Shown: one piece after another, positions 1-64,000 of the stretch
How the letters are laid out: every line of letters starts with the position of its first letter
How positions within the stretch are numbered: position 1 is the first letter of the stretch
Assembly: GCA_913009315.1 (NCBI GenBank)
Contig: CAJVZA010000001.1
Span: forward strand, 1 to 64,000
Source of the DNA: an uncultured Hippea sp.
Lineage (GTDB): Bacteria; Campylobacterota_A; Desulfurellia; JAADFJ01
DNA length: 64,000 bases
Direction of reading: 5' to 3'
Position numbers and translations under genes: made by a program
Notes under the pieces: model-generated
What the model was told of the DNA's origin: nothing
The model's input: the letters and a program-made list of their open reading frames with translations, nothing else
The model's database searches: none

Positions 1-95
1 TATTTCCGGATATAGCACATAATATGATGTTAGAGGCCGGATGGAGAACGATAGCAGATAGGATACTAAGCTGGCTGGAAGAAAAAGAATTGTAG
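1..95 (+). CDS. alpha/beta hydrolase, C-terminal fragment (cut by window edge)
   Basis: The frame open from position 3 to the TAG at 93-95 encodes 30 residues, including IAHNMMLEAGW and RILSWLEEKEL. This matches the usual end of alpha/beta-hydrolase (lysophospholipase-like) proteins: the catalytic His sits in an 'aHdMML' motif and is followed by a last amphipathic helix. The rest of the gene lies left of the window, so substrate and operon cannot be judged. The assignment rests on a short but characteristic tail. Confidence 0.55.
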   Translation, partial: FPDIAHNMMLEAGWRTIADRILSWLEEKEL

Positions 96-203
96 ATACT
101 TGCGTGCCCTAAAGAGGCCGCCCAACATACAATTGGTAACGAATTGCTAATCTTGGCGTCTGACGAAGATGGTGTGGTTTTAGTAGCCTGTTTGTATCGA
201 AGC

Positions 204-345
204 AATCTAATGAGACTGCCACGGCCTGCGGCCTCGCAGTGACAAAAGAAGGAAGGTCATTGCTATCGAAGCGCGGCGATCTCAAAAAACGTTGACAATA
301 AAGGGATTGCCGCGCACCTTTCGGTGCTCTCAATGACAAATAGGA
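204..345. repeat. palindromic intergenic repeat cluster (GTCATTGC...GCAATCTC type)
   Basis: Three partial copies of a repeat occur: GCAATCTAATGAGACTGCC...CTCGCAGTGAC, then GGTCATTGC...GCGATCTC, then GGGATTGCC...CTCTCAATGAC. The two ends of each copy are complementary, so each can fold into a hairpin. The same family recurs at 46171-46545 and 62322-62450. Repeats of this kind are widespread in intergenic DNA of Desulfobacterota and Nitrospirota. I see no coding content. Confidence 0.65.
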
Positions 346-365
346 GTTTATCAACAGCTTCTACA

Positions 366-503
366 ATATACATTAATATCAACTGCCCTCTTTTTTAATT
401 CATCTGATTCTTGAATCTCACTTTTAACTTTTGTAAGTATGTTTGTTGTTGCCTGAGGGCTTACTCCAAAATAATTTCCTGTTTCAGAGTCTTTTCTGCC
501 GGT
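366..503 (-). pseudogene. relic of REP-associated/IS200-like (Y1) transposase, C-terminal part
   Basis: Read on the minus strand, this stretch encodes GNYFGVSPQATTNILTKVK followed by an ELKKRAVDI segment. That resembles the DnaA-like helix-turn-helix at the C-terminus of Y1 (HUH) REP-associated transposases. An in-frame stop lies just upstream, and no catalytic HUH or Tyr region is present, so this is a fragment. The call rests on residual similarity only. Confidence 0.4.
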
Positions 504-598
504 TGCAATTTTTTTCTACTTTGAACACTTTCTTGTTCTTTTCGCAGATCATGAGAGAATAATGAATAATAATCTGTCATTTTTTTGACAACTGATCT

Positions 599-755
599 GT
601 CAACCTTTTTTCCGCAAACAAACAGTTAAGCGTATTTCTTTAATCCTCCCTATAATATTTTTTGGAGTGCAGCGGCTCAGTGCGGAGTGAATCCTGTTTG
701 TATTATAACGGCACTCCATATATTCAGATATTGGTACGTATTCCCAATCAAACTC
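599..755 (-). pseudogene. relic of an rve-type (IS3-like) transposase, C-terminal part
   Basis: The minus strand encodes EFDWEYVPISEYMECRYNTN followed by RIHSAL. 'YNxxRIHSALgyxtP' is the hallmark of the end of the integrase-core domain in IS3-family OrfB proteins. The catalytic D-D-E portion is missing, and the frame runs out at a stop near 599. It is a dead fragment; with the Y1 relic next to it, the region looks like a decayed insertion hot spot. Confidence 0.45.
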
Positions 756-974
756 GGTAAGCTTTCCTTTTCCCGGGAGCTTGCTCGATGCAGATATCGT
801 GAGTAAGAGCGCTTTATCCTTCCTGAATAATCAAATCCGTTACTTCCATTTTGAAAGAAACTATTATCGCGAGGGTGACCCAAAAACTTAAACCGCTGTC
901 AGTTCAATTTATTGCAGCTTATGAGAGATATTTTTTGCATTTTTGCGAATTAATTTGCAAAGATGCGAGTGCTT

Positions 975-1004
975 TTGCACAGCTTAGCCTTATTCTTGTA
1001 GAGT
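975..1004 (+). promoter_or_regulatory. weak sigma-70-like promoter candidate for the NrfD operon
   Basis: TTGCAC (975-980) and TAGAGT (999-1004) are separated by 18 bp, about 80 bases before the start at 1085. Each hexamer matches consensus only partly. No good -24/-12 (sigma-54) element was seen in the same interval. Confidence 0.25.
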
Positions 1005-1084
1005 TTTTTAAGGTACTACTCAATGGAACAACTATTGCTTCTAATGCTAATGAAATAAAAAGAGGGAGAAAAGGAGGTTGGAAG

Positions 1085-1411
1085 ATGAAAACAAAAATGG
1101 CAGATAAGTTTAGCTACATAGGCGGAGGAATAGGTTTAACATTATTTGTAATTTTTGGTCTGCTGCCGGGTTCTTTTATGGGCGGAGCTCTTGGTCTAAG
1201 TTTAGTGGGAGCATTATTCGGTATGCCCGTAGAACCCACTCTCTCATCAGGAATAATAGTCGGAGTGTTTATGCTTATCGGTATATTCATTAGCGGTCTG
1301 CTCTTTATATCTTTCTGTACATTGTTCGGATGGTTGGTTGGTACGGCAGTGGACAGAATTGCGAGACCTAAAAAAAGTGAAAATGAAGTACACGACATTT
1401 TGCAGGTGTAA
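1085..1411 (+). CDS. small glycine-rich membrane protein (paralogue 1)
   Basis: This 108-residue protein has two to three hydrophobic segments rich in Gly (GGGIGLTLFVIFGLLPG, GGALGLSLVGALFGMP, and one ending GWLVGTAVDRI) and a short charged C-terminus. The start at 1085 is chosen because AGGAGG lies at 1072-1077. I do not recognise a named family. The next full gene (1525-1851) is clearly homologous along its whole length, sharing the pattern G-GIG-LF followed by GG--GL-L-G-LFG-PV and G(W)-G--D-I, so the pair is a tandem duplication. Both directly precede the NrfD-like gene and are probably co-transcribed with it. They may be accessory membrane subunits of that redox module, which is inference from position only. 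Confidence 0.7.
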   Translation: MKTKMADKFSYIGGGIGLTLFVIFGLLPGSFMGGALGLSLVGALFGMPVEPTLSSGIIVGVFMLIGIFISGLLFISFCTLFGWLVGTAVDRIARPKKSENEVHDILQV

Positions 1412-1435
1412 TTACCTAACAAGGAGGTGTGGTAT

Positions 1436-1513
1436 ATGAAAAAGGTGAACATCATTTTGAAGAGCGGTTTGTATCTATTGAGAATGTCAAGAACAGGAGC
1501 AATTACAAAATGA
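1436..1513 (+). CDS. possible 25-residue small protein
   Basis: An ATG at 1436 follows a strong ribosome binding site (AAGGAGGTG, about 1421-1429) and opens a frame encoding MKKVNIILKSG and ending in TGA at 1511-1513. That stop overlaps the GAGGAG ribosome binding site of the gene at 1525. The peptide is basic and amphipathic. It could be a translated small protein, a leader coupling translation of the downstream gene, or a relic of an earlier start. No homology is claimed. Confidence 0.3.
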   Translation: MKKVNIILKSGLYLLRMSRTGAITK

Positions 1514-1524
1514 GGAGATCTAAA

Positions 1525-1851
1525 ATGAAACGAACATTTGCTAATAAAGGGCTTTATGTTGGAGCCGGCATAGGTATCAGCTTGTTTGCGCTGGTAGGGA
1601 TTTTATCAGGATTAGCTATAGGAGGTGTTATTGGCTTAAAACTTGCCGGGCTGCTATTTGGAATTCCTGTCAAATTCACACTATTTGCAAGAATTCTTAT
1701 AGCTGTTTCGATGATTGCGGGCGTGATAGGTGCTGCAGCAGTCTTTATACTTGGTGCTGCCATCACAGGATGGATAGCGGGAAGTGTAGCGGATTCAATT
1801 CACAGTGAAAAGGCTGAAACGGTGGAAGATTTACAAGATGTTAAAGCGTAA
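1525..1851 (+). CDS. small glycine-rich membrane protein (paralogue 2)
   Basis: This 108-residue hydrophobic protein has the same architecture as the protein at 1085-1411: a short basic N-terminus, Gly-rich membrane segments (GAGIGISLFALVGILSG, GGVIGLKLAGLLFGIPV) and a GWIAGSVADSI end with an acidic tail. ATG 1525 is preferred because GAGGAG lies at 1512-1517; an upstream in-frame ATG at 1429 has no ribosome binding site and would add unrelated residues. It ends 19 bases before the NrfD-like gene. Function unknown; a structural role in the neighbouring quinol-interacting complex is a guess from gene order and duplication. Confidence 0.7.
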   Translation: MKRTFANKGLYVGAGIGISLFALVGILSGLAIGGVIGLKLAGLLFGIPVKFTLFARILIAVSMIAGVIGAAAVFILGAAITGWIAGSVADSIHSEKAETVEDLQDVKA

Positions 1852-1870
1852 AGCTATCGGGAGATAAAAA

Positions 1871-3145
1871 ATGGCAAAAACTAAAAAGGCGAAAGCAATA
1901 TATATATGGGACGCAGTTCGTTCAATCAACGGATCGGTATTTCGTAATTTGCATGAAGATATTGATAGTTTACTCTCGGGCGGCAAGATTTACTTTTTTC
2001 TCTTAATAATGGGATTCTTAATGGTGTATGCGGCCGGAATGTTTGGTGTCAATGCAGTAAATATGGGATACAGAGAAGCGTACGGTCTTACCAGAGAAGC
2101 TTCATGGGGTCTGCTTATATCTACTTATATTTTCTTTGTTGTTACTTCTACGGGTCTTTGTATAGTTTCGTCTATAGGTCATGTTTTTGGAATAAAGCAA
2201 TTTATGCCAATTGCCACAAGAGCTGTGTTTGTAAGCATTGTAACAATCTTTGCCGGTTTTTCTGTAATGTTATTCGATCTTGATGAACCGCTTCACATGA
2301 TATACTACATGATTACTCCTAATTTAAGCTCAAATATCTGGTGGATGGGAGCTCTTTACGGTGCCTATCTGGTTTTTATGATATTAGAATTTATCTTTCT
2401 GCTGCTGAAAAAGCACAAACCTGCAGCATATCTCGGCCTCACAGCTTTGATTTTCGGAATTTCGGCTCACAGCAATCTCGGTGCAATCTTTGGTATGCTT
2501 CACGGTAGAGATTTCTGGTATGGGCCGTATATGCCAATATATTTTATAGCTTCTGCGATAATGTCAGGGTGCGCCGCCATTGTGATCTTTACGTGGCTTG
2601 GTTATAAAATAAATAACGAAAAGATAGATAAACAAATGGAGAAGGCGCTTCAGTCTGTCGGCAAGCTGGCTGCATTGATGATTGCGATTCTTATCTTTTT
2701 TGAAATATGGAAGGTGCTTACCGGACTTGTAGGAGGTGAAGATAAAAGGCTTGCGATTTTTTCCATGCTTGATGGCCGTTATGCCTTCAACTTTTTAGTA
2801 ATTGAAATTCTTATCGGCATGATAATTCCTTTTATTATATTGATCAAATCACGCTTTATGAATATGAACAAGCTCTTTTATGCCTCAATTTTGATGATAA
2901 TCGGCATATTTTTTATGCGATACGATCTTGTAATGATTGGACAGGTAGTTCCGGTTCTTCACGGAATAAATGTAGAGGAATTTTCGGGATTGGTTAGTTA
3001 TGTTCCCACGATATATGAAATTGCAATTTCCATTGGAGGCTTAGGTATAGCAATTATTGCTTTTCTTTTTGGAGAAAAGGTTTTCAAGGGTCCTTTTAAA
3101 GGCCATAAATTCGGCATAGATCCATTAGAGAAGGTGTGGAAATGA
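1871..3145 (+). CDS. NrfD/PsrC-family integral membrane subunit
   Basis: The product is a 424-residue polytopic protein with about ten hydrophobic segments and no signal peptide. Its pattern (HEDIDSLLSGGKIYFFLL, then GIKQFMPIATRAVF, then SAHSNLGAIFG) fits the NrfD/PsrC/DsrP/HmcC family. These quinol-interacting subunits pass electrons to or from a periplasmic iron-sulfur partner. It is followed, with a 4-base overlap, by a four-cluster ferredoxin-like protein and then by a multiheme cytochrome, the usual partners. No molybdopterin or other catalytic subunit is encoded nearby. This suggests a quinone:cytochrome c electron-transfer module like those in sulfate and metal reducers (compare Geobacter Cbc complexes). 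Direction of electron flow and substrate are not determinable. Confidence 0.85.
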   Translation: MAKTKKAKAIYIWDAVRSINGSVFRNLHEDIDSLLSGGKIYFFLLIMGFLMVYAAGMFGVNAVNMGYREAYGLTREASWGLLISTYIFFVVTSTGLCIVSSIGHVFGIKQFMPIATRAVFVSIVTIFAGFSVMLFDLDEPLHMIYYMITPNLSSNIWWMGALYGAYLVFMILEFIFLLLKKHKPAAYLGLTALIFGISAHSNLGAIFGMLHGRDFWYGPYMPIYFIASAIMSGCAAIVIFTWLGYKINNEKIDKQMEKALQSVGKLAALMIAILIFFEIWKVLTGLVGGEDKRLAIFSMLDGRYAFNFLVIEILIGMIIPFIILIKSRFMNMNKLFYASILMIIGIFFMRYDLVMIGQVVPVLHGINVEEFSGLVSYVPTIYEIAISIGGLGIAIIAFLFGEKVFKGPFKGHKFGIDPLEKVWK

Positions 3146-3870
3146 TTACTAAAATGGAAAGAAGAGAGTTTTTGAAATTAGGTCTGGCAATAACCGGTGT
3201 TTCTGTCGGCGGAGGTTTTCTTTCGGTAGTTTCCAATTTGAAAGGGGCATTTGCCTCAACCGAAGAATATAGAAAAAAATATCCATATAAACCGCATTAT
3301 ACTATGCTTATTAGACAGAATAGATGCATAGATTGCGGAGAGTGTATGAAAGAATGCGTGAAAACAAATAATGTACCCGGATACGGCTACAGGACCACCA
3401 TTCTTGAGAGATATGAAAAAAACGCTATCGGATTGAAAAGAGAATTTATACCTATGTTATGTATGCAGTGCAACAATCCGCCTTGTGTGCGTGCCTGCCC
3501 CGTTGAAGCAACTTATAAGGATAAAAGAACCGGCATTGTGAGGATGCACTATGAAAAATGTATAGGATGCAAGACTTGCATACTGGCATGTCCTTATGAT
3601 GCCAGATACTTTAATGATGAAAGACATGCGATAGACAAGTGCGACTTCTGTTTTGATGCACGACTTTCTAAAGGCATGAAGCTTCCTGCTTGTGCTAAAG
3701 TATGTCCTACAAAGGCAAGAGTTTTTGGTGACCTTTCAAATCCCAATGATGAAGTTTTCAGAATTGTTCATCAGATGCAGAAGGCTGTGTGGGTACTCAG
3801 GCCGGAGGTCGGCACAAAACCCAATGTATTTTATACCACAAGCGATAGAGAGGTTTCAGATGAAAAATAA
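3142..3870 (+). CDS. Tat-exported 4x[4Fe-4S] electron-transfer subunit (DsrO/PsrB-like)
   Basis: The N-terminus has a twin-arginine motif (MERREFLK) followed by a hydrophobic stretch, so the folded protein should be exported by Tat. Four cysteine clusters follow, including CIDCGECMKEC, CMQCNNPPCVRACP, CIGCKTCILACP and a final group beginning CDFC and ending CAKVCP. That makes 16 Cys, enough for four [4Fe-4S] clusters as in PsrB, NrfC and DsrO. The start at 3142 is chosen because ATGA overlaps the NrfD stop and GAGAAGGTG sits just upstream. It should sit at the periplasmic face of the NrfD protein and hand electrons to the hexaheme cytochrome encoded next. Confidence 0.9.
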   Translation: MITKMERREFLKLGLAITGVSVGGGFLSVVSNLKGAFASTEEYRKKYPYKPHYTMLIRQNRCIDCGECMKECVKTNNVPGYGYRTTILERYEKNAIGLKREFIPMLCMQCNNPPCVRACPVEATYKDKRTGIVRMHYEKCIGCKTCILACPYDARYFNDERHAIDKCDFCFDARLSKGMKLPACAKVCPTKARVFGDLSNPNDEVFRIVHQMQKAVWVLRPEVGTKPNVFYTTSDREVSDEK

Positions 3871-4510
3871 GGTAATATTTATGAGTTTCGGTATTTTGAT
3901 CTTTTTTTCAACATTTACGTATGCTGCAGGAAGAAAGATAGTTCCCGGAGACATAATATTTACAGCTCCTGTCAAATCTGTTATATTTAGCCACGAAATT
4001 CATGTAAATAAGGAGCATATTAGCTGTAATATCTGTCATTCCACAATATTTAATACTAGAGCACTAAATCTTCAGAAAAACAAGAATTTTAATATGAAAT
4101 CTTTTTGCAAAGGAAGGTACTGCGGAGTTTGCCATAATGGAAAGATCGCATTTTCAGTCAAGACACAGTGCGCGCGCTGTCATATTGGAGTAAGGGGATT
4201 TGAGCGATCGGATAGAGCTGTAAAGATTCCAAAAATGAGTAGTTTTATGCCTAAAAATGCTTTAAAATTCGGTACTGGAAACTTTGAAGCAGTATTTAGT
4301 CATAAAAAACATATAGGAGTTCACTGCAATAATTGCCATACAAAAATATTTCCGTTTAAATATACTGTAGGCAGCATAACTATGAACGCAATTAAAAACG
4401 GACAATATTGCGGAAAATGTCACAACGGAAAAATTGCCTTTTCAGCAATAAACTGCCTGATATGCCACAGCAAGCTTTCTAAGCAAAACCGACATACCGC
4501 AAAACATTAG
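3860..4510 (+). CDS. periplasmic hexaheme cytochrome c (two c7-type triheme domains)
   Basis: This 216-residue protein has a Sec signal peptide (hydrophobic IFMSFGILIFFSTFTYAA). Six CxxCH motifs are present: CNICH, CGVCH, CARCH, CNNCH, CGKCH and CLICH. They fall into two internal repeats, each starting F-S-H-(E/K)-(I/K)-H and containing C-G-x-C-H-N-G-K-I-A-F-S, so the protein is a duplicated c7-like triheme unit. The start at 3860 overlaps the preceding gene by 11 bases and directly precedes the signal peptide. It should accept electrons from the Fe-S subunit in the periplasm and pass them to an unknown terminal acceptor or enzyme. It is the last gene of the operon. Confidence 0.88.
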   Translation: MKNKVIFMSFGILIFFSTFTYAAGRKIVPGDIIFTAPVKSVIFSHEIHVNKEHISCNICHSTIFNTRALNLQKNKNFNMKSFCKGRYCGVCHNGKIAFSVKTQCARCHIGVRGFERSDRAVKIPKMSSFMPKNALKFGTGNFEAVFSHKKHIGVHCNNCHTKIFPFKYTVGSITMNAIKNGQYCGKCHNGKIAFSAINCLICHSKLSKQNRHTAKH

Positions 4511-4861
4511 AGGTGTATGCAATGGTAATACTATTTTGTTATAGATTTTTCAGAAATTTGGTTCTTTTCCATCTAACATTGCGATTGTGATGATTAAAAT
4601 TTTCCGTTGAGCGTTTTTTTAAAACATCTATGGTAAGATTTCCGCTGCAGTTGTTCCGCATAAACTTATCCGGCCATTATTTCCAATTGCTGCACTTAAA
4701 ACATTGAGTTATGCACCGGTTGTTTGAATGTAGATTTTTTTGTAAAGCGGAGTAAAGTGAAAAATATATAAAATGTGGTAGAATCTCTTTAGAGGACGGG
4801 TCAAATTATACAAAAGGTATGTCAATTTTTGATACAGACTGCAGGTAAATAGAGGTACGTA
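4511..4861. other. 351-bp intergenic region before the sensor kinase
   Basis: No gene or repeat from the dispersed families is seen. The region separates the cytochrome operon from the two-component genes and should contain the kinase promoter. The only candidates are AT-rich and weak (for example TATATA near 4770). No clean -35/-10 pair or sigma-54 element could be assigned. Confidence 0.4.
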
Positions 4862-6922
4862 ATGAAATTCAAGATAACCTTCATAGTATTTATTATCTTA
4901 GTTGTTAGTCTTATCATCACGCTTAATATATTTTTTCAGAAAAGCTATGAAACAGAGATAGCAGGACAGGTTAATAGGCAGCAGCTCCTTATAGCTCGTG
5001 CTGTTTCAGGATCAATTAAAGATTTTATATTTCATACAGAAGACAAAGCAGTTGCCATTGCCAAGCTGATTGGACTGCGCGGAATAAACAGCAAAGGGCT
5101 GTGTAAATTTATTGGATATACCTTTGCTGAACTTCACGAAGAAAGTCCTTTGGAAGTAACAGTATTCAGCAGCAAAGGAGATATCATTGGTTGCTCAAAA
5201 AATAGATTTGATGGTGTTAACATTACAAAATTTTTAATGGCAAAGTTTCGTAGCCTAAAAAGTGGCGGGATACTTTTTCCTGATATGTTAAAGAGAAGCA
5301 AAAATTTATATCTTATCACCCCTATCGTGGATAAAAGCGGCAAATTTGCCGGCGGCCTATTAATTAAAATAAGTATTCATGATATATCTAAAAGGTTTTT
5401 AAAGCCCGTAAAATCAGGGAGGCGCGGTTATGCATGGATGATGAACGGTTATGGTACGCTTTTATATCATCCAACCAAGCCTGAAATGATTGGTAGAAAT
5501 ATATATAAGGCTGACAAATCATGCTATAAATGCCATCAATCGTTCAAGACAGAGAAAGAGATATTAAAAACCAAGGATATTGGCTACAAGACATACATCA
5601 CTCCTTACGGAGAAGATAAACTTGTTGCGTTCTCGAGAATAAAGGTTGTCCGGCCAAACTGGATAGTGTGTGTATCAATCCCATACTCTGAAGTTACTGA
5701 GAATATAAAGCAGAGCATGAAGTTTTATTCCATCCTGATTATTTTTATTTTCTTTGTTACCGGCATAATTGCTCTTATTGTAATAATAATTAACCGAAAG
5801 AGAATAAAGGCAGAGGAAAAATCACTTTATATGGATAAAGTTAAAAAACAGGCAAAAAAACTTGAAAGGTTAGTTTCCGAAAGAACAGTTGAGCTTAGCT
5901 CTGAGAAAGAAAAGCTTCATGCTCTCATAAGTTCAATTCGTGCAGGAATATGCATCTTTGATGATAGCAAAAAGATGATATGGCATAACAAAGTTATGAA
6001 CGACTGGCTTTCAAAAGAAAGGATAAAAAATTTTACTCTTGATTTTTTCAAAGACGGGAGAGATGTCTCAAAGAAAATTTATGATACAAGTTCCGGCAAC
6101 AAACATGTGCAGGAAGTTTTATATCTCGATTTTGGCAATAAAGAGGGCTATTTTCAAATTTCAGCTACTCCTCTATATTTGCCTGATGAGCAGGCAATAT
6201 TGCTTCTTATACAAGATATAACAGATCTCAAAAAGGCAGAAGAGCAGTTGATGCATTCTGAAAAGCTTGCTGCGTTGTCCAGACTTTCTATGGGTGTTGC
6301 GCATGAGATCGGTAATCCATTAACATCAATATCGTCATATGTTCAGATACTTAAGAATATGGATCATAATGATTTCACAAAGGACGCGCTGGAAACCATA
6401 TCTAAACAGATTCAACGAATTGCCACTATTGTCCTGAGAATGTCAGGTTTTTCAAAAAGCAAAACAGCAAAAATAAAATCCTTTGAAGTGAAAAAGCTCA
6501 TTCAATCGACTATTGATATAACCAGGTACGACAGAAGGACAAAGAAAATAGATATACAGATGAATATGCCTGATAACTTGCCGGAGGTATATATAGATGA
6601 AGATCAACTAACGCAGGTTTTTATGAATCTGATACTTAATGCTGCCGATGCGATGCCCGAAGGCGGCAGCCTAATTATAACAGGGCAAAGTAATGATAAG
6701 GAGGTGAGCATATCCTTTAAGGATACCGGCCAGGGTATAGCCAAAAATCATTTGGAAAAAATATTTGAACCATTCTTTACTACAAAGGATAAAGGTACCG
6801 GCCTTGGTCTTGCAGTTAGTTATACTATAGTCAAGAATTATGGCGGCAGAATAGACGTTGAAAGTTCGCCCGATAAAGGAGCAAACTTCATTGTGAGGTT
6901 ACCTATTTATGAAAGTAAATAA
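4862..6922 (+). CDS. membrane sensor histidine kinase with haem-binding (CxxCH) Cache domain
   Basis: Order of parts in the 686 residues: N-terminal membrane helix (about 5-25); periplasmic Cache-type sensor (about 30-285); second membrane helix (about 287-312); coiled coil; PAS-like domain (about 345-460); HisKA with phospho-acceptor His481 in GVAHEIGNPLTS; HATPase with NLILNAADAMPEGG, DTGQGI and GTGLGLAV. The sensor carries CYKCH (Cys221, Cys224, His225), a c-type haem attachment motif. Covalent haem in the periplasmic domain would allow redox, NO or CO sensing. It sits between a multiheme cytochrome operon and a sigma-54 regulator whose start it overlaps by 14 bases. Haem attachment is inferred from the motif, not shown. 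Confidence 0.88.
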   Translation: MKFKITFIVFIILVVSLIITLNIFFQKSYETEIAGQVNRQQLLIARAVSGSIKDFIFHTEDKAVAIAKLIGLRGINSKGLCKFIGYTFAELHEESPLEVTVFSSKGDIIGCSKNRFDGVNITKFLMAKFRSLKSGGILFPDMLKRSKNLYLITPIVDKSGKFAGGLLIKISIHDISKRFLKPVKSGRRGYAWMMNGYGTLLYHPTKPEMIGRNIYKADKSCYKCHQSFKTEKEILKTKDIGYKTYITPYGEDKLVAFSRIKVVRPNWIVCVSIPYSEVTENIKQSMKFYSILIIFIFFVTGIIALIVIIINRKRIKAEEKSLYMDKVKKQAKKLERLVSERTVELSSEKEKLHALISSIRAGICIFDDSKKMIWHNKVMNDWLSKERIKNFTLDFFKDGRDVSKKIYDTSSGNKHVQEVLYLDFGNKEGYFQISATPLYLPDEQAILLLIQDITDLKKAEEQLMHSEKLAALSRLSMGVAHEIGNPLTSISSYVQILKNMDHNDFTKDALETISKQIQRIATIVLRMSGFSKSKTAKIKSFEVKKLIQSTIDITRYDRRTKKIDIQMNMPDNLPEVYIDEDQLTQVFMNLILNAADAMPEGGSLIITGQSNDKEVSISFKDTGQGIAKNHLEKIFEPFFTTKDKGTGLGLAVSYTIVKNYGGRIDVESSPDKGANFIVRLPIYESK

Positions 6923-27792: not shown

Positions 27793-27845
27793 AAACTCCT
27801 CCAACTATATTTAACAGTCTTATCACTATAGCGATATTTTTTCTA

Positions 27846-28388
27846 TTAATTTATTAATCCGAACTCTTGACGCAGTTTTGCAACAATATGACGCACCGAT
27901 CCGTCATAAACAATATTTCCTGCGTAGATTACAATTCCACCCCATATATCTTCATCGATCTTATAATTAAGATCAACTTTTTTGCCGGTTATACTGCTTA
28001 ATGCCTCTTTGACGCCTTTCCTTTCTTTTTCGGCAAGTTCTACTGCCGAAATTGCGATACCCGAAACTCTGCCGTACAGATCATCGCAGTAGTTTTCAAA
28101 AGATTTAACTATATTTCCAAAGATATTGATTCTTCCATTATTCAGCAAAAAGATCAGAAAGTTGCCTAAAACAGTATTAAGTTTGAAGTTATCGACCATC
28201 TCCTGTATGATATCGGACTTTTGAGATACCGAGATATTAGGCATAGCCAGAAATTGCTTCATCCATTCCTCTGACAGTAACCCGTCAACCTGCTTTAGAG
28301 CCTTAAGATAATTATCCGGCTCATCGCCTTTGTCTTCTGCAATCATAATCAGCGATTTCGCGTATATATTTGATAGTTTGCCGCTCAT
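27846..28388 (-). CDS. atpH: F1 ATP synthase delta subunit
   Basis: This 180-residue helical protein has IYAKSLIMIAEDKG at the N-terminus and the conserved C-terminal strand region (DEDIWGGIVIYAGNIVYDGSV). It joins F1 to the b/b' stalk. It overlaps atpF by four bases. Confidence 0.93.
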   Translation of the reverse strand: MSGKLSNIYAKSLIMIAEDKGDEPDNYLKALKQVDGLLSEEWMKQFLAMPNISVSQKSDIIQEMVDNFKLNTVLGNFLIFLLNNGRINIFGNIVKSFENYCDDLYGRVSGIAISAVELAEKERKGVKEALSSITGKKVDLNYKIDEDIWGGIVIYAGNIVYDGSVRHIVAKLRQEFGLIN

Positions 28389-28918
28389 AATGACCTCAAG
28401 TCGGTAATTATTTTATCGTTTATTTTTCTATGAATCTTTTCGTCCGCATCCTTAAGATTTTTGGCCAGCTGATGTTCCATTTTATTGAATAATGCTCCGA
28501 ATATAACCTTTTTTGCCGTTTCCTGTTCGCTTGCCATTGCTTCATTGATATTTGATTGATATCCCTCGGATATTTCGCGAGCTTTTTTTATAATGGATTC
28601 AGTCTTTATTGCAGCTTTTTTTTCATACAGCGACTGAATTTCAGCTATCGCTTTGTCGATATTCTGATAAAACTCTTCAGATTTTTTAAGCTCAATTTTA
28701 TTGTGTTTTAAGATATGTTCCGCATCGTCTATTTTTTGCTTGATAGATGTTTTTCTGTTTCTAAAGAAATCGGATATCGGTTTATGTAAAAAATAGTAAA
28801 GAATTCCGACAAATATAACAAAATCTATGACTCTCCAACCCATATGAGGGTTGCCCCCAGACGCTGCTGCCGGTATTGCAGTCAGCATCAACAGCAGTAT
28901 GAAAGTAAAATTTTTCAT
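28385..28918 (-). CDS. atpF: Fo ATP synthase b subunit
   Basis: The 177 residues start with a signal-like hydrophobic segment (MKNFTFILLLMLTAIPAAAS), continue with the membrane helix of subunit b (WRVIDFVIFVGILYYFLHKPI) and end in a long charged coiled coil. ATG 28918 is chosen because AGGATG lies about nine bases upstream; ATG 28927 is too close to that site. Subunits b with an extra N-terminal hydrophobic segment are known in Desulfobacterota. It pairs with b' encoded just upstream to form a heterodimeric stator. Confidence 0.9.
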   Translation of the reverse strand: MKNFTFILLLMLTAIPAAASGGNPHMGWRVIDFVIFVGILYYFLHKPISDFFRNRKTSIKQKIDDAEHILKHNKIELKKSEEFYQNIDKAIAEIQSLYEKKAAIKTESIIKKAREISEGYQSNINEAMASEQETAKKVIFGALFNKMEHQLAKNLKDADEKIHRKINDKIITDLRSL

Positions 28919-28928
28919 CGTAATCATC

Positions 28929-29339
28929 CTATTTTATTAGCGTTATTATCTGACCGACAAGTAAAGATGCTTCAGATTCTATATAGCCTTTTTCATTTTC
29001 TACATCTTTCCACAGGCGTTCACGTTTTTCTTTAAGTATTGATTCGGCTTTTTGCTTTGCTTCCTCTTTTATCTTTTCGGCCTGATTACGAGCTTCATAT
29101 AATGCTTTTTCATACAGTGCTTTTGCATTATTTTCCGATTCATTGAGCCGATTATTATACCGATTGTTAAAATCCGAGACTTTTTGAGCCAGAAGTGATG
29201 CTTTGTCATGCTTTGCATCTATATCTGCGTCTCTCCTTCTTATATGTGTCAGCAGAGGCTTGTATAATATTTTGTTAAGTATCACCATCAATAGTAAAAA
29301 AGCTATACCTTGCGCTATAATCCAATTTGTAATACCCAT
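28929..29339 (-). CDS. Fo ATP synthase b' subunit
   Basis: This 136-residue protein has one membrane helix (WIIAQGIAFLLLMVILNKIL) followed by KPLLTHIRRRDADIDAKHDK and a long coiled coil rich in Ala, Glu and Lys, typical of b/b' stator subunits. ATG 29339 is chosen because GTGAGG precedes it. It is the first gene of the F1 cluster, and the promoter at 29459-29486 reads into it. Confidence 0.9.
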   Translation of the reverse strand: MGITNWIIAQGIAFLLLMVILNKILYKPLLTHIRRRDADIDAKHDKASLLAQKVSDFNNRYNNRLNESENNAKALYEKALYEARNQAEKIKEEAKQKAESILKEKRERLWKDVENEKGYIESEASLLVGQIITLIK

Positions 29340-29458
29340 AAAAACCTCACTATATACTTTTTTCTCTAAATATTGTCTTTTAGTTGTTCTGCGCACCCAT
29401 CGGACAGCTTCATAAGCAGGTAAAGACCACTTTCTAACTGTTGCAATGTTGCACTATT

Positions 29459-29486
29459 TTTATATCAGAAACGAAATTTTTGTCAA
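29459..29486 (-). promoter_or_regulatory. strong sigma-70 promoter of the atpF'FHAGDC-tol-pal-dxs cluster
   Basis: On the minus strand a perfect TTGACA (29486-29481) and TATAAA (29464-29459) are separated by 16 bp. The leader to the atpF' start is about 115 bases and contains two TTGCA repeats at about 29439-29453 (TTGCAATGTTGCA). It is the only clear promoter found for the whole cluster. Confidence 0.7.
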
Positions 29487-29506
29487 GAAATTCTGCAAAT
29501 AAAAGT

Positions 29507-29700
29507 ATTATGAGACCACTGCACAATAAACAGATTCACGGTTTTTTATCAGGTTTGATATTTGGCAGCTCTATTAATTCCAGGCATTTCAAATTGAGAG
29601 TCCAAATCCGCAATGTCTGCATGTTGCCTGTCTGCGCGCGACTGTCCGCACAGGCAGGTCGCAGACAGATTTCATCAGGACGCAAATTGCAGGCAATAAC
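29507..29700 (+). repeat. MITE-like dispersed repeat, one terminus and internal core
   Basis: It starts with ATTATGAGACCACTGCACAA at 29507, the shared terminus of the family seen at 41009, 41987 and (inverted) 41280, 51515 and 54110. About 60 bases in comes the shared core (ATTAATTCCAGGCATTTCAA and the following ATTGAGAGTCC, about 29573-29603), also present near 8398, 54050 and 54475. The far end cannot be located with confidence; 29700 is approximate. Confidence 0.55.
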
Positions 29701-29870
29701 GGGGCTTTGCCAAAAGATAGATTTGGAATTCAGGATGGTCACTTACAGATTGGTGAAAGAGCTATCGGCTAACCGGTTAGTATCTTATACAATTTTAATT
29801 ATTAAGCTGCCTTTCATCTAAAGCTTTCCACTTATCGCTGAGATTTATCTTCAGCGTATAAAGTGAGCTG

Positions 29871-30311
29871 TTAATCTATGATATTTTTGAGATCTTTATC
29901 TTCAAAAACCAGTTTTTCCATTGTGACCGTTTTCAGCTTTTCTGCAAGTTCATTTTCGATATCGCGTAAAGCCGGAGAAATTTTGCATATCGGATTTAGA
30001 GAGCATATCTGAGGATTGAGAATGCATAGATTCATTGATCTGTACGCTTCTAAGGCGACCAACACATCGTACAAATTAATTTTATCTGCCGGTCTGCTGA
30101 GTTTTATGCCGCCTCTGCGGCCTTTTTGTGAAATAATAATGCCATTAAGAACCAGTTTATTCACAATTCTAACTAAAAACGGTTTTGGTATCTTAAGTTT
30201 TTTCGCTATCTCTGCAGTATGAGAAAGCTCATCTTTTGAGCCTAAATATGCTACCAATCGTATTGCATAATCTGCTTCTCTCGTTATATATGACTTTCTT
30301 GCTGTTATCAT
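29871..30311 (-). CDS. Rrf2-family transcriptional regulator with Fe-S-type cysteines
   Basis: This 146-residue protein has a winged helix-turn-helix (YITREADYAIRLVAYLG; HTAEIAKKLKIPKPFLVRIV; QKGRRGGIKLSRPADKI). It also has three cysteines, Cys96, Cys103 and Cys109, spaced C-x6-C-x5-C, the region that holds an Fe-S cluster in IscR, NsrR and RsrR. It may therefore sense redox state, NO or iron-sulfur status. It is divergent from the XRE-cupin/oxidoreductase operon. The promoter -10 lies only 6-7 bases from the start codon, so the mRNA appears leaderless. Target genes are not known. Confidence 0.88.
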   Translation of the reverse strand: MITARKSYITREADYAIRLVAYLGSKDELSHTAEIAKKLKIPKPFLVRIVNKLVLNGIIISQKGRRGGIKLSRPADKINLYDVLVALEAYRSMNLCILNPQICSLNPICKISPALRDIENELAEKLKTVTMEKLVFEDKDLKNIID

Positions 30312-30317
30312 AATCTA

Positions 30318-30347
30318 TTTATAACATAGCGGATATTATTTTGTCAA
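30318..30347 (-). promoter_or_regulatory. promoter of the Rrf2 gene (leaderless)
   Basis: On the minus strand TTGACA (30347-30342) and TATAAA (30323-30318) are separated by 18 bp. Transcription would begin at about 30311, the A of the start codon. No ribosome binding site exists, which supports leaderless translation. Confidence 0.6.
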
Positions 30348-30461
30348 GCCGATAGCATGTGTAAATTAAATTCACACTTATTTTTGGTTTCTGCAGATAT
30401 GTTTATTGCGAGCAGTTTCATTATGTTCAGATATATTAGGCTGTTCCTTGACTTTCTATGC

Positions 30462-30490
30462 TTGACAAACTGACGAACGGGTGCTAAAGT
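30462..30490 (+). promoter_or_regulatory. promoter of the XRE-cupin/oxidoreductase operon
   Basis: A perfect TTGACA (30462-30467), a 17-bp spacer and TAAAGT (30485-30490) lie 30 bases before the start at 30521. GGAGG follows at about 30510. The Rrf2 promoter is divergent, about 115 bp away. Confidence 0.65.
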
Positions 30491-30520
30491 TTAATATCAT
30501 TAAACAATGGAGGAAGTAAA

Positions 30521-31099
30521 ATGGAAAAAGCTATTGCTGTTGGAGACAGGGTTAAATATTATAGAAAAAAAAGATCAATGACAATTCAACAGGTAGCAGA
30601 GGCGGCAGGATTGTCAAAAGGACTTATAAGTCAGATTGAGAATAGACTTGTTTCACCACCCATTGCAACATTGTTTAAAATTGCAAATGTTCTTGAAGTC
30701 CCAATGGCCAGATTTTTTCAGGATGAATTATCTGTTTCCGATAAGATAGTAGCCGTAAAGGAATCTGAACGTAAAAAAGTCAACAGAAGAAAGCTTTCCG
30801 GAAGTATGTCACTGGGCTATAGCTACGAATCGCTTGCATGGAAAAAGACGAAGAAATCAATGGAGCCGTTTATTATCACATTTGAGTCTAAACAAGCGGA
30901 TGAGGTAGCCTATTTCAGTCATCAGGGAGAAGAATTTCACTTTGTGTTAGAGGGAGAACTTGAATTTCTGAGCGATGAAAAAACTGTTGTACTCGAGAAA
31001 GGAGATTCGCTTTATTTCGAATCAAACATAAGTCATGGATTCAGGGCGTTAAATGGAAAACCGGCAAAGACTCTTGTAGTTATTCATTCAGATTATTAA
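30521..31099 (+). CDS. XRE-family helix-turn-helix regulator with C-terminal cupin
   Basis: This 192-residue protein has an N-terminal XRE HTH (VKYYRKKRSMTIQQVAEAAG; LSKGLISQIENRLVSPPIAT) and a C-terminal cupin_2 barrel (HQGEEFHFVLEGELEF; LEKGDSLYFESNISHGFRAL) that usually binds a small molecule. Such proteins regulate adjacent metabolic genes. The gene is the first of an operon with a 2-oxoacid:ferredoxin oxidoreductase (31112-35272), which it probably controls in response to a substrate or product. Confidence 0.92.
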   Translation: MEKAIAVGDRVKYYRKKRSMTIQQVAEAAGLSKGLISQIENRLVSPPIATLFKIANVLEVPMARFFQDELSVSDKIVAVKESERKKVNRRKLSGSMSLGYSYESLAWKKTKKSMEPFIITFESKQADEVAYFSHQGEEFHFVLEGELEFLSDEKTVVLEKGDSLYFESNISHGFRALNGKPAKTLVVIHSDY

Positions 31100-31111
31100 G
31101 AAGCTCTTCCA

Positions 31112-31660
31112 ATGAAAAGTATTAGAATTCACGGAAGAGGCGGACAGGGGGCGGTTTTAGCAAGCAGAATATTGGCATACGCATACTTTCTGGAGGGGAA
31201 ATTTTCTCAAAGTTTTCCAACTTACGGAGCCGAAAGAAGAGGTGCTCCGGTTGCATCATTTGTAAAAGTTGATGATAGTTTTATAAATGAAAGATGTCCT
31301 GTTAAAACTGCGGATATGGTACTGGTTCTATCTGACAGCATTATAAAACTTGTTGATATAGTAGAAGGCACAGGTCTCGAAAGCATTATCTTAATTAATT
31401 CAGGCAAGAAAAGCGACACTTTTAATTTGGAGACGGATGCAAAAATTCTTACGTTCGATATAGCTAAAATAGCCGTTGATAACGGACTTGGTACGCCGTC
31501 TTTTCCGCTTGTAAATATCCCTGCGCTCGGTATAGCAGGAAAGATTGACGGTATAAAGCTTGATAGTTTGATAAAAGCTACCGAAAAATTTGTTCCGTAT
31601 AATGTAGAAGATAGCATCAGAGCATTAAAAGCGGCATATAGGAGCATAATAAATGAGTGA
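31112..31660 (+). CDS. 2-oxoacid:ferredoxin oxidoreductase, gamma subunit
   Basis: This 182-residue protein starts with IRIHGRGGQGAVLASRILA, the signature of the gamma subunit/domain of pyruvate- and other 2-oxoacid:ferredoxin oxidoreductases, followed by FSQSFPTYGAERRGAPVASF. It overlaps the fused flavoprotein gene by eight bases. With the products at 31653, 33266 and 34400 it forms a four-subunit enzyme that oxidatively decarboxylates a 2-oxoacid to acyl-CoA, or the reverse. The substrate cannot be read from the sequence. Confidence 0.92.
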   Translation: MKSIRIHGRGGQGAVLASRILAYAYFLEGKFSQSFPTYGAERRGAPVASFVKVDDSFINERCPVKTADMVLVLSDSIIKLVDIVEGTGLESIILINSGKKSDTFNLETDAKILTFDIAKIAVDNGLGTPSFPLVNIPALGIAGKIDGIKLDSLIKATEKFVPYNVEDSIRALKAAYRSIINE

Positions 31661-33269
31661 AGCAACAAAACAGGAAGAGCTATTAGATATTTATGAATCT
31701 CCCGGTGTTTACTCAACTACAACGACAGAAGTTAATATAACCGGTTCCTGGCGATTTTTGAGGCCTATTCTGGAGAATAACACGGCGCCTTGTTCTGCGC
31801 AATGTCCTTGCAATATCAATATGGCTGAATATATGCGTTATCTCGGTGAAGGCGATATTCGGACTGCAGCAGCCATTCTGCGCGAGGAAAATCCTATGCC
31901 TGCCATTACAGGACGGATATGTCCGGCTTTCTGTCATTCCGAGTGCAATAGAGGCTCATTTGACGAGCATATTGCAATAAGGCAGATTGAGCGCACATTG
32001 GGTGACTATTGGCTTGATCATCCGGACAGTGCTCCGGAAATCAGAGAAAATGAAAAAGTTGCTGTTGTCGGGGCGGGACCGGCCGGATTATCATGTGCAT
32101 ATTTTTTGGCTAAATTCGGTTATGATGTAACTATTTATGAAAAAAATGAAAAGATAGGCGGTGTTCTTACATACGGAATTCCTTCATATAGACTTCAGGC
32201 GGATATCAGAGACAGAGAGCTGAAACTTATAACCAGAGGAATAAGCGTAAAGACAGGCATGAGTATCGGCGAAAAAGAACTTTATGACATAGCAGACCGG
32301 TACGATGCCGTTTTTTTTGCGCCTGGTTTATGGAAAGATCGTGTTGCTCTTGAGGGCAAGTGTGTATATGCCGGAGGTGAGATTCTCAAAGATATAGCTG
32401 AGGGCAGGGGAGTTCCCGACGGCAAAAAGGCGATTGTAGTCGGGGCAGGTAACGTTGCAATGGACACTGCAAGGTCGCTTCAGCGTTTAGGAAAAGATGT
32501 TCTTATCGTATGTGCGGAAACATCCGAACAGATGCCCGCGTTTGACGAAGAGATAGAACAGGCGTTAGAAGAAGGTATTAAAATAAGACATAAAGAGCTC
32601 CCGGTTAAGCTTGTTTATGAAGATGAGTTAGGAAACAAACTATCAAAGATAAAAATGAATAGGGCGCATATTGAAGAAGGGCGTGTAATTGTTGAGAATA
32701 TTTCATCGGGAAGCATTAATGCAAATTTACTGATATATGCGATTGGACAGGAGGCGATATTTAAGGCACAAAAGAAACCCAATCTTTTTTTTGGCGGTGA
32801 TTATGTAAGCGGCCCCAGCTCAGCTACAGCTGCGGTTGCATCGGGCAAAGTTACCGGTTTTATCATAAGAGAATATCTCAAAAAAGGCAGGAATATTCAG
32901 GTTGAGCCGGATAGTTTCAGAATAGGGAAGAAAAGTGGTGACGTAATTATCGGTTTTGACAAGATGAACAGTTTCTACTTCCAAAAGCAAAAGAGGGTAG
33001 CTTGGCCTGTTTTGCCTGTAGGTAAAAGAGCCGGAAACTTTGAAGAGATTATAGGTTCATACAGCATAGAGGAAGCAATAGAGGAAGCTAAGCGCTGTTT
33101 TCATTGCGGAAGTTGTGATTTTTGTCAGGCATGCTGGTTCTTCTGCCCTGATGTTGCAATAAAAACTACATCCGGAGAGATATCGATAGACCTGGATTAT
33201 TGCAAAGGGTGCGGTATCTGCAGTACTGAATGCCCCAGGGGCGTCATAACGATGAAGGAGGAGCTATGA
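31653..33269 (+). CDS. GltD-like FAD/NAD(P) oxidoreductase fused to POR delta-type ferredoxin
   Basis: This 538-residue fusion has three parts. (1) An N-terminal Fe-S region (CSAQCPCNINM; ITGRICPAFCHSECNRG) precedes the flavin domain as in GltD. (2) A two-dinucleotide-binding flavoprotein has FAD motif VAVVGAGPAGLSCAYFLA and NAD(P) motif AIVVGAGNVAMDTARSL. (3) A C-terminal two-cluster ferredoxin domain (CFHCGSCDFCQACWFFCP; CKGCGICSTECP) replaces the separate delta subunit. It lies between gamma and alpha genes of the oxidoreductase, so electrons from the 2-oxoacid could be passed directly to NAD(P). It overlaps both neighbours. Confidence 0.9.
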   Translation: MSEATKQEELLDIYESPGVYSTTTTEVNITGSWRFLRPILENNTAPCSAQCPCNINMAEYMRYLGEGDIRTAAAILREENPMPAITGRICPAFCHSECNRGSFDEHIAIRQIERTLGDYWLDHPDSAPEIRENEKVAVVGAGPAGLSCAYFLAKFGYDVTIYEKNEKIGGVLTYGIPSYRLQADIRDRELKLITRGISVKTGMSIGEKELYDIADRYDAVFFAPGLWKDRVALEGKCVYAGGEILKDIAEGRGVPDGKKAIVVGAGNVAMDTARSLQRLGKDVLIVCAETSEQMPAFDEEIEQALEEGIKIRHKELPVKLVYEDELGNKLSKIKMNRAHIEEGRVIVENISSGSINANLLIYAIGQEAIFKAQKKPNLFFGGDYVSGPSSATAAVASGKVTGFIIREYLKKGRNIQVEPDSFRIGKKSGDVIIGFDKMNSFYFQKQKRVAWPVLPVGKRAGNFEEIIGSYSIEEAIEEAKRCFHCGSCDFCQACWFFCPDVAIKTTSGEISIDLDYCKGCGICSTECPRGVITMKEEL

Positions 33270-34396
33270 AAAAAGAGATGCTCTTAGGCAGTGAGGCAAT
33301 AGCTTATGGAGTAAAGCTTTCCAGGCCGATGGTGATAAGTGCATATCCTATAACTCCCCAGACGCATATTATCGAAACATTAGCCAATATGACTGAAAAC
33401 GGGGAACTTAACGCAAAATTTATAAAAGTAGAGTCGGAATTGTCTGCCATAAGCAGCTGCTACGGCGCTGCTGCTGCCGGAGTGAGAACATTTACTGCAA
33501 CTGCAAGTCAGGGTCTGCTGCTTATGCATGAGATGCTTCATTGGTTTAGCGGAGCAAGACTGCCTATGGTGCTGGTCAATGCTAACAGGGCTGTCGGATA
33601 TCCATGGAATATCTGGACTGATCAATCCGATTCGTTTGCTCAAAGAGATACGGGATGGCTTCAAATCTATTGTACTAATGCGCAGGAGGCCCAAGATTTT
33701 GTTCCTATAGCTTACAAAATTTCTGAGAGTATAAATCTTCCGGTAATGGTTGCTATCGACGGTTTTATTCTTTCGCATACGCTTGAACCGCTTATGTTGA
33801 GAACACAGGAAGATATAGACCGGTTTCTTCCGAAATATGTACCGAAATATTTTCTTGATATTGACAATCCTCAGAGCTTTGGTAATGCGACAATGGCAGA
33901 GAGTTTTTATAAGATGAAAAAATCAATGAATGATGATATGCTGAATTGGAATCGCATAGACTCTATTTTAAATGAGTTTAACGATCTTATGAAAACAGAT
34001 TATAAACCGGTGGAATGCTACAGAACCGATGATGCAGACAAGATATTTCTTGCCGCCGGTGCTCTATGCGGAACGGCGAAGGTGGCCGTTGATCTACTTA
34101 GAGAAAGAGGATCAAAAATCGGTCTGATTAATATGAGGTTTTTGAGACCTCTTCCAAAAAAACAGATCATTGAGGCGGTAAAGGATAAAAAGATATGGGT
34201 TTTGAACAGAGCAGTATCGTACGGGAACAGCGGGACGTTAACCGGTGAGCTGAAGAGTGCTCTTTTTCCTATGGATAACGAAATAGTAGATGTTATTGTG
34301 AGTTTAGGCGGAAAAGATGTGTATCCTGAAACATTAACCGATCTTTTATCAATTAAAGACACGGAAAAAACCGTATGGCTTGATTCAAGGAGTTAG
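33266..34396 (+). CDS. 2-oxoacid:ferredoxin oxidoreductase, alpha subunit
   Basis: This 376-residue protein contains the alpha-subunit signature AYPITPQTHIIETLA, the segment VESELSAISSCYGAAAAGVR, and TATASQGLLLMHEMLHW. ATG 33266 is chosen because it overlaps the previous stop (ATGA) and AAGGAGGAG lies just before. It makes up the 2-oxoacid/CoA-binding half of the enzyme with the TPP-binding beta subunit encoded next. Confidence 0.93.
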   Translation: MKKEMLLGSEAIAYGVKLSRPMVISAYPITPQTHIIETLANMTENGELNAKFIKVESELSAISSCYGAAAAGVRTFTATASQGLLLMHEMLHWFSGARLPMVLVNANRAVGYPWNIWTDQSDSFAQRDTGWLQIYCTNAQEAQDFVPIAYKISESINLPVMVAIDGFILSHTLEPLMLRTQEDIDRFLPKYVPKYFLDIDNPQSFGNATMAESFYKMKKSMNDDMLNWNRIDSILNEFNDLMKTDYKPVECYRTDDADKIFLAAGALCGTAKVAVDLLRERGSKIGLINMRFLRPLPKKQIIEAVKDKKIWVLNRAVSYGNSGTLTGELKSALFPMDNEIVDVIVSLGGKDVYPETLTDLLSIKDTEKTVWLDSRS

Positions 34397-34399
34397 ACG

Positions 34400-35272
34400 A
34401 TGAGATTTAGTGAATTAAAAAGACAAGAGCAGCTCAATTCGGGACACCTTGCATGTCCGGGCTGCGCTGCGAGCCTGTCAATGAGACATGCGCTTAAGGC
34501 ATTGGGAGGAGAAACTGTTGTGGTGATACCTGCGTGCTGCTGGTCAATAATCTCAGGAACCTATCCAACTACAGCTCTATCTGCTCCAATCCTTCATACA
34601 CCTTTTGAAACGGCGGCAAGCAGTGCGACCGGAGTTAGGGCTGCGCTTGATATGAAGGGCGAGTTTAATACAACCGTTATGGCTTGGGCAGGTGACGGCG
34701 GAACGTTCGATATAGGACTGCAGGCGCTTTCCGGGTCGCTCGAAAGAGGTGACAATATTATTTATGTCTGTTATGATAATGAGGCATATATGAATACCGG
34801 AATACAGAGAAGTTCCGCAACTCCTGCAGGTGCATGGACAACTACGACTCCGCGTGGAAAGCCGATAGAAAACTGGAAAAAGGATCTTTTTTCAATAGTT
34901 ATAGCTCACTCTCCTGCTTATGCAGCGACTGCAACAATTGCATATCCGGATGATTTTTACAAAAAATTTGAAAAAGCTCGATCGATCAAGGGAGCACGAT
35001 TTATTCATCTGCTTTCTTCGTGCCCTCCGGGTTGGAAAATGGCTGAATCGGATTCAATCAAATCTTTAAGATTTGCGGTTGAATCGGGAATCTTTCCTCT
35101 GCTTGAATGGGATGGCAAAACGCATCTTACATATACGCCGGAAAAACTTATCCCAATTGCGGAATATTTTGAAATTCAAGGGAGATATAAAAGATTGGAC
35201 AAGGAAAGGATAGAGGAGATTCAAAGACTGGTCAGAGCCCATTTTGAGAAACTGAAGGGAACTGTCGCCTGA
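34400..35272 (+). CDS. 2-oxoacid:ferredoxin oxidoreductase, TPP-binding beta subunit
   Basis: This 290-residue protein has the N-terminal Cys pair of a [4Fe-4S] site (HLACPGCAASLSMRHAL) and the TPP/Mg motif GDGGTFDIGLQALSGSLERG...YDNEAYMNTGIQRSSATP, diagnostic of the beta subunit. It is the last gene of the operon and converges with the corrinoid-activator gene, leaving only 28 bases between. Confidence 0.94.
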   Translation: MRFSELKRQEQLNSGHLACPGCAASLSMRHALKALGGETVVVIPACCWSIISGTYPTTALSAPILHTPFETAASSATGVRAALDMKGEFNTTVMAWAGDGGTFDIGLQALSGSLERGDNIIYVCYDNEAYMNTGIQRSSATPAGAWTTTTPRGKPIENWKKDLFSIVIAHSPAYAATATIAYPDDFYKKFEKARSIKGARFIHLLSSCPPGWKMAESDSIKSLRFAVESGIFPLLEWDGKTHLTYTPEKLIPIAEYFEIQGRYKRLDKERIEEIQRLVRAHFEKLKGTVA

Positions 35273-35300
35273 CAGCTTAAGTTTCTTTAAGGCATCTCTA

Positions 35301-37052
35301 TTATAACCTGTTTTCGTTTAAAAAGATATTCTGATAGTTTTTGTAGTTTGACAAGGTAATTGTTTTAATACTTTTGCTGAGTTTAAACGATTGCTTAAAT
35401 GCTCTTTGTGATAACAGCATCTTCATGGCTCCGGTCAATGCCGTATTTCCAACCAGGTTAATTTCTTTTGCAGCTTTAGAGATTATACCTGTTGTGATAA
35501 GATCATCCGGTGATACAAAGTATCCAAAGCCTCCGGCAATCATTACCGACAGCGCAGACCAGCTTGTTGAGGTGTGATCAAGCAGAATTTTGATCGCACT
35601 TGTTATGGCCGCCTTTGCAAATATGAACTGTTCTATATCTGATTGGCTTATATAGATTGAGCGGGAATAATCCAGAAATAACGCCCTTTCACCGTTTTTG
35701 TTTTTCTTTATTCGCTTTAGAATTGCAGGGCTTATCTCAGAATTAATTTCGTCAGGACTGAGAAGTTTTCCATGGCTGTTGACCATTTTCCATTTAACAA
35801 GTTGAGCAACTGCGGATATAATCCCTGATCCGGCTATTCCTGCGGCCGGCTTGTTTCCTATTGTTTCAATTTTTAGATCATCGCTATCACTCAGCAGCAC
35901 CTTTTTTATGGCGCCATCTGCCGCAGTCATTCCGCATTCGATGTTTCCGCCTTCGAATGCCGGGCCGCTTGGTGCCGATGTTGCCCATATATTTCCATTT
36001 CTCTTTAAAGCGACCTCGCAGTTTGTGCCTATGTCGCAAAGTAAAAAATTTTCCTCATTAGATAAGGCTGTGAGATCAGATAGAATATCTCCTCCTATAT
36101 ACGCATCTACAAGAGGAACGAAATGTACAGGCGTGGCTTTATCAAGAGAATCAATGCCCATTTCAGCGGCGTTGGTGTCAAGTATGCTTATACTGTTTTT
36201 GTAAGGAAAAGCGGCAAGTCTGTCGGTAGGGATACCATAAGCAATATGGGTCATTGCACTGTTTGCCGTTATGCATATATAAACAATTCTGCCTGCCGAT
36301 TTGGATTCCCGGGATAATTTGAGCACGAGAAAATTGAGATCTTCGGTCAGTGCCTTTTTTAGATTCTCAAGACCATCGACAGCATATTGCATTCTGCTTA
36401 TTATGTCATATCCGTATTTTCTCTGAGAATTTGCCATGCCGTATCGGGCGATTATATTTCCCTCTAAATCGCGCAGTTCTCCTGCTATGGTTGTGGTGCC
36501 TATATCTACTGCCATAAGCAGCGGATTTTCGCAGTAAAGCGATACAACTGTTCCGTAATATGTTATTACGGCATCGATATTTTCGGCTTGGATTGCAGAT
36601 GGAATATGACGAATCAGCATATTGCCGATTTTTGCCCCGAGACAATGCTCGAGGTATGCCTTATCAGACGGAAAACTATGATTTTTATCTATCGATATTG
36701 ATTTTTTTCTTACTATTGGATCGATATCGGCAATAAATAAGGCTGAACCGGCGATAGATTTTATTTTTTTGGGTGGATTTTGTATTGTAATCAGTATATC
36801 TTTGTCTATTTCATGGCAGCACGCAAGGCGTATGTTTTCGTCTAATTCCGATTCTGAAAGCAGCTGCCTTTCAATTTTTCCGGCAGGCAGTTCGGCTTTG
36901 ATTTTGCACTGTCCGCACAGGCTATTGCCCCCACAGGGCGAATAGATGAGCGAATGTTCGGCGAGCCGGTGATAAAGATTGCCTCCTTCGGTATGAAAAA
37001 CAACTGTTTTCCCGTTTGATAGAACAATTATGCGGTATTTTAGATATTTCAC
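35301..37052 (-). CDS. RACo-like reductive activator of corrinoid proteins (2Fe-2S + ASKHA ATPase)
   Basis: This 583-residue protein has an N-terminal plant-type [2Fe-2S] domain (Cys40, Cys46, Cys49 in SPCGGNSLCGQCK and a further Cys at 78/79). It is followed by a linker and a large ASKHA ATPase region with AVDIGTTTIAGELRDL, LLCDIGTNCEVAL, APSGPAFEGGNIECGM and MIAGGFGYFVSPDDL. This is the DUF4445/RACo architecture, which uses ATP to drive low-potential re-reduction of Co(II) corrinoids in methyltransferase systems. No corrinoid protein or methyltransferase gene lies in the window, so its client is elsewhere. It sits downstream of the atpE hairpin. Confidence 0.88.
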   Translation of the reverse strand: MKYLKYRIIVLSNGKTVVFHTEGGNLYHRLAEHSLIYSPCGGNSLCGQCKIKAELPAGKIERQLLSESELDENIRLACCHEIDKDILITIQNPPKKIKSIAGSALFIADIDPIVRKKSISIDKNHSFPSDKAYLEHCLGAKIGNMLIRHIPSAIQAENIDAVITYYGTVVSLYCENPLLMAVDIGTTTIAGELRDLEGNIIARYGMANSQRKYGYDIISRMQYAVDGLENLKKALTEDLNFLVLKLSRESKSAGRIVYICITANSAMTHIAYGIPTDRLAAFPYKNSISILDTNAAEMGIDSLDKATPVHFVPLVDAYIGGDILSDLTALSNEENFLLCDIGTNCEVALKRNGNIWATSAPSGPAFEGGNIECGMTAADGAIKKVLLSDSDDLKIETIGNKPAAGIAGSGIISAVAQLVKWKMVNSHGKLLSPDEINSEISPAILKRIKKNKNGERALFLDYSRSIYISQSDIEQFIFAKAAITSAIKILLDHTSTSWSALSVMIAGGFGYFVSPDDLITTGIISKAAKEINLVGNTALTGAMKMLLSQRAFKQSFKLSKSIKTITLSNYKNYQNIFLNENRL

Positions 37053-37081
37053 TGATAAATATTAGAGATAGTTGAAACAGA

Positions 37082-37105
37082 CGCCCGTCTCATCTGAGAC
37101 GGGCG
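37082..37105 (-). terminator. hairpin terminator/attenuator between atpE and the RACo-like gene
   Basis: CGCCCGTCTCA (37082-37092) pairs perfectly with TGAGACGGGCG (37095-37105), an 11-bp GC-rich stem. On the minus strand it is followed by TCTGTTTC, a weak T-tract. It probably ends the trxB-hemL-atpZIBE transcript or reduces read-through into the activator gene. Confidence 0.55.
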
Positions 37106-37112
37106 CAAAATT

Positions 37113-37457
37113 TTAGATATGAAAAGGATTTGTGAAAAGGAGCAATAGAACAACAACTAACGTGTAGATAACCTGTGCCTCAATCATAGCCAAACCGATC
37201 ATCATTAAGGTCATAAGTTTACCGCCGAGTCCTGGATTCCTTGCGGTAGCGGTTGCTGTTCCGCTCACAACGTGTCCCATTCCAATTCCTCCGCCGGCAG
37301 CAGCAGCCCCTAACCCAATGGGTGCACCAAGTGCAACCATCTGATAGTAAGGAATTTTCTGCAGAACGGATAGGCTGGAACCTTCTCCTGCAGCTAAAGC
37401 CGGCATCGCAACGATCAGTACAAATATCGTTAATCCGGCTATTCTCCAAAACCTCAT
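37113..37457 (-). CDS. atpE: Fo ATP synthase c subunit
   Basis: This 114-residue proteolipid has two hairpin helices (GLGAAAAGGGIGMGHVVSG and LMMIGLAMIEAQVIYTLVVV) with the ion-carrying Glu93, plus a 24-residue signal-like hydrophobic N-terminal extension (IAGLTIFVLIVAMPALAAG). The helix lacks the Glu-Ser/Thr and the N-terminal Gln arrangement usual for Na+-coupled rings, so H+ is more likely. ATG 37457 is chosen because TAGGAGGTTG precedes it; TTG 37463 lies inside that site. It is the last gene of the second atp locus. Confidence 0.93.
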   Translation of the reverse strand: MRFWRIAGLTIFVLIVAMPALAAGEGSSLSVLQKIPYYQMVALGAPIGLGAAAAGGGIGMGHVVSGTATATARNPGLGGKLMTLMMIGLAMIEAQVIYTLVVVLLLLFTNPFHI

Positions 37458-37481
37458 AAACAACCTCCTAAAGTTTTCAAT

Positions 37482-38144
37482 TTATTCGTGTGACGGTTCG
37501 CCGACTGCATCGGCGATATAAAGAGCTGTGAGAAGTGCAAAAATAAACGCCTGAAGCAGTGCGGAAAAAATTACTAAAAACATGATTGGTATCGGAATGA
37601 TATACGGAAAAAGCATAAAAAAAACTGCCAAAAGTAAATCATCTCCGAATATATTACCGAAAAGACGAACAGAAAGTGAAAGCACCCTTGCAAAATGTCC
37701 TATTATTTCAAGCGGCATAAAATAAGGCGTCAGCCACCAGATTGGACCCGTAAAATGTTTAATATATCCAAACCCGTGTCGTTTTATGCCAAGATATTGA
37801 TAGTATACAAACACTATTAATGTCATTGACAAAGTAGTGTCCAGTTTGCCCGTTGGGGGATCAAAATATGGAATAAGCTCAGTAAGATTTGCCGCAAGAA
37901 TAAAAAGTGAAAGCGTGGCGATAAGAGGAAAATGCTTTGCAATCTCATCTTTGCCGAGAATATCCTCAAAGAACTTATATATCCCTTCAACCACAGCTTC
38001 AAAAACATTCTGCAGGTGACCGGGCAATATCTTGAGCGATGAGCGCACAATCAGGGATACTACTATAAGCCCGATAATAATCAGCCATGTGAATGAAATA
38101 TAGTGCGGCAACGGTATAAAATCTAAAAACGTTGGGGCTTCCAT
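37482..38144 (-). CDS. atpB: Fo ATP synthase a subunit
   Basis: This 220-residue membrane protein has about six helices. The essential Arg lies in RVLSLSVRLFGNIFGDDLL, and the final helix contains LLQAFIFALLTALYIADAVG. ATG 38144 is chosen because GGAGGTTGGAG lies upstream. It forms the ion half-channels against the c-ring and lies just upstream of atpE, separate from the F1 cluster, as in Geobacter-like genomes. Confidence 0.95.
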   Translation of the reverse strand: MEAPTFLDFIPLPHYISFTWLIIIGLIVVSLIVRSSLKILPGHLQNVFEAVVEGIYKFFEDILGKDEIAKHFPLIATLSLFILAANLTELIPYFDPPTGKLDTTLSMTLIVFVYYQYLGIKRHGFGYIKHFTGPIWWLTPYFMPLEIIGHFARVLSLSVRLFGNIFGDDLLLAVFFMLFPYIIPIPIMFLVIFSALLQAFIFALLTALYIADAVGEPSHE

Positions 38145-38187
38145 ACTCTCCAACCTCCAAATTCTTATATATTTTTTGGACTAAATT

Positions 38188-38571
38188 TTAGCCCTTATTT
38201 TTCTCATATAATATGCAGAAACCGACAGAAATAACCAAAAAAACAGGTCCTAAAGCCAGTCCCAATGCAAAACCAATCCAATTAAGATTGGCAATAAAAA
38301 GGAGTATAACGGAAAAGGCTATCAACATCAAGTACCTTAGGAAATTTGAAACCATAAAAAACAAACTTTTTTTATTTTTGAAGATTCCGACAGCACCTTT
38401 TTTTAGCAGCCAGTAATCAAAGCAGAATAGAGCCGCTCCGAAGATAAAGGCTATTGTATATTCATAATGCAGGGCGGTTATAACGACGGCTGCCAGGATA
38501 TAAAAGATGACACCCAATTGTTCAATCTTTTTCAGAGAAGGCATGCCTTCGATTATTTTAGACGTTTCCAT
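38188..38571 (-). CDS. atpI: ATP synthase I-like membrane protein
   Basis: This protein of about 127 residues has four hydrophobic helices (YILAAVVITALHY; YTIAFIFGAALFCFDYWLL; YLMLIAFSVILLFIANL; ALGPVFLVISVGFCILY), matching the AtpI size and layout. It lies between atpZ and atpB. The start is uncertain: ATG 38571 (preceded by CAGGA) or TTG 38589; both overlap the atpZ end. AtpI proteins assist c-ring assembly. Confidence 0.75.
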   Translation of the reverse strand: METSKIIEGMPSLKKIEQLGVIFYILAAVVITALHYEYTIAFIFGAALFCFDYWLLKKGAVGIFKNKKSLFFMVSNFLRYLMLIAFSVILLFIANLNWIGFALGLALGPVFLVISVGFCILYEKNKG

Positions 38572-38765
38572 TCCTGATACATACTCCAAAATGCAGCTCC
38601 TATACCGTAAAAAAGAAATAACAGAAACAAGAGGTGATATTTTGTGGGAAATTTTTCATCGAGAAAATATCCTATAACGCCGCCTATAAGGATACTGAAA
38701 ACAACCGCTAAACCTAATGAAAACGATTTATACAGTGCCCAATATTCTTTTATCTGTTTCTTCAT
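38553..38765 (-). CDS. atpZ: AtpZ-like small membrane protein
   Basis: This 70-residue protein has two hydrophobic helices (FSLGLAVVFSILIGGVIGYF with DEKFPTKYHL between; LFLLFLFYGIGAAFWSMY), typical of the AtpZ/'F0F1 ATPase subunit' family that accompanies AtpI at atp loci and may help Mg2+ supply or assembly. It overlaps atpI and follows hemL after 14 bases. Confidence 0.8.
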   Translation of the reverse strand: MKKQIKEYWALYKSFSLGLAVVFSILIGGVIGYFLDEKFPTKYHLLFLLFLFYGIGAAFWSMYQEWKRLK

Positions 38766-38779
38766 ATAGATGCATTAGT

Positions 38780-40069
38780 TTATGAAACCTCTTGTTCGAG
38801 AAAACTGTCAAAAGCGTTTATCGTGGTTGAAATTTGATCCTCAGTATGTTCTGTTGACAGAAAGGACGTTTCAAACGGAGAAGGAGCGAAGTAGATTCCC
38901 TGATTAAGCATAGACCGAAAGTATCGAGTGAAGCGATTTGTATTGGAATTTTTTACATCCAGGAGATTCTCAACCCTTTTGTTGGAGAAAAAAATACTAA
39001 AAATCGATCCTGCATGAGGTGTATCTATTGATATTTTATGAAACGAAGCCGATTTATGCAAACCGCTGCATAGTTTGCTGTTTAATTGTTCAAAATATTT
39101 GTACGGATCGAGCTTTTTGAGCTTTTTTAATGTAGCAATACCTGCAGCCATTCCAAGCGGATTACCTGAAAGTGTACCGGCTTGATAAATAGGCCCTTCC
39201 GGTGCGATTTCGCTCATATAAATTGATTTTCCTCCATACGCTGCAACAGGCATTCCTCCTCCGATCACCTTCCCGTAGCAGATAAGATCGGGGTCAATGC
39301 CCATTTTGGATATTGCAGTGCCATAGCATGTTCTGAATCCGACTAATACTTCATCGGCAATAAATAAAGCGCCGTATTTGCGTGTATTTTTTCTTATAGT
39401 CTTGAGAAAACTTTTCTTTGGTATTATTAAACCCATATTTGCGGCAATTGACTCAACTATAACGCATGCTATTCGATCACCATATTTGTCGAAACAATCG
39501 GCAACCGATTTATCATCATTATATTCCAGAACTATCGTATCTGATGCCAAAGATTGAGGAACGCCCGGGCTGCTTGGAACACCCAATGTCATAGCACCGG
39601 AGCCTGCGCTTACGAGAAGGCTATCCGCATGTCCATGATAACAGCCGTTAAATTTGATGATTTTGTCTTTTCCGGTAACACCTCTGGCAAGTCTTATGGC
39701 GCTCATGGCGGCCTCTGTTCCTGAATTGACAAAACGTATTTTTTCCGGACCGCCCTCACTTTTATGAATAATTTTAGCAAGTTCGGTTTCCAGATCGGTA
39801 GGCGCTCCAAATGATGTGCCTCTTTCCAATACGGATTTAATTGCCTCCATAACATCGTTATCACGATGTCCTAAAATTAACGGTCCCCATGAACAAACAT
39901 AGTCTATATATCTGTTTCCATCAACATCCGTTATATATGATCCGGAGCCGTTTTTAATAAACAGGGGGGTGCCTCCGACAGCGTTGAATGATCTTACCGG
40001 GCTGTCCACTCCGCCCGCAATATATCTTTTTGCTTCATCGAAAAGCTGCTTTGATTTTTCATAAATCAT
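38780..40069 (-). CDS. hemL: glutamate-1-semialdehyde 2,1-aminomutase
   Basis: This 429-residue PLP enzyme makes 5-aminolevulinate by the C5 route. Characteristic segments are GGVDSPVRSFNAVGGTPLF, VNSGTEAAMSAIRLARG, FNGCYHGHADSLLV and YGKVIGGGMPVAAYGG, with the PLP Lys at about 267. Haem supply suits the cytochromes and haem sensor encoded nearby. It overlaps trxB by four bases and precedes atpZ. Confidence 0.96.
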   Translation of the reverse strand: MIYEKSKQLFDEAKRYIAGGVDSPVRSFNAVGGTPLFIKNGSGSYITDVDGNRYIDYVCSWGPLILGHRDNDVMEAIKSVLERGTSFGAPTDLETELAKIIHKSEGGPEKIRFVNSGTEAAMSAIRLARGVTGKDKIIKFNGCYHGHADSLLVSAGSGAMTLGVPSSPGVPQSLASDTIVLEYNDDKSVADCFDKYGDRIACVIVESIAANMGLIIPKKSFLKTIRKNTRKYGALFIADEVLVGFRTCYGTAISKMGIDPDLICYGKVIGGGMPVAAYGGKSIYMSEIAPEGPIYQAGTLSGNPLGMAAGIATLKKLKKLDPYKYFEQLNSKLCSGLHKSASFHKISIDTPHAGSIFSIFFSNKRVENLLDVKNSNTNRFTRYFRSMLNQGIYFAPSPFETSFLSTEHTEDQISTTINAFDSFLEQEVS

Positions 40070-40983
40070 GATAATCCTATGAGGTATCTGTTCACCGAAT
40101 CGGCAGCTACGGCACCATCTGATGCTGCGGTTATAAGCTGTTTCAACGGCGATACTCTGACGTCTCCTGCAGCAAAAACCCCTTTTATATTTGTTGACAT
40201 TCTCGAGTCTGTTACTATATATCCCTGTTTATCATCCAATATAGGCGGACAAAAATCTTTACTTGCAGGTATCAAACCGATATAAATAAATACACCATCT
40301 ACCTTCAAGATAGAACTCGATCCGTCTTTGGTGCTTTTTAATGCAAGCGATTCCACTTTTTGTTCTCCGTTTACCGTTTCTACAACAGTTGACCATAAAA
40401 ACTTGATATTCGGCGTATTGAATGCCTTTTCCTGTAAAATTTTTGAGGCTCTGAGCTGATCTCTTCTGTGAATTACATAGATCTTGTTGACAAGTTTTGA
40501 GAGAAAGAGTGATTCGTCTATTGCTGAGTCTCCGCCTCCCACAACAGCAACATCTTTTCCTTTAAAAAAGAACCCGTCGCATGTTGCGCAGAAAGAAATA
40601 CCTCTTCCGATAAATTTCGCTTCATTTTTTGCATTAAGTTTTCTTGGACTTGCGCCTGTGGCAATGATTACAGCTTTAGCTTCAATCTGAGAACCATCAT
40701 CAAATTCTACCGTTTTCCCATCACTATTGCCGCGAATGTTAATACAGTTCTTGTATAACATCGGGACATTCAGACTTTTTACCTGTTTTTCAAAGTTTTG
40801 AATCAGATCAAAACCTGATATAGGCCCGGGAACTCCCGGATAATTTTCAACATTAGCTGACACAATAATTTGTCCGCCGGCAGCCTTTTGCTCAAATATT
40901 TTGCATTCAATGCCGTATCTTGCCGCGTAAATCGCTGCGGAAAGTCCGGCAACACCTCCACCAATGATTGCAAGCTGTAACAT
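40066..40983 (-). CDS. trxB: thioredoxin reductase (NADPH)
   Basis: This 305-residue flavoprotein has FAD motif IIGGGVAGLSAAIYAARYG, redox-active Cys132/Cys135 in GISFCATCDGFFF, NADPH motif VAVVGGGDSAIDESLFLS, and C-terminal FAD contact GVFAAGDVRVSPLKQLITAA. ATG 40983 is chosen because AAGGAGAG lies just before it. It starts a cluster with hemL and the Fo genes. A MITE-like repeat ends 26 bases upstream, between it and trxA. Confidence 0.94.
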   Translation of the reverse strand: MLQLAIIGGGVAGLSAAIYAARYGIECKIFEQKAAGGQIIVSANVENYPGVPGPISGFDLIQNFEKQVKSLNVPMLYKNCINIRGNSDGKTVEFDDGSQIEAKAVIIATGASPRKLNAKNEAKFIGRGISFCATCDGFFFKGKDVAVVGGGDSAIDESLFLSKLVNKIYVIHRRDQLRASKILQEKAFNTPNIKFLWSTVVETVNGEQKVESLALKSTKDGSSSILKVDGVFIYIGLIPASKDFCPPILDDKQGYIVTDSRMSTNIKGVFAAGDVRVSPLKQLITAASDGAVAADSVNRYLIGLS

Positions 40984-41008
40984 CTGTACTCTCCTTAAAA
41001 TTTTACCT

Positions 41009-41280
41009 ATAATGAGACCACTGCACAATAAACGCTTCTACAGAAGCCGAATAAACGACAAGATTTAGAAATTAGAATTTGATGGACTAACCGGTTAGTT
41101 TGAAAATTTTCATTTCCTGAAGATTGCCGTTTACTTGGCTTCCCTGCGGGCAACATGAACTTTCCCATATGCTTACGTTAAACTTCCTTGAATTAACCGG
41201 TTAATCCTGCAGAAGTTTGCCTTGCCTGTGAAAAAGCTGATATTGCTGTGAAAGTGCTTACTGCGCAGTGGTCTCATTAT
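41009..41280. mobile_element. complete MITE-like element (272 bp) with GAGACC terminal inverted repeats
   Basis: The left end reads ATAATGAGACCACTGCACAA and the right end is its inverted copy (TTACTGCGCAGTGGTCTCAT and the following TAT, ending 41280), so about 23 bp of terminal inverted repeat with two mismatches. The interior encodes no protein but has inverted AACCGGTTA motifs at about 41088-41097 and 41200-41208. Only two such ends at this separation were found here; other copies show one end or an end-to-end pair. It lies between trxA and trxB, 26 bases before the trxB start. Confidence 0.7.
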
Positions 41281-41479
41281 CTTAGATCTTTATTGATTTT
41301 GCTATATAGCTGAGCCAATAATACATTAAATATAAGCATGTAAAGATCCTTTGATATATTGTTGCCATCTATCTTTTCAGGTAAAATTATATTTTTATAC
41401 ATTTAAGATATTACCATAAAGATTTTGTCCGGTTGCCATGTTTCCGATTGTTATGCTATGGATTGATAATTGACTGATA

Positions 41480-41800
41480 TTATTGCAGCAGTTTTATTTT
41501 TTCTACATAGCTTTCTTTGGGAGCGGCACCTATAACCTGATCAACAACTTTTCCGCCCTTAAAAAACATAACGGTTGGAATAGACATAATGCCGTAGCGG
41601 GATGCTATTGACGGCTGTTCATCCGTATTTAATTTGCCGACTATAACATCATCGGTTTCATCGGCAATTTCGTCTATTACGGGTGCTACCATACGACAAG
41701 GACCGCACCATGGAGCCCAAAAATCTACTATTACCAAACTTTTTGCGTTTATTACTTCGCTTTCCCAATTAGCTTCTGTTAATACAATTTCTTTTGACAT
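41480..41800 (-). CDS. trxA: thioredoxin
   Basis: This 106-residue classical thioredoxin has active site WCGPC (Cys32, Cys35) in VDFWAPWCGPCRMVAP and the cis-Pro loop SIPTVMFFKGG. The start at 41800 (MSKEIVL) is preferred because AGGAGG precedes it. It is reduced by the TrxB encoded on the same strand beyond the MITE element. Confidence 0.96.
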   Translation of the reverse strand: MSKEIVLTEANWESEVINAKSLVIVDFWAPWCGPCRMVAPVIDEIADETDDVIVGKLNTDEQPSIASRYGIMSIPTVMFFKGGKVVDQVIGAAPKESYVEKIKLLQ

Positions 41801-41850
41801 AAAACCTCCTTTTATTGCTGCAATCCAAATTGTCAACTAAGGCATAGATG

Positions 41851-41878
41851 ATGATAAAAACATTGATCAAATTGTCAA
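41851..41878 (-). promoter_or_regulatory. promoter of trxA
   Basis: On the minus strand TTGACA (41878-41873) and TATCAT (41856-41851) have a 16-bp spacer, giving a leader of about 45 bases to the trxA start. A second TTGACA at about 41839-41834 has no matching -10. Confidence 0.55.
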
Positions 41879-41986
41879 GTCAGCTGAATCTGATAAGATA
41901 GAAAGGGGCGCCTCCGTTAATTCTGTGCGTTTCGGATTTGGAGCTCAGAATGATCATTCTGCGGATTAACAGAGATGTCCTTTATT

Positions 41987-42039
41987 ATGAGACCACTGCA
42001 CAATAAGCTGTGAATTTGCTTATTGTGCAGTGGTCTCAT
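41987..42039. repeat. two MITE termini head-to-head: 22-bp perfect inverted repeat
   Basis: ATGAGACCACTGCACAATAAGC (41987-42008) is the exact inverse of the sequence at 42018-42039, with only nine bases between. The arms equal the termini of the element at 41009-41280, so this is a minimal internally deleted copy. A third, diverged copy of the element's core lies just to the left (about 41917-41950). It ends 28 bases before the cutA start, so it forms the cutA leader as a very stable hairpin. Confidence 0.75.
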
Positions 42040-42067
42040 TATGGAAGCATGAATGGAGGAAGTATCT

Positions 42068-42391
42068 ATGATTATGATGATTGTTTCGGCGCCTGCCGAT
42101 GCTGCCGAAAATATTGCTAAAGAGCTTTTGGCAAAGCGAATTGCAGGATGTGTTCAAATACTGAAATCTGTTGAATCCGTCTATATTTGGAAAGGAAAGC
42201 TTGAAACGGCTGATGAAAGCATTTTGTTTGTAAAGCTTCCTAAAAAGAATGAATCGGCCGCTCAGGAAATCATCAAAGAAGCGCATCCTTATGAAGTTCC
42301 TGAGATTCTTTCTGTAGATGTAAGCTCTAATGAAGAGTACAGGCGTTGGCTGTACGAGGTTGCATCAGATAAACGGCCGAAAAAAATTTAG
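42068..42391 (+). CDS. cutA: divalent-cation tolerance protein CutA
   Basis: This 107-residue protein fits CutA: IVSAPADAAENIAKELLAKR, AGCVQILKSVESVYIWKGKL, KEAHPYEVPEILSVDVSS and a final YRRWLYEV. CutA proteins are trimeric signal-protein-like folds linked to metal tolerance, with unclear molecular role. ATG 42068 is preferred because GGAGGA lies at 42055-42060; ATG 42053 overlaps that site. Confidence 0.92.
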   Translation: MIMMIVSAPADAAENIAKELLAKRIAGCVQILKSVESVYIWKGKLETADESILFVKLPKKNESAAQEIIKEAHPYEVPEILSVDVSSNEEYRRWLYEVASDKRPKKI

Positions 42392-42428
42392 CCTGTATGA
42401 AATTCTTGTAAACAAAAGTAAAATGCGG

Positions 42429-42457
42429 TTGACATCGCTGCTTTTTTGGTATTTAAT
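42429..42457 (+). promoter_or_regulatory. promoter of etfBA-fixCX
   Basis: TTGACA (42429-42434), a 17-bp spacer and TTTAAT (42452-42457) lie 140 bases before etfB. GGGAGGGA follows at about 42588. Confidence 0.6.
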
Positions 42458-42599
42458 CAATACGATCAGATATATGTGAAAAAATGAGTGATAAATGACA
42501 GTGAAATTAAGGGTGATGCTTAAATAGCAAAGATTTTTTGGGCACACCTATGAACGATAAAATTTTGGGAGCATGAATTTTGATTAGGGAGGGAGTTTT

Positions 42600-43409
42600 A
42601 TGCACATTCTGGTTTTTGTTAAACAAGTTCCGGATGCTTCTCAGGTTAGGGTAAACTATGAAACCGGAACATTGATAAGGGAAGGTGTTCCGGCTATTCT
42701 GAACCCGTTTGAGGAACATGCGGTTGAAGAGGCCGTCAGGCTAAAAAATGAATACGGCGGCAAGGTAACCATTATAACAATGGGTCCTCCGCAAGCTTCA
42801 GAAGCACTTAAACAGTGCCTTTCGAGAGGAGCGGATAAGGCGTATCTTTTAAGCGATAGAATTTTTGCAGGTTCGGATACTCTTGCTACCTCTTATGCCC
42901 TTTATGAGGGTGCAAGAAAGATTGTGGATTTGGAAGGAGATGTCGATCTTTTTTTTGCCGGCAAACAGGCGATAGATGGAGATACTGCACAGACAGGTCC
43001 CGGAATAGCAACGAGATTTAATCTTCCGCTGATTACATATTTAATCAAAATTGACGAACTTAATTTGGAAGAAAAGTATGTAATTGCAACAAGATTGACA
43101 GAGTTTGGTCAGGAAACAATCAAAGCGCCGATCCCGGTATTTTTTACGGTTGAAGAAAGTCTTAACATTCTCTCCCATTCTCCGCTGCCATATCTGATAA
43201 AGGCTGAGAAAGCAGAAATTGAGTTACTTTCCGGGAAAAATGTTCCCCTTGATAAGGAGCAGTGCGGTTTGAAACATTCGCCAACTATGGTCAAAAAGGC
43301 TTTTACTCCGGAAAAACGGCAGCGTGGAGCGACATTATCAGGAACTTTTGATGATGTGGTAAGTCAGACGGCTGATAAGATTGCGCCGTTCTTAAAAAAG
43401 GTTTCCTGA
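42600..43409 (+). CDS. etfB: electron transfer flavoprotein beta subunit
   Basis: This 269-residue protein has the EtfB pattern: HILVFVKQVPDASQVRV, LNPFEEHAVEEAVRLKN, SRGADKAYLLSD and FFAGKQAIDGDTAQTGPGIA. It is longer than housekeeping EtfB of mitochondria type and sits with etfA, fixC and fixX, so it belongs to the FixABCX-like quinone-linked group. It carries the AMP/FAD site shared with EtfA. Confidence 0.94.
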   Translation: MHILVFVKQVPDASQVRVNYETGTLIREGVPAILNPFEEHAVEEAVRLKNEYGGKVTIITMGPPQASEALKQCLSRGADKAYLLSDRIFAGSDTLATSYALYEGARKIVDLEGDVDLFFAGKQAIDGDTAQTGPGIATRFNLPLITYLIKIDELNLEEKYVIATRLTEFGQETIKAPIPVFFTVEESLNILSHSPLPYLIKAEKAEIELLSGKNVPLDKEQCGLKHSPTMVKKAFTPEKRQRGATLSGTFDDVVSQTADKIAPFLKKVS

Positions 43410-43419
43410 GAGGTATATT

Positions 43420-50585: not shown

Positions 50586-51380
50586 TTAAGGCGATGATTG
50601 TGCCGGCAAATCACAATTATCCGTTTCAAAATTGCAGCTGTCTGTCTTGTCAAGCTTTAATTCATCAAGCATTTTGCTGCCGTTTATATTGGTATTTTTT
50701 TTGAACAGCTGTTTGGCGATCTGATTTTCCCCAATAAACAGTCGAATATTTTTATCCTTTACTATCAGAACCGGTACACTCTTGATGCCGTTATTTATAA
50801 GGAAACCTCTTGCTTTTTTCAAGTTTATCATCTTGACGGCTTTGCCGCCGGTTTTTATTTTTTGTATAATATTGTCGCAATGAGGACAGGACGAGCTATA
50901 TATCAGACTTGTTCCCTGCGGAGGATACCAGATTGGAATATAGAGTACTCTGCTCAACAAAATTAGAGCTGCAAAACCGGCAATAGCCATGTAAAAAACC
51001 GTTCTGTCGATGCCTTTTCTGAAAAATCTTATTAGAAACATCAAACCTATTATGATTGCTATTCCAACACAAATAGTGCATAAATCACGAATATAAAACA
51101 GCTGAAAGCCAAGTAAAGCACCTTCGGTAATTAAAGACAGAGAGATTACAAAATCAATTAAAGATGATAATTTACTGTAAAATGATGAGATTATAAAAAA
51201 TGAGAACAATATCAGCCCTGCAATTACGAATGGTTTATCCCCAAAAGGTGTAATTTGACCTACGATCAGGCATCCGCTGGTTTTGCATATTGGCGATGAG
51301 ACAACTATTCCATAAATCTCACCTGCGCTAAGAGCCAGACCAATAACCGAAAGCAGTCTGAATATTGTTTTTATCTTCAT
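50586..51380 (-). CDS. VKOR-like membrane thiol oxidoreductase with thioredoxin-like domain
   Basis: This 264-residue protein has a four- to five-helix membrane part with two Cys pairs, Cys32/Cys37 (SPICKTSGCLIV) and Cys101/Cys104 (RDLCTICVGIAI). It resembles vitamin-K-epoxide-reductase homologues that replace DsbB. A C-terminal thioredoxin-like domain with CPHC (Cys165, Cys168 in IYSSSCPHCDNIIQKI) follows, then a cis-Pro loop (KSVPVLIV) and extra C-terminal cysteines. The start may be ATG 51380 or GTG 51401; neither has a strong ribosome binding site. It probably oxidises or shuttles disulfides at the membrane with the CcdA-like protein encoded next. Confidence 0.75.
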   Translation of the reverse strand: MKIKTIFRLLSVIGLALSAGEIYGIVVSSPICKTSGCLIVGQITPFGDKPFVIAGLILFSFFIISSFYSKLSSLIDFVISLSLITEGALLGFQLFYIRDLCTICVGIAIIIGLMFLIRFFRKGIDRTVFYMAIAGFAALILLSRVLYIPIWYPPQGTSLIYSSSCPHCDNIIQKIKTGGKAVKMINLKKARGFLINNGIKSVPVLIVKDKNIRLFIGENQIAKQLFKKNTNINGSKMLDELKLDKTDSCNFETDNCDLPAQSSP

Positions 51381-51491
51381 GATCGGCAGAGATATTAGCA
51401 CAACAAATAGAAGTTGTCCACCGATAGAAAGCGCTTATTTTAAGCTATTGATAGTATTGCATCAATCTTCTGCCTGCAATTCCGGATCTTT

Positions 51492-51515
51492 TTGTTGTGC
51501 AGTGGTCTCATAATT
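51492..51515 (-). repeat. terminus of the GAGACCACTGCAC MITE family
   Basis: TTGTTGTGCAGTGGTCTCAT followed by AATTC matches the right end of the element at 41009-41280. The other end was not identified; the preceding 80 bases contain CTGCCTGCAATTCCGG, similar to sequence within the copies near 29600 and 54540. Confidence 0.55.
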
Positions 51516-51536
51516 CAATAAATTCCCGGTATGCCT

Positions 51537-52823
51537 TTAATGCCTTTTTCTTGCCTCAAATTTTAGTCTGTCTCTAAATTTCGGATGAGCAATATTTATC
51601 AGCTCATCAGTTCTTTCCTTCAAAGTTTTTCCAAAAAGATTTACCGCACCATATTCAGTCACTATCCAGCATACATCTGCTCGTGTAGTCACAACTCCCG
51701 AGCCGTTCAGAAGGTTTGGAACGATCCGGCTTACCGTTCCATGTTTTGCCAGGCTCGGGAACGCTATTATCGGAACGCCTCCTTCGCTTTCCGTGGCACC
51801 TCTGATAAAATCAAGTTGTCCTCCAAAGCCGCTGTATATATAGCTTCCTATTGAATCAGAACATACTTGACCGGTCAGATCTACCGATACTGCCGAATTT
51901 ATCGCAACCGTATCTGGATTTTGGGCTATTATGAACGGATCGTTTACATAGTCGACGGGGTGAATTTCAAAAAGGGGATTATCGTTTACATAATCATAAA
52001 GATTTTTACTCCCCATTATAAATGTGCAGATGATTTTCCCTCTGTGAAGTTTCTTTTTGTTTCCTGTTATTATTCCCTTTTCTACGGCGTTGACTATTCC
52101 TTCTGTAGCCATTTCCGTATGTATGCCGATATCTTTTTTACCATCTAATGAAGATAGCACGGCATCAGGTATTGCTCCGATTCCAAGCTGCAGCGTTGAA
52201 CCGTCCTTTATGAGGTCGGCAATAGTGAGTCCTATATTTCGTTCAACATCGCCAAATGTTTTTGAATCAAGTGTTATAATTGATTCGTCTGCCTCAACAA
52301 ATTGATCAACGCTTGAAACATGTATAAATGAATCGCCCTGCACACGAGGCATCCTTCTGTTTACCTGACATATCACTTTTTTTGACCATTCTGCGGCAGC
52401 TTTGGATGCCAGAACCTCGACGCCAAGGCTTAAAAAACCATATTCATCCGGCATTGATGTATGCAGCAAGGCAACATCGGGAGGATTTTCCTTTATGGCT
52501 ACAGGTATTCTGTGAAGATGAATAGGAATATAGCCTAACTGCATATTAACCGCATCCCTGTCTGCGGATCCTACAAAAAACGCTTTGTGTATTATCCTGC
52601 CGTCTCTTTCTGACTGCTTCAGCCTGTCGCTGCCTGCAAGTACAGCGTGTGCAAGTGTTATATCTTTTAATTGATCGGAATCTGCATGTCTTGCGAGAGC
52701 GTCGAGCAAAACGGTTGGAGTAGCGGCGTTTCCGCTTACATATACCAGATTTCCCGATTTTATGGAGCTCACAGCTTCATCGGCGCTGACAATACCGCTT
52801 TTGTAGATAGACTGCCAATTCAT
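51537..52823 (-). CDS. acetyl-CoA hydrolase/CoA-transferase family protein
   Basis: This 428-residue protein of the Cat1/4-hydroxybutyrate CoA-transferase family shows GNLVYVSGNAATPTVLLDAL, LQLGIGAIPDAVLSSL, GIHTEMATEG (with the conserved Glu) and the CoA-site motif SGFGGQLDFIRGATESEGG. The start at 52823 (MNWQSIY) is supported by GAGAAGG upstream. It swaps CoA between acyl groups, for example acetyl-CoA and another acid; the donor and acceptor cannot be told. It overlaps the alanine dehydrogenase gene by four bases, so the two are co-transcribed. Confidence 0.92.
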   Translation of the reverse strand: MNWQSIYKSGIVSADEAVSSIKSGNLVYVSGNAATPTVLLDALARHADSDQLKDITLAHAVLAGSDRLKQSERDGRIIHKAFFVGSADRDAVNMQLGYIPIHLHRIPVAIKENPPDVALLHTSMPDEYGFLSLGVEVLASKAAAEWSKKVICQVNRRMPRVQGDSFIHVSSVDQFVEADESIITLDSKTFGDVERNIGLTIADLIKDGSTLQLGIGAIPDAVLSSLDGKKDIGIHTEMATEGIVNAVEKGIITGNKKKLHRGKIICTFIMGSKNLYDYVNDNPLFEIHPVDYVNDPFIIAQNPDTVAINSAVSVDLTGQVCSDSIGSYIYSGFGGQLDFIRGATESEGGVPIIAFPSLAKHGTVSRIVPNLLNGSGVVTTRADVCWIVTEYGAVNLFGKTLKERTDELINIAHPKFRDRLKFEARKRH

Positions 52824-53866
52824 AGCCTTCTCCCATTGTATATATAACATGCATGGTAAAGTTTGTCTTTTAAATCAGCAGCAGATCTCAAAATTGGAAT
52901 AATAGCAAGTGTTAGTGCTTTGGATGTTGTTCTCGAAACCATTGCCGGAGCGTTCGGTATGGACAGATATGTAATGCCATCTTCAACAAAAGGATCTATA
53001 TGAGCGCCTCTTGCTCTTGTAACTTCCGTTGCGCCGCCCTGATCAATGGCAAAATCTATCACAACCGTTCCCCTGCGCATCCGTCTGGCCATTTGTTTAT
53101 CAATAATAATAGGTGGAATATCTCCGGGAACAAGAACAGACAGCACAACGACATCAGCAAACTTAATATATCTTTCGATTGCATGTTTAGTTGCTACTGA
53201 AGTAATGATGCGTCCATTCATAAAATGAGAAACATATTCCAATCTGTCAGCATTTTTATCGAGCAGATGAACTGTAGCGCCCGCTCCGGACAAGCTTTCG
53301 GCAGCATAACTTCCAAGCGTTCCTGCTCCTATAATTACAACATCGGCAGGCGGAATTCCAGGTATTCCCCCAAGCAGTTTCCCAAAAGAATTGCTGCCCG
53401 ACTCAAGCAATTTACCTGCTATCTGAGAAGTAAGTCTGCCGGCAATCTTACTTTGAGAAGCAAGAATTGGACGATAATTCGGCTTACTTTCATATAACTC
53501 ATAACCAAAAGCCGTGATACCTTTTTTCATAAGCTTTTCAATATAGTCTTTAGGTGCGGTTACAAGATGCCAAAACGCACATATTACGCAATTTTGAGGT
53601 ATAAAATCAAGCTCTTTTTCTGTTGGTCTTTTTATCTTGAGAATCACATCAGAACGTCCATATAACTCTTGAGTACTATAGACGATCTTTGCGCCTTCTT
53701 TACTGTAATCGTCGTTGGTGTAACCGGAATTAAGCCCTGCTTTGCTCTCCACAAAAACCGATATATTCTGTTCTGTCAATTCTCTTACCCCGGCCGGGGT
53801 AAGCCCAACTCTGCCTTCCCTCAGGTAACCCCTGCTTTCGGATTCTCTGGGAATACCAAATCTCAT
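52820..53866 (-). CDS. ald: alanine dehydrogenase family protein
   Basis: This 348-residue protein has the AlaDH/PNT N-terminal domain (GIPRESESRGYLREGRVGLT; LKIKRPTEKELDFIP) and an NAD-binding domain (VVIIGAGTLGSYAAESLSGA; GTVVIDFAIDQGGATEVTRA; ITYLSIPNAPAMVSRTTSKA). It lacks about 20 residues relative to typical Ald, and its N-terminus (ESRGYLREGRV) differs slightly from the usual 'KxxExRV', so a related substrate is possible. It would convert alanine to pyruvate, ammonium and NADH. A good ribosome binding site (AGGGAGG) precedes it. Confidence 0.85.
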   Translation of the reverse strand: MRFGIPRESESRGYLREGRVGLTPAGVRELTEQNISVFVESKAGLNSGYTNDDYSKEGAKIVYSTQELYGRSDVILKIKRPTEKELDFIPQNCVICAFWHLVTAPKDYIEKLMKKGITAFGYELYESKPNYRPILASQSKIAGRLTSQIAGKLLESGSNSFGKLLGGIPGIPPADVVIIGAGTLGSYAAESLSGAGATVHLLDKNADRLEYVSHFMNGRIITSVATKHAIERYIKFADVVVLSVLVPGDIPPIIIDKQMARRMRRGTVVIDFAIDQGGATEVTRARGAHIDPFVEDGITYLSIPNAPAMVSRTTSKALTLAIIPILRSAADLKDKLYHACYIYNGRRL

Positions 53867-54204
53867 ACGACCTCCCTATTGCATTTTCCGGTCAATCCTG
53901 TCCGGCAATGTGTTTATATAGGTTAAATCAAGGATAGCCGATAAGCGAGACTATCTTGAACTTCAAATAGTTTCTTTGTTTGTTGCAAATTATTAGGCGG
54001 CAGCGGAGCCATCATTATCTGTAATTTGCACCTCATATCGAATTTGGATTCTCAATTCAGACGCTCGGAATTAATAAAGCTGCCCTTAATTGTGCAGCCG
54101 GTCTCATTATTCCGGTTCAGTCTATTGCCATACATTCAATTTATCGATGCCGGTAATTTCTATCGATGCGAAGTATTGTCTATGCGCAATTCCGATTTAA
54201 CGCT
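53867..54204. other. intergenic region with a MITE-family terminus
   Basis: No gene is present. The ald leader is at the left. From about 54043 the dispersed-repeat core leads to a family terminus ending at 54110. The stretch 53940-54040 has no assignable feature. Confidence 0.45.
54043..54110 (-). repeat. MITE-like element: core plus terminus
   Basis: GGATTCTCAATTCAGACGCT and the following CGGAATTAATAAAGCTGCCC match, in inverse order, the core of the copy near 29573-29603. TTAATTGTGCAGCCGGTCTC and the following ATTAT (to 54110) are the family terminus with two mismatches. The same core-to-terminus order on the opposite strand as at 29507 shows they are one family. Confidence 0.6.
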
Positions 54205-54426
54205 TTATTGCAGGGTAAACCCCATATCATCTATCACTTTATCAATGCGCTTTTTTGTCTGATCTTCGCCGTCATATCGAATAGTCCATGCTGCGCCTTC
54301 ATAGTCGCCTTCCACGCCTTCCACGCCTCTGATTCGTTTAAACGCCTTTGTTACCGTAAAAAAGAGCATCGACCATCCGCATAGTTCGCAAAGCGAATGT
54401 TCCCTTCTGACTGTTATCTCTTTCAT
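54205..54426 (-). CDS. small HMA-like (ferredoxin-fold) protein
   Basis: This 73-residue protein has a beta-alpha-beta pattern reminiscent of heavy-metal-associated domains: a Cys pair at the start (SLCELCGWSM), AFKRIRGVEGVEGDYEGAAW and a final DDMGFTLQ, as HMA domains end. It lacks the GMTCxxC consensus, so metal binding is uncertain. GAAGGTGAT precedes ATG 54426. No transporter or metal regulator is adjacent. Confidence 0.55.
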   Translation of the reverse strand: MKEITVRREHSLCELCGWSMLFFTVTKAFKRIRGVEGVEGDYEGAAWTIRYDGEDQTKKRIDKVIDDMGFTLQ

Positions 54427-54466
54427 AATTATCACCTTCCCGCAATTTTTTTGCTTTAAGATACAT

Positions 54467-54505
54467 CTATTAATTCTAAGCGTTTCAGATTGAGAGTCCA
54501 GTCTA
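54467..54505 (+). repeat. dispersed-repeat core copy
   Basis: ATTAATTCTAAGCGTTTCAG followed by ATTGAGAGTCC matches the core at about 29573-29603. The next 80 bases (ATTGCCTGACTGCCTGCAAT region) also resemble the 29600-29690 sequence. No family terminus is visible beside it. Confidence 0.55.
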
Positions 54506-54656
54506 TCAAGACGTAAATTGAGGACAGCAGCAGAACTATATTGCCTGACTGCCTGCAATCTGCAACGCACAGGCGGCATTCGGGACTAGAAGTGATCATT
54601 TATGGGCAACATGGGCGCTTTTATTATCCAAACAAATCCCGTTTATAACACAATAT

Positions 54657-55289
54657 TTACAAATCTTTGCAAAACTCAGAAAAACCTTTTAGAAACAGGT
54701 TTACTGTAGCAGTTTTTGGTGTAATCATCGATTCAACTACTGTTTTTTTGCCGTCGTTATAGATGCTGCAGCTTTTTATTGATCTGTTTTGTTTCAAGAA
54801 CTTTATCACCTTTTCGTCTATTTTAGAGCAATTGCCTTTTTTATGCATAATATACGTGACATTTCCAACGGCAATGTTTTCTTTCCTGAATAAATCCCCA
54901 TATATCTTTTTATCATAACCCCATGTGCCTTTTTTACGAAAATGCATTTCACAGGGAAGCTGTTTTTCTAAGATGTAGCTCATAAAAAATCTGTCGTATC
55001 TTGTTAACAACAATGATATCGGAATCCAAAAAGGTGATTGTCTCGGAAGAAGCGTTAACATCGTGCGGCATTTCCCGGCAAAACCGTCTTTGAGAATGTA
55101 ACTTGCTTTATAACCGATTTCACCGCCGATCCATACATAATTTTGATCAACAGGTTTCAAAAATTCTTCGGTAATTTTCCCAATTCTGCGTGCCATACTG
55201 AGATTTTTTCTTCTGCCCCAGAAGAATCCAAGAGATGCAACGCCTGCCAGTAAAACTATGCCTATAAAATAGAGCTCTCGAGATAACAT
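54657..55289 (-). CDS. membrane-anchored protein of unknown function
   Basis: This 210-residue protein has one N-terminal membrane helix (YFIGIVLLAGVASLGFFWG), a basic segment and then a soluble alpha/beta domain. Notable strings are EEFLKPVDQNYVWIGGEIGY, TMLTLLPRQSPFWIPISLLL and TRYDRFFMSYILEKQLPCEM. The W-I-G-G and L-P-R-Q-S motifs look like a conserved family, and I have a vague recollection of similar proteins in methanogens, but no function is known to me. It is flanked by the HMA-like gene and the divergent cstA operon. Confidence 0.65.
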   Translation of the reverse strand: MLSRELYFIGIVLLAGVASLGFFWGRRKNLSMARRIGKITEEFLKPVDQNYVWIGGEIGYKASYILKDGFAGKCRTMLTLLPRQSPFWIPISLLLTRYDRFFMSYILEKQLPCEMHFRKKGTWGYDKKIYGDLFRKENIAVGNVTYIMHKKGNCSKIDEKVIKFLKQNRSIKSCSIYNDGKKTVVESMITPKTATVNLFLKGFSEFCKDL

Positions 55290-55416
55290 TCGGCAATTAT
55301 ATATTCAAGTTTGCGGAAAAGCAATAAAGATGTTCTTTGCCGTGAGAATTTCCATATCTGCTTCTGTTGTCTAAAGCAATTTGGAGATAGGCGGTTAATA
55401 AAAAGTTTATTACGGC

Positions 55417-55445
55417 TTGACAACAAAAGGTTTTATAACTAACCT
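55417..55445 (+). promoter_or_regulatory. promoter candidate of the cstA operon with inverted repeat
   Basis: TTGACA (55417-55422) has a 17-bp spacer and TAACCT (55440-55445), a weak -10. AGGTT (55428-55432) and AACCT (55441-55445) form an inverted repeat spanning the spacer. The leader to cstA is about 115 bases and includes a possible 24-codon frame from 55489 ending in TGA next to the cstA ribosome binding site. Confidence 0.4.
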
Positions 55446-55565
55446 ATTGTGTTATATAGAACTTAAGGAGGGTATCTGAATTAATTTAATGGGTTCGGTT
55501 CTGCGAAATAAGATTTGCTTGCAAGACGAATGCGATGCAGGCAATATTAACTTTAGGAGGTGAAT

Positions 55566-57302
55566 ATGAATACCGCATTCCTGATTATTCTGGCTTTGCT
55601 TATCTATTTTGCTGCATATAGGATATACGGCAAAGGAATTTCCAAAAATTTGGTTAAAATTGATGATTCGAAAAAAACTCCGGCTGTGGTTCTTAATGAT
55701 AACGTTGATTATGTACCTACAAACAAATGGGTTTTATTCGGTCACCATTTTGCTTCCATAGCAGGTGCTGCTCCTATTATCGGACCTGCGATTGCGCTCG
55801 CATGGGGCTGGATTCCGGCTATCTTGTGGATATGGTTCGGCAACGTATTTATTGGAATGGTGCATGATTACCTTTCATTGATGGCATCGGTAAGAAAGAA
55901 AGGCAAATCGATCGCATGGATTGCCGGAGAACTCACCAACAGAGGTACCGGATATCTGTTCAGCTGGTTTATTTTCGTAACGCTGATACTGATTGTTGCG
56001 GCATTTGGTGCTGTAATGGGCATAATATTCATTAAAGAACCTGCGGTTCCTACAGCTTTTATTCTGTTTATTGGAGCCGCCGTTATAATGGGCTTGTTGA
56101 CTTACAAAGCAAAAATGAATTTCACGATTGCCACAATTATAGGCTTAATACTCATAATTTTGTCAATCTGGATCGGCCTTTTATATCCTATCAATGCATC
56201 TTTCCACACATGGATGATAGCCGTTCTAATCTATATTATTATAGCGGCTGCTCTGCCTGTCTGGATACTTATGCAGCCGAGAGACTATCTGAATTCATAT
56301 ATATTGTATTTTGGTCTTGCAGTCGGCGGACTCTCTCTAATAATTGTCGGTCTTACCGGCGGCGGTCATCTTCTTATGCCCGGATACACAAGCTGGAGTG
56401 CAGCTGTTGTTGCAGGCAAACCAAGCCCGTTCTGGCCGGTTATTCCTCTTATAATTGCATGCGGATCGTTGTCCGGATTCCACTCATTGGTTTCATCGGG
56501 CACCAGTTCCAAGCAGCTTGATAAGGAATCAAGCGGCGCATTGATTGGAGCAGGTGCAATGCTTACCGAAGGTTTTCTTTCAACGATAGTTATTGGTTCG
56601 ATAGCGGCATTCGGTTTGACCGTTTTAGGTGAACATGCAAAGACATTACTCACATCTGCAGCAAATTTCGGAGCTCATTATACGAGTACACTAAAATTTG
56701 CCGGCGGACCCGTTGGAATGTTTACAAAATCATATGGTTTGGCAGCAAAGGCCGGTTTAGGTTTGCCTGTTCATGCAATGGCGGTTTTTGCCGGTTTATG
56801 GGTTGCGGCATTTGCTATGACTACGCTTGATACCTGCAACAGACTTGGACGATTTACCTGGGCAGAGTTGTGGGCACCAATGAAAGAAGGTACATTTCAT
56901 GATTTTATAACAAGTAAATGGATAGGATCCATACCAACCGCAGCTATAGGAATATGGCTTGCATGGGGCGGAGCATGGAAAATTATCTGGCCTGCTTTTG
57001 GCGGAGCGAATCAAACATTGGCAAGTATAGCTCTTTTGACTGTGGCTCTTTGGGCTATCAAGGAATTAAACACAACAACGGGATATAAAATTGCCATAGT
57101 TGCCCCTGCTTTCTTTTTGTGGATTACACTTACACTTGCCCTCCTCTGGTATCTATTTACCGTCATTCCGGTATTTCTGCATAAATCTGTCGCACAAGGA
57201 TGGATTATTAGTTTGGCAGTGGTTGTTATGCTAGCCCTTAACGGTGTATTAATGTATTCATTTTTGAAAGCATTGAAGAAATCTCCTCAGTCTGCAGCAT
57301 AA
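55566..57302 (+). CDS. cstA: CstA/BtsT-family carbon-starvation transporter
   Basis: This 578-residue polytopic protein has about 16 helices and the CstA signatures HHFASIAGAAPIIGPAIALA, IWFGNVFIGMVHDYLSLMAS, SGFHSLVSSGTSSKQL and MTTLDTCNRLGRF. The family imports peptides or pyruvate by ion symport. ATG 55566 is preferred because AGGAGG lies at 55555-55560. The stop overlaps the next small gene by one base (TAATG), forming an operon with an ArsA-like ATPase. Confidence 0.92.
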   Translation: MNTAFLIILALLIYFAAYRIYGKGISKNLVKIDDSKKTPAVVLNDNVDYVPTNKWVLFGHHFASIAGAAPIIGPAIALAWGWIPAILWIWFGNVFIGMVHDYLSLMASVRKKGKSIAWIAGELTNRGTGYLFSWFIFVTLILIVAAFGAVMGIIFIKEPAVPTAFILFIGAAVIMGLLTYKAKMNFTIATIIGLILIILSIWIGLLYPINASFHTWMIAVLIYIIIAAALPVWILMQPRDYLNSYILYFGLAVGGLSLIIVGLTGGGHLLMPGYTSWSAAVVAGKPSPFWPVIPLIIACGSLSGFHSLVSSGTSSKQLDKESSGALIGAGAMLTEGFLSTIVIGSIAAFGLTVLGEHAKTLLTSAANFGAHYTSTLKFAGGPVGMFTKSYGLAAKAGLGLPVHAMAVFAGLWVAAFAMTTLDTCNRLGRFTWAELWAPMKEGTFHDFITSKWIGSIPTAAIGIWLAWGGAWKIIWPAFGGANQTLASIALLTVALWAIKELNTTTGYKIAIVAPAFFLWITLTLALLWYLFTVIPVFLHKSVAQGWIISLAVVVMLALNGVLMYSFLKALKKSPQSAA

Positions 57303-57562
57303 TGGAACTTAAAGCAATCTGGAAACTCTTTTCATCGATAGCATACAGTAAAGCTACAGATGATCTGCGCTTCGTTCTCGCTGAAAGAGAAGCCGGATTT
57401 GCGCTGGTACTTTTCGGTTTTCTGGTGGGGCTTCCGGCTCCACCGGCCGGAATAACACTCAGGCTGCTCCCGTTCATGGAAAACGATGTAAAGCGTTTGA
57501 AAATCAGAGATGCATCGATGGATGATATATTCGGTGACCTTGCCGGAATGTTAATGGGATGA
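57302..57562 (+). CDS. small protein between cstA and the ArsA-like ATPase
   Basis: This 86-residue protein has an amphipathic N-terminus (AIWKLFSSIAYSKATDDLRF), a hydrophobic patch (FALVLFGFLVGLPAPPAGIT) and a polar C-terminus (DASMDDIFGDLAGMLMG). Position and general pattern (aa-rich patch, P-P, 'LLPFMEND') recall the small cory-CC-star proteins that accompany ArsA-like ATPases, but the C-terminal double Cys of those proteins is absent. Overlaps with both neighbours indicate translational coupling. Function unknown. Confidence 0.7.
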   Translation: MELKAIWKLFSSIAYSKATDDLRFVLAEREAGFALVLFGFLVGLPAPPAGITLRLLPFMENDVKRLKIRDASMDDIFGDLAGMLMG

Positions 57563-58461
57563 TCTACTTTTTTTTCGGTAAAGGAGGCGTAGGCAAGACA
57601 ACAAATGCAGCAATAAATGCTCTGCAGTTATCAAGAAGCCGCAAAGTCTTGATTGTATCGGCGGATCCTGCACACAATCTCGGCGATGTTTTTGACATTA
57701 AATTGGGGCATAAACCGATAAGAATTGCTGAAAATCTCGATGCTTGCGAAATTGATTACAAAAAGGTCGTTGACGAATATCTGAAACGGATAACCGCCAA
57801 AATCAAGAGACAATATAAGTATCTTGCAGCTTTCAACCTTGACGGTTCTTTGAATGTTCTCAGGTTTTCGCCTGGTGTCGAGGAGGATGCTCTTTTGAGG
57901 GCAATATGGAGACTCGTCAACATAGATATTTACGATGATGTCATAATAGACCTTCCTCCTACAGGTCTTGCGCTGCGAATTATGGCGCTTCCGGTGATAA
58001 ATCGCGTATGGCTGAATAAGCTGCTGAAGGCGAGAAAAAAAATAGTTGATATAAGAGAATCATTGGAAAATATGAAACCTGTTTTTTTGGACGAGTCATC
58101 AAAAGATAAAAATCATACAGACAAGGTTTATAACGAACTTGAAAAAATAGAAAAAGAAAATATGATGATTTATAATCGTTTTGCAGATCCTGAATTCTCT
58201 TCTATATTTATCGTAATGAACATAGATAAGCTTTCCTATGCCGAAACCATTAGAACATTGGAAGGATTAAAAGAGCTTAAAATTTCGGCAAAAACCATTA
58301 TCGTGAATCGCTATACCGATTCAGACGCAAACAGCTGTCCTGACATTATGCATGATATAAAAAAATCTTTTTCGAAATATTCCATCAAAGCTCTTCCGTA
58401 TAGAGAACATGGAATTATAGGTATCGAACAGTTAAACTCTGCAAAATATTTTTCTATATAA
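57559..58461 (+). CDS. ArsA/GET3-like ATPase
   Basis: This 300-residue protein has a deviant Walker A (FFGKGGVGKTTNAAINALQL), switch I (SADPAHNLGDVFD) and switch II-like (DDVIIDLPPTGLALRIMALP) motifs of the ArsA/GET3 family. A charged middle section (about 175-205) may be a helical insert. No arsenic genes are near. It ends the cstA operon. It might act on the transporter or on membrane-protein insertion; this is inference from operon order. Confidence 0.88.
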   Translation: MIYFFFGKGGVGKTTNAAINALQLSRSRKVLIVSADPAHNLGDVFDIKLGHKPIRIAENLDACEIDYKKVVDEYLKRITAKIKRQYKYLAAFNLDGSLNVLRFSPGVEEDALLRAIWRLVNIDIYDDVIIDLPPTGLALRIMALPVINRVWLNKLLKARKKIVDIRESLENMKPVFLDESSKDKNHTDKVYNELEKIEKENMMIYNRFADPEFSSIFIVMNIDKLSYAETIRTLEGLKELKISAKTIIVNRYTDSDANSCPDIMHDIKKSFSKYSIKALPYREHGIIGIEQLNSAKYFSI

Positions 58462-58466
58462 CGCTG

Positions 58467-58509
58467 TTAGAGATTCCTCTGCCATTGCAAAGGAATCTCT
58501 AATTTGTTA
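58467..58509 (+). terminator. rho-independent terminator of the cstA operon
   Basis: TTAGAGATTCCT (58467-58478) pairs perfectly with AGGAATCTCTAA (58491-58502) across a 12-base loop, followed by TTTGTTA. It starts five bases after the ATPase stop. Confidence 0.75.
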
Positions 58510-58596
58510 CCGTTTATCGACTTTATTTTTAAGAAAATTTATGATGCATAGCCGTACTGCAGACAGGTTGAAAATCATAAACCGTTATTCTGATAT

Positions 58597-59379
58597 TCAT
58601 ACCTGCTTGCCGTTTAACGTAAGCTGCGTTACATCTTTTTTTCTTTTGTCCTTAATGTAAATTACTGCAGAACGATTGTCCCCCTCTCGTCTTTCATCGA
58701 TTTCGAAGAGTTTAGTGGCTCTTATAAGTTCGCCAAGTTTTTTATAGCCGTAATTTCTCGGATCAAATTCGGGAGTCTGATTTGCTATATTCCGACCTAC
58801 TGTTGCAAGATGCGCCCATCCGCTCTCGTCGGAAGATGCTTCAAGAGCATTTCTCAATAAACGCACGAGTTTCGTATCCCGTTTAAGTTCATTTGCAGAT
58901 TTGCGCCGGATCGATTCTTCTTCTTCATCATCATCCTCAAAGCGCAGTAGTTCGGTGTAGATAAACTTATCACATGCAGCAACAAACGGTTCGGGTGTCT
59001 TACGTTCTCCGAAGCCATAAACAATCAAACCTGCTTCTCTGATTCTTGATGCCAGTTTTGTAAAATCACTGTCGCTTGAGACTATACAAAATCCATCGAA
59101 CTTGTCGGTGTAAAGCAGATCCATCGCATCGATTATCATAGCACTGTCTGTAGAATTTTTTCCATAGGTATAGCTAAACTGCTGAATAGGCTGTATTGAA
59201 TATTTTAGCAATACGTCCTTCCATCCTTTTAAACCCGGAGTTGTCCAATCTCCATAAATTCTTTTTACGTTTGCCGTTCCATATTTTGCTATCTCAGCCA
59301 TAAGGCCGCTTATTATAGTCGGCTGAGCATTGTCCGCATCAACTAATACAGCCAAATTTACAGTATCAATTTTAGCCAT
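58597..59379 (-). CDS. NYN-domain (PIN-like) protein with OST-HTH/LOTUS domain
   Basis: This 260-residue protein has an N-terminal NYN domain with the acidic active-site residues in LAVLVDADNAQP, STDSAMIIDAMDLLYTDKFD and CIVSSDSDFTKLASRIREAG (LabA/DUF88 family, putative RNase). After an acidic linker (DDDEEEE) comes a C-terminal OST-HTH/LOTUS domain (DESGWAHLATVGRNIANQTP; DPRNYGYKKLGELIRATKLF) that binds RNA in known proteins. It likely acts on RNA; substrate unknown. It is transcribed alone. Confidence 0.92.
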   Translation of the reverse strand: MAKIDTVNLAVLVDADNAQPTIISGLMAEIAKYGTANVKRIYGDWTTPGLKGWKDVLLKYSIQPIQQFSYTYGKNSTDSAMIIDAMDLLYTDKFDGFCIVSSDSDFTKLASRIREAGLIVYGFGERKTPEPFVAACDKFIYTELLRFEDDDEEEESIRRKSANELKRDTKLVRLLRNALEASSDESGWAHLATVGRNIANQTPEFDPRNYGYKKLGELIRATKLFEIDERREGDNRSAVIYIKDKRKKDVTQLTLNGKQV

Positions 59380-59584
59380 TTTCCCTCCTGTATTGTTACC
59401 GGCACTCTTCGTTTTTTCAAAGTTGCCTTTATTGCAGAGAATTAATGAGAATCACCGATAGTTTCAGACTTTTTCTTTTTACTTAACATATGCTTTCTTG
59501 GTATAAAGTAATTTATTATAAAAATCAAGTCAAATCGCACAATTTTATAAGCTGTTGAAAATATTTTCCACTCGATTATCATAG

Positions 59585-60040
59585 ATGACCATGAATAATA
59601 AACAAATAAAAGAGATAATAATCTATACCGATGGAGCCTGCAGCGGAAATCCGGGCAGGGGCGGATATGCCGCCGTGATAAAATACAAAGACAGCAGGAA
59701 AATTGTAAAAGGGTTTGAAAAAAAGACAACAAACAATAAAATGGAACTTACGGCTGCTTTAAAGGCTTTGGAGATTATTAAGGAGTCATGCGAAATAAAA
59801 CTGTACACAGACTCTGCATATTTAATAGGCGGAATTACCGGCTGGATAAAACAATGGCAAAAAAACGGCTGGAGAACCGCCGGAAAAAAGCCGGTGAAAA
59901 ATAAAGAATTATGGGAAAAGCTATCATTTCTTAACGCGAAACATAATATTAGATGGATAAAGGTTTCAGGGCACAGCGGGGATGAACTTAACGAACTATG
60001 CGACAGGCTGGCAAAAGAACAGATAACCTCAATTGAATAA
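59585..60040 (+). CDS. rnhA: ribonuclease HI
   Basis: This 151-residue protein has all catalytic residues of RNase HI: Asp in IYTDGACSGNPGRGGYAAV, Glu in NKMELTAALKALE, Asp in LYTDSAYLIGG, and the final Asp in SGHSGDELNELCDRLA; the basic protrusion (WIKQWQKNGWRTA) is present. Start ATG 59585 or 59591, without a good ribosome binding site. It degrades RNA in RNA:DNA hybrids. It overlaps mutS2 by eight bases. Confidence 0.95.
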   Translation: MTMNNKQIKEIIIYTDGACSGNPGRGGYAAVIKYKDSRKIVKGFEKKTTNNKMELTAALKALEIIKESCEIKLYTDSAYLIGGITGWIKQWQKNGWRTAGKKPVKNKELWEKLSFLNAKHNIRWIKVSGHSGDELNELCDRLAKEQITSIE

Positions 60041-62294
60041 AGAACAGCTTCAGGATTTAGACTATAGCGAATTTATCAGCTATCTGTCAAACTTTGCTCT
60101 GAGCGTGTACGGAAGAATGTCGATAATGAATAGCAAGCCCGTATTTAATCGGGACAGACTTTCTGATAATCTTCAACTGACTGACGAACTATTTCGTCTT
60201 TTAGAAAATACGAATCTTAATATACCGCCGATCGAAGACATTACTCCCATCATTAAAGAATCCGAAACGGGGGTGCTTTATCCAGAAAAAATTCAACTGA
60301 TTATCGATTTCCAATCGGTAATAGGTTCGATTTTTATTGACTGTGATGAGAAATACAAAAGAGCGCATCAATTTCTGGAGCAGCTTAAGCCTGTTGATAA
60401 TCTCAAAATTTTGAGCTCTATAATTAAAGACGGAAAAATCAGGCATGACGCAACAGAAAAACTCGCATCAATAATCTCAAAAATAGAAAGTCTAAAAAAG
60501 ACAATATATCAGAAACAGTATAGTCTCATAAGAAGACTCAAACAATCGGATATCACGGCAACCGATGATGTTTTAATAAGGCAGGATAGATATTGCATAG
60601 TAATAAAAACGGCAAAAAGACACATGGTTAAGGGAATGCTGATCGATGTTTCCGGCTCGGGAGCGTCACTGTTTATCGATCCGAATGAAACAATAGAGCT
60701 GAACAACCGGCTTGCAATGTTAAGGGCAAAAGAAAGAGAGGAAAAACTAAAGATATTGTACATGTTGACCGAGAAAATCAGACATAACAGTGATAAGTTA
60801 AAAAAGCTTGCGGAGTATCTCGGAACATTAGACAAAATCAATGCTTTCTATAGATATGCTGTAAAATACGGCTGTATGCTTCCCGAATACAGGCAAAAGA
60901 TAAAAGGCTTCTTTCTCGATGGCGCGAGACATCCGCTTCTTGTCTCATTAAAAAGCAATGTTGTTGCTAATGACATAAAACAGATCAGCAAGGCCGGAAT
61001 GGTCATCAGCGGACCAAACGCCGGAGGCAAAACGGTGCTGCTTAAAACGATTGGACTTTCCGTCCTCGCATTCTATTCTTCGATACCGATTCCCGTAAAA
61101 GCAAACAGCTGGATAGGCGATTATGACAATATTTTTACAATATTCGGAAATAAGGAGAATATGGTCGAATCGCTATCCAACTTTTCAAGTAAACTTGTAA
61201 ATTTAAAAGATATATTTGAAAATGCTACGGATTCATCACTTGTGTTGATTGATGAGATAACAGAGGGAACTGATCCTGAAGCCGGAGGCAGCCTTGCAAT
61301 ATCCATCTTTAAATCGCTTCTGAAAAAAGGAGTTCATTTCGTTTCATCAACTCATCTTCCAGGAGTGTCCCTCTGGGCGGCAACAAGTGCTCCGGAAAAC
61401 ATAGAAATTGCAGGAGTAAATTTTGATAGACGCACGCTTATGTCCACATATAAACTTGAGTATGGAAAGATTTCCGAAAGCCACACATTTGATATTGCAA
61501 GCAGATTTCTTCCAAAAGAAATAGTTGAGGCAGCTGCAAAAAACAATATATCTGCAGGAACAGGGTTAACGAAGGAGTTAATTGAAAAAATTGATATTTA
61601 TAAACAAAAATTGAATGAATTGGAAACGATAATCGAAAGGAAACGAAAAGAATCTGAAATTTTGTTCGGGGAAAGAAAAAGATGGTTAGAGGAAAAAGAA
61701 AAGATTCGTAAGCAAAAGATGTGTGAGATTGAGCGTATCATAAAAGAATCGGAACAGAAGATCAGATTACTTAAAAATATGCCTGAAATTCATAAAGAAA
61801 TCGCCGCACTAAAGCAGATGAGCAGGGAAAAAACCGACGCGGCCATTCAAACTGAAAATTTTTCTGTCGGTCAGGCGGCAAAAATTAAAGGAACTTCCAT
61901 TCGGGGAGAAATAGCTGAGATCAAGACAAACAAGGTGAAGATAATCAGTTCCGGCAAAGAGATATGGATAGACAAAAAAGAGGCAATCAAAGCGGCATCG
62001 CAGCCGAAGTCCTCAACAAAAAAGATAAGCGTAACTTACCAGGAGACCGGCTACCAAATTTCATGCAATCTGATAGGAATGCATATAGACGAAGCCGAAG
62101 AGAAACTCATCAGATTCCTGGATAATGCAATTTTGAATGATGCCGATACAGTGGTAATTGTTCATGGAATAGGCACAGGCGCGCTAAAAAAGATGGTGTC
62201 GGAGATACTGATAAAAAGTGATTTTATTGCCGATATTCGTATGGGAAAACCCAAGGAAGGCGGAGATGGAGTTACTATCGCAAAATTTAAATAA
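60033..62294 (+). CDS. mutS2: MutS2 endonuclease/ribosome-rescue ATPase
   Basis: This 753-residue protein lacks the mismatch-recognition domain of MutS. It has an N-terminal core/clamp region and the MutS-type ATPase (GPNAGGKTVLLKTIGLSVLA; LVLIDEITEGTDPEAGGSLA; VSSTHLP). A long coiled coil (about 505-590) and a C-terminal Smr domain (DADTVVIVHGIGTGALKKMV; GGDGVTIAKF) follow. The start is TTG 60033. MutS2 suppresses recombination and/or splits collided ribosomes. Co-transcribed with rnhA. Confidence 0.94.
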   Translation: MNKEQLQDLDYSEFISYLSNFALSVYGRMSIMNSKPVFNRDRLSDNLQLTDELFRLLENTNLNIPPIEDITPIIKESETGVLYPEKIQLIIDFQSVIGSIFIDCDEKYKRAHQFLEQLKPVDNLKILSSIIKDGKIRHDATEKLASIISKIESLKKTIYQKQYSLIRRLKQSDITATDDVLIRQDRYCIVIKTAKRHMVKGMLIDVSGSGASLFIDPNETIELNNRLAMLRAKEREEKLKILYMLTEKIRHNSDKLKKLAEYLGTLDKINAFYRYAVKYGCMLPEYRQKIKGFFLDGARHPLLVSLKSNVVANDIKQISKAGMVISGPNAGGKTVLLKTIGLSVLAFYSSIPIPVKANSWIGDYDNIFTIFGNKENMVESLSNFSSKLVNLKDIFENATDSSLVLIDEITEGTDPEAGGSLAISIFKSLLKKGVHFVSSTHLPGVSLWAATSAPENIEIAGVNFDRRTLMSTYKLEYGKISESHTFDIASRFLPKEIVEAAAKNNISAGTGLTKELIEKIDIYKQKLNELETIIERKRKESEILFGERKRWLEEKEKIRKQKMCEIERIIKESEQKIRLLKNMPEIHKEIAALKQMSREKTDAAIQTENFSVGQAAKIKGTSIRGEIAEIKTNKVKIISSGKEIWIDKKEAIKAASQPKSSTKKISVTYQETGYQISCNLIGMHIDEAEEKLIRFLDNAILNDADTVVIVHGIGTGALKKMVSEILIKSDFIADIRMGKPKEGGDGVTIAKFK

Positions 62295-62321
62295 CATCGC
62301 CTTGCCTGATTTTCTCCTCCG

Positions 62322-62450
62322 TCATTGCGAGCGAAGCGCGGCAATCTCGTCTTTGAACTGCAGCGTTGTTTTGTCTCTGGGGTCGTGTCTTTGCAGCCTG
62401 TTGATAAATGTTGTTGTTGTGAATAGAGTGACGAAACAATCTCATCTACC
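62322..62450. repeat. palindromic intergenic repeats
   Basis: CCGTCATTGCGAGCGAAGCG followed by CGGCAATCTCGTC (62322-62352) is a clean copy of the repeat seen at 204-345 and 46171-46545. A partial inverted copy (GTGACGAAACAATCTCATC) lies at about 62428-62448. Confidence 0.7.
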
Positions 62451-62495
62451 ATTTTGAGTCAACAATAAAATAAAAGGGTATATTCGTTCTCCGTG

Positions 62496-63920
62496 TTGCC
62501 TCATCTAAAAATCTATTCGAAAGTTATATCGTTGCCTCATTCAAATTATATACGAAATCGTTTGGTTTTACAGCAGTATGTTCGCCTCTTTTCTTGTCAC
62601 TGTATTGTCTCCATAGCCTCCTCTGAATGTTATCTATTTCCCGTTTCAGTGCGGCAGGGTTTAGTTGTTCGTATTCTTTCATAATCGATGCCTTTACGGA
62701 TTCGGATATATCATTAGATTGAATTATCCTCTGATATGGGGTGGCGGGTTTGCTATACTTCTTGGTAACCTTGCTTCCTGTCCTCGTTTTCTCTATGAGC
62801 TTCATAGACGGTTGAAAGAAGTTCGTGTAAAGTCTCAATATTGCATACAATCTGTTGATTGTCTTCAGTTCCTTCTCTGTATCGTACCTTAGGTATCCTA
62901 CAGCTCTTCTTACAACTGAATAATTCTTTTGCTCAACAAAACAGTTATCGTTTTTTCTGTATGGCCTGGATCTGGTGAATGTTATCTTCTCCCTTTCGCA
63001 ATATCTCATCAAATGGCCGTTGATAAACTCACTTCCGTTATCAGAGTCAATACCAAGCAGATTAAACGGCAAACGCCTTCTTATATGGGTTAATGCATCA
63101 AATACCCATACCTGCGCTTTGTTTCTCACTGCTCTTGTTTCTGTCCAACCTGTATGAACGTCTGTCGCATCGAGTGTATAGAGAAAATCTCCTCTCAATA
63201 TACCTCCGTCGTGTCCTACAAGATCTACTTCGACAAATCCCGGTTTCTTTTCATTCCAATCGGCAAATGTTCTTATTGGTATCTGATGCTTCAAAAGTGT
63301 TCCCGGTTTTGTTAAACTTCTTCCTCTGTTCTTTAGTCTGCATTTATCCCTTTCTTTTTTAAGCAGCCTGTCGATTGTAGCCGGACTGATGCTCATCAGT
63401 TTATTTCTCGTATTCTCATCCAACTTTATCTCATCGAATCTTTCAAGAACCGGAAGTGTTTCCTTTATATATTCTGCAACTCTTTTTCCGCAGAGATAAT
63501 CTGATAACCGCCATAGATATTTAAGTGCCTTCAATACCGATTCATCATATTTCCTGTTGTTCCTCCTTCTTTGTTTTATTCTGTTATCGGCAAGTAAAAT
63601 GATGTTTTTACCATTGATATTGATCTTTATCTTTTTGCCGAAACTTCTCAAGACATACGAGCTGTAACACCTTGTGTAGCCTGTGAGTTTGACGAATTCA
63701 TCCAATATCTTTCCCTTCTCCTTCCTGGATGCCTTCTGGTATCTTTTGGATACCTCCCTCACAGCAGCCTTTCTTTCCCTTAGACTGAGGGACATAAGAT
63801 TACCTCCTGCCAAAAAATCTACTCTTTCTGTCATCTGTGAGCCTCCTCATTTTACTGTTTTTCAGATAGATTTTTAAATGAGTCAACGATACCGTTTCAG
63901 ATAGATTTTGGATGAGGCAA
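62496..63920. mobile_element. intact insertion sequence, about 1425 bp, rve-type transposase
   Basis: The ends are imperfect inverted repeats beginning TTGCCTCATC (62496) and, inverted, GATGAGGCAA (to 63920). Each end carries a second inner copy of the motif: TTGCCTCATTCAAA at 62533 on the left, and inverted AAATGAGTCAA near 63878 on the right. Between them AAAATCTAT segments are also shared. One transposase gene fills the element. No clear target duplication was identified. Confidence 0.75.
62524..63795 (-). CDS. DDE (rve integrase-core) transposase
   Basis: This 423-residue protein has an N-terminal helix-turn-helix region (LRERKAAVREVSKRYQKASR; GYTRCYSSYVLRSFG), then an integrase core with Asp in GFVEVDLVGHDGG, Asp in LLGIDSDNGSEFINGHLM and Glu in YRKNDNCFVEQKNYSVVRRA, the D-D-E triad. 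A basic C-terminal part follows. ATG 63795 is chosen because AGGAGG lies just before it. No frameshift or internal stop is seen, so it may be active. IS family assignment (IS481/ISNCY-like) is uncertain. Confidence 0.9.
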   Translation of the reverse strand: MSLSLRERKAAVREVSKRYQKASRKEKGKILDEFVKLTGYTRCYSSYVLRSFGKKIKININGKNIILLADNRIKQRRRNNRKYDESVLKALKYLWRLSDYLCGKRVAEYIKETLPVLERFDEIKLDENTRNKLMSISPATIDRLLKKERDKCRLKNRGRSLTKPGTLLKHQIPIRTFADWNEKKPGFVEVDLVGHDGGILRGDFLYTLDATDVHTGWTETRAVRNKAQVWVFDALTHIRRRLPFNLLGIDSDNGSEFINGHLMRYCEREKITFTRSRPYRKNDNCFVEQKNYSVVRRAVGYLRYDTEKELKTINRLYAILRLYTNFFQPSMKLIEKTRTGSKVTKKYSKPATPYQRIIQSNDISESVKASIMKEYEQLNPAALKREIDNIQRRLWRQYSDKKRGEHTAVKPNDFVYNLNEATI

Positions 63921-63953
63921 TTCGTCCTATTGTATTTAATCACTTAAAGTGGT

Positions 63954-63993
63954 ATAATAATAACGGTTTCAGTTATGAAACCGTTATTATTAT
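63954..63993. terminator. 17-bp perfect hairpin near the right edge
   Basis: ATAATAATAACGGTTTC (63954-63970) pairs perfectly with GAAACCGTTATTATTAT (63977-63993) across AGTTAT. It is AT-rich with a GC centre and could act as a bidirectional terminator for genes beyond the window. A TATAAT at 63953-63958 overlaps the left arm but has no good -35. Confidence 0.45.
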
Positions 63994-64000
63994 CTTTAAG

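Follow-up and report, generated by a model that had tools for sequence, protein, structure and literature searches.

Positions 1085 to 8285 of the window, the whole stretch of 64,000 nucleotides analysed here, probably form a redox-sensed quinone:cytochrome c respiratory cassette that is horizontally acquired or transferable. The cassette and the elements upstream of it comprise the following features.

934..949 (+): enhancer-like site 1, TTTGCATTTTTGCGAA, 11/12 match to TTTGCA-N4-TGCAAA, 90 bp before the -24 element
954..969 (+): enhancer-like site 2, TTTGCAAAGATGCGAG, 10/12 match, 70 bp before the -24 element
1024..1039 (+): sigma-54 promoter-like element (-24/-12), TGGAACAACTATTGCT, 61 nt before the SmA ATG
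1085..1411 (+): SmA, 108-aa membrane protein, a Gly-zipper hairpin in a predicted model and of type A (first-position) by type scores (133 vs 79 bits)
1525..1851 (+): SmB, second-position 108-aa paralogue (type scores 107 vs 109 bits)
1871..3145 (+): NrfD/PsrC-family integral membrane quinone subunit, ~10 TM, assigned by PF03916, clade and tree
3142..3870 (+): periplasmic FeS protein with a Tat-type signal (ERREFLK) and four clusters, NrfC/PsrB/TtrB/DsrO-like
3860..4510 (+): hexahaem c7-type cytochrome, 2 x triheme domain, with a signal peptide
4862..6922 (+): histidine kinase, periplasmic dCache domain with CxxCH (haem c)
6909..8285 (+): NtrC-type sigma-54 response regulator, candidate activator of the promoter at 1024

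The window starts at a contig end (G000:C1, 64338 bp), and the genome is 88% complete.

Regarding gene content, the original prediction of an NrfD-FeS-hexaheme unit without a catalytic subunit, following duplicated small membrane proteins, was confirmed: the operon at 1085-4510 has the order SmA-SmB-NrfD-FeS-hexahaem c7, and no catalytic gene follows the cytochrome in the window operon. SmA and SmB are 40% identical over 108 aa (E 3e-23). The NrfD protein matches PF03916 (E 4.6e-30, 105.8 bits vs a cut-off of 25.8), and hydropathy of its orthologue in the sister genome L040 gave ~9-10 TM helices, in line with the 8-10 of the NrfD family. The quinone site of NrfD proteins is marked by a Ser, an acidic residue in TMH2 and a gate-like Arg (PMC8076601). 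In 16/16 clade members S154 (the quinone-site Ser) and R350 are invariant and an Asp or Glu is present in an FDLDEP-type motif (DLxxP), this acidic residue being assigned to TMH2 by motif position and not by structure; judged by these residues, the window NrfD would carry the quinone site of the family. The NrfD and FeS genes overlap by ATGA. PsrB is the nearest solved chain to the FeS protein (2vpw_B, E 5e-40), whose 16 Cys are invariant across 16 orthologues, and the cytochrome carries its six CxxCH motifs in a pair of triheme c7 domains (two stretches matching TIGR04257); its orthologues have 3, 6, 9 or 12 haems.

A generic quinone:cytochrome c link, as had been proposed, is still the best reading of this catalysis-free module; such NrfD modules are already known (CbcSTU, NhcABCD), and it is the surroundings of the window module that are new. 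Geobacter Cbc4 (CbcSTU), a proposed menaquinol:ferricytochrome c oxidoreductase, consists of a cytochrome c, an FeS protein and an NrfD-type protein (PMC11434368) and resembles the window module in gene content, with NrfD, FeS and multihaem c and no separate catalytic subunit, whereas the window module has another gene order and another cytochrome (2 x triheme c7) and has both the SmA/SmB pair and an enhancer-promoter of the conserved sigma-54 type in front of it. The NrfD, FeS and multihaem cytochrome subunits of Qrc (QrcABCD) and Nhc exchange electrons with quinone at the P-side (PMC13059093, PMC8076601), and the window module is likewise built of these three components.

Electron transfer between the quinone pool and the periplasmic multihaem cytochrome is probably the function of the module, as suggested by its sequences, which would also allow the transfer to run inwards. 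The module would then be a Qrc- or Nhc-like cytochrome c:menaquinone reductase that feeds the quinone pool with electrons from a donor cell or from a hydrogenase or formate dehydrogenase in the periplasm, a reading that appears somewhat improbable: the cytochrome has QrcA-like triheme similarity (E 2.5e-5), the NrfD scores similarly to DsrP, HmcC and QrcD, NrfD modules run in both directions (PMC13059093, PMC8076601) and a Mo-type oxidoreductase that has an NrfD-type subunit to itself is encoded separately in the genome (L057), but a QrcB-like subunit is absent from the window and no score reaches the equivalog cut-offs (QrcA 24 vs 180, QrcC 108 vs 400, QrcD 45 vs 570 bits). Scores for DsrMKJOP (DsrP 57 vs 350, DsrO 159 vs 200 bits, with no MKJ in the operon) and for Nrf nitrite reductase (NrfD 34 vs 348, NrfC 171 vs 378 bits) likewise fell short of the cut-offs, and the window cytochrome is a c7 hexahaem protein, not the pentahaem NrfA.

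The CISM enzymes (Psr, Ttr, Sre, Arr) share the NrfD and four-cluster FeS subunits, and among NrfDs of the same class that fall outside the clade, the nearest ones are of the CISM kind, mostly beside Mo oxidoreductases (33-43% identity). Together with the incompleteness of the genome and the AOR-like operon that lies, with a gene for a ferredoxin-like protein, divergently upstream of and outside the operon in sister genome L040, this could indicate a catalytic subunit that is encoded elsewhere and docks on the module as in Psr, Ttr and Nrf. Such docking is nevertheless very unlikely, given that a conserved catalytic gene or operon beside the clade was found in 0/14 Nitrospirota loci, that no molybdopterin catalytic subunit is present in the window, the sister locus or these 14 loci, and that a multihaem c7 cytochrome (3-12 haems) always follows FeS in clade loci.

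The window NrfD belongs to a discrete clade (54-63% identity) found in 14/295 Nitrospirota genomes, in which its members score 429-559 bits and the next match 192 bits. In the NrfD tree, which was built without CbcU or Geobacter reference sequences, the window and L040 proteins are sister to L220 at 99/99 and nested in the Nitrospirota clade at 100/100; L220 shares the gene order of the window and likewise has a 6-haem cytochrome. Two small-protein genes followed by NrfD, FeS and cytochrome genes were detected in ten Nitrospirota loci, a few of them having a single small copy or a small extra ORF, and in L189 this order, with one extra 113-aa ORF before NrfD, is followed co-directionally by a histidine kinase and a response regulator. 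The cassette thus seems to have moved from Nitrospirota into a Campylobacterota genome with its own redox-sensing switch and small-protein pair, which documents cross-phylum transfer of a respiratory cassette together with regulatory DNA. A Nitrospirota contig put into a Campylobacterota bin would also account for the Nitrospirota-like NrfD, kinase, regulator and promoter, but this is extremely improbable: atpD on the same 64-kb contig is 93-99% identical to that of its own genus, 73-77% to the class and 69-73% to Nitrospirota, and another species of the genus carries a syntenic locus on a contig of 51 kb. Misbinning was rejected on the atpD of the window contig, by which the host contig is judged native.

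Regarding regulation, the first reading of this DNA had overlooked the sigma-54 promoter at 1024-1039, the two enhancer-like sites at 934-969 and the kinase/regulator pair at 4862-8285. The elements of a sigma-54/bEBP operon were all detected, namely a -24/-12 element, upstream enhancer-like sites, a bEBP with a sigma-54 interaction domain and, in the window genome, a gene encoding RpoN (rpoN). The sigma-54 element is kept in the sister genome L040, 54 nt before the ATG, and in the wider family it lies before the first copy in 83/98 cases, before the second copy in 3/78 and before 20/1223 control genes. Phased palindromes of the form TTTGCA-N4-TGCAAA lie upstream in 76/98 cases vs 59/1208 controls, the motif having been derived from the very loci, related to one another, in which it was then counted, which makes the p-values look stronger than they are, and the spacing of the enhancer-like sites is conserved across loci. 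The composite pattern of enhancer-like site and -24/-12 element matches the window at G000:C1:954-1038 and was found in 38/295 Nitrospirota genomes (~70 matches vs one for the reversed pattern); matches in genomes other than those of Nitrospirota and the window genus seem to be due to chance, and the palindrome is absent from Tectomicrobia, Myxococcota and G383-group loci. It is this shared control that unites the small-protein pairs across loci. A TTG-extended ORF start is present in the window at 851, upstream of the SmA ATG.

The CxxCH of the kinase is kept in 17/17 orthologues, and the regulator shares 60% identity over 450 aa with the one encoded beside a Nitrospirota CbcBA-like locus (L081). 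The regulator may act on the sites at 934-969, a pairing suggested by co-location and by transfer as a unit. In the mechanism proposed, the kinase would sense the periplasmic redox state or a substrate through covalent haem in its periplasmic Cache domain and phosphorylate the NtrC-type regulator, which would bind the paired TTTGCA-N4-TGCAAA-like sites and switch on RNA polymerase-sigma-54 at 1024-1039. The resulting transcript would supply SmA, SmB, NrfD, the Tat-exported four-cluster FeS protein and the hexahaem cytochrome; NrfD would bind (mena)quinol at a P-side site, the FeS protein would relay electrons and the cytochrome would hand them on to acceptors in the periplasm, unless the flow is reversed as in Qrc, while SmA and SmB would act as long Gly-zipper membrane hairpins co-induced with two unrelated kinds of quinone:cytochrome modules. 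The composite of upstream sites and -24/-12 element serves as a sequence handle with which the genes controlled by a haem-sensing two-component system could be listed in uncultivated anaerobes.

The small proteins had been expected to be tied to this NrfD clade, which was borne out for the clade itself: they lie directly before the clade NrfD in 11/13 resolvable Nitrospirota loci and both Campylobacterota loci, and two clade members (L218 and L219) are without them. The family as a whole is far wider, being present in 69/295 sampled Nitrospirota genomes with up to 7 copies per genome, and adjoins NrfD in only 15/94 resolvable family loci; in 22/94 the pair precedes CbcBA-like cytochrome b/heptahaem modules, which are unrelated to NrfD modules, and in 47/94 it stands alone without a module. 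The CbcBA-like modules of Nitrospirota follow the same small-protein pairs, promoter and kinase/regulator and have a b-type cytochrome in place of NrfD-FeS, a non-homologous replacement. Because the same pair precedes CbcBA-like modules or stands alone, SmA/SmB is not a dedicated NrfD subunit, and the suggestion that the small proteins are new NrfD subunits is largely refuted, the family survey rejecting it as a general rule. In the window operon itself they could still belong to the NrfD-FeS-cytochrome complex as stoichiometric subunits proper, for instance by forming a quinone entry site or by anchoring the cytochrome, which is soluble and lacks a membrane anchor; their position before clade NrfDs, the single transcription unit and the first- and second-position types distinguishable across loci agree with this, but the two clade members without them, the placement of most family members elsewhere and the multiple copies per genome make it unlikely. 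Most likely, and as a best guess, SmA and SmB would not be redox subunits but would have a generic accessory or organising role in the membrane; a quinone module is missing from the neighbourhood of roughly half of the small-protein loci, so what they do may have nothing to do with this complex.

More tentatively, SmA/SmB may represent an undescribed family of sigma-54-induced Gly-zipper hairpins. In Nitrospirota and their relatives these hairpins would be general partners in the export (or import) of electrons by quinone:cytochrome c modules, organising or stabilising the membrane domains in which quinol dehydrogenases of the NrfD-FeS or cytochrome b type can replace one another, and the sensor-promoter-hairpin-dehydrogenase cassette would move between phyla as a unit. 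The family, otherwise an orphan, is tied to a single conserved enhancer-promoter architecture and to quinone:cytochrome c modules of two interchangeable kinds, and the role of the hairpins is now directly testable by deletion in a tractable relative. Phage-shock proteins, which are small inner-membrane proteins driven by sigma-54, offer an analogy only: there too a sigma-54 activator induces small membrane proteins while cells respire, and no sequence relation was found.

Regarding the identity of the family, no Pfam, NCBIfam or PDB match above cut-off and no Foldseek match in PDB with E <= 0.001 was obtained, a literature search found nothing relevant, and a scan of viral contigs for close relatives confirmed none that would point to a viral origin. 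Oleosin was matched by 5/107 family members (best E 3e-4) and read as composition, and a match in a Hippea-like genome (L036) was rejected as lying inside a CdsA-like protein. A two-copy fused protein from Tectomicrobia, modelled for the packing of the pair, gave a pLDDT of 77 and a pTM of 0.52, and no claim is based on it; the match of L061 to the family was weak (8.4e-6).

Inspection of the beginning of the 64,338-bp contig G000:C1, which constitutes the window and belongs to a Campylobacterota MAG (class probably Desulfurellia), revealed a cassette of co-directional genes preceded by promoter-like elements:

934-969, two near-palindromes
1024-1039, -24/-12 element
1085-1411, +, small membrane paralogue 1 (SmA), 108 aa
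1525-1851, +, small membrane paralogue 2 (SmB), 108 aa
1871-3145, +, NrfD-family protein
3142-3870, +, Tat-type FeS protein, ATGA overlap with NrfD
3860-4510, +, hexahaem cytochrome, two triheme c7 domains
4862-6922, +, histidine kinase, 351 bp after the cytochrome gene
6909-8285, +, NtrC-type regulator, after the kinase

The original observation of an NrfD-FeS-hexahaem module without catalytic subunit was borne out, as neither the window operon nor the sister locus L040, from a second species of the genus, encodes such a subunit. An AOR-like operon lies upstream of L040 in divergent orientation; no such AOR-like neighbour was seen at Nitrospirota loci. Catalysis-free NrfD modules are not new, since Geobacter Cbc4/CbcSTU (PMC11434368) and a nine-haem complex (PMC8076601) have already been described. 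The closest solved relative of the FeS protein is PsrB, and its 16 Cys are kept in 16/16 orthologues. Between one and four triheme c7 units, giving 3, 6, 9 or 12 haems, are found in the cytochromes at this operon position (L134, L142, L163, L176, L220 and window 3860-4510). Solo NrfD genes with no FeS or catalytic partner nearby were also observed in two genomes of the window's class (L051:8059-9240 and L052:8562-9743).

Regarding origin, close relatives of the window NrfD (429-559 bits, 54-63% identity) were found in 14/295 sampled Nitrospirota genomes, the next match in that sample dropping to 192 bits, while NrfDs from the window's own class, most of them part of Mo-enzyme operons, reach only about 32-43% identity. 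In a tree, the window and sister-species NrfDs are nested within the Nitrospirota clade (100/100), adjoining L220 (99/99). The regulator and kinase are 60 and 41% identical end to end to the pair beside the Nitrospirota locus L081, and atpD on the window contig is native. The simplest reading of these comparisons is that the whole cassette was laterally acquired.

Co-occurrence of the small proteins with this NrfD clade, originally suggested as a check, held in part: one or two lie 5' of NrfD in 11/13 resolvable Nitrospirota loci of the clade (excluding L221, cut by a contig end), but not in L218 and L219. Conversely, among 94 small-protein loci with resolvable context, 15 are directly 5' of NrfD, 22 are 5' of a cytochrome b/heptahaem (CbcBA-like) module, 10 adjoin a multihaem cytochrome only and 47 have none of these neighbours, neighbourhoods being under-sampled as many contigs end or carry 100-N gaps at small-protein genes; only 6/238 control genes from the same regions sit 5' of such a module. 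Several Nitrospirota contigs (L279, L280, L282, L283, L285, L292 and others) end or gap right after the composite promoter described below, at the small-protein gene start, and contigs of a single genome in some cases share the same promoter sequence, which suggests that near-identical multi-copy small-protein units break assemblies. Operons for FeS-NrfD-molybdopterin oxidoreductases, whose NrfD is a different one, can likewise have small Gly-zipper proteins at their 5' side, as at L191 and at L058:4582-10513, the latter also containing genes for a slipin-like protein and a cytochrome with 6 haems.

The small proteins, which share 40% identity in the window, matched no Pfam family; members occur in 69/295 sampled Nitrospirota genomes, mostly as tandem pairs and in up to seven copies, with relatives in Tectomicrobia, Myxococcota and the G383 phylum. 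First- and second-position copies are separable types (held-out copies rightly assigned in 32/33 and 25/33 cases); by this typing SmA is clearly first-type, and SmB is undecided. AlphaFold2 models SmA (pLDDT 82, pTM 0.61) as a hairpin whose two helices span ~42 residues each, with Gly mostly every four residues; a fold search gave no match, and the great length of these hydrophobic helices may be an artefact of how Gly/Pro-rich segments are modelled. Many Nitrospirota loci (L081:14876-15130, L289:3704-3991 and similar) have a further membrane protein of 84-97 aa encoded 3' of the regulator, without SmA/SmB profile match.

A -24/-12 element (TGG[ACT]A[CT]N6TGC[ACT], within 250 nt of the gene start) precedes 83/98 first copies, most often by about 50-57 nt, compared with 3/78 second copies and 20/1223 control genes, and TTTGCA-N4-TGCAAA palindromes, found and counted in the same locus set, lie upstream in 76/98 loci against 59/1208 controls; as loci share descent, Fisher p-values are overstated. 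More independent support for the palindrome is provided by the reversed-pattern control (one match, against about 70 for the composite of palindrome and promoter, which occurs in 38/295 Nitrospirota genomes) and by palindrome-to--24 spacings clustering near 59, 79 and 89 bp, a pattern that activator sites in helical phase would be expected to give. Resolvable composites mostly lead to a small-protein gene and in few cases to a CbcBA-like module or other genes; at L188 one also precedes the kinase. The palindrome is absent from Tectomicrobia, Myxococcota and G383-group loci, some still having the -24/-12 element. One composite directly precedes a 403-aa protein with an N-terminal small-protein domain (L288:1476-2687). 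A second match in the window genome, which encodes RpoN, has a perfect palindrome just 5' of a sigma-54 activator-like gene (L298:1284-1370, G000:C31), possibly by chance.

The CxxCH in the periplasmic Cache domain of 17/17 kinase orthologues suggests a haem-c sensor, which would act through the NtrC-type regulator, the palindrome and sigma-54 on expression of the small pair and quinone module. NrfD would exchange electrons with (mena)quinone on the P-side, its conserved Ser154, acidic residue and Arg350 being assigned to the quinone site following PMC8076601, and the FeS protein would relay electrons to the c7 cytochrome, or perhaps from it, as in Qrc, where the direction is cytochrome-to-quinone (PMC13059093). 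In the weakest step of this scheme, a generic membrane role of the small hairpins (assembly, organisation, stress protection) appears likelier than that of a redox subunit, since they are common to two non-homologous quinone modules and also found alone. Downstream of the cassette (window 8456-15335) are a PhoB-PhoR-type response regulator/kinase pair and, after it, a pst phosphate transport operon.
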